A stretch of DNA of 46,141 bases from Hellea sp. (lineage in GTDB: Bacteria; Pseudomonadota; Alphaproteobacteria; Caulobacterales; Maricaulaceae). The position numbers and the translations under genes are program-made. The DNA lies in contig JABABK010000013.1 of the NCBI GenBank assembly GCA_014238285.1, forward strand, positions 1 to 46,141. The letters are read 5' to 3'. The notes beneath the pieces are model-generated. The model worked only from the letters and a program-made list of their open reading frames with translations. It had not been told where the DNA came from and did no database searches. Positions within the stretch are counted from its first letter, which is position 1. The number at the start of each line of letters is the position of its first letter. Shown here piece by piece: positions 1 through 46,141 of the stretch.

Positions 1-181
1 TTTGCTCTAGAGCATGTACGCCTGCATCCGTGCGGCCCGAGCCATACACAAGGGCAGGTTCGTTATTAAGGCCTATAACAGCTTTTTCGATTGCGCCTTG
101 CACCGTCGGTACACTGGGTTGTAATTGCCAGCCATTATAGGGCCCGCCATCATATTCAATTGTCAGTTTATATCGGGGCAT
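1..181 (-). CDS. truA: tRNA pseudouridine synthase A, N-terminal part (partial)
   Basis: TruA isomerises uridine to pseudouridine at positions 38-40 of the tRNA anticodon arm. Only the first 60 codons lie in the window; the rest runs off the left edge. Translation from the ATG at 179-181 gives [19 protein letters not shown], a classic TruA start, and further on [11 protein letters not shown], the conserved motif holding the catalytic Asp. It lies downstream of fmt and a GIY-YIG gene on the same strand. def-fmt-truA is a common alphaproteobacterial order, so co-transcription is likely, although the inserted element between fmt and truA separates them. Confidence 0.93.
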
Positions 182-210
182 GAATGTGTATACCAAGTTT
201 TCTCGGTCTT

Positions 211-254
211 CCGGGTTCGCCCAAACAAAAAATTTGGGCGCCCCGGAATGACAG
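211..254. repeat. Inverted-repeat element, copy A, downstream of the GIY-YIG gene
   Basis: A palindromic element whose ends read CCGGGTTCGCCC and GCCCCGGAATGACAG. It encloses a GCCCAAA/TTTGGGC hairpin. Read on the minus strand its ends match copy B at 549-581, so the two copies flank the GIY-YIG gene in opposite orientation. The centre differs between copies. It may also act as a terminator for the gene. It looks like a dispersed intergenic palindrome, but its genome copy number cannot be judged from one window. Confidence 0.6.
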
Positions 255-259
255 TTTCT

Positions 260-538
260 TTATGTTGATAGATCGTCCCAGCTGGGATTCATAGTTTCAA
301 TCAAATCAAACTTCCATTGCCTCTGCCATTTCTTGAGTTCTTTTTCTCGGGAAATGGCATCATCTATCCTTTGATATTCTTCAAAATACACCAAAAGTTT
401 GATATCCCACTTATAAGTATAACCTTTAAAGTCACCTGCTTTATGTTGTGCGGCTCGTTTGTTTAGGTCACTGGTGACGCCGATATAAGTCGCCCCACGA
501 TATCGACTGGCCATGATATAAACATGATACTGTTTCAT
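260..538 (-). CDS. GIY-YIG nuclease-superfamily protein (UPF0213-like, 92 aa)
   Basis: A small stand-alone GIY-YIG domain protein. The N-terminus reads YHVYIMASRYRGATYIGVTS, where the VYI and YIG elements form the core beta strands. An Arg sits in the following helix (DLNKRAAQHK) and a Glu near residue 65 (SREKELKKWQ) could be the metal ligand. The length fits the single-domain UPF0213/YhbQ-type family, whose cellular substrate is not settled. The gene lies between fmt and truA and is bracketed by an inverted pair of palindromic elements (211-254 and 549-581), as if gene plus repeats were inserted as a unit into a def-fmt-truA block. Function beyond the fold is unknown. Confidence 0.85.
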   Translation of the reverse strand: MKQYHVYIMASRYRGATYIGVTSDLNKRAAQHKAGDFKGYTYKWDIKLLVYFEEYQRIDDAISREKELKKWQRQWKFDLIETMNPSWDDLST

Positions 539-548
539 TGTTTATTCC

Positions 549-581
549 TGTCATTCCGGGGCTTGCGAGGCAAGAACCCGG
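549..581. repeat. Inverted-repeat element, copy B, upstream of the GIY-YIG gene
   Basis: It reads CTGTCATTCCGGGGC, then a CTTGC-GAG-GCAAG hairpin, then GAACCCGGA. The outer parts are the reverse complement of copy A at 211-254, while the inner hairpin is different. It lies in the short gap between the fmt stop and the GIY-YIG start. Confidence 0.6.
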
Positions 582-604
582 AACGTCGAGAAAATTAAGT
601 ACAT

Positions 605-1522
605 CTACCTAAAAACCGATCCTTTGGGTACTGCCATACCACGTAGAAAGTCTTCGGCGTTCATTTTGGGTTTGCCGGGGGCTTGTAGCTCAGTGATGCG
701 AAGGGCGGCTCTGCCACAGGCGATCAGAAGTGCGTCATCTAGCGTCTCGCCGGGCTCTGCGTCGCCGGGCTCGATATTAGCCATATGGATTTTTATGCGT
801 TTGCCGTTAAGCTCAGTCCACGCACCGGGAAATGGGTTAAGTCCGCGAATGTGGTGATCAATCGCGATCGCTGGTCTTGTCCAATCAATACGGGCTTCGT
901 CTTTCGTTATTTTTTCGGCGTAAAGCGCTTCGCCTGTTTGAGGGCTTGCGACAAGACCGCCGCGTTCTAGGGCGGCTAGAGTTCTCGGCCACATGCCAGC
1001 GCCAACGTGCGAGAGCCGATCAAACAAAAGACCCGCTGTGTCATCAGGTAGAATATCGACATTTTCCGATAAGACGATATCGCCCGTATCAAGCCCCTTA
1101 GCCATTTGCATGATCTGGCAAGCAGTCTCATCATCACCAGCCATAATCGCCCGCTGGACGGGCGCCGCGCCGCGCCAACGCGGTAATAACGAGGCGTGGA
1201 GATTCAAGCAGCCGTGTTTGGGCGCATCTAGGGCGCGTTGAGGCAGTATTTGGCCATAGGCCACCACGCAAGCTACATCAGCGCCGAGTTCTTCGAGCGC
1301 GTCAATGACCTTGGGCTTTCGAAAGCTCTCTGGCGTCTTAACCGGAATACCCATGATTTCAGCAAATTGGTGAACTGGACTTTTAGTGAGTTTTTGGCCG
1401 CGCCCAGCCGGGCGGGGCGGCTGGGTATAAACCCGCGCGACCTCATAGCCGCTGGCGAGTATTTCAGATAGGGATGGCACCGCAAATTCTGGTGTCCCCA
1501 TAAAGACGACGCGTAGGGTCAT
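605..1522 (-). CDS. fmt: Methionyl-tRNA formyltransferase
   Basis: Fmt transfers a formyl group from 10-formyl-tetrahydrofolate to Met-tRNA(fMet) for translation initiation in the cytosol. The 305 aa match the family length. Visible landmarks are the N-terminal MGTPEFAVPSL, the PAGRGQKLTKSPV loop, and the catalytic region LNLHASLLPRWRGAAPVQRA with the conserved Asn-His pair. The C-terminal OB-like domain follows near residue 205. The start codon overlaps the stop of the upstream 61-aa gene (ATGA), which in turn overlaps def, so def, the microprotein and fmt are translationally coupled. Confidence 0.96.
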   Translation of the reverse strand: MTLRVVFMGTPEFAVPSLSEILASGYEVARVYTQPPRPAGRGQKLTKSPVHQFAEIMGIPVKTPESFRKPKVIDALEELGADVACVVAYGQILPQRALDAPKHGCLNLHASLLPRWRGAAPVQRAIMAGDDETACQIMQMAKGLDTGDIVLSENVDILPDDTAGLLFDRLSHVGAGMWPRTLAALERGGLVASPQTGEALYAEKITKDEARIDWTRPAIAIDHHIRGLNPFPGAWTELNGKRIKIHMANIEPGDAEPGETLDDALLIACGRAALRITELQAPGKPKMNAEDFLRGMAVPKGSVFR

Positions 1523-1704
1523 GAAAAACTAATGTAATGATTGGGTAGTCCGTAAGTGCAATCTAAACAGCAGAAAATATTCTCAGGAGCACAAATAGGG
1601 ACACCTTCGTAACCAATAATAAGGGTTTGCATAACTCCCAAGATGCCTGCAGTCGCAACTACAAAAATCATGGTCCAATTAAAAAAGTTCTGAAATGATA
1701 GCAT
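1519..1704 (-). CDS. 61-aa single-pass membrane microprotein between def and fmt
   Basis: I do not recognise this protein. It has one hydrophobic segment at about residues 10-31 (TMIFVVATAGILGVMQTLII), followed by a short tail with several Cys (CAPENIFCCLDC) that could bind metal or form disulphides. Its ATG overlaps the def stop (TAATG at 1702-1706) and its TGA overlaps the fmt start (ATGA), so it fits exactly between two essential genes. That double overlap is the main evidence that it is translated. It could still be a lineage-specific linker peptide that simply couples translation of the two genes. Confidence 0.55.
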   Translation of the reverse strand: MLSFQNFFNWTMIFVVATAGILGVMQTLIIGYEGVPICAPENIFCCLDCTYGLPNHYISFS

Positions 1705-2222
1705 TAAACCGCCGCCTTAAGTTTCTCGGCTTTGATGACTTTCTTGACGGCGCGTTCGCGTTTTAGCCGTGAGAGATAGTCAATAAAGATGACGCCTTTG
1801 AGGTGATCCATCTCGTGCTGAATACAGACAGCATAAAGCCCTTCAGCCCATTCTGTTACGCGCTCGCCATGGTAATTCAGATAAGTGATTTTGACTCTTT
1901 CAGCTCGGTCAATGGATTCAAAGACTTCGGGAACTGATAGACAGCCTTCATCATAAGGCTTGGTCTCTTCAACGTCCTCGAGAATCTCTGGATTGACGAA
2001 ATATTTAGGTTCGGGTTCGCCCTCTTCACGGGAAAGATCCATAACAATGATCTGCAGCGGAATACCAATCTGTATGGCGGCCAGGCCTATACCGGGCGCG
2101 TCATACATGGTTTCGAGCATATCATCCATTAAGGCCCGTGTTTCATCGGTCACCGCATCAACAGGTTTTGAGACCTTCTTGAGAACGGGATTAGGGACCG
2201 TGAGTATTTCTTTGATAGCCAT
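1704..2222 (-). CDS. def: Peptide deformylase
   Basis: Removes the N-formyl group from nascent proteins, the reverse of Fmt chemistry. It has all three family motifs: [10 protein letters not shown] at residues 44-53, EGCLSVPE with the metal ligand Cys94, and QHEMDHLKG with His136, catalytic Glu137 and His140. The 172-aa length is normal for a type I bacterial enzyme. It is followed by the coupled 61-aa microprotein and fmt. A 45-nt gap separates it from the upstream HAD gene on the same strand. Confidence 0.97.
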
Positions 2223-2267
2223 AAACGTTAGTTAGGGACGAGCGGGTTGTAGGTCAAGACTTTGGGG

Positions 2268-2957
2268 CTAAGGACTTGGTTGGCGAGAGGTGTGTAACCA
2301 GCCTGCTAAATCATTTGTGACATGATCTACCCATTCTGCAGTGGTTGAATTGCTTGCTGGCCGAGCATGTGCGGGTTCGTGGCTCCAGTCGGCATCAGAT
2401 GTCACGAGGACGGTAGCCATGCCCATATATTTGGGAACTTCCAGATTACGGACACTGTCTTCAAACATGATGGCCTGCTTGGGATCGATATCAAAAACAT
2501 CGCAAAATTTAATATAGGGTGAGCGCTGAGGTTTAGGGATATAATCCACATCTTCAATACCAAACACACCGTCAAAAAGATCGTAGACACCGAGATGTTC
2601 GCCGACATTTTTGGCGTGTTTTTGCGAGCCATTGGTAAAGATATATTTCTTGCCAGGCAGGCCGTCTATAGCGCCGCGTAGATTTGGGCATGGAATGAGA
2701 GGTGATAAATCGACGTCATGGACGTAATCTAAAAACTCGGCTGGATCCATGCCGTGAACGGCCATGAGCCCAGACAAAGACGTGCCATATTCTGCGAGAT
2801 AGTCTTTTTGAATTTTACGGGCGTCTAGCGGCGCAAGAGACAAATACTCGCTGATGAAGGTTGTCATTTTTTTATCAATTTGAGAGAAAAATTCTGCGTC
2901 GCCTGAATAAAGCGTATTATCCAGATCAAAAATCCAGTGCGTAATATGAGACGTCAT
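2268..2957 (-). CDS. HAD-family pyrimidine 5'-nucleotidase-like phosphatase
   Basis: A haloacid-dehalogenase phosphatase of 229 aa. Motif I is WIFDLDNTLYS with nucleophile Asp11 and acid/base Asp13. Motif II is FTNGS near residue 110, and motif III/IV is IMFEDSVRNLEVPKYMG. This arrangement is typical of the pyrimidine 5'-nucleotidase group (SDT1-like) commonly found near argB in alphaproteobacteria. It probably dephosphorylates UMP, CMP or another small phosphate; the substrate cannot be read from sequence. Its ATG overlaps the stop of the DUF1036 gene upstream (TAATG), so the two are coupled. Confidence 0.85.
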   Translation of the reverse strand: MTSHITHWIFDLDNTLYSGDAEFFSQIDKKMTTFISEYLSLAPLDARKIQKDYLAEYGTSLSGLMAVHGMDPAEFLDYVHDVDLSPLIPCPNLRGAIDGLPGKKYIFTNGSQKHAKNVGEHLGVYDLFDGVFGIEDVDYIPKPQRSPYIKFCDVFDIDPKQAIMFEDSVRNLEVPKYMGMATVLVTSDADWSHEPAHARPASNSTTAEWVDHVTNDLAGWLHTSRQPSP

Positions 2958-4045
2958 TAGCGCCGAAGTCCTGATGCATTTGTACCTGCAAAGTCAGCAT
3001 CAGATAAATCAATTTGCATACCGTCCTTATCAATAGGCAGAGGTCTGAAATTTGCCGGTTGGTAACCTTGGTCCGCACAGTTTTCCCGGCCCATTACAGC
3101 AAAGCGTGAATCGGCGATGCAAAACTGACTAGGGGTTGCCGCCAGAGATCGAAGAGGTTTATCTGAAGACTTAGCGCCGTCTACTCCAATACTTCCTGAT
3201 TGGACGGCGTAGTATGAAAGATCGGCGGATATTAGAGTTTCGGTGAAAACCTGCGCGCAATCATCGACATTGATACTCCACCAACCGCGAGATTCCCAAT
3301 TGCCTTTGCGGCGCCTACCAATGGCAGCCCAAATTTCTGAAGATGATTTATTACAAAGCGTAAGGCCGACCGTTGCGATCTTTTCTATCGCAGCCGTTTC
3401 AAGGGCCACTAATTGCTGATCCGGGGATAGGGAGGTTGCTAAACCTTGGTCTTTGAGAAATTTGGCCAACGTTTGAGATGTCCTTCGGCCAGCGACGCCG
3501 TCAACGCGTGTAATGGGATAACCATTATCCATTAGAAGGCGCTGAATACCTGCTGTGACAGCCTTGGTGCCAAATTCTTCTATTTCGACTAAGGTTGTCA
3601 CTTCTTCACTTGGATCAACAGCAATATATTTTCGTGTTGATAATTCTTGTAGGGCGCAATCGACACCCGGATCGGCTTCGAAATCCTCGTCACTGGCACA
3701 AAGCGATATATCGCCCTTCCATTCTCGAATGCCGCCTCTATGGGCGGAAGAGCTTTCAGCATAGACAAAACGCGGCGCGCCGCTTTGAGCTTGAACCGTT
3801 AAGCACCCGCCAGGGCGGATAGATGACCAGCCGCGTGGTTTTAGCACGCCGGCAACCATAGCCGCGGTCGCAATCCGCAAAGAGAAAGATGTCTCATTAC
3901 AAATTTTCCAACCCGGATCAACGGTAACTTCAGTTGCTGCATCAGGAGAAATAGCGGGCGTGGATGTCTGAGCAAAGGCGTTTGAGCTTAAGATTAGCGC
4001 GGCGCTGATAGTAGTGAAAAATTTATGGCTCATCCTCTGGCTCAT
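2957..4045 (-). CDS. Secreted protein with two DUF1036 domains and a peptidoglycan-binding-like centre
   Basis: A 362-aa exported protein. An N-terminal signal peptide runs to about residue 26 (hydrophobic [11 protein letters not shown]). The first DUF1036-like unit starts at [16 protein letters not shown] and a second at [16 protein letters not shown]; both have the family's Cys-Asn start and a W-S-x-x-P/V-G/D-x-C core. Between them, at about residues 160-205, [19 protein letters not shown] resembles a peptidoglycan-binding helical repeat. It is presumably periplasmic; function unknown. The start overlaps the argB stop (ATGA at 4042-4045). Another in-frame ATG lies four codons later. Confidence 0.75.
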
Positions 4046-4899
4046 CCTATGAGAGTTCCTGCGCCTTGGTCTGTAAAAAGTTCGACCAAAAGACCATGAG
4101 CTCGGCGTCCATCTAGAATGACGACGGCATCAACACCGTCCTCAACTGCAGATATAGCGGTTTCGAGTTTTGGAATCATTCCGCCTTGCGCGGTTCCATC
4201 TTTGATTAATCCGCGGGCATCAATGGTGGACAGGTTGGTGAGAAGATTTTTGTCTTTATCCATCACGCCTTCAATGTCGGTTAAAAGCATAAGGCGTGAT
4301 GCGCCTAAGGCGCCTGCGATGACGCCGGCAGCTGTGTCGGCGTTAACATTATAACTGGCACCGTCTTCGCCTGCGCTGATAGGTGATATCACTGGAATAA
4401 ACCCGTTTGCGGCCAAAGTATCAAGAACCGTCACATCGGTCGCGACGGGACGTCCTGCGAACCCGAGATCTTCGCGAAGCTTACGGGCTGTGATCAAATT
4501 AGCATCTTTGCCTGAGAGACCGACAGCTTTTCCGCCGGCAGCGTTGATGGCTTGAACCAGAGCTTTATTGATGCCGCCGGATAATACCATTTCTGCGACC
4601 TCGACAGTTTCGATATCGGAAACGCGAAGGCCGTCGACAAATTCGGATTTGATGCTGAGACGTTCGAGCATTTTACCGATTTGAGGACCTCCGCCATGAA
4701 CAATAACAGGGCGAATGCCGACCTGACGTAACAATACCATATCATTGGCAAAGTTCTGGGTTAGCTCTGGACTGCCCATGGCATGTCCGCCAAATTTTAT
4801 AACGACTGTCTTACCAGCATAGCGCTGGATAAAAGGTAGAGCTTCGGACAGAGTTTGGGCGCTTGTCCAGCCATCTTCGTTTTTACGGCGAGTCATCAT
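4042..4899 (-). CDS. argB: Acetylglutamate kinase
   Basis: Phosphorylates N-acetyl-L-glutamate in arginine biosynthesis. The 285-aa protein has the amino-acid-kinase N-terminus [11 protein letters not shown], the substrate loop [14 protein letters not shown], and the C-terminal [18 protein letters not shown] and [10 protein letters not shown] segments. It lies 8 nt after engB and overlaps the DUF1036 gene, the usual alphaproteobacterial rpmH-rnpA-yidC-engB-argB order. It has the longer N-terminal helix region (residues 10-30) found in hexameric, arginine-inhibited enzymes, so feedback inhibition is likely but not shown. Confidence 0.96.
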
Positions 4900-4907
4900 G
4901 ACAGCCC

Positions 4908-5558
4908 TTATACGCGATGATCGGGCAAGGCCAAGGTAGCAATCTCAGCTCTTAGTGTATCAAGTCCGTCTTTTTTTACTGAACTTGTGGAAATTAACCC
5001 TGGATAAGCTGCGGGACGCTTGGCGATGGCCGCGAGTGTTTTCTCTGAAACTTTTTCAAGTTCGCCCTTTTTAAGCTTGTCGATCTTGGTCAATACAATT
5101 TGGTAAATCACGGCCGTTTCGTCCAGCATGCCCATAAGTTCGATGTCGCCGGGCTTTAGACCGTGGCGAGAATCAATCAGTAGGAACACTCTACGAAGCC
5201 CAGCGCGGCCTGCCAAAAACTGACGGGTCAACTTGGTCCAGCGAGCGATATCTGTTTTTGAAGCGCGGGCATAGCCATAACCCGGTAAGTCAACGAGGCG
5301 AATACGGCTATCGGCGTTGAAATAATTGAGCTCGCGCGTCCGTCCTGGTGTGTTGGATGCTCTGGCAAGACCATTTTGACCTGTTAGCGCGTTGATGAGG
5401 CTGGACTTGCCAACGTTAGATCTGCCCGCAAAACAAATCTCAGGTAGGGTTGGCGCCGGGAGTTTGTCAAAACTAACAACGCTCAGCATAAATTCCACCG
5501 GGCGAGCGAATAATATCCGTCCGGCTTCTATAAGTTCATGATCAACGTCTTGGGTCAA
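4908..5558 (-). CDS. engB: Ribosome-biogenesis GTP-binding protein EngB/YihA
   Basis: A small TRAFAC GTPase needed for 50S subunit assembly. It has G1 GRSNVGKSS at residues 45-53, G3 DLPGYGYA, G4 TKIDKL and a G5-like STSSVKK. The 216-aa length is typical. It starts 2 nt after yidC and ends 8 nt before argB, so it is within the operon. Confidence 0.95.
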
Positions 5559-5560
5559 AA

Positions 5561-7348
5561 CTATTCAGCTTCTACTTTGGCTTTGCCGGTTATCTTACGA
5601 AAAAACCCGTCAAACGGTGTGTCCACATTAAATTTCCGGGTAATGTAATATTGCTGGATGAATGACAAAACATTGTTCCAAATCCAGTAAAGCAGTAAAC
5701 CTGCCGCAAATGGCGCAAGAACGAACATAAAAATCCAAGGCATCCATTTGAAAATCTTCATTTGCATTTCCATGATATCTCCGGCGGTTCCGCCAGCGGC
5801 AGCTGATTGCTGAGTCGATAGTGAAAATGTCATCGCCATGGAAATACCGTAAAGAATAGCGAGAGGCCCAATAGCAATAATAGAGAGCGCTGGCGGGCTA
5901 TCCCATGGGAAGGCCCCAAAACCGTTTAAGAAAGATAACGGGTCGCGGGCCGACAAATCCTGAATCCAGCCAAAGAAAGGCGCGTGACGAAGTTCAACAT
6001 TGATGAACACGGTTTTATAAAGTGCGAAGAAGACGAAAATGGTCGGAATAATAGGAAGACAGCCAGCCATAGGATTGACACCTTCTTTCTTATAAAGGGC
6101 CATGACTTCTTTTTGAATTTTCGCGCGATCATCTTTGTACATCTCTTGAATGCGTTTTTGCTTAGGGGCAACTTTTTTCATTTTAGCCTGACTGGCATAT
6201 TGCTTGTTAAACATCGGGAATAGGACAAGCTTGATAATGGTCGTCAGTGCCAAAATCGCGAGGCCATAATTGCCTAGAATGCCATAAAGGAACGATAAGA
6301 AGCGGTTCATCGGCCGAGTCAAAAGTCTCAGACGGCCCCAATCAATCGCGCGTTCCATTTGTGCAATGCCGACCTTATCTTCATAGTTGCGAAGGGTAGC
6401 GCGGTCTTTGGCACCGACAAAAATATGACCGATAGAGTCTATTGTTGCGCCTGAGGTGATTGTGATGGGATCAAGCGTATAACCAGATTGAAATACATCA
6501 GCATTATTGATGAGCCTGTGATTAAATTCGGTTGTCATCATGTTGCCTTGCGGGGCAATTGCCGCTGATAGCCAATATTTATCCGTTAGTCCGGTCCAGC
6601 CCGCTTCGCCGGATGCAGACAGACGTTCTTTCTTGAGTTTTTTATAGGCGAGTTGCTCTTGTTTATTATCAACAATAGCAATGGCGCCTTGATGCAGAAT
6701 AAAACTAACATCGCGCGCTTTTTGGCCGTTTACTTCATCGCCTTTTGGGATGCCGTGCTGGCGGGTCATGCCTTTACGGCTAAGTGAAATTTCTTTGCCG
6801 GATGTGTTGGTGACTCTATCAGATAATGTAATTAAATATTTGTCATCAGCGGTGATGGTTCTATCGACCACATAGCCATTACCCTCATGTCGTAAAATGA
6901 CGGCTTTGTTGGCGGTTAATGTGTCGCCCGAAACGATGCTCCAGGCTGTATTCGCGCCAGACCCCGCATCAAGTGGCAACCAATTATCAAATATATAGGC
7001 GGCGTGATCAGCACCTTCAGGCGTCAAAAGCACGACGTTTGGACTGTCCTTGGCAAGTGATTGCTTGTAATTTTTTAAGGAAACATCATCAAACCTTGAG
7101 CCTTCAACCAGAAAAGAGCCTGATAATGACGGTGTATCGATCGTAATTCTTTGACCAGAGCTCACAAGGTTAGCGCGTGGCACAAGTTTGATTTCCGGCG
7201 TTTCTACGGGTTGCTGAACGACTTCTTGCTGAGTCGCGGCTTCTGTTTGCATACGTTCGGCATTTTTCTTACCAAATAAACTCCAGTAGCCGAGCATGAT
7301 AAGCATCGACAGCAGTATAAATGTGAGAAAATTCTTCTGGTCTTCCAT
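5561..7348 (-). CDS. yidC: Membrane protein insertase YidC
   Basis: Inserts and folds inner-membrane proteins, alone or with SecYEG. The 595-aa protein has an N-terminal membrane anchor (FLTFILLSMLIMLGYWSLFG), a large periplasmic beta-sandwich domain at about 50-340, then the conserved C-terminal 60KD_IMP core from about 355 (NYGLAILALTTIIKLVLFP) with the hydrophilic-groove Arg in RAP-type positions and a basic cytosolic loop (KMKKVAPKQKRIQEMYKDDR). It lies between rnpA and engB. No yidD lies in the 59-nt gap after rnpA, unlike many bacteria. Confidence 0.96.
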   Translation of the reverse strand: MEDQKNFLTFILLSMLIMLGYWSLFGKKNAERMQTEAATQQEVVQQPVETPEIKLVPRANLVSSGQRITIDTPSLSGSFLVEGSRFDDVSLKNYKQSLAKDSPNVVLLTPEGADHAAYIFDNWLPLDAGSGANTAWSIVSGDTLTANKAVILRHEGNGYVVDRTITADDKYLITLSDRVTNTSGKEISLSRKGMTRQHGIPKGDEVNGQKARDVSFILHQGAIAIVDNKQEQLAYKKLKKERLSASGEAGWTGLTDKYWLSAAIAPQGNMMTTEFNHRLINNADVFQSGYTLDPITITSGATIDSIGHIFVGAKDRATLRNYEDKVGIAQMERAIDWGRLRLLTRPMNRFLSFLYGILGNYGLAILALTTIIKLVLFPMFNKQYASQAKMKKVAPKQKRIQEMYKDDRAKIQKEVMALYKKEGVNPMAGCLPIIPTIFVFFALYKTVFINVELRHAPFFGWIQDLSARDPLSFLNGFGAFPWDSPPALSIIAIGPLAILYGISMAMTFSLSTQQSAAAGGTAGDIMEMQMKIFKWMPWIFMFVLAPFAAGLLLYWIWNNVLSFIQQYYITRKFNVDTPFDGFFRKITGKAKVEAE

Positions 7349-7407
7349 GGGATCAGTCTTTGTGCTTGTGTAATTAATGGGCTAATTAAAGGTCTGTGGT
7401 TTGGTAT

Positions 7408-7752
7408 CTATTTGGACAATGTTAACAAGGCCTTTTTGACGTCATCAAGTAATTGGTCATAAGGGCGCTTATTCGTTCCGTCACGGGCTATAAAGACATA
7501 ATCATGTCCTGCAAGTCCATATTGGGGCAGTAGGCTTTGTGCACAAGTCCTGAGACGTCGTTTGGCGCGATTTCTTTGTACAGCATTACCCATTTTCTTG
7601 GTCGCCGTGTAACCGACGCGAATCGTTCCTAGACTATCCGGATGACCCCGCATTTGGATAACAACACCGCCAATGGCTCTATAACGGCCTTCACGGACAT
7701 ACAAAAACTCGGACCGCTTCTTCAGCCGTCCGAGTTTTAAAATATTTGTCAT
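7408..7752 (-). CDS. rnpA: Ribonuclease P protein component
   Basis: Protein subunit of RNase P, which matures tRNA 5' ends, here relevant because the window also carries a dense tRNA array. The RNR motif is present (NAVQRNRAKRRLR, about residues 56-68), as is the N-terminal LKKRSEFLYVREGRY. Its length of 114 aa is usual. It follows rpmH by 32 nt on the same strand. Confidence 0.93.
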   Translation of the reverse strand: MTNILKLGRLKKRSEFLYVREGRYRAIGGVVIQMRGHPDSLGTIRVGYTATKKMGNAVQRNRAKRRLRTCAQSLLPQYGLAGHDYVFIARDGTNKRPYDQLLDDVKKALLTLSK

Positions 7753-7784
7753 AAGAGTGCCTTGTTTAAGGCAGTACCGCGTAA

Positions 7785-7919
7785 TTACGCGGACAGAACC
7801 TTACGGCCTTTAGCGCGGCGACGGGCTAGAACAGCACGGCCATTTTTTGTGGCCATACGGGACCGAAAACCGTGACGACGTTTACGAACCAATTCTGATG
7901 GCTGAAATGTGCGTTTCAT
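7785..7919 (-). CDS. rpmH: 50S ribosomal protein L34
   Basis: A 44-aa very basic protein starting [18 protein letters not shown] and ending [13 protein letters not shown], an unmistakable L34. A GGAG Shine-Dalgarno precedes the ATG at 7917-7919 by about 6 nt. It heads the rpmH-rnpA-yidC-engB-argB operon, whose promoter must lie in 7920-8090, shared with the divergent SDR gene. Confidence 0.97.
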
Positions 7920-8090
7920 GTTATTCTCCGTGGGCAACCCTATAAAAGAGCTGCATATAATCTCAAGCGGCGTCCCTTAATCGCCCAAAAGGCCCAAGTC
8001 AAGCATTACCGACCTGCGACATTTCAGATTCTCGACTTGAGAAAGGCATTTGTTTCTCTATGTTGCGCGGCAATTGTTAAAGAGGGTTTT

Positions 8091-8876
8091 ATGGAATTGA
8101 ATTCTGATATTGCAGCGGTTGTAACAGGCGGTGCTTCTGGACTTGGCGAGGCGACAGCCCGCAAATTGGCCTCTAAAGGCGTACGGGTCGGCATTTTTGA
8201 TATGAATGCAGAACGCGGGCAAATGGTAGCCGATGAAATTGGCGGTATTTTCGCCAAAGTAGATGTATCCAACAATGATTCTGTTGATGAAGGCCTCGAC
8301 TTTGTTCGCGCGGCCAATGGCCAAGAGCGAATCATGGTCAATTGCGCGGGTATTGGCGGCGGAATGAAAACCGCCAGCCGGAAACGTGATACAGGCGAAA
8401 TAATGGCCCATGATCCGGAGTATTATATCCGCATTATCAATATTAATTTGATTGGGTCTTTTCTGTGCGCGTCCAAATCAGCCGCTGGTATGATGAGCCT
8501 TGATCCAACGGAGCCCGACGGTGAGCGCGGTATCATTATCAATACGGCTTCTGTGGCGGCTCAGGATGGTCAAATTGGTCAGCTAGCCTATGCCGCTTCC
8601 AAAGGCGGTATCCTGTCTATGGCCCTTCCAATGGCTCGTGATTTGGCCCGCGAAGGCATTCGCGTCAATACGATACTGCCTGGTTTCTACGAAACGCCAA
8701 TTTATGAGCAAATGAAGCCGGAAGTGAAAGAAAACCTGCGCGCTCATGTTCAGTTCCCGAATCGTTTTGGTCAGCCAAGCGAATATGGCGATGTGGTCGC
8801 CTTTATGTGTGAACACGCCTATATCAACGCCGAATATATCAGGACAGACGCTGGCGCCCGCATGCCACCACGCTAA
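8091..8876 (+). CDS. Short-chain dehydrogenase/reductase (HSD17B10/FabG-like)
   Basis: An NAD(P)-dependent oxidoreductase of 261 aa from the ATG at 8091, which has AGAGGG a few nt upstream. An in-frame start at 8037 lacks such a site. The Rossmann motif is TGGASGLGEATA (12-23), the NAG-type motif is NCAGIGGG (84-91), and the catalytic residues are Ser154, Tyr167 and Lys171 (YAASKGG). An Asp at the end of strand 2 (FDMN) favours NAD. Similar proteins are annotated as 3-hydroxyacyl-CoA dehydrogenases or generic SDRs; the substrate cannot be set from sequence. Transcribed divergently from rpmH. Confidence 0.85.
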   Translation: MELNSDIAAVVTGGASGLGEATARKLASKGVRVGIFDMNAERGQMVADEIGGIFAKVDVSNNDSVDEGLDFVRAANGQERIMVNCAGIGGGMKTASRKRDTGEIMAHDPEYYIRIININLIGSFLCASKSAAGMMSLDPTEPDGERGIIINTASVAAQDGQIGQLAYAASKGGILSMALPMARDLAREGIRVNTILPGFYETPIYEQMKPEVKENLRAHVQFPNRFGQPSEYGDVVAFMCEHAYINAEYIRTDAGARMPPR

Positions 8877-8997
8877 AGGCTTATGCCCTGCGGCTGACGG
8901 TCGTTGAGCCGTACTCGCAGTATTGACATACCGCTTCGTACGTCTCGCCTACGTCAAACGCATTCATAATCATTTACCAATTTTGGAATAACTGTGC

Positions 8998-9028
8998 ACC
9001 CTGGACTTGATCCAGGGTCTTTTTTTTT
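8998..9028 (+). terminator. Intrinsic terminator between convergent SDR and sensor kinase genes
   Basis: An 8-bp perfect stem ACCCTGGA/TCCAGGGT with a 5-nt loop (CTTGA), then C and nine T. It lies 122 nt after the SDR stop and just before the end of the opposite-strand kinase gene. The stem sequence also resembles widespread alphaproteobacterial palindromic repeats. Confidence 0.75.
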
Positions 9029-9040
9029 GAGTTCAGATAA

Positions 9041-10396
9041 TCAAGCCAAAGGCAGAGAAAATTCAAAGCTTATGCTTTTCTTGTCTTTGCCGATCACAGG
9101 AAACAAGGTTGTGCCTTGTAGCTCGGCAATTCGTTTGGCGATGGCGAGGCCGAGGCCGCTACCTGTTTCGACAGCATGGGGTCCGCGAACAAACCTTTCA
9201 AACATATGATCGAGCAGATATTCGGGCAGTCGTTCGCTGCTATTCGAAACTTTTACTAAGAGCGATTGATCTTGGGCGGCGGTCTCGATTTTAATATTGC
9301 CTTCGACGGGCGTGTATTTACAGGCGTTACTGATCAGGTTGCGTAGCAATGTGTCTGTTAAGCCCGGATAAGCCATGACGGCATTATTATCATCAAAATT
9401 GAGGGATAAATTGATAAACTTTCCTTGCCATTTTTCTTGATAATCTTCTGTAATTTCTGTGATCAACATGGCGGCATCAATGGGTGTTTTCTCGCCGGGC
9501 GTGTCATCCGGGTCAAGGCGCGCTAACGTCATGAGTTGGTCGACAGTGTGAGTTGCGCGGTTCACGCGGGTTAAAAGTTCACCCAACCAGCTTTTCATTT
9601 TTTTATCTTTGGTCAAGCGTTGCTGCAACTGAACTTCGGTTTTGATGGCGGATAGCGGGGTTAGCAGTTCGTGAGCAGCGTTGGCGGTGAAGTGACGTTC
9701 TTTGTCCAGTAGATTTGTATTACTCGTTTCTGCCTCGGCTTGTTTGTTCTTCAATAGGAGCAGTATGGTTTTAAGATTAGACAGTTCTTGCGGCGGGTTA
9801 AATACCTCCAGGCTATCACCAGAACTTTCAGCGGCCATGCGTAATTTGGTGATGGGACGTAATACTAATCCCGTCAGAAAGTATAAAAGTAACCCGCAGA
9901 GCAAGACGCCGGTCAGGAGAATTAAAAATTCACGCGTTTTCATGAATTCCCATAAGTTTGGTTTATAGGTGCTTGCCATAGTGACAATGATATGCGCTGT
10001 CGCGGTTTCCCGGCTGACGACGAGCCATGGATCACCATCAATATCGTCTTTATAGTCATAAAAATCAGGATCTTCAGGCAGGGGTGTTTCAAATTTCGGG
10101 AATATTGCCGATCGTCCTGTATATTTGGACTCCTTGCAGCGAATTTCATAAGCCAGTCCGGTGAAGTCAAAGAAATCTTCCGAAAAAGTACTAAAATCAG
10201 GACGCCGGTTCTTCGCGCAGCCCTTTCCGGCTTCCCAAAGTCCGGCAATGATGACGGACTGACCATCCATATGGGCAAATTCATAACTATCGATGTACTG
10301 ATCGGCGTCTTTTTTACTCATGTAATAAGCAGAGAAAAACCCGACCATGGCTAGGATTAACGCCAATAGAGTAAGTCTAAGTCTTAATGATCTCAT
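9041..10396 (-). CDS. Sensor histidine kinase (OmpR-partner class)
   Basis: An inner-membrane two-component sensor of 451 aa. TM1 covers about residues 7-27 and TM2 about 156-178, with a periplasmic sensor of about 125 aa rich in acidic residues (PEDPDFYDYKDDIDGD) that might bind cations. Then come HAMP-like linker, HisKA with phospho-acceptor His242 (AHELLTP), and HATPase_c with the N box NLISNACKYTP and G box GSGLGLAIAKR. The ATG overlaps the response-regulator stop by 4 nt, so the pair is coupled. The layout resembles QseC/PmrB sensors; the signal is unknown. Confidence 0.92.
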   Translation of the reverse strand: MRSLRLRLTLLALILAMVGFFSAYYMSKKDADQYIDSYEFAHMDGQSVIIAGLWEAGKGCAKNRRPDFSTFSEDFFDFTGLAYEIRCKESKYTGRSAIFPKFETPLPEDPDFYDYKDDIDGDPWLVVSRETATAHIIVTMASTYKPNLWEFMKTREFLILLTGVLLCGLLLYFLTGLVLRPITKLRMAAESSGDSLEVFNPPQELSNLKTILLLLKNKQAEAETSNTNLLDKERHFTANAAHELLTPLSAIKTEVQLQQRLTKDKKMKSWLGELLTRVNRATHTVDQLMTLARLDPDDTPGEKTPIDAAMLITEITEDYQEKWQGKFINLSLNFDDNNAVMAYPGLTDTLLRNLISNACKYTPVEGNIKIETAAQDQSLLVKVSNSSERLPEYLLDHMFERFVRGPHAVETGSGLGLAIAKRIAELQGTTLFPVIGKDKKSISFEFSLPLA

Positions 10397-11055
10397 ATGG
10401 TTATATTCAGCTTGTAACCAAACCCTCTTTTGGTTTGGATATACTCGCTCCCGATCTTTTTGCGAAGTCTCGAAATTAGAACTTCTATGGCATTAGGCGT
10501 TACGGAACTATCCCAGTCATAAAGCGCATTTTCAAGCTGCGATTTGTTGACAAATTGGCCCTTTTTCTCAGATAGGCACATAAGTAAGTCAAATTCTGCC
10601 TTGGTCAGGTCTATTGGGTGATTGTCGACCGCAACAGTAGAGGCAGCTGAATTAATTAAAATATCACCAACCTTGATAGAGGTTGTCGGGGCAACAGAGC
10701 GGCGTCTTAAAAGTGCGCGTATCCGGGCAAATAATTCGTCCAGGTCAAAGGGCTTAGTCAGAAAATCATCAGCGCCCGCATCGAGCCCCTCAACTTTGTC
10801 GATTAGAGTTGTACGCGCGGTGAGCATTAAAACAGGTGAGGCCATGCCGTTTTGGCGTCTTTCATAGAGCCAGCTAACACCCGTTCCGTCCGGCAAATTC
10901 CAATCCAGAACAATCAAGTCGAAATCTGTATCATTGACGGCCTGCCGTGCGTCTTGGCATGAGGTGACCCAGTCGCAGGCATAGCCTTCCGACTTAATCG
11001 CTTTGTGTATAGACATGCCTAAATGCAGGTCATCTTCAACCAATAATAGTCTCAC
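10393..11055 (-). CDS. OmpR-family response regulator
   Basis: Cytosolic DNA-binding regulator, 220 aa. The receiver domain has acidic pocket residues near 7-9 (VEDD), phospho-acceptor Asp51 (VLDWNLPDG) and the Lys in LTKPFD. A winged-helix output domain follows at about 125-218 (LTKAEFDLLMCLSEKKGQFV, VLISRLRKKIG, KRGFGYKL). It is the first gene of a two-gene operon with the kinase. A direct repeat and a palindrome upstream (11083-11121) suggest autoregulation. Confidence 0.93.
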   Translation of the reverse strand: MRLLLVEDDLHLGMSIHKAIKSEGYACDWVTSCQDARQAVNDTDFDLIVLDWNLPDGTGVSWLYERRQNGMASPVLMLTARTTLIDKVEGLDAGADDFLTKPFDLDELFARIRALLRRRSVAPTTSIKVGDILINSAASTVAVDNHPIDLTKAEFDLLMCLSEKKGQFVNKSQLENALYDWDSSVTPNAIEVLISRLRKKIGSEYIQTKRGFGYKLNITI

Positions 11056-11082
11056 AATTTTTCCCGTTATACAGCTTTTCCC

Positions 11083-11121
11083 AATGCCTTATATAAGGCA
11101 TTAGCTGACAAAAAGCTGACA
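11083..11121. promoter_or_regulatory. Candidate operator of the response-regulator operon: 20-bp palindrome plus direct repeat
   Basis: A perfect 20-bp palindrome AATGCCTTATATAAGGCATT spans 11083-11102. Directly next to it, AGCTGACA occurs twice (11103-11110 and 11114-11121) with 11-bp periodicity, one helical turn, as for OmpR/PhoB-family binding sites. It lies between the regulator gene and the upstream HerA-like gene. Autoregulation is inference. Confidence 0.5.
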
Positions 11122-11134
11122 GTTAGTGCCTTTT

Positions 11135-12649
11135 CTAGCGCCGCATCATGCCGCCAAGAATACCGCGCAGAAGACGCCCGCCGGTTACGCCGCCAAATTT
11201 CTTACCAATTTCATAAGCAACCGTGCGAGCGCCGGCTTCCATGCCTTTTTGGACAGAGCTTTTGCGGCGACTTGAACTGGATCGTTTGGTTGTGGTTTTC
11301 TTTTTAGCTTTGGCCTTCTCCTCAGCTTTGGCCGCTTTTTCGGCCGCCTCTTTAGCGGCGGCGCGTTTGCCGTTTAGAATTTCATAGGCGCTTTTTCGAT
11401 CGACCATTTTATCATAGACGCCTTTGACCGGACTTTCTTCCATGACAGCTTTGCGTTCTTTGTCAGTGGCAGGACCGAGACGAGAGGCGGGCGGGCGGAT
11501 TAGGGTTTGGCCGACAATTTGGGGGCGGCCCTTTTCACCCAGAACCGAAACCAAAGCTTCCCCGACGCCTAAATCGGTTATGACAGTTTTGGTGTCAAAC
11601 GCTGGATTAGGCCGAAAAGCTGAGGCGCTGGCTTTAATGGCTTTTTGTTCTTTGGGCGTATAGCCGCGAAGGGCGTGCTGAATGCGGTTACCGATTTGCC
11701 CCAAAACATCATCGGGAATATCAGCCGGGTTTTGAGTGACAAACCAAATCGATACACCTTTGGAGCGGATCAGGCGAGCAACTTGAGTAATTTTTTCAAC
11801 TAGGGCTTTGGGGGATTCATCAAAAACTAGATGAGCTTCATCAAAAAAGAATGCCATTATGGGCTTATCAGGATCACCAAGCTCAGGGAGCTCTTCAAAC
11901 AGTTCGCTCATGAACCAAAGTAAGAAGGTTGCATATAATCTGGGCGTATTGATCAGCTTATCAGCAGCTAGAATATTGACGAAGCCGCGCCCATCTTCAG
12001 CTGTCCGCATAAGGTCAGAGAGTTTGATCGCTGGTTCACCGAAAAACTCATCGGCGCCTTCACGCTCAAGAACTAAAAGTCCGCGAATGATAGCTCCAAC
12101 GGATTGCGTAGTGATATTACCATAATCCAGAATGAGATCTTCCTTATATTCGGAGACATAGCCCAAAGCCGCTTTTAGGTCTTTAAGATCGATCATGGGC
12201 CAATCATTATCTTCGGCCACATCAAAGGCTATATTCATAATGCCTTCTTGGGTATCAGTCAGGTCCATCAGGCGAGAGAGCAGCATTGGACCAAGCTCTG
12301 TGATGGTTGTTCTAACCGGATGCCCCTTTTCGCCGTGCAAATCCCAAAACACCGTTGGCATGGCATCATAACTGTAATCCTCAAGGCCAATTTTCTCGGC
12401 TCTCGAAATCAGCTTGTCATGAAGTTTGTGATCGACGGACCCCGCTTGGCAAATACCGGAAAGATCGCCTTTTACATCAGCCGCGAAAACAGGCACGCCG
12501 GCTTTGGAAAAACCTTCGGATAAAATTTGCAAGGTTACGGTTTTACCGGTCCCGGTTGCGCCAGCTACGAGTCCGTGCCTATTGGCTTTGCCCAGTAAAA
12601 GCTCTTGCGTTTTACCATCTGTATCTTTGCCAATAAATATTGTGCTCAT
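11135..12649 (-). CDS. HerA-like ATPase (DUF853/YjgR family)
   Basis: A FtsK/HerA-superfamily ATPase of 504 aa. Walker A is GATGTGKTVTL near residue 28 and Walker B is MAFFFDEAHLVFD. The C-terminal tail (about 430-475) is Lys/Ala-rich, then basic with Ser (KKKTTTKRSSSSRRKSS), and ends in a Gly-rich RGILGGMMRR. The start at 12649 is chosen because GGGGA lies 6 nt upstream; in-frame ATGs at 12691 and 12661 are weaker. Relatives are called DUF853 or helicase HerA-like; the biological role is unclear. Divergent from the permease at 12737. Confidence 0.85.
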   Translation of the reverse strand: MSTIFIGKDTDGKTQELLLGKANRHGLVAGATGTGKTVTLQILSEGFSKAGVPVFAADVKGDLSGICQAGSVDHKLHDKLISRAEKIGLEDYSYDAMPTVFWDLHGEKGHPVRTTITELGPMLLSRLMDLTDTQEGIMNIAFDVAEDNDWPMIDLKDLKAALGYVSEYKEDLILDYGNITTQSVGAIIRGLLVLEREGADEFFGEPAIKLSDLMRTAEDGRGFVNILAADKLINTPRLYATFLLWFMSELFEELPELGDPDKPIMAFFFDEAHLVFDESPKALVEKITQVARLIRSKGVSIWFVTQNPADIPDDVLGQIGNRIQHALRGYTPKEQKAIKASASAFRPNPAFDTKTVITDLGVGEALVSVLGEKGRPQIVGQTLIRPPASRLGPATDKERKAVMEESPVKGVYDKMVDRKSAYEILNGKRAAAKEAAEKAAKAEEKAKAKKKTTTKRSSSSRRKSSVQKGMEAGARTVAYEIGKKFGGVTGGRLLRGILGGMMRR

Positions 12650-12736
12650 CGGATTCCCCATATAGGTTTGCAGCACTGATAAGTAGTGCAAGTTGATTTG
12701 GCAATATAGGCCTACAGCAAACTAAAGCGGGATAAT

Positions 12737-13843
12737 ATGAAAACAGATAGTACAATGCGGGCCAGCCTTTTATTCATTAGTTTCTTTCTGGCGATTTATA
12801 GCCTCTATGTCATGCGGGACCTGATTACGCCCTTTGCGCTCGCTATTTTTATCTGGTTGATCATTGACGGATTTGCGCGCTGGATCGATAATTTATCATC
12901 CAAAGTACCTTATTGGCTGGCCCTGACCATGGCTTTATTGATTGTGGCCTTAGGTCTTGTCGGCGTTGTACTGATTGTGGCGGATACGGGTATTGCTATC
13001 GCCAATGATAGGGAAATTTATACCTCCCGGTTGACTGAAATATTTGCAGGCCTGAACGATTTTCTGCTCAGGTTCGATTTCATCAAAGATAATGTCGACC
13101 TATCCGCTAAAGGCCTTGATCAACGCTTTGGGCTTGTTGACGCGGTCGAAAGAGGCATGCTGGGTTTTGCATCTGCGGTCACAGGTGTTTTACAAAATTT
13201 TATCGTTATCGCGATTTATGTGGCGTTCTTATTTGCGGCGCAGTCGTCGTTTCCCAAGAAGATGGATGACCTGTTTTCTGATTTAAATCAGCGCGGACAG
13301 GCCGGAAAGGTCGCCATGCGTATTCGTCATTCGATTGAGAAATATCTCGGCGTTCAAACATTGCTGAGTCTGATCCAGACGATATTGTCCTATATTGTGA
13401 TGGTATCTCTGGGACTGGATAATGCGTTGTTCTGGGCCATGGTGATCTTTATTCTCAACTATATTCCAATCGTTGGCGGTATCTTAGCCGTGGTTATGCC
13501 CATATTATTTGCGGTCCTGCAATTTGAATCAGGAGCGCAGATAGGCATGCTCGCCGGCGGCCTATTCCTCGTACAGTTCATTATCAATAATACCATCCAG
13601 CCGAAAATGATGGGCGATAGTATGAATATGTCGGCGCTGGTCGTTGTACTGGCGCTGGTCTTATGGACGGCTCTATGGGGCGGTGTCGGCGCATTTCTAT
13701 CTGCGCCTCTAACCGTGATCATCATGATTATCTTAGCGCAATTCCCAACCACGCGGTGGATATCAGTTCTGCTGTCCGCCGATGGCCACCCGGATATGGA
13801 TGAAATGGATAAGATGTCGGCAGAGGCAAAACCATCGATGTAA
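12737..13843 (+). CDS. AI-2E/PerM-family transporter
   Basis: A polytopic inner-membrane protein of 368 aa with about 7-8 hydrophobic segments in the family pattern: paired helices at the N-terminus (SLLFISFFLAIYSLYV..PFALAIFIWLIIDG), a central soluble stretch, and the diagnostic C-terminal block FILNYIPIVGGILAVVMPI, FIINNTIQPKMMG and LWGGVGAFLSAPLTVI. The family includes TqsA and sodium/proton exchangers; the substrate here is unknown. It stands alone, with a terminator 55 nt downstream. Confidence 0.88.
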   Translation: MKTDSTMRASLLFISFFLAIYSLYVMRDLITPFALAIFIWLIIDGFARWIDNLSSKVPYWLALTMALLIVALGLVGVVLIVADTGIAIANDREIYTSRLTEIFAGLNDFLLRFDFIKDNVDLSAKGLDQRFGLVDAVERGMLGFASAVTGVLQNFIVIAIYVAFLFAAQSSFPKKMDDLFSDLNQRGQAGKVAMRIRHSIEKYLGVQTLLSLIQTILSYIVMVSLGLDNALFWAMVIFILNYIPIVGGILAVVMPILFAVLQFESGAQIGMLAGGLFLVQFIINNTIQPKMMGDSMNMSALVVVLALVLWTALWGGVGAFLSAPLTVIIMIILAQFPTTRWISVLLSADGHPDMDEMDKMSAEAKPSM

Positions 13844-13897
13844 AGAAGGTTTAGCGTGCTGCTACACGCTTCACGGTTATCGTAATGTCCCCATAGA

Positions 13898-13935
13898 AAA
13901 ACCCCGTCGCTTGGGCTGGGGTGCGACGGGGTTTT
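13898..13935 (+). terminator. Strong intrinsic terminator after the AI-2E permease
   Basis: A 13-bp stem, AAAACCCCGTCGC paired with GCGACGGGGTTTT, around a 12-nt G-rich loop. It is A-rich on one side and T-rich on the other, so it could work in both directions. Confidence 0.85.
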
Positions 13936-14196
13936 AATTATACACGCACGTGGGAAGTGCGGGGGGTATGGGAGTGTAGGAAGGATGTGCCTCCCGTTGC
14001 GGGGGGGCTGGCTGGGAAAAGCCGGGAAGACATTTCCTTCTCTAACAATGACCTTATGTTCTGAAGAAAAGGCCACAAAAGGACCGAATTGTGACCATTT
14101 TGTGGCAAGTTGTTACTCAAAGGTTAAATGACCTGTGGTTGAGACTTGGGGTTTCACAGTCTTGCTAGTGAGGTAATTCTGCGTTAAGGTATTGTT
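13936..14196. other. Gene-free stretch with a G-rich tract and an inverted repeat
   Basis: No convincing protein gene lies between the terminator and the DUF2794 start. The first 100 nt are unusually G-rich on the plus strand. GCCACAAAA (14072-14080) and TTTTGTGGC (14098-14106) form a 9-bp inverted repeat with a 17-nt spacer. I could not match it to 6S, SRP, tmRNA or RNase P RNA. It could hold an sRNA or the DUF2794 promoter and operator. Confidence 0.4.
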
Positions 14197-14553
14197 ATGA
14201 CTTCGAAAATTGTGCCAATTGCGCCGCGTCTCGGTCCGTCTAAACTTCGTCCTGCTGCTCAGACAGCATTTGACAGAAAAGAACTTGGGCAAATTTTATC
14301 TGTTTATGGCCGTATGGTGTCGCAAGGGTATTGGAAAGATTATGCCATGGATTTTTTGCCGGACAGGGCAGTCTTTAGCATTTACCGAAAAGCGAGCGAA
14401 CATGCGCTTTACCGGATCGAAAAAAGCCCAGCCCTTCGAAACAAACAAGGCCAATTTAGCGTATTTGCGCCGGGCGGTTTGATTTTGAAACGGGGGCACG
14501 AATTGTCGTCGGTTTTAAAGGTCTTTGATAAAAAGAAGTTTCAGCTCAGATAG
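14197..14553 (+). CDS. DUF2794 family protein
   Basis: A 118-aa cytosolic protein typical of alphaproteobacteria. The recognisable core is LGQILSVYGRMVSQGYWKDY, then DRAVFSIYRKASEHALYRIEK and VFAPGGLILKRGHELSSVLK. The family is conserved but has no assigned function. It is monocistronic, with a terminator shared with the convergent Bax-inhibitor gene downstream. Confidence 0.85.
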   Translation: MTSKIVPIAPRLGPSKLRPAAQTAFDRKELGQILSVYGRMVSQGYWKDYAMDFLPDRAVFSIYRKASEHALYRIEKSPALRNKQGQFSVFAPGGLILKRGHELSSVLKVFDKKKFQLR

Positions 14554-14578
14554 AGCGATTGATATTCAGACATAAAAA

Positions 14579-14606
14579 AACCCGCACTTAAAAATGCGGG
14601 TTCTTA
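14579..14606. terminator. Bidirectional terminator between DUF2794 and the Bax-inhibitor-1 gene
   Basis: The stem AACCCGCA/TGCGGGTT around CTTAAAAA is preceded by a run of A and followed by TCTT. It lies between two convergent genes. The upstream A tract makes it the better terminator for the minus-strand gene. Confidence 0.8.
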
Positions 14607-14623
14607 ATTTGATGTGTCTAAGG

Positions 14624-15352
14624 TTATTCGCCGAAGCTGCCCATGATATTGAGCAAGAACTGGAACATATTGTAGAATGACAACAGGAGGCTGGTCGCGC
14701 CAAACAACGCCAATTTCTTGACCAGTGATGGATTACCAACCGCGCCATAATACATAGCTTTCATAGCTTGAGTTTCCCATGCCACCAAGACTGAAATGGC
14801 GACCAAAGCAACTGTGCTAAGAACCAAATCCATTGTTCCGCCAATTTGAAAAGCCGGAATGACTATTGAAACCATATATAAAGCGATAACCGCGAAGAAT
14901 ATACCTGCCGCATATTTCGCAATGCTCCAAAGGTTACGCTCTGTTGAATACCCAAATAGGCTAAGCGCCGCGAATAAAGCCACGGTCATAAAGAAGACTT
15001 TGGCGATTAGCATGCCTGGGTAAAATAGGACGGAGAGCGAGAAAAATGCGCCCAAAACACCCGCCATGGCAAAAAGGAAGACAAACATGGATGTTTCGCT
15101 CATGCTGTTTATATTTTTACCAACCTTAGCAAAGGCAAACATGATGCCGAAAAACACACCAATCATTACGATCGGATTAGCTAGAAACCTGATAGCTTCT
15201 GGATTGGCCATGAAATATTGAGATAGTAGGTAGGAAACACCCGCAGCGACGGCCATAGCCATTGCCATATAGCGGTATGTTCCAACCATGAAATTACGTA
15301 GACCGATGTCTGTTTCACCAGCACCTACGATTTGTGGAGAACGATCGTTCAT
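14624..15352 (-). CDS. Bax inhibitor-1/YccA-family membrane protein
   Basis: A 242-aa protein with seven hydrophobic segments, including YMAMAMAVAAGVSYLLSQYF, FLANPIVMIGVFFGIMFAFA and VALFAALSLFGYSTERNL (the motif linked to the family's LFG/FG signature). The C-terminus MFQFLLNIMGSFGE is characteristic of bacterial BI-1 proteins. The family comprises pH-sensitive calcium-leak channels or FtsH regulators. The start at 15352 has AAGGA 7 nt upstream; an in-frame TTG at 15367 is less likely. Confidence 0.88.
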   Translation of the reverse strand: MNDRSPQIVGAGETDIGLRNFMVGTYRYMAMAMAVAAGVSYLLSQYFMANPEAIRFLANPIVMIGVFFGIMFAFAKVGKNINSMSETSMFVFLFAMAGVLGAFFSLSVLFYPGMLIAKVFFMTVALFAALSLFGYSTERNLWSIAKYAAGIFFAVIALYMVSIVIPAFQIGGTMDLVLSTVALVAISVLVAWETQAMKAMYYGAVGNPSLVKKLALFGATSLLLSFYNMFQFLLNIMGSFGE

Positions 15353-15446
15353 AAAAAATCCTTGCAATTACGAATAGGGCTTCAATATAGGGTGAAACCC
15401 TAACAATTACAAAATATTTCCTCCGTTATTTTTATCAGGTGCTTTT

Positions 15447-16493
15447 ATGGAACTCAGACAGCTCGGCCGCAGCGATATTCAAGTCACCTCTATATGTCTC
15501 GGCACGATGACTTGGGGGCAACAAAATACCGAGGCTGAGGCCCATGAACAGCTCGATTATGCCATAGATCGCGGCATAAACTTTATCGATACGGCGGAAA
15601 TGTACCCGGTTCCCGCTGATCCTATAACGCAGGGCCGAACCGAAGAGTATATCGGCACATGGATAAAGGCGCGAGGTCGCCGCGATGATTTTATTTTAGC
15701 CAGTAAGATTACAGGCCATTCGGCGATGATTTGGGGCCGTGACAATGCTAGGGAAACTCGCCATACACGCGTGCAGATCGATGAAGCCGTCGAAAAATCT
15801 TTGCGCCGCCTCCAGACAGATTACCTTGATCTTTATCAGCTTCATTGGCCGGATCGACAAATTCCGGGTTTTGGCTTCCATTCCTACCGTGATTATGACG
15901 CCGCTGATATGGAGCCGCTAGAGGATATCTTAGAAAGCCTGCAGCGCCATGTTGAAAAAGGTAATATTCGCCATATCGGGGTATCCAATGAGTATCCTTG
16001 GGGCGTAATGAAGTTTCTCGCCATCGCCGACGCACGCGGCTGGCCGCGTATGGTCTCCAATCAATGTGTCTATTCCTTGGTGTCCCGCCGACACGATTAT
16101 TCTAGCGCCGAGATTGCCATGCGCGAACAAGTCGGCTTATTGGCATATTCACCTCTAGCGCAAGGTTATCTCACAGGAAAATATGAAGGCGGGAAACTGC
16201 CAGAAGGCTCTCGCAAGGCATTGTTTAATCAGTTCCTCGGACGCTATGAAGGCCCGGGTGGTCTTGAAGCTATTGAAGACTGTAATGAAACGGCTAGAGC
16301 GCTGGGACTAACACCAACGCAATTTGCGCTCAAATTTGTCGAGACCCGTGAATTTGTGACGTCGAACATTATCGGCGCGACCTCTATGGAACAGCTCAAA
16401 GAAAATATTGACGCTCATGAAATTACGTGGACAAAAGACATGGAAAGACAGGCGGCGAGAATTCAAAAAGAACATCGCTCGCCCTGTCCTTAA
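15447..16493 (+). CDS. Aldo/keto reductase (Tas-like)
   Basis: NADPH-dependent oxidoreductase of 348 aa with a TIM-barrel pattern. The N-terminus reads MELRQLGRSDIQVTSICLGTMTWG. The catalytic tetrad candidates are Asp48-Tyr53 (INFIDTAEMYP), Lys86 (ASKITG) and His in YQLHWPDR. NADPH-binding NIIGATSMEQLKENI is near the C-terminus. Length and motifs match the Tas (YgdS) group. The physiological substrate is unknown. Confidence 0.88.
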   Translation: MELRQLGRSDIQVTSICLGTMTWGQQNTEAEAHEQLDYAIDRGINFIDTAEMYPVPADPITQGRTEEYIGTWIKARGRRDDFILASKITGHSAMIWGRDNARETRHTRVQIDEAVEKSLRRLQTDYLDLYQLHWPDRQIPGFGFHSYRDYDAADMEPLEDILESLQRHVEKGNIRHIGVSNEYPWGVMKFLAIADARGWPRMVSNQCVYSLVSRRHDYSSAEIAMREQVGLLAYSPLAQGYLTGKYEGGKLPEGSRKALFNQFLGRYEGPGGLEAIEDCNETARALGLTPTQFALKFVETREFVTSNIIGATSMEQLKENIDAHEITWTKDMERQAARIQKEHRSPCP

Positions 16494-16535
16494 AGATTAC
16501 TAGAATGAGACACGGGGAAGAGCCGTGCATGATAT

Positions 16536-17087
16536 ATGGAATTATATAGATTATTTGCGGCCTTGAAGCCGACTGAAAATGTCATCAACGATTTAACCAA
16601 GCTGCAAAAAGGCGTGCTAGGCGCAAGGTGGTCAGATGCCGAAAAGCTACATGTCACCCTCGGGTTTTTCGGAGACGTGGAAGGCGAGCAGGCTGAAGTC
16701 CTCGACATGGAATTGGCGCAGATCCGGCGTAGTTCATTTGAGCTGTCCTTATCGGGGGTTGGGCATTACGGCAAAAACGAACCTCGGTCGATCTGGGCTG
16801 GCGTGGATGATAGTAGTTCTTTGATACATCTGCATAAAGCAGTCAAAAGCGCTGGGATGCGAGCCGGCGTGGAGCTGGAACGCCGAGATTATCGACCCCA
16901 TGTTACTTTGGCTTATTTCGGTGCTTTTCCAGATGTAGAGAACATAGCGAAGTTTGAATACCGTCATAGCGGGTTTAAAACTCAACCCTTTTTAGTGGAT
17001 CAATTTTTCCTCTATTCAAGCTCGCAGAGAAAATCCGGCGGTAATATATATCAGGCAGAAGCCAGCTATCCTCTTTTGGGAAGCTAA
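16536..17087 (+). CDS. thpR: RNA 2',3'-cyclic phosphodiesterase (2H family)
   Basis: A 183-aa 2H phosphoesterase that opens 2',3'-cyclic phosphates to 2'-phosphates and, in reverse, makes 2'-5' linkages. Both HxTL motifs are present: His39-Thr41 (LHVTLGFFG) and His122-Thr124 (PHVTLAYFG). It is a plausible partner in RNA end metabolism with the Rtc/KptA island about 6 kb downstream, since its 2'-phosphate product is what KptA removes. It is not in that operon, so the link is inference. Convergent with the acyltransferase gene, with no gap between them. Confidence 0.9.
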   Translation: MELYRLFAALKPTENVINDLTKLQKGVLGARWSDAEKLHVTLGFFGDVEGEQAEVLDMELAQIRRSSFELSLSGVGHYGKNEPRSIWAGVDDSSSLIHLHKAVKSAGMRAGVELERRDYRPHVTLAYFGAFPDVENIAKFEYRHSGFKTQPFLVDQFFLYSSSQRKSGGNIYQAEASYPLLGS

Positions 17088-18974
17088 TTAGCGCTTAAAA
17101 GTCATGACTTCACGCAATGACCGGCAATCTTCAGTTTGGCATTTTTTTAGGTGCTGGCTGAATAGCTTAGTGCCGTGCAAGGTCAGGTGATGACTGTCGA
17201 AATATAGCAAATAAGTCTTTTCCTCTGTGATATAACGACAGGGCGGCACGCCGCACATCATCTCTGTTTTATCAATAAATCCATGCTCAGATTTCTCGAA
17301 ATAACTTTTCATTTTGTCATTAAAGGCGCGAAAATTTTTGGACGGCAAAACCTCGCCGATTTTGTCTCGGTTGGCATCTGTCCACGTTGAGATAGGTTGA
17401 GAGAACTCGGCGCCCTTGCCGACAAAATATATCGGGGCATCTGTAAGGCTTGATAAGTGGTCGATGATGTCAGAAAAGTTAGCGGGCTTGACACGCTCAT
17501 TCCAGCGAAAAGAAACCACGATCGCGCTTGGGTCTTGGGTTTTAAGTTTTTGGCTGTTTTCTTTAATAATTCTGCGGCATTCTTTAAAGTGATTGGACTT
17601 CATGCCTTTTGGAGGTTTTGAGCCAAAGGCCATTTGGCAAGCGTTTAATGTTCCGTAGTGGCTTACATAGGCTTTCCCTGCTTGGTTCAGCATATTAGCG
17701 GTGCCCCGGCCATGGCTATCGCCAATGACGATCACTTGCGGCCTTCCAGGTTGAGGTTTTCTTGATTGTGCGGCTGTACGAAAATTTATGATTTCAGCGA
17801 CGAGGCCGTCCTTATTCAGGTTTAGGTAATTAGTCTTTGATGTTCCTGTCGCGAAATGTCCCCATGTGAAGGCGGATAGGTATATGCTGGCACCGCCAAT
17901 TATAATGGCCGACATGGTTTTCCAGTGAGCCGCCCAAAACCCTTCTCGGCGAAGTGGTTTTTCAACCAAATAATAAAGCGCGTAACCCAATATAAAGGCA
18001 AGAACGATTAAGCCTAGTTTTTCCGAAATACTGATGTCGAGACCGTGGCTATAAGTATAATAGGCGAGGACGGGCCAGTGAGCGAGATAAAGAGAATAGG
18101 ATGCGTTGCCGATAGATGTTGTGATCGGATTTCTAAGGATGATGCCGGGCCGAGAGTTTTGAGATGTCAAACATAGAGCCGTGCCGATGAGCGCGGGCAG
18201 GCTTAGTAGTCCGGGGGTAGCGGATTCTTTTGTGAGAAAATATAAAGACCCCAGAATCAAACAGAGGCCGACAACGAAACTAACATCTCTAAATTTTCCA
18301 AAATGGAGCCCCATCATGGCGACAAGCGCGCCTATGCCAAATTCAAAAGCTCGAAACGGCAAGAGGAAAAAAACCGCTGATGGTTTCGTGGGAAATACGA
18401 AATGAGCGGCCAATAGTGAGGCTAGGCTAATAAGGAGTATTACTGAAGCTATGAATTTATCGGAACCAAGTTTTAGGGCCTGAGCAAGCTTATAGGTTCC
18501 AAAAAGAACCAGCGGCCAGAAAAAGTAAAACTGTTCCTCAAGAGACAGGGACCAAAAGTGCAGTAGGGCGTTGGATTGAGATTCTGTGTTAAAGTACCCT
18601 GTTTCAGTCCAAAAAATAAAATTGGATGAGAAAAACTGAGCATGTAAAGCCCAGCGCCCTAATTTGGATAAATTATTAGGGCCATAAATGAATAATCCAG
18701 CGAGAAGCACGATTAGGATCGTAATAAATGCGGCTGGTAATAATCGACGTATTCGCCGTATGTAAAAATTGGTGAAGGAAAACGCATCATTCTTAAGCTG
18801 CGTAACGATAATTCTCGTAATCAAAAAGCCGGAAATAACGAAAAATATATCAACGCCGAGAAAGCCGCCGGGAATAAAATCAAGTGCTAACCGTGAATGA
18901 TAAAAAATGATGGCGAGTACTGCCAAGGCCCGCAGGCCTTGAATATCTTCGCTAAATTTTTTTGTTTTTTGCAT
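17088..18974 (-). CDS. Acyltransferase-3/SGNH fusion (OafA-type)
   Basis: A 628-aa inner-membrane O-acyltransferase that probably modifies a surface polysaccharide. The N-terminal acyltransferase-3 domain (about 1-345, ten or so TM segments) has DIQGLRALAVLAIIFYHSR with the catalytic His, GGFLGVDIFFVISGFLI, and RRIRRLLPAAF. A periplasmic SGNH domain follows from about 400 (VIVIGDSHGRGTANML) to a C-terminal D-x-x-H (FDSHHLTLHG). No polysaccharide cluster is nearby, so the acceptor is unknown. Confidence 0.92.
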   Translation of the reverse strand: MQKTKKFSEDIQGLRALAVLAIIFYHSRLALDFIPGGFLGVDIFFVISGFLITRIIVTQLKNDAFSFTNFYIRRIRRLLPAAFITILIVLLAGLFIYGPNNLSKLGRWALHAQFFSSNFIFWTETGYFNTESQSNALLHFWSLSLEEQFYFFWPLVLFGTYKLAQALKLGSDKFIASVILLISLASLLAAHFVFPTKPSAVFFLLPFRAFEFGIGALVAMMGLHFGKFRDVSFVVGLCLILGSLYFLTKESATPGLLSLPALIGTALCLTSQNSRPGIILRNPITTSIGNASYSLYLAHWPVLAYYTYSHGLDISISEKLGLIVLAFILGYALYYLVEKPLRREGFWAAHWKTMSAIIIGGASIYLSAFTWGHFATGTSKTNYLNLNKDGLVAEIINFRTAAQSRKPQPGRPQVIVIGDSHGRGTANMLNQAGKAYVSHYGTLNACQMAFGSKPPKGMKSNHFKECRRIIKENSQKLKTQDPSAIVVSFRWNERVKPANFSDIIDHLSSLTDAPIYFVGKGAEFSQPISTWTDANRDKIGEVLPSKNFRAFNDKMKSYFEKSEHGFIDKTEMMCGVPPCRYITEEKTYLLYFDSHHLTLHGTKLFSQHLKKCQTEDCRSLREVMTFKR

Positions 18975-19074
18975 GCTCTAAAACTCACCCCTAATACGTT
19001 CCAACTACTAACTTCTATTGGGTGGAAGTCCAGAGCGCTTTCAGATAGATATAATGAGAATATAAGGAAACACT

Positions 19075-20553
19075 GTGACTAAAAACATAATACCATTCAT
19101 GACCCTCTTGGCGTTGACGGCGTTGACCTCTGCATGCGTGGATAAAAAAACTGATGATGTGCAATTATCGAAAACGGAAAATACGGCAGAAGCTTCTATT
19201 CCGACGATTAAACAATACTCCGACCATAAAGCCATGGCGCGTGATATATTTGCCAATGTGATTTCATACCGGACAGCCAAAGGGCACGGCCAGATTCCGG
19301 CTATGGCTTCTTATTTATCAAAGCAGCTTAAAACTGCCGGATTTTCTGATGACGATATCGTTATAACGGACCATATTGACGGTGATGCGACAATTCAGGG
19401 AATGATGGTGTATTACCGCGCAGATGAACCTGCTGCTAAAAAACCAATTGTGCTGCTGGCGCATATGGATGTGGTCGATGCGCTGCCTGAAGATTGGGAC
19501 CGTGACCCGTTTACCTTAATTGAAGAAGACGGTTATTTCTTTGGCCGGGGGACTTTGGATAATAAATACGGTATCGCGAATTTGGTCGCGACATTTATGC
19601 GTCTTAAATCTGAAGGCTGGGTCCCTAATCGTGATCTTGTATTGGTGTTTTCCGGCGATGAAGAAACCAATATGACTTCGACTAAAGCGCAAGCAGACTT
19701 TGTTGCCGAACATATTGATCCGGAATTTGTGTTAAACACAGATGCAGGCGGCGGATTATTAGGGCCTGATAATAGCGGGCTTTATTACGCAGTTCAGGCT
19801 GCTGAGAAGCTCTACGCAACCTTTGAATTGACGGTGAAAAATCCTGGAGGGCACTCTTCCTGGCCACGCGAAGACAATGCAATTTATGACCTTGCGCAGG
19901 CTCTGACCAAGATCCAGAACTATGAATTCCCGGTTCGGCACAATGAGATAACGCGGGCTTATTTTAAAATCGCGGGCGATATGAAACCCGGCAGCTTGGG
20001 CGAGGCGATGATTGCTTTCTCCGAAAACCCCGAAGATGCGGAAGCGGCTGCCTTATTAAGGTCTGATCCGGAAATGATAGGCGCGACGGGAACAACCTGC
20101 GTCGCGACGATGCTGCGGGGAGGGCATGCCGAGAATGCCCTTCCGCAATCGGCTACAGCTACTGTTAATTGCCGCATATTTCCCGGAGTCACCGCCGAGG
20201 AAACCGAACAACGATTAAAAGATGTCGTCGATAATGAAAATGTTGCGTTTGACATGATCTGGGATGACCCTGCCAGCCCGCCGTCAAAAATACATCCCGA
20301 TATTTTAGGCGCCCTTAAATCATCCCTTACGGCGCGCGGTTTTGAAACGCCAATTGTTCCGATGATGGAATCTGGCGCGACCGACGGTATGCATTACCGG
20401 GTACGAGGATATGACACTGTTGGTATTGCCGCCTATGCCTATAAATCCAGTGACATGTTTATGCATGGTTTAAACGAGCGCATTGCTGTTGATGAGTTTT
20501 ACGCAGGGCTGGATCACTGGTATATCATTTTAAAAGAACTTGCGACGAATTAG
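19075..20553 (+). CDS. M20-family metallopeptidase lipoprotein
   Basis: A 492-aa zinc carboxypeptidase/dipeptidase-type enzyme. The N-terminus carries a lipoprotein signal (LLALTALTSAC, lipobox before Cys21), so it is anchored in the periplasm. Metal ligands of the M20 core are visible: HMDVVD, GRGTLDNKYG and SGDEETN, plus the dimerisation/His segment NPGGHSSWP and the C-terminal GATDGMHYR. The start is GTG with AAGGA 6 nt upstream. DUF2505 follows after 18 nt, probably in the same transcript. The substrate is likely a peptide or acyl-amino acid. Confidence 0.9.
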   Translation: MTKNIIPFMTLLALTALTSACVDKKTDDVQLSKTENTAEASIPTIKQYSDHKAMARDIFANVISYRTAKGHGQIPAMASYLSKQLKTAGFSDDDIVITDHIDGDATIQGMMVYYRADEPAAKKPIVLLAHMDVVDALPEDWDRDPFTLIEEDGYFFGRGTLDNKYGIANLVATFMRLKSEGWVPNRDLVLVFSGDEETNMTSTKAQADFVAEHIDPEFVLNTDAGGGLLGPDNSGLYYAVQAAEKLYATFELTVKNPGGHSSWPREDNAIYDLAQALTKIQNYEFPVRHNEITRAYFKIAGDMKPGSLGEAMIAFSENPEDAEAAALLRSDPEMIGATGTTCVATMLRGGHAENALPQSATATVNCRIFPGVTAEETEQRLKDVVDNENVAFDMIWDDPASPPSKIHPDILGALKSSLTARGFETPIVPMMESGATDGMHYRVRGYDTVGIAAYAYKSSDMFMHGLNERIAVDEFYAGLDHWYIILKELATN

Positions 20554-20571
20554 GCATTGAAGGGCTGAATT

Positions 20572-21054
20572 ATGAAAATGACGATCACCTATAACTATGA
20601 GCAATCCGTCGATGAAATTGCGGCTTCATTTCTGGACGCAGATTTTTTAACTGCAAAATTAGAAGCTGTCGGATCTCGCGATATTGACGTAACTGTCGAA
20701 GGTGTGTCTGATACGGAGTTTCAAGTCACAGTCAGTAGAGATGTTCCTGCCGATGTCCCAAGAGCGCTGAAGTCTTTTATCTCGCCGTGGAATAAAGCGG
20801 TTCAGATTGAAAAATGGAATGGCGTAGACGGTGGACCATATCATGCTGATATAGAAATTGATTCAAAAGGCGTTCCAGCCGATTTGTCCTCGACCGTTGA
20901 TTTAAAGGCTGACGGCGAAGGCTGCGAGTGCACGATCATAACGAATATTGACTGCAATGTACCCATTGTTGGTAAAAAGTTAGCGCAATTTATAGCCAAG
21001 GCTTTGGAAGACTCCATGGATGATGAACAGGCATTTATCGCCGAACATGCTTAG
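20572..21054 (+). CDS. DUF2505 family protein (START/SRPBCC-like)
   Basis: A 160-aa cytosolic protein. The N-terminal MTITYNYEQSVDEIAASFLDADFL and the central VSRDVPADVPRALKSFI are characteristic of DUF2505, thought to adopt a START-like lipid-binding fold. The last part (GKKLAQFIAKALEDSMDDEQAF) is the usual terminal helix. Likely co-transcribed with the M20 lipoprotein gene. The biochemical role is unknown. Confidence 0.8.
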   Translation: MKMTITYNYEQSVDEIAASFLDADFLTAKLEAVGSRDIDVTVEGVSDTEFQVTVSRDVPADVPRALKSFISPWNKAVQIEKWNGVDGGPYHADIEIDSKGVPADLSSTVDLKADGEGCECTIITNIDCNVPIVGKKLAQFIAKALEDSMDDEQAFIAEHA

Positions 21055-21059
21055 CGGAT

Positions 21060-21764
21060 TTAAGCTATAGGCCGTTCGGGCCGAATATGGGACATAGAAG
21101 ATCGCGGAAACCAGTCGCTCACGGAAGTTTCAAGGTACGGCTCCCCTGATAATAAGACCGTCTTATCGTCAATAGCCGTATTGACGGGTTTATCGCCCAT
21201 CCAAATCTCGACAAAACTTTCAAGTTTTGCGGTTATGTAAAGGTCAACCGTCTTGGCTGGATCATCGGTGCAAAGGTCAACCTTTTGGCCATTGGCAATC
21301 ACCCACCATGTTTTATGAGTGGTTTGATCGGAAATCTGCACACACAAAACGGTTTCCCCATCCGGAAGTTCTTCGGTCTTTAGGGTGCGGTGAAAATCCC
21401 ACATAAAACTTCCCACATCAAGGTTGTCGTCACAGACTCGGCGCCGCGCCCAGCGAAGCCCCCATGTTGCCATATATGCTATAATGGGTCCGAGTTCCCG
21501 GCCGCATTTTGTGAGGCGGTATTCAAGGGTTTTGTTGGCGGGGCTGGATTTGCGAATAATTAGTCCATCTTTTTCCAGCTTTTTTAGCCGGGCACTTAAA
21601 ATAGTGGGTGATATTCGGGGAAGGGCTCGCTCAAAGTCGCGAAACCGGGTAGCCCCCAAAAACAGCTCCCGAAGGATCAATAAAACCCATTTGTCACCAA
21701 TAATATCCGCCGCCTTAACGGCCGGGCACAAAGTGCCCGATTGATTTTGTGGGGCGATATCCAT
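21060..21764 (-). CDS. HxlR-family transcriptional regulator with C-terminal SCP2-like domain
   Basis: A 234-aa regulator. A winged helix at about 10-110 (CPAVKAADIIGDKWVLLILRELFLGATRFRDFE.. split by the family's conserved Trp-Leu core) is followed by a 110-aa domain resembling sterol-carrier/SCP2 sensors (MWDFHRTLKTEELPDGETV). The start at 21764 is chosen because AAGGA lies about 10 nt upstream. It is divergent from the MddA-like methyltransferase gene and likely represses it through the inverted repeat at 21823-21841. The N-terminal Cys (TLCPAV) could sense electrophiles, as in some HxlR proteins. Confidence 0.88.
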   Translation of the reverse strand: MDIAPQNQSGTLCPAVKAADIIGDKWVLLILRELFLGATRFRDFERALPRISPTILSARLKKLEKDGLIIRKSSPANKTLEYRLTKCGRELGPIIAYMATWGLRWARRRVCDDNLDVGSFMWDFHRTLKTEELPDGETVLCVQISDQTTHKTWWVIANGQKVDLCTDDPAKTVDLYITAKLESFVEIWMGDKPVNTAIDDKTVLLSGEPYLETSVSDWFPRSSMSHIRPERPIA

Positions 21765-21822
21765 CGGATCATTCCTTCTATTAGCTGAAAAACGTGCCAG
21801 CACTCCGTATTTAAAAGCGAGT

Positions 21823-21841
21823 TACTACATATTACGTAGTA
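21823..21841. promoter_or_regulatory. Putative HxlR operator (TACTAC-N7-GTAGTA)
   Basis: A 6-bp inverted repeat with a 7-nt AT-rich spacer lies midway between the divergent hxlR-type gene and the methyltransferase gene. HxlR/MarR-class dimers commonly bind TAC..GTA palindromes. No footprint evidence exists here. Confidence 0.5.
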
Positions 21842-21892
21842 TATGTCAGTGTGTATAGGTGATAGGTTAAGAAAAATTCAGGGGAGAAAAAC

Positions 21893-22621
21893 ATGTCGCG
21901 AACACTTATATTAATCTACGGAATTCTGTCTTATTTTATGGGTGTTATCGGACTTGTCTGCATTATTGCAGCTTTGGCTAGACTGATACCCTATGGATTT
22001 TTATGGGGTGATGGTGGGTCTATTGCCATGAATCCGGCTGTCTGGAACCTAATACTCGTCGCGATTTGGGGGTTCATCCATACCATTATGGCGCGGGAAG
22101 GATTTAAAACGGCTATTACCAAGATTATTCCTGAACCAGCAGAACGGGCGACCTATATATTAGTGGCAGGCCTAACCAGCCTCGCTCTGATCGGGTATTG
22201 GAAACATGTTCCGGGACAGGTCTGGCATTTGGAGTCTGGCACGCTGAGTTATATCCTATGGGGAATATTCCTGTTTGGCTGGGCATTTTTACTGGCCGCT
22301 ACATTTGCCATAAATCATTTTGATCTTTTTGGTTTGCGCCAAGTCTACCATAATTTTAAAAACCAGCCGCGCCCGCCGCTTAAATTTGTTAAACGCGCCA
22401 TGTATAAATATATTCGTCATCCTATTCAAACCGGCGTTCTTATCGGCATCTGGGCGACGCCGTCTATGTCCATGACGCAAATTGTTCTGAGCCTGGGCTT
22501 TACCGTCTATATCTTTGTCGGTCTATGGTATGAAGAGCGTGATCTGATTAAAGAACATGGTGACGACTATGAAGCTTATCGCCAGCAAACAGGCAAGGTA
22601 TTGCCGAAGTTTGGCAAGTAA
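21893..22621 (+). CDS. NnrU/MddA-like membrane methyltransferase
   Basis: A 242-aa polytopic protein with about six TM segments. Features such as HTIMAREGFKTAITKIIPEPAERATYILVA, HFDLFGLRQVY and the C-terminal YIRHPIQTGVLIGIWATPSM.. YEERDLIKEHGDDYEAYRQQTG match the isoprenylcysteine-methyltransferase-like fold. They resemble methanethiol S-methyltransferase (MddA), which makes dimethyl sulfide, but NnrU-like proteins are close relatives and cannot be excluded. The stop abuts the rtcR stop with no terminator between the convergent genes. Confidence 0.65.
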   Translation: MSRTLILIYGILSYFMGVIGLVCIIAALARLIPYGFLWGDGGSIAMNPAVWNLILVAIWGFIHTIMAREGFKTAITKIIPEPAERATYILVAGLTSLALIGYWKHVPGQVWHLESGTLSYILWGIFLFGWAFLLAATFAINHFDLFGLRQVYHNFKNQPRPPLKFVKRAMYKYIRHPIQTGVLIGIWATPSMSMTQIVLSLGFTVYIFVGLWYEERDLIKEHGDDYEAYRQQTGKVLPKFGK

Positions 22622-24217
22622 TTAGCCAGCGTTTAAGTCGCTCCAAGCCAAATCATATTTTGCCAAATATTTTTTGAGCCGATCACTATCATTTGTTGTT
22701 TTGCGCTGGGTGCGTGAAATGGCGTAGAGCTTGCGCCCGGCGTCAGATAGATTATCGGACGCGCGGCAGACGGTAATCACATTTGAGAGGCCGGGTCTTT
22801 CAAAGGGATCAATAGCTTCAATTTGTGCTCGCGTTATGACGGATAGGAGCGACTCTTCTTCAGGCGTGCTGCTGATCAATCTCCATGACCGTTTTAGCCG
22901 TTCTATTTCTTTTTCCACGGCCGCAAGACCAATGCGCGCGCCATCAGCAAATGTGCAGAGCCGCGTGACCGAGGCTGTTAGGTCTCGGAAATTAGCATTC
23001 CATTTGGCTTCAGATGATAAGGCGTATTTTAGATAGGCCGTACGAGCTTCTTTATTGAATGTGACCTTGCGATTATGGCGTTCGCTAAATTTTATCAGCT
23101 CAAAATTTAAATTAGGTTCTATATCTTCACGGCGGTCTTTGAGCCCAGGCAATATATAGCTCCACATATGAATGCGGGCGAGCAGGTCTTCGCGAAATTT
23201 ACCGTCGGCGACTAATTGTGTGAGATCAGTGCTGGTGCCGGCGATCAGCTGAAAGTCACTACTGACCGCCGTATCTCCGCCAAGAGGGTAGAAACGGTGG
23301 TCTTCTAGCGCACCCAAAATCATGGCTTGCTCGTCGAGGCCTAGAGCTTCAACCTCATCCAGAAATAAGAGACCTTTATGGGCGGTACGTAAAAGGCCCG
23401 CTCGGTCTTTGGTCGCGCCGGCATAGGCGCCGCGTTTATGTCCGAACAAAGTCGACATGGCGCTTTCACCGCGAAGCGTCGCGCAGTTGACCTCGACAAA
23501 GTCTCCGTCGATTTGGTGGCGCTTGCGCTTTAAGTCATAAATACGCCGCGCGAGATTACCTTTACCGGCTCCCGTAGGCCCCATGAGCAGGACAGGGTTT
23601 TGAGTTCGAATGGCGACTTGTTCGATTTCGTCAATCATAACGTTGAAATTCACATTGCGCGTCGGAATTCCGGCCTTGAGAAAAGCCTGATCCGTTTCGC
23701 GCACCGATTTAAACCGATCCGCAACATTGTCATATTTGGAAAGGTCAAGATCAATGACCGAGACAAGGCCGGGTTCACCCTTGTTTTTATCCTTTGGGGG
23801 TGAGAGCTGTAAAATCTTGCCCGGTAGAAAACGCGCCTCGTTTAGGAGGAACATGCAAATTTGCGAAACATGTGTACCCGTTGTGATGTGAAGAAAGTAG
23901 TCTTCCTTGTCAGTGTCAAAACGATAGAGATCAACAAAATCAAATAATATTTCATAGACTTCTTCGAGATCCCATGGGTTATGAATATGCATCTCATTGA
24001 TGATGACGTCTGTGTTGGGAGAAATAAGGGCGATGTCTGTTGCCACTTGTTCGGCAATTGCGAAATATTTCGGATCGCATAACATTTCAAACCGATCGAT
24101 CTTGAAATCTTCCTGACGACATAGATCAACGCTGGGTCGCCAGCGCATCCAGCGCTCTGGCATGGTTCCGCTATCAAGGTTAGTTCCCAAAAATCCGAAA
24201 GCTACGTTTTGTTTCAT
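22622..24217 (-). CDS. rtcR: RNA-repair regulator RtcR (CARF + AAA+ + HTH)
   Basis: Activator of the rtc RNA-repair operon, 531 aa. The N-terminal CARF sensor (about 1-185) has FGFLGTNLD and HITTGTHVSQIC; family members respond to RNA-end ligands. The central AAA+ domain has Walker A GPTGAGKG (Lys219) and Walker B LLFLDE (283-288). The sigma54-contact loop, normally GAFTGA, is GAYAGA at 263-268, so the critical Thr is replaced by Ala. A C-terminal helix-turn-helix lies near 480-525. It is divergent from rsr across a 199-nt AT-rich region, the classical arrangement. Whether it still works with sigma54 is open. Confidence 0.93.
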   Translation of the reverse strand: MKQNVAFGFLGTNLDSGTMPERWMRWRPSVDLCRQEDFKIDRFEMLCDPKYFAIAEQVATDIALISPNTDVIINEMHIHNPWDLEEVYEILFDFVDLYRFDTDKEDYFLHITTGTHVSQICMFLLNEARFLPGKILQLSPPKDKNKGEPGLVSVIDLDLSKYDNVADRFKSVRETDQAFLKAGIPTRNVNFNVMIDEIEQVAIRTQNPVLLMGPTGAGKGNLARRIYDLKRKRHQIDGDFVEVNCATLRGESAMSTLFGHKRGAYAGATKDRAGLLRTAHKGLLFLDEVEALGLDEQAMILGALEDHRFYPLGGDTAVSSDFQLIAGTSTDLTQLVADGKFREDLLARIHMWSYILPGLKDRREDIEPNLNFELIKFSERHNRKVTFNKEARTAYLKYALSSEAKWNANFRDLTASVTRLCTFADGARIGLAAVEKEIERLKRSWRLISSTPEEESLLSVITRAQIEAIDPFERPGLSNVITVCRASDNLSDAGRKLYAISRTQRKTTNDSDRLKKYLAKYDLAWSDLNAG

Positions 24218-24416
24218 GTATTTATTTATATATAAAACGATAAAATAATATATAAAAAATAGTAATATTTCATAATTTTTAATCTTTATTCTGATGATTT
24301 TTAGAAAATTTCGTTATATTTCAATAATTTATCATTTTTCACCAAAAAACGTTTTTGCATAAGCGCCGAGATGTTCAGTTTCTATCTCGTTGATAAACAA
24401 CGAAGAGGATAAGAAA
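24218..24416 (+). promoter_or_regulatory. AT-rich rtcR-rsr intergenic control region
   Basis: This 199-nt divergent region is strikingly AT-rich. It contains a 12-bp palindrome TTTATATATAAA (24225-24236) and a related TAATATATAA about 20 nt further, possible RtcR sites. A TTTTTGCA resembling a -12 element lies at 24352-24359, but no GG stands at the required distance for a -24 element. The rsr ribosome site is AGAGGA at 24404-24409. Confidence 0.5.
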
Positions 24417-26009
24417 ATGGCAAACAAATCTGTGTTTGCGAGTGTACGAGGAAGGTTGCTCCCGAAGGCGGGCGTCGTAAATCGTGCTGGCGGAAAAGCC
24501 TATGATCTGGGTCCGCGTCATAAATTGGCGCAGCTCGCGATCACTGGATGTCTGAACGGTACGTATTACAGCTCGGCTGAGGAGCAGCTTTCCGATGTTT
24601 TGGAATTGACGCAAATCGTTGATCCTGGATTCGTCGCTAAGACCGCAATTTACGCCCGTGAAAAAGGCTTGATGAAAGATATGCCTGCTTTGCTTTTGGC
24701 CAGCTTGACTGTGCCAAATGCTAAAGGCGAGTACCGCCCGGAATTAATCGCGCCAGTTTTTAATCGCGTGATTACAAACGGCAAGATGCTGCGCAATTTT
24801 GTGCAGATCATGCGCTCTGGCGCGGTTGGTCGAAAGTCACTTGGAACAGCGCCTAAGCGCTTGATTCAAAATTGGCTTTTTAAGGCAAGTGATGACGCTT
24901 TGATCCGCGCCTCTGTCGGGAATGACCCGTCGCTTGGGGATGTGATCAAAATGGTTCACCCAAAGCCGAAGGACAAATCGCGTGAAGCTTTGTTTGGATA
25001 TCTGATCGGTCGTGCCTACGATTTCTCGAAATTGCCAAAAGCAGTTCGGGAGTTCGAACGGTACAAAAATCCACATCAGAAAGCCCAAGGGTTTCCTGAC
25101 GTGCCGTTCCAAATGCTGACATCACTTGATCTCGGCGCAAAAGAATGGAGAGCCATAGCGGCAAATGCTGGTTGGCATATGACACGGATGAATTTGAATA
25201 CCTTTGCACGGCATGGTGTGTTCGAAAAATCATCTGCGGTAAAACTGGTCGCTCGGCGCCTTGCGGATAAGAATGAAATCCGAAGAGCGCGTGTGTTCCC
25301 ATATCAGATCATGGCCGCCTATATGGCGACTCAAAAATCTGACTTGCCGCATGAGATCAAAGAGGCCTTACATGAGGCGCTCGAGATCGCGACTGAAAAC
25401 GTTCCGTCTTTTGACGGTAATGTTGTTGTCTGTCCTGATGTCTCTGGCTCTATGAGCATGAGCGTCTCAGGCTATCGTTACGGCTCCACCTCTGTGGTGC
25501 GCTGTATCGATGTGGCCGGATTGATGGCGTCGGTTGTTTTGCGTCAAAACCCGAAAGCGGCCGTTTTGCCGTTCGAAGTTTGTGTGGCTGATGTCAATTT
25601 GACAGCTCGCGACACAGTTTTGACCAATGCCGAAAAACTGTCGTCTATTGGCGGCGGCGGCACAAATTGTAGCGCTCCACTTGCGCATCTAAACCAGCGC
25701 AAAGCGTCGGTCGATTTGGTGATCATTGTCTCTGACAATGAGAGCTGGGCAGGCCTACAACGCGGACGCGGTACGGCTTTGATGCGTGAATGGGAAAAAC
25801 TGAAAGCCCGCAACCCGCAGGCCAAGCTGGTTTGTTTGGACATCGTGCCAAACACCACAGTCCAAGCGGTGAACCGGGACGATATTTTGAACATTGGCGG
25901 ATTCTCCGACCAAGTATTTAAAATCATCGATCAGTTTGCAAAAGGAAATTTTGGCAATGATCACTTCGTCGAAGCGATTGAGGCCATTGAATTAAGGAGT
26001 ATAAATTGA
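24417..26009 (+). CDS. rsr: Bacterial Ro60 ortholog (TROVE + vWA), Rsr
   Basis: A ring-shaped RNA-binding protein, 530 aa, that binds Y RNA on its outer surface and RNA ends in its central hole, and that hands RNA to exonucleases such as PNPase. The TROVE HEAT-repeat domain covers about 1-335 (AQLAITGCLNGTYYSS, DPGFVAKTAIYAREKGLMKDMPA split). The vWA domain starts near 336 with a complete MIDAS: Asp341-x-Ser-x-Ser (DVSGSMS), the Thr in GGGGTNCS, and Asp in IIVSDNES. The start at 24417 has AGAGGA 8 nt upstream; an in-frame TTG at 24390 is rejected. The Y RNA genes begin 34 nt after its stop. Confidence 0.95.
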   Translation: MANKSVFASVRGRLLPKAGVVNRAGGKAYDLGPRHKLAQLAITGCLNGTYYSSAEEQLSDVLELTQIVDPGFVAKTAIYAREKGLMKDMPALLLASLTVPNAKGEYRPELIAPVFNRVITNGKMLRNFVQIMRSGAVGRKSLGTAPKRLIQNWLFKASDDALIRASVGNDPSLGDVIKMVHPKPKDKSREALFGYLIGRAYDFSKLPKAVREFERYKNPHQKAQGFPDVPFQMLTSLDLGAKEWRAIAANAGWHMTRMNLNTFARHGVFEKSSAVKLVARRLADKNEIRRARVFPYQIMAAYMATQKSDLPHEIKEALHEALEIATENVPSFDGNVVVCPDVSGSMSMSVSGYRYGSTSVVRCIDVAGLMASVVLRQNPKAAVLPFEVCVADVNLTARDTVLTNAEKLSSIGGGGTNCSAPLAHLNQRKASVDLVIIVSDNESWAGLQRGRGTALMREWEKLKARNPQAKLVCLDIVPNTTVQAVNRDDILNIGGFSDQVFKIIDQFAKGNFGNDHFVEAIEAIELRSIN

Positions 26010-26021
26010 GGTTTATTCTAA

Positions 26022-26040
26022 AAGGCTAATTAAGGCTAAT
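26022..26040 (+). repeat. Tandem AAGGCTAAT repeat before the Y RNA block
   Basis: AAGGCTAAT occurs at 26022-26030 and 26032-26040, with a related AAGGCTTAAT at 26121-26130 after the first Y RNA. The role is unknown; it may be a processing or promoter element for the RNA block. Confidence 0.4.
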
Positions 26041-26043
26041 AGA

Positions 26044-26118
26044 GTGGCCGCGAATGCCGGAAGATATATAGGACTACATCTGCTAATGACGTCCCTTCCG
26101 AAGACTTGTCGCGGCCAC
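26044..26118 (+). ncRNA. Y RNA 1 (minimal, no tRNA-like module)
   Basis: A 75-nt hairpin. The outer stem is a perfect 10 bp (GTGGCCGCGA, 26044-26053, with TCGCGGCCAC, 26109-26118). Then comes the AUGCC bulge opposite GAAGACTTG, an inner stem GGAAG/CTTCC, an ATATATA bulge, a GGAC/GTCC stem and a 16-nt loop starting TACAT. The AUGCC bulge and the inner-stem-AC/TACAT junction recur in three neighbouring RNAs, which identifies the Ro-binding module. It lacks any T-arm or D-arm sequence. Its position directly after rsr is where Y RNA genes normally lie. Confidence 0.85.
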
Positions 26119-26140
26119 TTAAGGCTTAATCTGGTTATTC

Positions 26141-26242
26141 ATGACGAATGCCGAAAAGACTACATTGGTAGGGCCGAAAGGCCGTTCGGGTTCAAGTCCC
26201 GATCTTCGAAAGAAGAGACGTCTTTTCAATGATTGTCGTCAT
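26141..26242 (+). ncRNA. Y RNA 2 (YrlA-type with compact tRNA-like module)
   Basis: A 102-nt RNA. The outer stem is ATGACGA (26141-26147) with TCGTCAT (26236-26242). The AUGCC bulge faces AATGATTG. The inner stem is GAAAAGAC (26153-26160) with GTCTTTTC (26220-26227), followed by UACAU. The effector has a D-loop-like TTGGTAG, a GGCC-GAAA-GGCC hairpin, a perfect T-arm (CGGG-TTCAAGT-CCCG, 26187-26201) and a short acceptor-like stem CTTC-GAAA-GAAG. This matches the known idea of YrlA RNAs as tRNA mimics. It ends 3 nt before a tRNA-Met gene. Confidence 0.88.
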
Positions 26243-26245
26243 AAT

Positions 26246-26322
26246 GCACGTATAGCTCAGTTGGTTAGAGCTTTCCGCTCATAACGGAAATGTCCGAGGT
26301 TCAATTCCTTGTGCGTGCACCA
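26246..26322 (+). tRNA. tRNA with anticodon CAU (elongator Met or Ile2)
   Basis: A complete cloverleaf of 77 nt: acceptor GCACGTA/TGCGTGC, D-arm GCTC..GAGC, anticodon loop CTCATAA (CAT at 26280-26282), T-arm CGAGG-TTCAATT-CCTTG, A73 and encoded CCA. The paired G1-C72 argues against initiator tRNA. CAU could be elongator Met or lysidine-modified Ile2; I cannot decide. It sits between two Y RNAs with spacers of only 3 and 6 nt. Confidence 0.93.
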
Positions 26323-26328
26323 GTTTTT

Positions 26329-26463
26329 GTTGGCGAATGCCTGTGAAACTACATCTTTCAATGACGGTGTCGTGGGTTCGAATCCCACTCGTTTCTATCA
26401 TGTGGGTGGAAGCGGTAGCTCAGTTGGTAGAGCACGGATGTTTCACAAATTCTTGTCGCCAAC
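26329..26463 (+). ncRNA. Y RNA 3 (YrlA-type with nearly complete circularly permuted tRNA)
   Basis: A 135-nt RNA. The outer stem is GTTGGCGA/TCGCCAAC (26329-26336, 26456-26463). The AUGCC bulge faces AATTCTTG. The inner stem is TGTGAAAC/GTTTCACA (26342-26349, 26440-26447), followed by UACAU. The tRNA-like part is in permuted order: T-arm GTGGG-TTCGAAT-CCCAC, 3' acceptor strand TCGTTTC, a 13-nt loop, 5' acceptor strand GAAGCGG (seven pairs with the 3' strand), TA, then a perfect D-arm GCTC..GAGC. The Ro-binding stem sits where the anticodon arm would be. Confidence 0.9.
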
Positions 26464-26474
26464 ACATAATCAAG

Positions 26475-26598
26475 CTGGTGAATGCCGAGGAAACTACATT
26501 ACTGCGGAAGTCGCGAGGTTCGAATCCTTGCTGGTCGAAAGACTGTATCTCAGGTGGATAAGAGACCCGTATTTGTTCCCTCAACACTTTGTCACCAG
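26475..26598 (+). ncRNA. Y RNA 4 (YrlA-type, permuted tRNA-like module capped by GAAA)
   Basis: A 124-nt RNA. The outer stem is CTGGTGA/TCACCAG. The AUGCC bulge faces AACACTTTG. The inner stem is GAGGAAAC/GTTCCCTC (26487-26494, 26575-26582) with one A-C mismatch, then UACAU. The tRNA-like part is a T-arm CGAGG-TTCGAAT-CCTTG, a short acceptor stem TGGTC-GAAA-GACTG, TA and a D-arm TCTC..GAGA. It has the same permuted plan as Y RNA 3 but with the acceptor loop reduced to a GNRA tetraloop. tRNA-Gln begins 6 nt later. Confidence 0.88.
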
Positions 26599-26604
26599 TG
26601 CCAT

Positions 26605-26679
26605 TGATCCTTCGTCTAATGGGTAGGACGCCGGATTTTGAGTCCGGAAATTCAGGTTCGAGACCTGAAGGATCAGCCA
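26605..26679 (+). tRNA. tRNA-Gln (UUG)
   Basis: A 75-nt cloverleaf: perfect acceptor TGATCCT/AGGATCA with the U1-A72 pair usual for Gln, anticodon stem CCGGA/TCCGG, loop TTTTGAG (anticodon TTG), T-arm TCAGG-TTCGAGA-CCTGA, G73 and encoded CCA. All tRNAs that follow are on the same strand. Confidence 0.95.
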
Positions 26680-26686
26680 GAAATAG

Positions 26687-26763
26687 TCGCGTGGGTCCCG
26701 GTCGGTACGGGAACGGTCCTGTTAAGGCCGTTGTTATTGGTTCGAGTCCAATTACGCGAGCCA
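26687..26763 (+). tRNA. tRNA-Asn (GUU), lacking the usual U8
   Basis: A 77-nt cloverleaf: acceptor TCGCGTG/TACGCGA, D-arm with stem TCCC/GGGA, anticodon loop CTGTTAA (GTT), T-arm ATTGG-TTCGAGT-CCAAT, G73 and CCA. Positions 8-9 are GG, so the near-universal U8, which pairs with A14, is absent, and the D-arm is unusually G/C-rich. It may be non-standard in folding or use. Confidence 0.88.
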
Positions 26764-26766
26764 TAT

Positions 26767-26842
26767 GGACCCGTAGCTCAGTGGTTAGAGCTGTCGCCTT
26801 TTAAGCGGCCGGTCGTCGGTTCGACTCCGACCGGGTCCTCCA
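26767..26842 (+). tRNA. tRNA-Lys (UUU) with U73
   Basis: A 76-nt cloverleaf: perfect acceptor GGACCCG/CGGGTCC, D-arm GCTC..GAGC, anticodon loop CTTTTAA (TTT), T-arm GTCGG-TTCGACT-CCGAC and encoded CCA. The discriminator base is U; lysine tRNAs normally have A or G there. It lies 3 nt after tRNA-Asn. Lys-UUU is the target of the PrrC anticodon nuclease in other bacteria. Confidence 0.92.
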
Positions 26843-26849
26843 TAGCTAA

Positions 26850-26924
26850 GCTCCCTTAGTTTAGCGGATAGAACACCCCGCTTTCTACGGGGCGACACGG
26901 GTTCGAGTCCCGTAGGGAGTACCA
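26850..26924 (+). tRNA. tRNA-Glu (UUC) with U37
   Basis: A 75-nt cloverleaf: acceptor GCTCCCT/AGGGAGT with a terminal G-U, anticodon stem CCCCG/CGGGG, loop CTTTCTA (TTC), T-arm ACGGG-TTCGAGT-CCCGT, A73 and CCA. Position 37 is U rather than the usual purine, which may affect decoding. One nucleotide separates it from tRNA-Arg. Confidence 0.9.
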
Positions 26925-26925
26925 A

Positions 26926-27001
26926 GCACTGGAAGCTCAATTGGATGAGCAGCGGCCTTCGAAGCCGTCGGTTATAGGTTCGAGTCCTATCCAGTGCGCC
27001 A
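26926..27001 (+). tRNA. tRNA-Arg (UCG), lacking U8
   Basis: A 76-nt cloverleaf: perfect acceptor GCACTGG/CCAGTGC, D-arm GCTC..GAGC, anticodon loop CTTCGAA (TCG), T-arm ATAGG-TTCGAGT-CCTAT, G73 and CCA. Positions 8-9 are AA, so U8 is missing. Arg isoacceptors are targets of colicin D. The next tRNA starts 1 nt after the CCA. Confidence 0.9.
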
Positions 27002-27002
27002 A

Positions 27003-27087
27003 AGGCGAGTATGCAAGTGGCAAAGCAAGCGGATTGTAAATCCGAGTCCGAAAGGATGCGCTGGTTCGAGTCCAGCCTCGCCTACCA
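27003..27087 (+). tRNA. tRNA-Tyr (GUA), class II
   Basis: An 85-nt class II tRNA: perfect acceptor AGGCGAG/CTCGCCT, D-arm TGC..GCA, anticodon loop TTGTAAA (GTA), a long variable arm closed by TCC-GAAA-GGA, T-arm GCTGG-TTCGAGT-CCAGC, A73 and CCA. The outermost anticodon-stem pair is G-A. The normal long arm here shows that class II tRNAs can persist in this array, unlike the two Leu tRNAs that follow. Confidence 0.93.
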
Positions 27088-27091
27088 ACCT

Positions 27092-27168
27092 GGCCGACTA
27101 GCCCAACTGGTAGAGGCGCCTGATTTAGAATCAGGATGTTCTAGGTTCGACTCCTAGGTCGGCTACCA
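27092..27168 (+). tRNA. tRNA with Leu anticodon UAG but a short (class I) variable loop
   Basis: A 77-nt cloverleaf: acceptor GGCCGAC/GTCGGCT, D-arm GCCC..GAGGC, anticodon stem CCTGA/TCAGG, loop TTTAGAA (TAG), T-arm CTAGG-TTCGACT-CCTAG, A73 and CCA. The variable loop is five nt (ATGTT). Bacterial tRNA-Leu is normally class II with a long variable arm, so this is an atypical Leu tRNA. It could be charged anyway, be a decoy, or have a changed identity. Confidence 0.88.
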
Positions 27169-27182
27169 AACCATGCTCCGCG

Positions 27183-27259
27183 GTCCCCGTGGGCAAAATG
27201 GTAAAGTCACCGGACTTAAAATCCGGGTTTTGCGAGTTCGACTCTCGCCGGGGACACCA
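27183..27259 (+). tRNA. tRNA with Leu anticodon UAA but a short (class I) variable loop
   Basis: A 77-nt cloverleaf: perfect acceptor GTCCCCG/CGGGGAC, D-arm GGC..GTC, anticodon stem CCGGA/TCCGG, loop CTTAAAA (TAA), T-arm GCGAG-TTCGACT-CTCGC, A73 and CCA. The variable loop is GTTTT, again without the long arm expected for bacterial Leu tRNA. With its neighbour this makes two independent Leu isoacceptors with the same defect. Confidence 0.88.
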
Positions 27260-27263
27260 AAGG

Positions 27264-27339
27264 TCTGGTTTAGCTCAACCGGTTAGAGCGCGGGATTGTG
27301 GCTCCCGAGGTGAAGGTTCAAGTCCTTCAACCAGGACCA
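27264..27339 (+). tRNA. tRNA-His (GUG)
   Basis: A 76-nt cloverleaf: acceptor TCTGGTT/AACCAGG, D-arm GCTC..GAGC, anticodon stem CGGGA/TCCCG, loop TTGTGGC (GTG), T-arm GAAGG-TTCAAGT-CCTTC, A73 and CCA. A73 in place of the usual C73 fits the unusual histidine identity known in part of the alphaproteobacteria. A G does precede position 1. Its CCA forms the left arm of a CCAACC-TAAC-GGTTGG hairpin in the spacer. Confidence 0.92.
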
Positions 27340-27352
27340 ACCTAACGGTTGG
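27337..27352 (+). other. Spacer hairpin after tRNA-His
   Basis: CCAACC (27337-27342) and GGTTGG (27347-27352) form a 6-bp stem with a TAAC loop. It overlaps the encoded CCA of tRNA-His and lies in the longest spacer of the array (28 nt). It might guide 3' processing. Confidence 0.45.
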
Positions 27353-27367
27353 AAGAAAGAATATTAA

Positions 27368-27442
27368 TGGCCCCTAGCTCAGAGGCAGAGCGCTCGGCTG
27401 ATAACCGAGAGGCCGGGATTTCAAAATTCTCGGGGCCAACCA
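27368..27442 (+). tRNA. tRNA-Ile (GAU), slightly degenerate T-arm
   Basis: A 75-nt cloverleaf: perfect acceptor TGGCCCC/GGGGCCA, D-arm GCTC..GAGC, anticodon stem CTCGG/CCGAG, loop CTGATAA (GAT), A73 and CCA. The T-stem GGGAT/TTCTC has a T-T mismatch next to the loop and one G-T, and the T-loop reads TTCAAAA. It is otherwise intact. Confidence 0.88.
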
Positions 27443-27450
27443 ACACATAA

Positions 27451-27528
27451 CGGGGTGTAACTCAGTCCGGTCAGAGTTCCCGCCTTGGACGCGGGAAGCC
27501 GCAGGTTCGAATCCTGCTGCCCCGACCA
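27451..27528 (+). tRNA. tRNA-Pro (UGG)
   Basis: A 78-nt cloverleaf: acceptor CGGGGTG/TGCCCCG with C1-G72, as is usual in tRNA-Pro, D-arm ACTC..GAGT, anticodon stem CCCGC/GCGGG, loop CTTGGAC (TGG), T-arm GCAGG-TTCGAAT-CCTGC, A73 and CCA. It is the last gene of the RNA block; a T-run and a small hairpin follow. Confidence 0.93.
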
Positions 27529-27537
27529 TTTTTAAGG

Positions 27538-27552
27538 CCCTCATAATGAGGG
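27538..27552 (+). other. Small hairpin between the tRNA array and kptA
   Basis: CCCTCAT-A-ATGAGGG can form a hairpin with about 6 pairs. No T-run follows, so it is more likely a processing or stability element than a terminator. Transcription can therefore continue into kptA. Confidence 0.4.
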
Positions 27553-27601
27553 TGGGGTAAGTCCATCCAAACTAGGAATAAACCTCGAAAGAGGATAGAG
27601 A

Positions 27602-28159
27602 ATGAAAATGAAAAACGAAATTAAACATCGCAGCAAGCTATTAAGCCTGATTTTGCGGCATAAACCAGAACTTGCCGGGATTACCCTTGGTGAAGGCGGC
27701 TGGGTATCGGTTGCGAAGCTGCTGTCCGGTATTGCCAATATGGGTAAGGCTATGACCAAGGATCAGCTTATCGAAGTGGTAGAGACCAATGATAAGAAGA
27801 GGTTCACTTTGTCCGAAGACCGGCTCAGCATACGTGCTGCCCAGGGTCATACGGTGAATGTAGCGTTAGGGCTTTTGCCTGTCACGCCGCCGAAGCAGCT
27901 TTATCACGGCACCGCCACGCGGTTCTTAGATGCGATTCAAAGCGAAGGTCTAAAGTCGATGAAGCGAGATCATGTTCACTTATCGGCAGACATTGAAACC
28001 GCTAGTCGGGTTGGCAAGCGCCACGGCAAGCTCGTAATTTTACAAATAGATGCAGGCAAATTGCACGCATCAGGACAAGAATTTTATCAGGCCGATAACG
28101 GCGTATGGCTCACAGGGCCAATCGCGCCAAAATGGTTTGAAGTAATAAAGGAGGCGTAA
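27602..28159 (+). CDS. kptA: RNA 2'-phosphotransferase (Tpt1/KptA)
   Basis: Transfers an RNA 2'-phosphate to NAD+, giving a clean 2'-OH and ADP-ribose cyclic phosphate. The 185-aa length is typical. The catalytic Arg-His pair is Arg19-His20 (LILRHKP), followed by Arg78 (SIRAAQGH), YHGT at 101-104 and an Arg near 136 (TASRVGKRHG) completing the R-H-R-R set; the C-terminal YQADNGVWLTGPI is also conserved. GAGG lies 8 nt before the ATG. It precedes rtcB directly. In a repair unit it could remove 2'-phosphates left after cyclic-phosphate opening or eukaryotic-type ligation. Confidence 0.95.
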   Translation: MKMKNEIKHRSKLLSLILRHKPELAGITLGEGGWVSVAKLLSGIANMGKAMTKDQLIEVVETNDKKRFTLSEDRLSIRAAQGHTVNVALGLLPVTPPKQLYHGTATRFLDAIQSEGLKSMKRDHVHLSADIETASRVGKRHGKLVILQIDAGKLHASGQEFYQADNGVWLTGPIAPKWFEVIKEA

Positions 28160-29416
28160 ATGGAAGACGTCACACATATGAAAGAACACGAAACAGGACA
28201 CGGCTATAATGTTATGGCCGTCGAAGGCGGCGCGCCTGTGAAAATGTGGACACGCGGCGTGCCTGTTGAGGACGGCGCGCGTAAACAGCTTTTGAAAGCT
28301 GCGCAAATGCCGTTTATCTTTAAACATGTGGCGGTCATGCCGGATGTTCATATCGGTATAGGCGCCACTGTCGGCTCTGTTATTCCAACGAAAAACGCTA
28401 TTATCCCGGCGGCTGTCGGGGTTGATATTGGCTGCGGGATGATGGCTTGCAGGACGTCTTTGACGGCCAATGACTTGCCGGATAGCCTTGGGCATTTTCG
28501 GGCCGCCATTGAGCGGGCCGTGCCGCATGGGCGTTCGTCTGGGCGCAGAGGTCGTGATAAAGGCTCTTGGCATAACGCGCCAAAAACCTCCGAGGCAGCT
28601 TGGACGCGATTGGTAGATCGTTTCGACGTGATTACGGCCAAGCATAAAGTTATCCGGAACTCCAATAACCTCAATCATTTGGGGACGCTTGGAACGGGGA
28701 ATCACTTTATCGAGATTTGTCTCGATTTGGAGGACCGTGTCTGGTTCATGCTGCACTCTGGATCACGGGGTGTCGGGAACCGTATTGGCCGCTACTTTAT
28801 TGAGCTGGCCAAAAAAGACATGGAAAAATGGTTCATCAATATTCCGGATAAAGACTTGGCCTATTTCCCGGAAGGGACAGACCATTTTGACGATTATGTT
28901 CAGGCGGTTGAATGGGCGCAGGACTTTGCGTTTTCTAACCGGGCCGTGATGATGCAAAACGTCATTTCAGCGATCCGTCACATCGTGCCAAAGCCTTTCG
29001 AGGCTGAGGTCGAGGCCGTGAATTGTCACCATAACTATGTCGCCCGGGAAAACCATTTCGGGGAAGATATTTTGGTGACACGTAAAGGCGCGGTTCGGGC
29101 CCGTAAGGGCGATATGGGGATTATCCCGGGTTCCATGGGAACGCGCTCTTACATTGTTCGCGGGCTTGGGAATGTGGATAGTTTCTGTTCCTGCTCACAC
29201 GGAGCAGGGCGGGTTATGTCACGGACCGAGGCCAAGAAGCGTATCTCTATGGAAGAACATCTCGAAGCCGTCAAAGACGTCGAGTGCCGTAAAGATGCGT
29301 CGGTTATCGACGAAACACCAGCGGCCTATAAGTCGATCGATCAAGTGATGGAAGCACAGAAAGATTTGGTTGAGGTGGTGCATACTTTGCGGCAGGTTGT
29401 CTGTGTTAAGGGCTGA
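28160..29416 (+). CDS. rtcB: RNA-splicing ligase RtcB
   Basis: A GTP- and Mn2+-dependent ligase that joins 3'-phosphate or 2',3'-cyclic phosphate ends to 5'-OH ends, as formed by many tRNA-cleaving toxins. It has 418 aa. Metal and active-site motifs are intact: PDVHIG (61-66), GVDIGCG with Asp89 and Cys92, GTGNHFIE with His182, HSGSRGVGN, NCHHNY with His290/291, and the guanylylated His347 in CSHGAGR. The start follows the kptA stop immediately, with AAGGAGG inside the kptA end, so the genes are coupled. It is the E. coli-type branch; no archease gene is visible. Confidence 0.97.
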   Translation: MEDVTHMKEHETGHGYNVMAVEGGAPVKMWTRGVPVEDGARKQLLKAAQMPFIFKHVAVMPDVHIGIGATVGSVIPTKNAIIPAAVGVDIGCGMMACRTSLTANDLPDSLGHFRAAIERAVPHGRSSGRRGRDKGSWHNAPKTSEAAWTRLVDRFDVITAKHKVIRNSNNLNHLGTLGTGNHFIEICLDLEDRVWFMLHSGSRGVGNRIGRYFIELAKKDMEKWFINIPDKDLAYFPEGTDHFDDYVQAVEWAQDFAFSNRAVMMQNVISAIRHIVPKPFEAEVEAVNCHHNYVARENHFGEDILVTRKGAVRARKGDMGIIPGSMGTRSYIVRGLGNVDSFCSCSHGAGRVMSRTEAKKRISMEEHLEAVKDVECRKDASVIDETPAAYKSIDQVMEAQKDLVEVVHTLRQVVCVKG

Positions 29417-29457
29417 GGTATTGCGCTTATAGCGCAATACCGAACGGGATGCGTTCG
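29417..29457 (+). promoter_or_regulatory. Two adjacent hairpins between rtcB and the 133-aa gene
   Basis: The first is a perfect 10-bp stem GGTATTGCGC/GCGCAATACC with a 5-nt loop (29417-29441). The second is CGAACG/CGTTCG with a GGATG loop (29441-29457) and touches the GGAGGAGG ribosome site of the next gene. There is no T-run. They may set mRNA cleavage or limit translation of the downstream genes. Confidence 0.6.
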
Positions 29458-29474
29458 GAGGAGGTTTCAGACAA

Positions 29475-29876
29475 ATGCCCAAACAAATTTATTCGTTAAA
29501 GCAATTTCTTGACGAAAACCCCCGTTATCTTCGTGCGCCCAATTTGCGGACAAATCATGGCAATTATGGAAGTGAAAAATGGTGGAATGCCATAGACACG
29601 AGGAAAATAAGAAAAACAGTGAAAACAGGTCAGATCGTAAGCTTGCATCGCGAAGGGATGGATGCCTCAATGCCCAATACTGCTTTGGTACAAACCCAAA
29701 ACGGCGACTTCTGGAAACTCTTTCTTGACGTAAATCGACGGAGATATTTTAAGAAGTATAGAGTTGAGGCCAGAGTAAAAGCGATTTATGCGACGCTTTA
29801 TTTAAAACCAAATAAAATACCTTTTTTGGCCAAACCTCATATCGATGAGGTTCTCGAAATCTGGATCTTAGATTAA
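29475..29876 (+). CDS. Unknown 133-aa basic protein in the RNA-repair operon
   Basis: I do not recognise a family. The protein is Lys/Arg-rich with a predicted mixed fold and no signal peptide or TM segment. The N-terminus (YSLKQFLDENPRYLRAPNLR) is followed by a tract KIRKTVKTGQIVSLHREGMD and a C-terminal KPHIDEVLEIWILD. A GGAGGAGG site lies about 9 nt before the ATG, so translation is well supported. It lies between rtcB and a DUF4291 gene on the same strand with short gaps, so a role in RNA repair or RNA handling is a fair inference from context only. Confidence 0.75.
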   Translation: MPKQIYSLKQFLDENPRYLRAPNLRTNHGNYGSEKWWNAIDTRKIRKTVKTGQIVSLHREGMDASMPNTALVQTQNGDFWKLFLDVNRRRYFKKYRVEARVKAIYATLYLKPNKIPFLAKPHIDEVLEIWILD

Positions 29877-29904
29877 ATCGAAGAACGACTAAAAGAACGA
29901 GAAA

Positions 29905-30486
29905 ATGAGAAACGAAAAAGAAATATACGCTGTCTATAATGACGAGACCATACGGGTCTACCAGGCCTTTAATCCTCTGATAGCTGGCCCCGCCGTAAAG
30001 GCGCAGACTTTTGTGTCGCCTTTTAAGATGGAACGCATGACTTGGATTAAACCGTCCTTTCTCTGGATGATGTATCGGGCGGGCTATGGTTATAAAGATC
30101 ATGGCCAGAAGCGCATATTAGCGATTGATATCACGCATGAAGGCTTTCGTTGGGCATTAGAACATAGCTCTGGCAGTCATATTCCAAAGGATATGCCCAA
30201 AGAAGATTGGCAGGCCGTAAAAGCCAATAAACCTGTCAGAATTCAGTGGGATCCTGAACGGGATATCCATCATAACGCTTTGGATTATCGGTCCATTCAA
30301 ATTGGTTTGACTCGTGAAGCGGTACACAAATATGTCAAAGATTGGATAGTATCTATCGAAGATATCACGCCTATTGCCCACGAAATGTCTGATCTGATTG
30401 AAGCTGGAGAAAATGAAAAAGCAATAGCGCTATGTCCATTAGAAAAGCCTTATACTATGATTGAAAATCATGGGGACTATGGTTGA
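29905..30486 (+). CDS. DUF4291 family protein
   Basis: A 193-aa cytosolic protein. The N-terminus EIYAVYNDETIRVYQAFNPLIA and the core FKMERMTWIKPSFLWMMYRAGYG, then ILAIDITHEGFRWAL and WDPERDIHHNALDYRSIQIGL are the DUF4291 signature. The conserved MTWIKPSFLWM and D-x-x-H-N regions suggest an enzyme. No activity is established to my knowledge. Its place between rtcB and rtcA, with its stop only 15 nt before the rtcA ATG, links it to RNA repair by context. Confidence 0.85.
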   Translation: MRNEKEIYAVYNDETIRVYQAFNPLIAGPAVKAQTFVSPFKMERMTWIKPSFLWMMYRAGYGYKDHGQKRILAIDITHEGFRWALEHSSGSHIPKDMPKEDWQAVKANKPVRIQWDPERDIHHNALDYRSIQIGLTREAVHKYVKDWIVSIEDITPIAHEMSDLIEAGENEKAIALCPLEKPYTMIENHGDYG

Positions 30487-30500
30487 GAAAAGAATACAAA

Positions 30501-31556
30501 ATGGCAAAACGCGAAATAATTATAGATGGCTCTGAGGGCGAAGGCGGGGGACAAGTTCTTCGCACGTCCCTGTCCTTGTCAGCCATCACCGGAAAACCTG
30601 TACGCATTGAAAATGTGCGCGGTAAGCGGAAGAAACCTGGCCTGTTTCGCCAGCATCTAACTGCCTTTAAAGCAGCGGCGGAGATTTGCGGCGCGCGCGT
30701 TGAAGGGGCTGAGCTTAAATCTATGGAGATCGCATTTCATCCAAGCGAGATTAAAGGCGGCGATTATACTTTCTCTATTGGTTCTGCGGGCGCGACCAAT
30801 TTGGTGGCGCAAACAATTTTGCCAATCCTGTCATTTGCGGATAAACTATCGAGCGTGACTATTACGGGCGGGACTCACAATGATTTCGCCCCGACATTTG
30901 ATTTTCTCGACCAAGCCTTCTTGCCGCAATTTCGCAAAATGGGAGGCCGCGTGAGTGCGCAGCTTGGCAGCTACGGCTTTAATCCGGCCGGCGGCGGGTC
31001 TGTGACGTTAAAGGTCAAACCAGTGGAAACACCTGCTCGGCTAGAATTGATCAATCGAGGCGCGCTTAAATACATGCGAGCAGAAGTGCTGATTGCTAAT
31101 ATCAAACGAGGCGTGGCAGAACGTGAGCTTAAAACACTTATGCACGCCCTTAACATCGCGCCGGAAAATGGCGAGATTATACAGATCGAAAGCCCTGGGC
31201 CCGGCAATGTGGTAACTGTGTTTTTGGAACATGAACATGTTACGGAAGTTTTCACAGGCCTTGGCAGGCACGGCATTCGCGCTGAAGCTGTCGCAAAACA
31301 AGTGGCCAGCAATGTGCAGGCTTATATTTCAGCGGGCGATGCCAATAGCACGAACAAACCAGCGGTAGGCGAACATTTGGCGGACCAGCTTTTGCTGCCA
31401 ATGGCTCTGCTCGGCGGAGGCGTGTTTACGACCACAGATATCTCGCAGCACACCCGGACCAATATGGATATAATCCGCGCGTTTTTGCCCGTTGAGTTTA
31501 AATTAAGTCAAAACGGGCGAAAATGCTGGACGGTTGAGGTGTTAAAGCAGGATTGA
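30501..31556 (+). CDS. rtcA: RNA 3'-terminal phosphate cyclase
   Basis: Converts RNA 3'-phosphate to 2',3'-cyclic phosphate with ATP and can adenylylate RNA ends, supplying RtcB substrates. It has 351 aa from the ATG at 30501, which places EIIIDGSEGEGGGQVLRTSL at the usual N-terminal position; an upstream in-frame TTG at 30483 is less likely. Other motifs: GGTHNDFAPTFDF (123-135), NPAGGG (161-166) and the adenylylated His317 (SQHTRTN). It is the last gene of the island. I see no clear terminator before the phasin gene at 31714. Confidence 0.96.
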   Translation: MAKREIIIDGSEGEGGGQVLRTSLSLSAITGKPVRIENVRGKRKKPGLFRQHLTAFKAAAEICGARVEGAELKSMEIAFHPSEIKGGDYTFSIGSAGATNLVAQTILPILSFADKLSSVTITGGTHNDFAPTFDFLDQAFLPQFRKMGGRVSAQLGSYGFNPAGGGSVTLKVKPVETPARLELINRGALKYMRAEVLIANIKRGVAERELKTLMHALNIAPENGEIIQIESPGPGNVVTVFLEHEHVTEVFTGLGRHGIRAEAVAKQVASNVQAYISAGDANSTNKPAVGEHLADQLLLPMALLGGGVFTTTDISQHTRTNMDIIRAFLPVEFKLSQNGRKCWTVEVLKQD

Positions 31557-31713
31557 TGGCTCTACTGTCTTAAGGCGCGGTAGTATGGTGTTTTCAAACC
31601 CAATGCAGCATAATTTCCCGATTAGGATGCGGTTTCTAATTTTTGTCTCTACTTACATCCTCAAGGAAGCCGGAAACAATCATTACCCGGCAAACATCTA
31701 AAAGGATAAAACA

Positions 31714-32169
31714 ATGGCAACTGCTACTAAAACTGCTAAAAAAGTAACTAAGACAGCGACTAAAACTGTTGAAACAAACACTCTAACTGCTCGCGGAATC
31801 GCTCGTAAAGGCGCGCTCGCTTATGTTGGTCTTTATGGCGCGGCATACGAACGTGCTCAACTTCGTTGGAGCCAAGTTCGTTCAACAACTGACGGTTTGT
31901 TCGACCAGCTTGTAGAGCGCGGCGAAGAGATTGAAGTTAAAGCAACTGAAGCTTTCAAAACTACACAAACTAAAGTTTCTGAAGGTATCGAAGCTGGTAC
32001 TGAGCGCGTTAAAGCTGTTCTCCCTGCTTCTGCTAATGACCGCGTTGCTGAACTAGAAACAGAGATTAAAGCTTTGAACAAGAAAATCGTTGCTCTTGGA
32101 AAAAAAGCAACAACGTCTGCAAAGACTAAAGTTAAAATGAAAACTGAAAAGACTAGCAAAGCTGCTTAA
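31714..32169 (+). CDS. Phasin-like PHA granule protein (151 aa)
   Basis: A Lys/Thr/Ala-rich protein: a basic N-terminal tail with KTAKKVTKTATKT, a phasin-like amphipathic helix region at 25-85 (GIARKGALAYVGLYGAAYERAQ), a coiled-coil stretch near 112-130 (VAELETEIKALNKKIVALG), and a basic C-terminal tail. It probably coats polyhydroxyalkanoate granules and may bind DNA through its tails, as PhaF-type phasins do. Codon use is very biased (GCT, AAA, GTT), a sign of high expression, and it has its own terminator. It lies upstream of phaC. Confidence 0.75.
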   Translation: MATATKTAKKVTKTATKTVETNTLTARGIARKGALAYVGLYGAAYERAQLRWSQVRSTTDGLFDQLVERGEEIEVKATEAFKTTQTKVSEGIEAGTERVKAVLPASANDRVAELETEIKALNKKIVALGKKATTSAKTKVKMKTEKTSKAA

Positions 32170-32194
32170 GGCTCGCCGCTTTTTTTAAGACAAT

Positions 32195-32223
32195 AACGCG
32201 GGCCTCGGTCCGCGTTTTTTTTT
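32195..32223 (+). terminator. Intrinsic terminator after the first phasin gene
   Basis: The stem AACGCGG/CCGCGTT encloses a GC-rich loop and is followed by nine T. It separates the highly expressed phasin gene from phaC. Confidence 0.85.
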
Positions 32224-32353
32224 AAGTTTAGCTCAACTAACTGCCACGCCAGGAGCATTTTCATTTTAAATGCAAATGCTCAAGACAAGAGTTTCCTTGC
32301 AACGGCGGCTGATAAGCGGTTTAGTATTCCGCAAGCTAGCGGAGGAATAGAAT

Positions 32354-34033
32354 ATGGCGCAATCACCGGATAAAATTGCCAAAAAAGCAGCAGAAACAAC
32401 GACGGCGGTTAACACGCTTGTGGGAGTTCATCGCTCGGATTTTGTCAAATCTCTTGGTGTATTGGTCAAAACTGCCGCAAAACAACCCAAACCATTTGCC
32501 AAACATTTAGGTCAATATGGTAAAGAGCTCATGGAAATTGCCAAAGGCAATTCCGAGTTGGAGCCGGATCGGAAGGATCGCCGTTTCAAAGATGAAACTT
32601 GGCAAAAAAACCCCCTTTATAAGCGTGGCCTGCAAAGCTGGTTGGCCATGCGCCAAGAGCTAAAGGGCTGGATCGAAGATAGCGGCGCCACTGGGCCCGA
32701 TAAAGTGCGCGCTAATTTCATGCTAGATATTATTATTGATAGCCTTGCGCCAACCAATACCCTGCTGGGAAATCCAGCGGCTATGAAGAAGCTATATGAG
32801 ACTGGCGGAACTTCCGTCCTGCGCGGTATGAAAAACGCTTACCATGATCTTCGCAATAATGGCGGCATGCCAAGCCAGGTTGACGGTCGTCCGTTTAAGG
32901 TTGGCGAAAATGTTGCCAATTCCAAAGGCGCGGTTGTCTATAAAGACGAGATGTTAGAGCTGATCCAGTATCAGCCATTGACAGATGAAGTTTACCAAAT
33001 TCCGATCATGATCATTCCGCCGCAGATCAATAAATTTTACGCCAATGATCTTTCGCCTAATAAATCAATTGTTCGGTTTCTGGCCTCGCGCGGTTATCAG
33101 GTTTTTGCCGTATCTTGGCGTAATCCAACTCGTCAGCACAGTCATTGGGGGCTGGCCAATTATGTTCAGGCGCTCATTGACGCGACAGATGTGGTCAAAA
33201 AAGTAACGAAATCTGCGCGCATTAATGTGTCAGGCGCTTGCTCCGGCGGAACGACAACGTCCTTGTTTCTCTCTGAATTAGCCGCTCGCGGCGATAATAG
33301 TGTTAATGCCTATTCGCTCATGGTTTGTGTGCTCGATGGTAAAAAATCCGATAGCGAGGTTGGCATGTTTGTGACCGACGGAGCGCTCGAATCTGCGCGT
33401 AAACGTAGTGCAAAAAAAGGTATTTTAGCCGGTGAAGATCTGGCTCGGTCATTTGCTTGGATGCGCCCCAATGATTTGATTTGGAATTATGTGGTCAATA
33501 ATTATTTATTAGGTGAAGATCCGCCGCCATTTGATGTTTTGTTCTGGAATAACGATACAACAAACCTGCCAGCGCAGCTGCATTCTGATTATATCGATAT
33601 TTTTCAAGATAAGAGATTTCGTCCGGATTCAAAAGTTGAGTTTATGGGGCATATTGTTAACCTCAAGGCAGTGACGCAGGATGGCTTTATGCTTGCTGGC
33701 GTGACCGATCATATTACGCCGTGGAAGGCCTGCTATCGTAATGTTCATCTGTTTGGCGGCGAACTTGATTTTGTCCTCTCTAGCAGCGGCCACATTCAAT
33801 CACTTTTAAACCCTCCAGGAAATCCAAAGTCGAAATATTTCAGCAATCCGGAATTCCCTGAAACGGCGGATGATTGGGTTGGCGGCGCGGCTCAAATTGA
33901 AGGCTCTTGGTGGCCACGCTGGGATGAATGGCTCTCTATTCGTTCAGGGGAAATGAAAAAATCGCCTAAAACACTGGGTGTTAAAGCTTATCCACCGATA
34001 ACAAAGGCGCCTGGATCGTATGTATTTACTTAA
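32354..34033 (+). CDS. phaC: Class I poly(3-hydroxyalkanoate) synthase
   Basis: Polymerises hydroxyacyl-CoA into PHA at the granule surface. It has 559 aa with the N-terminal PhaC_N region and an alpha/beta-hydrolase core. The lipase-like box is SGACSGGT with nucleophile Cys296. The catalytic Asp is likely in GVTDHITPW and the His in SSGHIQSL, as in the family. AGCGGAGGAA precedes the ATG. No phaE or phaR partner is nearby, supporting class I or II. Followed by a phaZ-like depolymerase. Confidence 0.95.
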   Translation: MAQSPDKIAKKAAETTTAVNTLVGVHRSDFVKSLGVLVKTAAKQPKPFAKHLGQYGKELMEIAKGNSELEPDRKDRRFKDETWQKNPLYKRGLQSWLAMRQELKGWIEDSGATGPDKVRANFMLDIIIDSLAPTNTLLGNPAAMKKLYETGGTSVLRGMKNAYHDLRNNGGMPSQVDGRPFKVGENVANSKGAVVYKDEMLELIQYQPLTDEVYQIPIMIIPPQINKFYANDLSPNKSIVRFLASRGYQVFAVSWRNPTRQHSHWGLANYVQALIDATDVVKKVTKSARINVSGACSGGTTTSLFLSELAARGDNSVNAYSLMVCVLDGKKSDSEVGMFVTDGALESARKRSAKKGILAGEDLARSFAWMRPNDLIWNYVVNNYLLGEDPPPFDVLFWNNDTTNLPAQLHSDYIDIFQDKRFRPDSKVEFMGHIVNLKAVTQDGFMLAGVTDHITPWKACYRNVHLFGGELDFVLSSSGHIQSLLNPPGNPKSKYFSNPEFPETADDWVGGAAQIEGSWWPRWDEWLSIRSGEMKKSPKTLGVKAYPPITKAPGSYVFT

Positions 34034-34096
34034 GTGTTGTTTGTGATCCGTTAAGCTGGAGCCTATATAATAACACGAATTAATATTGGGAATATT

Positions 34097-34984
34097 ATGA
34101 CGGATTATCATCCAAACTTGCCGCGGATTTTCTTTTCGAAAGTTGGCAACCAGAAACTCCGAACTGCTATTTGGGAGGGCGTGGACAAGGGTACGGGCAA
34201 GCGGACACCATTATTGTTTTTCAACGGAATCGGCGCAAACCTCGAAATCGCGCAGACTTTCGCCGACAGTTTTACGGGCCGCGATATCATCACATTTGAT
34301 ATGCCCGGCGTGGGTGGCTCGCCTGATCCAACATTTCCCTATCGACCATGGTGGATTGCGAGTGCCGCCAAGAAGATTTTGAAAGATAACGGCTATGATG
34401 AAGTCGATGTTTTAGGCGTTTCCTGGGGCGGCGGACCAGCTCAGCAATTTGCTTGGCAATATCAAGATATGGTGCGCCATATGGTATTATGCGCGACAAC
34501 ATCGGGCGTGACTATGGTGCCGGGAAAACCTGCGGCACTAGCTAAAATGATGTCTCCGCGCCGCTATATGGATAAAGACTTTTTGGTCAAAAACTTTGAA
34601 ACGCTTTATGGCGACGCGACCAAAGGGGTCAATGACTTCTCGATTAATATTATCCCGCCGAGTATTAAGGGCTATATGTATCAATTAGGCGCTATGGCTG
34701 GTTGGTCTAGCCTGCCGTTTTTACGCCGCATAAAAGTGCCGTCTCTTATCCTTATGGGCAGTAATGACCATATCGTTCGGCCAATTAATGGTAAAATGCT
34801 GCACGCAGTTTTGAAGAATTCCAAATACCATGAATTTAAAGGGGCAGGGCATTTGTTTATGCTCACGCGCCGTGAAGAATTCATCCATGAATTACGTGTG
34901 TTTTTTGAAGAACCTGAAGTGCCGCTACCAGCCTATGAGCCTGTACAATTACCTTCAGTGACCGCATCCTACGCACATTTTTAG
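34097..34984 (+). CDS. phaZ: Intracellular PHA depolymerase-like alpha/beta hydrolase
   Basis: A 295-aa hydrolase. The nucleophile elbow is GVSWGGG with Ser109; the acid is in MGSNDHIVRP and the His in GAGHLFML. The N-terminal FFNGIGANLEIAQTFAD and FDMPGVGGSPDP are typical of the medium-chain PHA depolymerase group found with phaC. It probably mobilises stored polymer. Located between phaC and a phasin gene, all on the same strand. Confidence 0.85.
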   Translation: MTDYHPNLPRIFFSKVGNQKLRTAIWEGVDKGTGKRTPLLFFNGIGANLEIAQTFADSFTGRDIITFDMPGVGGSPDPTFPYRPWWIASAAKKILKDNGYDEVDVLGVSWGGGPAQQFAWQYQDMVRHMVLCATTSGVTMVPGKPAALAKMMSPRRYMDKDFLVKNFETLYGDATKGVNDFSINIIPPSIKGYMYQLGAMAGWSSLPFLRRIKVPSLILMGSNDHIVRPINGKMLHAVLKNSKYHEFKGAGHLFMLTRREEFIHELRVFFEEPEVPLPAYEPVQLPSVTASYAHF

Positions 34985-34993
34985 GAGACCGAA

Positions 34994-35449
34994 ATGGCGA
35001 AAAAATCAGACAAATCGACGGAACATTCAGAAAAGCGTAGCAGCGGCGAAGCGGCTCGCCGTATTTGGCTCGCAGGCGTAGGCGCCTATGGGCGTGCTTT
35101 CACCGAAGCTCAGGAAGCCTTGAAGGATGTAACGGGAAGCACGAGTAAGGTCTTTGACGAGCTTGTTCAAAAAGGCGAGATGATCGAAACGGCTGTGTCC
35201 ATGAAAAGCAAACAAATGATGGATAAGGCCGGCGTGCCAAGTTTCGATCTGGATGACCGTATTGGTAAAATGCGCTCTCGGCTGGCGCGCGGAGAGGAAG
35301 TCGCTCAGGATATCTCAGATTTGGAATCCCGTATGAACGCGATGGATGCCAAGCTGGATAAAATATTATCGTTGCTGGAACCTAAAAAGGCACCGCGTAA
35401 GCCTGCCCGTAAATCGACGGTTACAAAGCGCACAACGAAGAAATCGTAA
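34994..35449 (+). CDS. Phasin family protein, PhaI/PhaF-like
   Basis: A 151-aa phasin. The amphipathic core EAARRIWLAGVGAYGRAFTEAQ lies at 18-39 and a coiled coil at about 105-125 (ISDLESRMNAMDAKLDKILSLL), with a short AlaPro/Lys tail (KKAPRKPARKSTVTKRTTKK) at the end that could bind nucleic acid. AGGAG lies 6 nt before the ATG, 10 nt after phaZ. It shares a layout with the phasin at 31714 but is clearly diverged. Confidence 0.85.
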   Translation: MAKKSDKSTEHSEKRSSGEAARRIWLAGVGAYGRAFTEAQEALKDVTGSTSKVFDELVQKGEMIETAVSMKSKQMMDKAGVPSFDLDDRIGKMRSRLARGEEVAQDISDLESRMNAMDAKLDKILSLLEPKKAPRKPARKSTVTKRTTKKS

Positions 35450-35456
35450 GCGCCAC

Positions 35457-36107
35457 GTGTCAGAGCGCTCTAAAACTAAAACTCGAATATTAAAGACGGC
35501 TTTAGAGCTTTTTAATAATGAGGGTGAAGCTCAGGTTAGCGCCGTTGATGTGGCATCGGTCATGGGCATCAGCCCAGGCAATTTATATTACCATTATAAA
35601 GGCAAGGGCGATATTATCGAGGCGCTCTTTGATGATTTCGAAGAAGAAATCCGCCTGATTCTATCAGGGCCCATTACAGAGCCCCTTAATTTGTCGGATA
35701 ATTGGGTATATCTCTATATTATCTTTGAAGAGATTTATGACTTTCGGTTTTTCTACCGAAATATGTCTGAATTATTGATGCGCCTTCCAGAGCTACGCAG
35801 CCGGTTTTCCCGCATTTTAACGCTCAAAGAGCAAACAGCGTTTTCACTGATTTCTGATTTGGAAAAGGGCGGGTTTCTCTCTTTTGATGAAGGTGAAAAG
35901 GGTGCGCTCGCGGGCCGTATTACCCAGCATTTTACCTTCTGGCTACAATATCATGATCTGCGTCATGGTACTGCCCCTCCAAAACTTTTGATCGATCAAG
36001 GTGTTTTTACGACTCTTATACAGATCACGCCTTATTGGACGCGCGATACAGGTCAGGGCGATGGTTATGCTGAGCTTTTGACGGAGTTTCTTGAGGGCCA
36101 GGCATAA
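35457..36107 (+). CDS. TetR-family regulator of the PHA cluster (PhaD-like)
   Basis: A 216-aa regulator from a GTG at 35457, giving VSERSKTKTRILKTALELFN. The TetR helix-turn-helix is at about 8-55 (SAVDVASVMGISPGNLYYHYKGKGD). The C-terminal ligand domain has a YRNMSELLMRLPELRSRF stretch seen in PHA-linked TetR proteins. It follows the second phasin by 7 nt, so it is co-transcribed. It probably senses an acyl-CoA or polymer state; this is inferred from context. Confidence 0.85.
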   Translation: MSERSKTKTRILKTALELFNNEGEAQVSAVDVASVMGISPGNLYYHYKGKGDIIEALFDDFEEEIRLILSGPITEPLNLSDNWVYLYIIFEEIYDFRFFYRNMSELLMRLPELRSRFSRILTLKEQTAFSLISDLEKGGFLSFDEGEKGALAGRITQHFTFWLQYHDLRHGTAPPKLLIDQGVFTTLIQITPYWTRDTGQGDGYAELLTEFLEGQA

Positions 36108-36290
36108 GCTGTGCATTTCACGTTTATTCCTTAAAGTGTCGCTGGAAAATGGATGAAAAAAGTCCAATTTCCGGCTCATGTTACGTGAATTGCACTGGTT
36201 AATAACTCTAACTGTTATTTAATCCGTCTATTTATTTAATATTAAACAAGCTTGATTAAATTCCCTTCAAATTCAAGAAGGAATTACCAA

Positions 36291-36764
36291 ATGAAAACTC
36301 TTGCTAGACTGGCTGTGATTTCCAGTGTTCTTGCTTTTGCAGCGCCTGCGCTTGCACTAACAGCAACACAAACCGTGCAAAAAGAAGTGATTTCGGTAGG
36401 GGCCGACGGCGCTGAAAGATACACTTATGAGTCTGCGGACTTAGTCACGCCGGGAGAGCGTATTCAGTATGCGCTAAATTATGAAAATGATTCAACGGAC
36501 ACAGCCACAAATTTGAAACTAACGATGCCCGTGCCTGAAGTTGTCATTTATAATGAAGGTAGTACTTCTGGCGGCACAGCCACGACTTACTCAGTTGACG
36601 GCGGCAAAACGTTCTCAGATCGAGATAGCCTAGTCGTTGCTATGGATAATGGTGAAACCCGTCCTGCAAATGCTGGCGATATTTCTCATATTCGGTGGAA
36701 TATAGCAGGCCCAGTATCTCCTGGTGAAGTTGGATCTCTGTCGTTTTCCGGCACACTTAAATAG
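36291..36764 (+). CDS. Small exported protein with a DUF11-like beta domain
   Basis: A 157-aa protein from the ATG at 36291 with AAGGA upstream. A signal peptide covers about residues 1-22 (LAVISSVLAFAAPALA). The rest is a beta-sandwich pattern: VTPGERIQYALNYENDSTDTATNLKLTMPVPEV matches the DUF11/conserved-repeat type found in surface proteins. It is presumably periplasmic or surface-exposed, of unknown function, with its own terminator. Confidence 0.75.
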   Translation: MKTLARLAVISSVLAFAAPALALTATQTVQKEVISVGADGAERYTYESADLVTPGERIQYALNYENDSTDTATNLKLTMPVPEVVIYNEGSTSGGTATTYSVDGGKTFSDRDSLVVAMDNGETRPANAGDISHIRWNIAGPVSPGEVGSLSFSGTLK

Positions 36765-36786
36765 GCGGGTTTAATTCAAAGAAAAG

Positions 36787-36811
36787 ACCGTCTTTACGGA
36801 CGGTTTTTTTA
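36787..36811 (+). terminator. Terminator after the DUF11-like gene
   Basis: The stem ACCGTC/GACGGT with a 6-nt loop is followed by seven T, 23 nt after the stop codon. Confidence 0.8.
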
Positions 36812-36917
36812 TGCCTGCAAATACCTCTCTGAAATGTCTGGGTAATTCCATTGTATATCACTTAAGTAACGCTTACATGGACGTTTCAAACCAGGTAAAT
36901 TTGGCGAGGATATAATT

Positions 36918-37295
36918 ATGGCAAAGCAAAAAGCGCCATCACAAAGACAACTCAAAGCCGGTGAACTCATTCGCCGAGCTATTGCAGAAATTTTGGCCAA
37001 GGAGCATTTGCGCGATCCTGATCTTCAGGGAATCTCTGTAACGATTTCAGAAGTCAGGCCTTCAGCGGATCTGAAGCACGCCATTGTTTATGCGGCGCCT
37101 CTTGGCGGTGGAGACAATGATAAACTGATCAAAGCGCTTAACCGCTGCTCAAAGTTCTTACGCGGGCGTCTTGGTCATTATATGGAGATGAAATCCACCC
37201 CGGCCCTAAAATTTGTGGCCGACACCAGTTTTGATGCGGCCACAGATATGAATAAGTTATTTAATCGTCCCGAGGTTAAGCGGGACTTGGATTAG
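36918..37295 (+). CDS. rbfA: Ribosome-binding factor A
   Basis: 30S maturation factor, 125 aa. RbfA landmarks are the start SQRQLKAGELIRRAIAEILAKE, then LQGISVTISEVRPSADLKHAIVYAAPLG and the C-terminal SFDAATDMNKLF. GAGGA lies 8 nt before the ATG. It normally stands next to truB; here an opposite-strand lipoprotein gene separates them. Confidence 0.93.
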   Translation: MAKQKAPSQRQLKAGELIRRAIAEILAKEHLRDPDLQGISVTISEVRPSADLKHAIVYAAPLGGGDNDKLIKALNRCSKFLRGRLGHYMEMKSTPALKFVADTSFDAATDMNKLFNRPEVKRDLD

Positions 37296-37302
37296 CGTAG
37301 TG

Positions 37303-37725
37303 CTATTTAGCGATAGGTTCGTCAGTTGCCATGCCTGATCCCATAGTAAGGGGTAGATCAACTGTGTCTGGGTATCGGTAAAGCGCTCCTGTTATAGCAT
37401 CAACTCCAGCGCCAATGAAGCCGCCTATCAAAACATTGCCGCCAGTTGTTTCTTCAACTTTACCATCAATGAGCGCTTCAGCAGTTTTATAACCTGCTTT
37501 GGCGCAGCTAAGATTTAAAGCTTTGCCGCTACGAGGGACTTTAACTTCGGCAGGCGTTTGAAAGGCTTCATTGACGGCATGATTGCTTCCACCTGTTAGA
37601 GCGCAATCAGCTCCTGAGACACTTCCTGTTGTAAAAGCAATTGTTTGGTTTGTACCGTTGACAACAGTTGAACACGCGCCGAGCTGTAAAGCCAAAGCGG
37701 CAATACCGATTAATTTAAGTTTCAT
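37303..37725 (-). CDS. Small lipoprotein inserted between rbfA and truB
   Basis: A 140-aa protein from the ATG at 37725, with GGGAGA 6 nt upstream. The signal is a lipoprotein type: LIGIAALALQLGAC with the lipobox Cys at about residue 18. The mature part (STVVNGTNQTIAFTTGS, TPAEVKVPRSGKALNLSCAKAGY) resembles small outer-membrane lipoproteins with a beta-rich domain, and GGFIGAGVDAITGALYRYPD is glycine-rich. Antisense to the otherwise conserved rbfA-truB pair. No specific function recognised. Confidence 0.75.
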   Translation of the reverse strand: MKLKLIGIAALALQLGACSTVVNGTNQTIAFTTGSVSGADCALTGGSNHAVNEAFQTPAEVKVPRSGKALNLSCAKAGYKTAEALIDGKVEETTGGNVLIGGFIGAGVDAITGALYRYPDTVDLPLTMGSGMATDEPIAK

Positions 37726-37802
37726 GGATATCTCCCACATGATGTTATTGTTTATTGATGGGAATGCATTATCTAGGTTTTTGAAATAATTCAAGTGAGA
37801 TT

Positions 37803-38720
37803 ATGGCCCGTAAAAGAAAAGGAAATCCCGTTCACGGCTGGGTTGTGTTCGATAAACCTCTTGAAATGACGTCGACTCAGGCGGTTGGCAAAACGCGCTG
37901 GTTGTTTACGGCGCAAAAAGCGGGTCATGGCGGCACGCTTGATCCGCTGGCTACAGGGATATTGCCAATTGCTTTAGGTGATGCAACTAAAACAGTGCCG
38001 TTCACCATGGACGCCGATAAGGACTACATCTTTACCATAAGCTGGGGTGAGAATCGCGATACCATGGATGCTGAAGGCGAAATTGTAGCGAGGTCCGAAG
38101 CAAGGCCTGATCTTGAGAGTATCAATGCGCTTCTACCAAGTTTTGTCGGCGATATAGAGCAGGTCCCGCCTAAATACTCCGCCATTAAGGTCGACGGCCG
38201 CAGGGCTTATGATTTGATGCGCGGCGGAGGCGATGTGGAGCTTAAATCACGAATTGTGCATGTTGAAGCGCTCTCTATAGTAGAGCACAATCAAGATAGC
38301 CTGACCCTCAAAATGACCTGTGGTAAAGGCACATATGTACGCTCAATCGCGCGGGATTTGGCTGCCGAGCTTGGGGTTTGTGGATATGTCAGCTATTTAC
38401 GTCGTACTCGGGTGGGAACCTTTGATGAAACTAACTCTTTTTCACTGGACGATCTAGAAAAACTCTGCCATAGGGGCGGCGTTTTAGAGGCCCTCAGGCC
38501 TGTGCAAGCTGTGCTGGACGACATCCCGGTCATGATTGTTACAGAAAAAGAAGCCATAGATCTGAAATTTGGACGGGCAATAGCCACGTCATTATCTCTT
38601 GATCAGACCGGAGACGCGGAAACCCCGCCTTGGATCCTGACCATGTATAATGACAAAGCCATCGCTCTTTGTTACGCGCTAGAAGGTCAACTGGCTCCAA
38701 AGCGTGTGTTTAATTTGTAA
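37803..38720 (+). CDS. truB: tRNA pseudouridine-55 synthase
   Basis: Makes pseudouridine 55 in the tRNA T-loop, the same loop seen in all the tRNAs and YrlA-type RNAs of this window. It has 305 aa. [18 protein letters not shown] at the N-terminus and [16 protein letters not shown] with the catalytic Asp are diagnostic, plus [16 protein letters not shown] and [13 protein letters not shown]. It is followed by rpsO after 17 nt. Confidence 0.95.
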
Positions 38721-38737
38721 AAGACACGGAGAACATG

Positions 38738-39007
38738 ATGTCGATTACCCCTAAGCGCAAAGCTGCGCTCATTGCCGAACATGCCCGCACAACGGGCGAT
38801 ACCGGCTCCCCTGAAGTTCAAGTTGCTATCCTAACAGAACGGATCGTAAATTTGACGGAACATTTTAAAACGAATAATAAAGATAATCACTCGCGTCGTG
38901 GTCTGTTGTCCATGGTGACACAGCGTCGTCGTCTTCTTGATTATCTTAATAAAAAAGATGCGGCCCGCTATCAGGACCTCATTAAAAAATTAGGACTTCG
39001 TCGATAG
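38738..39007 (+). CDS. rpsO: 30S ribosomal protein S15
   Basis: An 89-aa protein from the second of two adjacent ATGs, matching the usual length; GGAG is 7 nt upstream of it. The core reads [24 protein letters not shown] split by standard S15 helices, then [20 protein letters not shown]. It precedes pnp, the conserved rpsO-pnp order, with a hairpin between them. Confidence 0.96.
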
Positions 39008-39020
39008 AAGTCCGACCGGG

Positions 39021-39050
39021 AAAGGCCGCCATGGGGGTGGCCTTTTCTTT
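39021..39050 (+). terminator. Terminator or attenuator between rpsO and pnp
   Basis: AAAGGCCGCC pairs with GGTGGCCTTT around ATGGG, followed by TCTTT. The T-run is imperfect, so partial read-through into pnp is likely, as known for rpsO-pnp in other bacteria. Confidence 0.65.
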
Positions 39051-39053
39051 ATT

Positions 39054-39071
39054 TGGCGCAAGCAAGCGCCA
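39054..39071 (+). promoter_or_regulatory. pnp leader hairpin
   Basis: TGGCGC-AAGCAA-GCGCCA is a perfect 6-bp stem in the pnp leader. In E. coli a pnp leader stem is cut by RNase III and mediates autoregulation. A similar role here is inference; this stem is much shorter. Confidence 0.45.
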
Positions 39072-39112
39072 TACGGGTCCGAAGGAAATGGGCCATATAT
39101 GTAAACGAAAGT

Positions 39113-41338
39113 ATGTACGATATGTTTGATAAACACGTAGTAGAAATGGACTGGGCTGGAAGAACGCTCAGACTAGAAACCGGCGGCATGGCCCGCCAAG
39201 CTGACGGCGCTGTTCTAGCGTCTTACGGCGAAACAACCTTATTGGCCACTGTTTGTGCCAAGAAAACACCGAAGCCGGGACAAAGTTTTTTCCCGCTCAC
39301 CGTGAATTACATGGAAAAGTTTTATGCTACTGGCAAAATACCAGGGGGCTACTTTAAACGCGAAGGTCGTCCGACCGAACGCGAAACACTGATTGCGCGT
39401 CTGACTGACCGCCCACTTCGCCCGCTCTTTGTTAAGGGTTTTAAAAACGAAGTTCAGGTTGTCATCACAGTATTGCAGCACGACCTTGAAAATGAACCTG
39501 ATGTGCTTGGCATGATCGCAGCTTCTGCGGCGCTCTCAATTTCAGGCGTACCTTTTATGGGCCCAATCGCGGCAGCCCGTGTTGGCCTTATTGATGGCGA
39601 TTATGTTTTAAACCCAACAATCCAAGAGCTAGACGATAGCGAACTTGATCTGGTTATCGCCGGCACGCAAGACGCCGTCATGATGGTTGAATCAGAAGCA
39701 AAAGAACTAACCGAAGAGCAAATGCTCGGCGGCGTTATGTTTGCTCACGAAAGCATGCAGCCTGTTATTGAGGCCATTATTGATTTGGCCGAAAAAGCAG
39801 CTAAAGAGCCTTGGGATTACCAGGCGCCAGATCTCTCAGCTGAGAAGAAACTGATTACAAAGCAAGCTGAGAAAGCTGTCAAAGCCGCTTATAAGTTTAC
39901 GGACAAAATGGAGCGTCAGGACGCTCTTCGCGTTGCTAAAGATGCAGCTTGGGAAGCGCTCGGCGAATCTGAAGCAAATCCTGATGGTATGCAGTCCAAT
40001 GTTTTTGGTGACGTTTTTAAATCACTAGAAAGTGGCATTGTTCGCGCATCTGTCATTAAAACAGGTAAGCGTATCGATGGCCGTAAAGTTGATGAAGTTC
40101 GCCAAATCGTTTCCGAAGCTGGTATGCTTCCACGTACACATGGTTCTGCTTTGTTTACGCGCGGCGAAACACAGGCTTTATGTGTTGCAACGCTTGGCAC
40201 ATCTGATGACGAGCAATTTGTTGATCAGCTAACCGGCACGATCAAAAACAAATTCCTTCTTCATTACAACTTCCCACCATATTCTGTCGGTGAAGCTGGC
40301 CGCATGGGCGGTACATCTCGCCGCGAAACAGGCCACGGTAAGCTCGCATGGCGCGCTTTGCAGGCTGTTTTGCCAACGCCGGAGGATTTCCCTTACACAA
40401 TCCGTCTGGTCTCCGAGATCATGGAATCTAACGGATCATCTTCTATGGCGACTGTTTGTGGTTGTTCCCTTGCTATGATGGATGCTGGTGTTCCAATTAA
40501 GCGTCCAGTATCTGGTATCGCGATGGGTCTTATCAAAGACGAAGACGGTTTTGCTGTTTTATCTGATATCCTGGGTGATGAAGATCATCTTGGCGATATG
40601 GACTTTAAAGTTGCTGGGACTTCAGAAGGTATCACATCACTTCAAATGGATATTAAAATCGCTGGTATCACTGAAGATATCATGCAGCAGGCTCTCGCTC
40701 AGGCGAAAGTTGGCCGTAATCATATCCTCGGCGAAATGAATAAAGCGCTAGAAGAATCTCGTGAAGATGTTGGTGAATTTGCACCGCGCATCGAAACCAT
40801 GAAAATTCCAGTCGACAAAATTCGTGACGTTATCGGGTCTGGCGGTAAGGTTATTCGCGAAATCGTTGACACCACAGGCGCACGCGTCTCTGTTGAGGAT
40901 GATGGAACGATTAAAATCGCCTCTAATGACCAAGCGTCTATCACAGCGGCGAAAGACTGGATCCACAGCCTGACAGCCGAACCAGAAGTTGGTGTTATCT
41001 ATAAAGGTAAAGTGGTCAAAGTCGTTGACTTTGGTGCCTTCGTGAACTTCTTTGGTAAAAAGGACGGCCTTGTGCATGTTTCGCAAATTGCCAAAGAGCG
41101 CGTTAATCACCCATCTGATTACCTCAAAGAAGGTCAGGAAGTTTATGTGAAACTTATGGGCTTTGATGATCGCGGTAAAGTTCGTCTGAACATGAAATAT
41201 GTTGATCAGGAAACGGGCCTAGAATTCCCACGTGAAGATGCTTCTGGTTCTAAAGGCAATGACAAAGCTGCCGACAAAGGCGATAGCAAGAAAAAGCCTC
41301 GCCGTCGCCGCCGCGGAAAGTCTAACGAAGAAGAATAG
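39113..41338 (+). CDS. pnp: Polyribonucleotide nucleotidyltransferase (PNPase)
   Basis: A phosphorolytic 3'-5' exoribonuclease and degradosome component, 741 aa from the ATG at 39113; the ATG at 39122 is an alternative. Two RNase PH-like domains (the second with [21 protein letters not shown] holding catalytic Asp residues) are joined by an alpha-helical domain, then KH ([21 protein letters not shown]) and S1 ([16 protein letters not shown]) domains, and an acidic-basic tail ending [12 protein letters not shown]. PNPase is the known partner of Rsr and Y RNA in RNA decay, so it is functionally tied to the island at 24417 though not in its operon. Confidence 0.96.
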
Positions 41339-41361
41339 TCTTCCTCTTCTAATCTAATTCG

Positions 41362-41403
41362 AAAGCCCGGCCTCTTGATCAAAAGAGGGGCCGGGCTTTT
41401 TTT
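41362..41403 (+). terminator. Strong terminator between pnp and the DUF6090 operon
   Basis: The long stem AAAGCCCGGCCTCTT pairs with AAGAGGGGCCGGGCTTT around GATCAA, with one small bulge, followed by T. It may serve both convergent transcription units. Confidence 0.88.
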
Positions 41404-41444
41404 GTCTTAGATTAAGAAGCCCTAATCACCAAAAGGCTTGACAC

Positions 41445-42197
41445 CTACGCGCCTTCTTCGAAATCCTTCTCAAGAATTATTCTGATCTTTGTGACTTGTT
41501 CTGCCCAGGGCACGATGCCGAATCTGTTCACCACGGCACTGAACCGGTTCATGTTTGACGCCAGAGCGTTCATCGCCTCTTGATTTTGCGAAAAAGCCTT
41601 AGCGTCACATGATGTTTCTGTGAGGAAGTGAATCCGCCTCGGGCTGTCTTCGAGCTCTGACCTAACCGGCTTTATTTCGAAAAACTCGGGGTGCTGAGAT
41701 TGGAGGTTTTGGTTCTGAATCTCTGCCACATCCATAATCCGATCGAGGGATTCGCGTTTTTGCGTTAGTGTCGCCAAGCCCTGCCTCAATTCTCTATTTC
41801 TAAGAATACTGGTTCGACCGGCATCGCGCAGTGCGGTCCAGGACGGCAGGCTCGTCGCAACAATTCCTGGGGAGTGTGACGTTGAAAGAGCATCACATTC
41901 GATTTCTGTTAAGTCTCGCCATTCCGTTCTGCCATGTAAAATATCCGCAGCGGTTCCGAGCGCGTTCAGCGCCTCAATGCGGGTTGCAATAAGCTGAGTA
42001 GAATTCTTCTCCAGCTCAAGCACGTCTTGATACAAAGCCTGCAGGAAAACAGCTTCCTCGGCGCGGTCAATACGTGACTGGTTCCAGGCGCTAACCTGAA
42101 GGCCCAAAAAAATACCAATCATGACGATCACGATTTCTAATGCGACCGTGAACCAATCCTGCCGCCGCATGGCGTCCGCGAGCTTGCGTAGAATCAT
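41445..42197 (-). CDS. DUF6090-like single-pass membrane protein, paralog 1
   Basis: A 250-aa protein and the last gene of the paralog operon. The amphipathic start MILRKLADAMRRQDWFTVALE is followed by one TM at about 21-38 (IVIVMIGIFLGLQVSAWN) and a long coiled-coil-prone soluble part. It is the most diverged member: the KHVKDQNWFAV core is AMRRQDWFTVA. The conserved end GIVPWAEQVTKIRIILEKDFEE is present. Its ATG overlaps the upstream stop by 4 nt. Function unknown. Confidence 0.75.
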   Translation of the reverse strand: MILRKLADAMRRQDWFTVALEIVIVMIGIFLGLQVSAWNQSRIDRAEEAVFLQALYQDVLELEKNSTQLIATRIEALNALGTAADILHGRTEWRDLTEIECDALSTSHSPGIVATSLPSWTALRDAGRTSILRNRELRQGLATLTQKRESLDRIMDVAEIQNQNLQSQHPEFFEIKPVRSELEDSPRRIHFLTETSCDAKAFSQNQEAMNALASNMNRFSAVVNRFGIVPWAEQVTKIRIILEKDFEEGA

Positions 42198-42985
42198 TGT
42201 GCATCCTCGACTAACTCCAACAAAGATTTCGTATCATTTAAAACTTGGTAGGATTGCTCAATACCGGCATGAGCAGCGAGCGCCCGCCACACTACGTGCG
42301 AGCGCATATTCGCCCATAGTGGATCTTCCGCAGCTACGTCGAATACTTCAGTTGCAGCATGGGTTTGTTCTGAACCGAAGACAGAAGAGACCAAACGCGA
42401 CGATTGACAGGCATCATTAACATTAGAAGACGCACAGATCTGCTCCGGTAACACCACAAATCCTAACCCGCTATCGCGCAAAAAGGCGGTATATGGCTCT
42501 GCGAAGAATTCATTGTTGTTTTCCACGATACGCTCGACCCGGTTGAGCCCATCAAAATAAGTAATTATACGATTCCGCAAAGTGGGGTCTTGTATAAGCG
42601 TCAGGCGCCCGGCGCTTTTCATTTCAGAAAATACCGGGCTGTCGAGTATTAAGGTTCGCCGTCCAAAGGATGAAATCAAAGAATGTCCCAGATCTAATGT
42701 GTCTAATCCAGTTCGTCGATTGTTGATCACTTTGAGAGCAATTTTTGCGTTTTCGACTACTTCTTGCTCTTTTGAAATCTGTTCCTTCACGGTGACTTCG
42801 ATTGCCTTAAGGTCTCTCACCAAGAGCGCCATATAATCACTTTCAAGCTGGCGCTCGCTGCGCGCCTCACTCCAATTGGTGATCTGGAACGCGATAAGAA
42901 TACCGACGACCACAATGAAAAAATCAAGCCCCACTGCGAACCAGTTTTGATCACGCACGTGTTTTGTCAGAGAGCGCAGGAGCAT
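42194..42985 (-). CDS. DUF6090-like single-pass membrane protein, paralog 2
   Basis: A 263-aa paralog. N-terminal module MLLRSLTKHVRDQNWFAVG, TM at about 20-40 (LDFFIVVVGILIAFQITNWS), then a helical soluble domain with a Cys pair (EQICASSNVNDACQS) that might form a disulphide if periplasmic. Overlaps the next gene by 4 nt and the previous by 1 nt. Soluble part is strongly diverged from its siblings, while the N-terminal 45 residues are near-identical. Confidence 0.75.
   Translation of the reverse strand: MLLRSLTKHVRDQNWFAVGLDFFIVVVGILIAFQITNWSEARSERQLESDYMALLVRDLKAIEVTVKEQISKEQEVVENAKIALKVINNRRTGLDTLDLGHSLISSFGRRTLILDSPVFSEMKSAGRLTLIQDPTLRNRIITYFDGLNRVERIVENNNEFFAEPYTAFLRDSGLGFVVLPEQICASSNVNDACQSSRLVSSVFGSEQTHAATEVFDVAAEDPLWANMRSHVVWRALAAHAGIEQSYQVLNDTKSLLELVEDAQ
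42937..42985 (-). repeat. Repeated 5' coding module of the DUF6090-like genes (example copy)
   Basis: The first ~50 nt of each paralog, coding for (I/L)LR(S/R)(L/I/V)TKHV(K/R)DQNWFAV, are nearly identical at DNA level. Other copies lie at about 43704-43752, 44441-44489, 45051-45099 and 45872-45920. Such blocks could allow recombination between copies and explain gene gain and the truncated copy at 45004-45099. Confidence 0.65.
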
Positions 42986-43752
42986 TATTTGGTTTCCAAT
43001 TTCTTCTGTCTCGCGTCAATCAGCTTGCTGATTTCAATACACTTTTTTTGTATGCGTTTAAGCGTTATGATGCGTTCATTCGTGGAGGCTGAGCGAATAA
43101 GCAGGCCATTTCGAAATTGCATTGTTTTCACAAACTCAGGAATAGGCGAAGAACTTGGCTCAGTCCCCAACCATGGAACCACGACCTCCTTCAAGTCAAG
43201 TGTTGGCGTTTTTAAAACTTCCGCCATGTCGACATAATCAAACAAGATTGGATCGGTAAACTTTTCGAGGGCATGTACCTCCAATTGTTCTTCGAATTCA
43301 GCTTCATCCATCAATGCGGCAAGGTCTTGAAGTGATGTAACGATACCATCGTCACCTATGACGCCCAAACGACCCGAACTTTGCAAGGTTTCAAAAGTTG
43401 TGACTTTTAATTCTACGGATGCGAAAGACCAAAGAGCACGGTGAGCCAATTCCGGGAATTTATTGGGTGTAACATTCTGTTTTTTGCCGACGCTAAACTC
43501 AAACAAGATTTGTCGTGCGGCATCATGTGTCTCAAGTTGACTGATGACCGAATCAACCTCCATAATCGACCCTTCCATATCTTCTTCAAGAGATAACAAG
43601 AACTTTACTTCGGCGCGTTGTTCCCCGCGTGCCTCATTCCAATTGTTAATCTGAAACGCGATGAGGATACCAACAACAACAATGAAGAAATCAAGAAAAA
43701 CCGCGAACCAGTTTTGATCTTTGACGTGTTTAGTCAGGGAGCGGAGCAGCAT
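42985..43752 (-). CDS. DUF6090-like single-pass membrane protein, paralog 3
   Basis: A 255-aa paralog with the shared module MLLRSLTKHVKDQNWFAVF and TM IVVVGILIAFQINNWNEARG. The soluble part contains an FETLQSSGRLGVIGDDG motif; a related T-x-x-x-SG/AG-R/D-L-x-x-I motif recurs in the other copies and probably marks the family core. TAATG overlaps join it to both neighbours. Confidence 0.75.
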   Translation of the reverse strand: MLLRSLTKHVKDQNWFAVFLDFFIVVVGILIAFQINNWNEARGEQRAEVKFLLSLEEDMEGSIMEVDSVISQLETHDAARQILFEFSVGKKQNVTPNKFPELAHRALWSFASVELKVTTFETLQSSGRLGVIGDDGIVTSLQDLAALMDEAEFEEQLEVHALEKFTDPILFDYVDMAEVLKTPTLDLKEVVVPWLGTEPSSSPIPEFVKTMQFRNGLLIRSASTNERIITLKRIQKKCIEISKLIDARQKKLETK

Positions 43753-44489
43753 TATTTGAGTTCCTTCAGTCGAGTTTCGAGCGCATCGATCAATTCTCGC
43801 GTTGACGCTTCAAGTTCTGTTATCCGCTTCACATCGCTTCGCGAATTGTACCATCGATTGTACAGGAGGCCTTCGAAGCGTTTTGACGAAAACAACCCAG
43901 AATAATCACTTTCAAGCTTGCTTCCTGTTCCGGTTCCGTCAACATGTTGCGCTATACTGGGCCAGGCGAGATATTCATAGGTAAGCCCAAGGATAAGCTC
44001 TTCGCCATGCATCCGTTCTATCTCCTGCCATTCAGCCAATGCCTGAAAATCCGTTTGCCATTTACTGAGCTGGCTTTGAATTTTGGCGTCTTGAATAAGA
44101 TCGAGATCACCCGATGCCAATAAGGAGTTAGTGGCGCCGAGATTAGGAATAAATCTTGGGTTTGTTAGGCCATCGCTCAAAGTTTGAGCGACGGATTCAT
44201 CTGTGATATTGAGATCAGGTTCGGGTGCAATCATCGACTTTAGTTTCGCGGAGGCGCGCATGGTTCTCTGGGTTTGGGATTTGTTTTCTGCAAGAACCGC
44301 AAGGTTTTGATTATACTCAACAACCAGCCTCTCAATAGACTCACGTTCGGCGGCGCGATCTGCTCTTTCTTCATTCCAATTGGTAATCTGAAACGCAATG
44401 AGAATACCCGCAACCACGATAAAGAAATCAAGAAAGACCGCAAACCAGTTTTGGTCTTTGACGTGTTTTGTAATCCGTCGAAGGATCAT
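43752..44489 (-). CDS. DUF6090-like single-pass membrane protein, paralog 4
   Basis: A 245-aa paralog with MILRRITKHVKDQNWFAVF and TM FIVVAGILIAFQITNWNEER. The core motif is NSLLASGDLDLIQDAKIQSQLS. The C-terminal ITELEASTRELIDALETRLKEL is a coiled coil. The start overlaps the stop of the SnoaL-like lipoprotein gene by one base (TAATG). Confidence 0.75.
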   Translation of the reverse strand: MILRRITKHVKDQNWFAVFLDFFIVVAGILIAFQITNWNEERADRAAERESIERLVVEYNQNLAVLAENKSQTQRTMRASAKLKSMIAPEPDLNITDESVAQTLSDGLTNPRFIPNLGATNSLLASGDLDLIQDAKIQSQLSKWQTDFQALAEWQEIERMHGEELILGLTYEYLAWPSIAQHVDGTGTGSKLESDYSGLFSSKRFEGLLYNRWYNSRSDVKRITELEASTRELIDALETRLKELK

Positions 44490-45007
44490 TATTTGGTTTC
44501 CTCAGGCAAATTAGCAAAAGGACATGTCCCTAAGAGGTCAGCCCCAACGCCAAGGTTGGAGTTAAAGATGTCTGCCTCAATCAACCAATCGCCATTAGAT
44601 TGTTGTTTTCGTACTTCCAGGAACTTTCCGACATCAACGTCATATCCGCCAGCCCCATCGGGAATGAAAACACAGGAACGACCACGGATATAGGCCAGAT
44701 CCCCCCGGCCCTCTATCGCTTCAAGTTCAAACGCTATGCGAAAACCTGTTTCGTTCGCCATTTCCCATTTGGCGATGGCATCACGCCCTTCCACCACAAG
44801 CCCATTGGGCGGCATCATGATTGCATCTGGCGTAAAAAGAGCCGCCAACCCTTCCCAATCGTTTTGATTATAAGTCTCAACCCAATTTTTGGACAACGCT
44901 TTTATGTCCGATATCTCGGTGGCACTCAGAGGTGTAGAATTTGGCTGACATGCGCAGAGTCCGCCCAAAAGAACAAAGGCTATAATTGATGTGTATTTGT
45001 GTTTCAT
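44489..45007 (-). CDS. SnoaL/DUF4440-like lipoprotein
   Basis: A 172-aa protein with a lipoprotein signal (IIAFVLLGGLCAC; likely lipidated at Cys20) followed by a SnoaL-like cystatin-fold domain: IKALSKNWVETYNQNDWEGLAALFTPDAIMMPPN and VEGRDAIAKWEM are typical. It may bind a small ligand or act as an enzyme of the ketosteroid-isomerase fold. It is embedded in the DUF6090 operon with overlapping start and stop codons, so it should be made with those membrane proteins. Confidence 0.85.
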   Translation of the reverse strand: MKHKYTSIIAFVLLGGLCACQPNSTPLSATEISDIKALSKNWVETYNQNDWEGLAALFTPDAIMMPPNGLVVEGRDAIAKWEMANETGFRIAFELEAIEGRGDLAYIRGRSCVFIPDGAGGYDVDVGKFLEVRKQQSNGDWLIEADIFNSNLGVGADLLGTCPFANLPEETK

Positions 45008-45099
45008 TCAAAACTCTCTTTTTGTTTTAAAAAGACGTCGAACCTAACCGCGAACCAGTTCTGGTCTTTGACGTGTTGTGTGAGGCGGCGGAGGATCAT
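45004..45099 (-). pseudogene. Decayed DUF6090-like gene reduced to its first 20 codons
   Basis: A 31-codon reading frame starting MILRRLTQHVKDQNWFAVRF, which matches the conserved N-terminal module of its neighbours and then leaves the family sequence (DVFLKQKESFE) before a TGA. The TM and soluble parts are gone. It still overlaps the preceding stop (ATGA) and the SnoaL-like start (ATGA), so it may remain as a translational coupler. Confidence 0.7.
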
Positions 45100-45920
45100 G
45101 GCGTCGCCTCCTGCTCAAAAGTGTGGGTGATCTCGAGTTCAAGATCTACCGCATGATGGAGAGCCCTCAGCTTTTCGCTTACGGGCATAATGCCTCTTGT
45201 GGTGTAGCTGGAGTATTTACTTACGTTCAACGCAAAGGCATTCAAGAAGGGCCTATCTTGGCGCATCGCTTCGTAATCACACCAATAATCGTCTGGAGGA
45301 CTACCCGTGTCAAAGTCATATTCCCAATTTTTATTCCTGATCTCAAACAGATCGGGAAAGCGACTAGACAAGTGAGTAGAGGACTTTTCTATAGCAACAA
45401 TTAGGTCATTCGCTCGATCGGTCTGCTGAAGGAAGGATTGTAAAGCGGCCCTGATGTTCGCCGAAGCAATATCATTCACCCGCCCGGAGGACACCAACTC
45501 TGTTGCGGTTGGTAATACCGCTGGCGGAACCGTCAAAGCAGCCGTCCAATCAATGGTATTACAAATAAAAGCCGCCGAGAGGCCGCTGACTTTTTCAATC
45601 CCTGGAAAATCTCTGACGTTCAGCTTGTCTGCCTCAGATAAATCATCACGTTCTCTCATCAGGAATTCGGTGATAATTACGTGCAATTCCATATCCAAAG
45701 GTCGGCCCGTATCGTAAAACGCCCGGCGTTCTTGTAGTTCAACAATATCGCTATGCAATCGTCCAAGAAAATCACTTTCGCTCATTCGTATCGCCCGCGC
45801 ATCATTCCAGTTAGAAACTTGCAGACCTATAAACACGCCGATGACCACAATGAAAAAATCAAGGGCGACCGCAAACCAGTTCTGATCTTTGACGTGTTTT
45901 GTGACGCGGCGCAGGATCAT
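45096..45920 (-). CDS. DUF6090-like single-pass membrane protein, paralog 5
   Basis: A 274-aa paralog, the longest. MILRRVTKHVKDQNWFAVA precedes the TM IVVIGVFIGLQVSNWNDAR. The family core reads TELVSSGRVNDIASANIRAALQ, and Cys residues in FICNTIDWT and YWCDYEA may pair. The C-terminus has GIMPVSEKLRALHHAVDLELE, comparable to GIVPW in paralog 1. It overlaps both neighbours by 4 nt. Confidence 0.75.
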   Translation of the reverse strand: MILRRVTKHVKDQNWFAVALDFFIVVIGVFIGLQVSNWNDARAIRMSESDFLGRLHSDIVELQERRAFYDTGRPLDMELHVIITEFLMRERDDLSEADKLNVRDFPGIEKVSGLSAAFICNTIDWTAALTVPPAVLPTATELVSSGRVNDIASANIRAALQSFLQQTDRANDLIVAIEKSSTHLSSRFPDLFEIRNKNWEYDFDTGSPPDDYWCDYEAMRQDRPFLNAFALNVSKYSSYTTRGIMPVSEKLRALHHAVDLELEITHTFEQEATP

Positions 45921-46141
45921 GGGGATGGCTCCGTGTCATGAGAAATATCAAGCAATATATCGACGCGCTCGTGGACTTTGCGAACCTGCGCAACCCATGG
46001 CAATAAACCGTCCCGCATATATGCGTCATAGGCATCCACATTAAATGTAATATCATTAATTACCGCTTGATTTTTGAGAATCTCCTCTGCGCTGCATGTC
46101 GTCGATGCGTCGCGTTCCAATTCATCAGGACTTCCGGTAAC
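45917..46141 (-). CDS. DUF6090-like protein, C-terminal part (partial), paralog 6
   Basis: The open frame enters from the right edge and ends at 45917. The last residues, RDGLLPWVAQVRKVHERVDILLDIS, match the conserved G-x-x-P-W C-terminal region of the family. The N-terminus lies outside the window. The stop overlaps the start of paralog 5 (ATGA). An in-frame TTG at 46120 is not the true start. Confidence 0.7.
   Translation of the reverse strand, partial: VTGSPDELERDASTTCSAEEILKNQAVINDITFNVDAYDAYMRDGLLPWVAQVRKVHERVDILLDISHDTEPSP

Follow-up and report, generated by a model that had tools for sequence, protein, structure and literature searches.

The window considered here, meaning the whole 46,141-nt stretch of DNA that was analyzed, belongs to contig JABABK010000013.1 of Hellea sp. 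(GCA_014238285.1). Positions 22622 to 31556 hold a cluster composed of rtcR and, on the opposite strand, rsr (Ro60), a block of four Y RNAs and twelve tRNA genes, then kptA and rtcB, a small ORF, a gene of the DUF4291 family, and rtcA. The individual features are listed below.

22622..24217, minus strand: rtcR, CARF-AAA+-HTH regulator, 531 aa (NF038308, 731.6 bits, cut-off 650; PF06956; PDLC01993, 1.8e-239)
24218..24416, no strand: divergent intergenic region, AT-rich, without a -24 (TGGC) element
24417..26009, plus strand: rsr, Ro60 family, 530 aa (PF25045, vWA_Ro60, 1.4e-20; PF05731, TROVE, 24.3 bits, cut-off 23)
26043..26119, plus strand: Y RNA 1, short, YrlB-like, signature at 26052 (Rfam YrlB weak, 20.5 bits, E 0.58)
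26141..26245, plus strand: Y RNA 2, YrlA-like, signature at 26146 (41.8 bits, under cut-off, E 2e-7)
26246..26322, plus strand: tRNA-Met(CAU), ARAGORN and Rfam, Met or Ile2
26330..26465, plus strand: Y RNA 3, YrlA (76.2 bits, cut-off 69)
26475..26601, plus strand: Y RNA 4, YrlA-like, signature at 26480 (44.5 bits, under cut-off, E 3e-8)
26605..26679, plus strand: tRNA-Gln(UUG), ARAGORN and Rfam, A37
26687..26763, plus strand: tRNA-Asn(GUU), ARAGORN, 41.8 bits, G at position 8
26767..26842, plus strand: tRNA-Lys(UUU), ARAGORN and Rfam, U73
26850..26924, plus strand: tRNA-Glu(UUC), ARAGORN and Rfam, U37
26926..27001, plus strand: tRNA-Arg(UCG), ARAGORN and Rfam
27003..27087, plus strand: tRNA-Tyr(GUA), ARAGORN and Rfam
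27092..27168, plus strand: tRNA-Leu(UAG), ARAGORN and Rfam, 77 nt, no long variable arm, A37
27183..27259, plus strand: tRNA-Leu(UAA), ARAGORN and Rfam, 77 nt, no long variable arm
27264..27339, plus strand: tRNA-His(GUG), ARAGORN and Rfam
27368..27442, plus strand: tRNA-Ile(GAU), ARAGORN and Rfam
27451..27528, plus strand: tRNA-Pro(UGG), ARAGORN and Rfam, 78 nt, A37, the member common to all 12 tRNA-bearing loci found
27602..28159, plus strand: kptA, RNA 2'-phosphotransferase (PF01885, 4.2e-48)
28160..29416, plus strand: rtcB, RNA ligase (PF01139, 3e-132)
29475..29876, plus strand: orf133, 133 aa, no family, weak resemblance to the immunity protein RhsI2 (7rt7_D, E 1.3e-4)
29905..30486, plus strand: DUF4291 gene (PF14124, 3.1e-70)
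30501..31556, plus strand: rtcA, RNA 3'-terminal phosphate cyclase (PF01137, 4.5e-77; TIGR03399 above cut-off)

A preliminary description of this DNA had read the cluster as an RNA-repair island of RtcR, Ro60, four Y RNAs, twelve tRNAs, KptA, RtcB, DUF4291, and RtcA, and that composition was confirmed by profile matches, ARAGORN, Rfam, and a Y RNA signature. KptA, RtcB, DUF4291, and RtcA all score above their Pfam cut-offs. The closest solved relative of Rsr is the Rsr structure 2nvo (9.9e-31). With 107.8 bits, the Rsr of the window is well under the cut-off of 900 of the strict NCBIfam Rsr model. The locus displays two features of the rsr-Y RNA-rtcBA operon, namely rtcB and rtcA in the same direction and Y RNA genes adjoining rsr. 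Everything from rsr to rtcA is co-directional, and rtcB begins at the base directly after the kptA stop. The single series from 24417 to 31556 that had been proposed is borne out, in support of a co-directional RNA-repair unit. It does not face rtcR, as had been stated; rsr and rtcR are divergent and lie head to head. The counts of candidate terminators and σ70 promoters were not above the shuffled expectation. The Y RNA signature, GAATGCC-N(4-18)-ACTACAT, has exactly four copies in the window, one at each of the four Y RNAs, and none in 100 shuffled sequences.

The twelve tRNAs called by ARAGORN lie between 26246 and 27528, all on the plus strand. Eleven reached the cut-off in an Rfam scan of the window, and the 41.8 bits of the twelfth, tRNA-Asn, come from a whole-genome search. 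CCA is encoded and the anticodon loops are normal at 7 nt. Both tRNA-Leu genes have the class I form, which corrects a first reading of the window. Since tRNAs for Ala, Gly, Val, Thr, Ser, Phe, Asp, Cys, and Trp are missing, the set is incomplete. Eight of the twelve anticodons are also served by a separate chromosomal tRNA, so that the array provides tRNAs beyond the housekeeping set; identity to these eight same-anticodon host cognates is 55–72%. For Lys, Tyr, Ile(GAU), and Arg(UCG), no separate chromosomal tRNA was seen in what is a draft genome, with 150 of 200 candidates scored and two Rfam hits uncalled by ARAGORN. Array counterparts from four other clusters (L054–L057) are 71–95% identical to the tRNAs of the window.

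Two genes downstream of rtcB set the window apart. For orf133, no match was found in Pfam, NCBIfam, PADLOC, or PHROGs, and no relative in the viral contigs, plasmids, and phages searched. The toxin partner of RhsI2 modifies RNA. The resemblance of orf133 to RhsI2 is a weak one at the sequence level, and a single-sequence model was unusable (pLDDT = 34.6), as was the model of the DUF4291 protein (pLDDT = 31.4). DUF4291 occurs in 2 of 142 genomes of the class, this one counted, and in none of the phage records or viral contigs. Neither gene was found when the corresponding clusters of relatives were examined, and a role for the pair as conserved cluster parts is unsupported; the rtcB-rtcA gaps of L054 and L057 contain other small ORFs without family.

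Of the 61 RtcR loci examined, 12 have tRNA genes placed between rtcR and rtcB. All 12 are alphaproteobacterial, and among them is that of Hellea balneolensis, a deposited strain whose two-tRNA version of the cluster has rsr, Y RNAs, tRNA-Asn, tRNA-Pro, rtcB, and rtcA. The other 49 loci showed no such tRNA, including all three other RtcR loci of the same family (L142–L144). The preliminary description had called for a search of relatives for synteny of rsr, tRNA array, and kptA/rtcB. The linkage of tRNA genes is present in these 12 genomes, which disposes of a refutation by its absence from all relatives. It had also presented the tRNA array, KptA, and two poorly known proteins as additions to the classical cluster. 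The tRNA linkage recurs as described; a linkage of KptA to RtcR was seen in just 3 of 44 loci, and the two proteins are found only here. The order Gln-Arg-Leu-His-Asn-Pro-Tyr is common to L054 and L056 and partial in L057, and this seven-gene core of L054 and L056 covers all five codon boxes beginning with C.

Beyond the gene-level reading, comparison of the arrays demonstrates that their tRNAs are under selection and that compensatory changes maintain the fold. Across 11 distinct array tRNA-Pro sequences, 231 of 231 stem cells are paired, with changes on both sides at 10 of 21 pairs. Double-change pairs, out of 21 in each family, were also found for Asn (5), Gln (5), His (7), Tyr (7), and Arg (3), and none in the three sequences of tRNA-Leu(UAG). 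Two identity letters are retained: positions 73 and 1 carry the letter of the chromosomal cognate in 16 of 18 cases, against a permutation mean of 8.8 (P = 0.0018). The loop letters 32, 33, 37, and 38 of array Asn, Lys, Leu(UAA), and Met are of the chromosomal form while the bodies have diverged. Other features look atypical for translation, judging from the sequences: tRNA-Leu without a long variable arm, G8 in tRNA-Asn (5/5 sequences), U73 in tRNA-Lys, and G19 missing from 7 of 11 tRNA-Pro when read by eye.

Position 37 of tRNA-Pro differs, with A37 in 9 of 11 array sequences versus G37 in all 31 chromosomal ones. A search with an array tRNA-Pro gave matches in 41 of 279 genomes, from which 30 loci were taken and 29 could be read. 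The three rtc-linked loci have A37, 25 unlinked loci have G37, and one unlinked locus (L240, genome G437) has A37. As a result, A37 is not exclusive to the cluster; the tRNA-Pro of L240 is solitary amid ordinary ORFs. In phage stretches L212, L213, and L110, tRNA-Pro retains G37. In array tRNA-Leu(UAG) and several tRNA-Pro, A37 gives two adenines at positions 37 and 38. Nuclease evasion through A37 was rejected as a firm claim, being unproven: the cuts in Salmonella lie for the most part between two adenines, and A37 adds such steps to some array loops.

The regulator retains the divergent rtcR gene with CARF, AAA+, and HTH parts that characterizes the RtcR/σ54 type, and rpoN is present in the genome. 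The σ54 signature itself is lost both in RtcR and in its promoter. The contact motif reads GAYAGA and not GAFTGA both here and in the four nearest relatives of the window, and no YTGGCRY element of a -24/-12 promoter was found in the 200 bases between rtcR and the operon. Across 44 loci, loss of the contact motif and loss of the -24 element coincide. Because these σ54 features have gone, RtcR control of the classical kind, as assumed in the preliminary description, is not supported. No description of an RtcR without σ54, or of tRNA arrays in RtcR operons, was found by title or abstract start among the matches listed for the open-access literature.

The surroundings of the cluster point to movement or rearrangement as likely. 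No flanking ORF of the window finds a match beside the cluster in eight further tRNA-bearing loci; among those eight, some flank genes are shared (L056 with L054, L055, and L057), several of them on opposite sides of the cluster. This flank comparison weakens a mobile cassette as a firm claim. A phage-derived array was also considered and not retained, as the similarity between the window tRNAs and the best 20 of 1580 phage records is no more than that of tRNAs in general (16–23% of the query covered, 71–76% identity).

We tentatively favor, at a little short of an even chance, a cluster for RNA repair that has probably moved from genome to genome and that deals with damaged tRNAs by mending, clearing, and replacing them. 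The preliminary description, which is partly supported, had likewise read the cluster as repairing, degrading, and replacing tRNAs, with attack by an anticodon nuclease as the putative trigger. RtcB and RtcA would rejoin broken tRNAs, KptA would take off 2'-phosphates that block repair, Rsr and the Y RNAs would handle RNA beyond saving, and the array would supply fresh tRNAs. The altered bodies and anticodon loops of the latter may escape a nuclease or the need for m1G37. In Salmonella, the RtcR ligand, anticodon-loop cutting, and induction of the operon are established (PMC7790460), and spare tRNAs are described as rescuing phages from tRNA-cleaving defenses (PMC11555353; PMC10264068). For the window, we infer that tRNA damage induces the cluster, that it is read as a single transcript, that the array tRNAs are charged, serve in translation, and resist the nuclease, and that the cluster has moved laterally. 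Some observations weigh against replacement: the canonical σ54 route is missing, most RtcR loci (49/61) showed no such tRNA, the array is incomplete, and A37 adds adenine pairs of the type often cut in Salmonella (PMC7790460).

Since the array tRNAs have atypical features (A37, the absence of G19 from many tRNA-Pro, the G8 of tRNA-Asn, the class I form of tRNA-Leu, and the U73 of tRNA-Lys), roles as decoys or sensors are viable. As decoys, they would soak up a nuclease or modifying toxin together with the tRNA-mimicking Y RNAs, which needs fold and anticodon loop and not translation. The adjoining Y RNAs with their tRNA-like pieces, the chromosomal loop letters on diverged bodies, the translation-unfriendly features, and the weak likeness of orf133 to an immunity protein agree with such a role, and Hughes et al. 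propose YrlA as a competitive inhibitor of the nuclease (PMC7790460). An anticodon-nuclease decoy would not need the encoded CCA and letters 73 and 1, which are mostly retained, however, and we regard this role as unlikely. Rather less probable still is a sacrificial role, in which 5' halves cut from the array tRNAs feed RtcR and keep the operon on during nuclease activity. RtcR ligands are 5' halves with a cyclic phosphate, a tRNA-Leu(UAG) fragment having served as ligand in the same study (PMC7790460), and the adenine pairs at 37–38 would suit such cutting; the Salmonella ligand comes from chromosomal tRNAs, however, and many anticodons are not required.

Unused passengers, that is, phage-type or island arrays that landed in the cluster, are very improbable. 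L145 has degenerate tRNAs that are lost from its sister locus L146, phages with Ro60-like genes also carry tRNA arrays, and cluster surroundings differ between genomes, all of which passengers could explain; the compensatory changes over 231 of 231 pairs, the gene order common to L054 and L056, and the placement of 42 of 42 tRNAs on the operon strand argue otherwise. Lowest of all we place a punctuation role, in which cuts by RNase P and RNase Z at the tRNAs would free Y RNA ends from one long transcript. Although tRNA-Met abuts the end of Y RNA 2 and stops 7 nt short of Y RNA 3, and tRNA-Gln starts 3 nt past Y RNA 4, the array also has eleven tRNAs in succession that no Y RNA interrupts. Moreover, between rsr and rtcB, L058, L062–L065, and L142–L144 have 2–6 Y RNA starts but not one tRNA (a single ARAGORN call in L064 falls inside a Y RNA), and L127, L221, and L227 have a tRNA between rtcR and rtcB without rsr there.

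Under the repair-and-replacement reading, the array tRNAs kept by selection suggest that tRNA damage is met in some bacteria by repair and replacement together. A fuller version is possible but more doubtful. The array would be a damage-inducible spare tRNA set inside the RNA-repair operon of some Alphaproteobacteria, the host counterpart of phage tRNAs that defeat anticodon nucleases. It would rest on a separate tRNA-Pro line, with A37 in most members, and be growing towards a full set for codons starting with C, and RtcR in the lineage of the window would have been rewired away from σ54, a change arising at least twice in the RtcR family. For the question of what bacterial RtcB operons repair, and why many of them retain Ro60 and Y RNAs, a lineage whose operon has gained tRNA genes under selection is informative: it speaks for tRNA as the currency of damage and offers a direct test of repair versus replacement. 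Its rewired RtcR is a natural experiment in how a σ54 activator gains independence of σ54.

Several known systems may be compared. Burroughs and Aravind reportedly described, in 2016, SPFH/band-7 repair systems with an RtcB-type operon and tRNA-like RNAs; the window has no SPFH gene among its family matches, and its tRNAs have CCA and normal 7-nt loops. Streptomyces phage Beuffert and Myxococcus phage Mx1 have a Ro60-like gene among tRNA genes, accompanied in Beuffert by an RNA ligase and a polynucleotide kinase in the same tRNA-rich stretch. In Mx1, tRNA-Pro(CGG), Leu(GAG), and Leu(UAG) likewise have A37, whereas three other phage stretches have G37 in 5 of 5 tRNA-Pro and 3 of 4 tRNA-Leu(NAG). 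The phage arrays are larger and reside in phage genomes, and no RtcR was found in the stretches read. In the trn operon and TrcR regulon of Anabaena PCC 7120, a tRNA array and rtcB share a stress regulator and the array is silent until translational stress; it differs in that the 26-tRNA array is on a megaplasmid, rtcB is elsewhere, TrcR is a repressor, and no RtcR homologue is reported there (PMC10272220). The rsr-yrlBA-rtcBA operon of Salmonella Typhimurium likewise unites rsr, Y RNAs, rtcB, and rtcA beside a divergent rtcR, and the terms "tRNA genes", "KptA", and "DUF4291" are absent from the main text of its report (PMC7790460). Compared to that operon, the window adds 12 tRNA genes, kptA, orf133, and DUF4291, and pairs an RtcR without GAFTGA with a promoter without the -24 element.

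The draft genome totals 3.7 Mb, and the cluster, on its contig 44, is organized as follows:
22622–24217, minus strand: rtcR
plus strand, divergent from rtcR: rsr
plus strand: four Y RNAs, with one tRNA-Met gene among them
plus strand: 11 further tRNA genes
plus strand: kptA
plus strand: rtcB
29475–29876, plus strand: orf133 (133 aa)
plus strand: DUF4291 gene
plus strand, ending at 31556: rtcA

The preliminary description of a single co-directional series from rsr through rtcA stands, with every gene on the plus strand. The window contains four copies of the Y RNA signature GAATGCC-N(4–18)-ACTACAT, all within the cluster, against none in 100 shuffles; Rfam alone placed one of the four Y RNAs above its cut-off and scored the first weakly. 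By gene content, the cluster is a member of the rsr-Y RNA-rtcBA operons and represents a new variant. It is not assigned to the RtcR-regulated sigma-54 type because both sigma-54 features of that type, an RtcR contact motif and a −24 promoter element, are missing from 22622–24416. In the rsr–rtcB stretch of the related loci L054–L057, L069 and L145, some Y RNAs resemble, by eye only, mimics of a permuted class II (Leu-type) tRNA. They contain TTGGTAGACGC- and GTGGCGG-like pieces and accompany the usual class I mimic.

Seven proteins of the window, together with tRNAs called by ARAGORN, were mapped onto the fetched RtcR loci. CCA-type tRNA genes were located between rtcR and rtcB in nine of the 44 loci of the RtcR tree set: 12 in the window, seven each in L054 and L056, five in L057, two in L055 (Hellea balneolensis), three in L145 (two degenerate, one without CCA) and one each in L069, L146 and L127. 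A second sample, drawn from the family of genome G731, had a close RtcR in 20 of 199 genomes and a tRNA-Pro in the same position in 4 of these 20 loci, which span 1.5 kb either side of rtcR, such that tRNAs farther out would escape. With three already-counted loci removed, the tRNA linkage is present at 12 of 61 RtcR loci, the window included. All 42 tRNAs share the operon's strand, and every one of the 12 tRNA-bearing loci has tRNA-Pro(UGG). On the RtcR tree, the trait changed at least three times (quick method, several forks weak). The linkage of tRNA genes to the cluster is real, recurrent and selected.

Four loci were left out of the count. L112, L114 and L149 hold tRNA-like genes, most of which lack CCA and have odd anticodon loops. 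L147 (4364–5532) is an RtcR cluster from another class, in which tRNA genes for Asn, His and Gly and an Ile-like one lie beyond rtcA and adjoin an SPFH-looking and a nucleotidyltransferase-looking ORF. No tRNA was found in the same-family loci L142, L143 and L144. The sister locus L146 lacks the two degenerate tRNA genes of L145 (9943–10093), one of which has a shortened anticodon loop; unlike them, tRNA-Pro is kept in both.

The eight array tRNAs with a same-anticodon chromosomal cognate are 55–72% identical to it, and the window's array tRNAs are 71–95% identical to their counterparts in L054–L057. Across 11 distinct tRNA-Pro sequences, all 231 stem cells are paired, with changes on both sides in 10 of 21 pairs. 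At 16 of 18 places, letters 73 and 1 are those of the chromosomal cognate (permutation 8.8, P 0.0018), although P values of the array comparisons overstate independence as the array sequences share ancestry. This test omitted tRNA-Lys, Tyr and Ile, which have no cognate in the draft, and paired tRNA-Arg(UCG) with tRNA-Arg(ACG) and tRNA-Met with the elongator.

Several features count against ordinary translation by the array tRNAs: A37, a 77-nt tRNA-Leu, G8 and U73. A37 is found in 9 of 11 array tRNA-Pro, as against G37 in 31/31 chromosomal ones (Fisher 1.2e-7), and in 3/3 array tRNA-Leu(UAG), as against G37 in 33/33 chromosomal Leu-NAG. The same three tRNA-Leu(UAG) are 77 nt long (chromosomal: 85 nt, 24/24), all five array tRNA-Asn have G8, and tRNA-Lys has U73. 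The chromosomal set, collected largely by G37 queries, comprised 119 distinct sequences once phage loci, some other-class loci bearing tRNA-like genes, duplicate copies of fetched loci, and tRNAs lacking CCA, shorter than 73 nt or missing a three-letter anticodon had been removed. An A37 query, run as a control, nonetheless returned 25 tRNA-Pro with G37 and one with A37 among 26 unlinked ones. A lone A37 tRNA-Pro lies apart from all rtc genes in L266 (9960–10037); its genome, G437, also has a cluster-borne one.

L054 and L056 share a seven-gene core of Leu, Pro, His, Gln and Arg (all G36), which are all five tRNA families for codons starting with C, together with Asn and Tyr. When seven of 23 families were drawn at random, some first- or second-letter box of at least five families was complete in 0.14% of trials, and in 8% for 12 families, the window's set size. 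The pattern was spotted post hoc in two related loci and is no more than a lead towards a nuclease favoring G36 tRNAs.

All 33 loci in which RtcR retains the sigma-54 contact motif G[AS][FY]T[GS]A have a −24 element (YTGGCRY) in the gap separating rtcR from the operon. The motif is altered in 11 loci, and the element is missing from 10 of them (Fisher 4e-9, uncorrected for kinship, both patterns being fixed after inspecting the loci); in the eleventh, L061, it is present at an unusual place. The altered motifs are GAYAGA (window, L054–L057), GAFHGA (L144), GAMTGA (L142) and GAITGA (L143), while L061–L063 are more broken. On the tree, built by a quick method and with several weak forks, these RtcRs fall into two groups, and therefore two changes are indicated. 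Of 18 genomes searched, 16 have rpoN, the window's own among them, so that loss of sigma-54 is not the reason for the altered RtcR here; it may be in G252 (L061) and, provided its metagenome bin is complete, in G1133 (L056). Sigma-54 features are kept in L127 and in the tRNA-bearing L069, L145 and L146 of another family, so there is no tie between the rewiring and the tRNAs. R. capsulatus NtrC provides a precedent for a sigma-70 partner.

The named relatives are Hellea balneolensis and three uncultured Caulobacterales. Close relatives of rsr occur sporadically, exceeding 50% identity in 7 of 385 genomes of the class sample and occurring in 9 of 398 of the order sample (own included in both), and rsr is absent from all nine genomes examined of the window's own genus. 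Nine window-flank proteins had no match in 10 related loci (13–22 kb each, seven tRNA-bearing); in contrast, the cluster proteins are 70–88% identical in the four nearest loci. A wider flanking-ORF comparison of nine tRNA-bearing loci again left the window flanks unmatched; there, L056 has flanking genes in common with L054, L055 and L057, with copies located on the opposite cluster flank (L056 14657–16927 versus L054 6525–8118 and L055 4348–4977). The unlike flanks, though short, and the lack of rsr elsewhere in the window's genus fit a cluster that may move. In L120, L129/L224, L146, L225 and L226, rtcR lies within about 250 bases of a chromosomal tRNA-Arg(CCG), tRNA-Cys or tRNA-Ser gene; such genes are common island insertion sites.

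KptA is present in 3 of 44 RtcR loci (window, L061, L115). The sole relative of orf133 among solved structures (E up to 1) is the immunity protein RhsI2 (7rt7_D, E 1.3e-4); the likeness is weak and the predicted model was unusable. Other small ORFs fill the slot between rtcB and rtcA in L054 and L057. The toxin partner of RhsI2 is RhsP2, which ADP-ribosylates structured RNAs; a true likeness would mean that this slot provides protection against an RNA-modifying toxin.

In the proposed mechanism, one damage signal would release repair enzymes together with fresh tRNAs, the roles of KptA and Rsr following the known biochemistry of their families. Replacement is the best of several candidate readings, the others being that the tRNAs may act as decoy, sensor or punctuation, or may be passengers.

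Ro60-like genes lie among or near tRNA genes in Myxococcus phage Mx1 (L131), Streptomyces phage Beuffert (L213) and the viral contigs L104, L109 and L110. This neighborhood is not general: ARAGORN found no tRNA in the stretches covered of six of nine rsr-bearing viral contigs (L102, L103, L105–L108). As described in PMC7790460, RtcR binds 5' tRNA halves with a cyclic phosphate, arising from cuts in the anticodon loop, and turns on rsr-yrlBA-rtcBA. Host tRNAs destroyed by nucleases can be made good by phage tRNAs, according to PMC11555353 and PMC10264068, and in the Anabaena system of PMC10272220 one stress regulator serves a tRNA array and rtcB. Like most array tRNA-Pro and the array tRNA-Leu(UAG), the tRNA-Pro and two tRNA-Leu(NAG) of Myxococcus phage Mx1 have A37.
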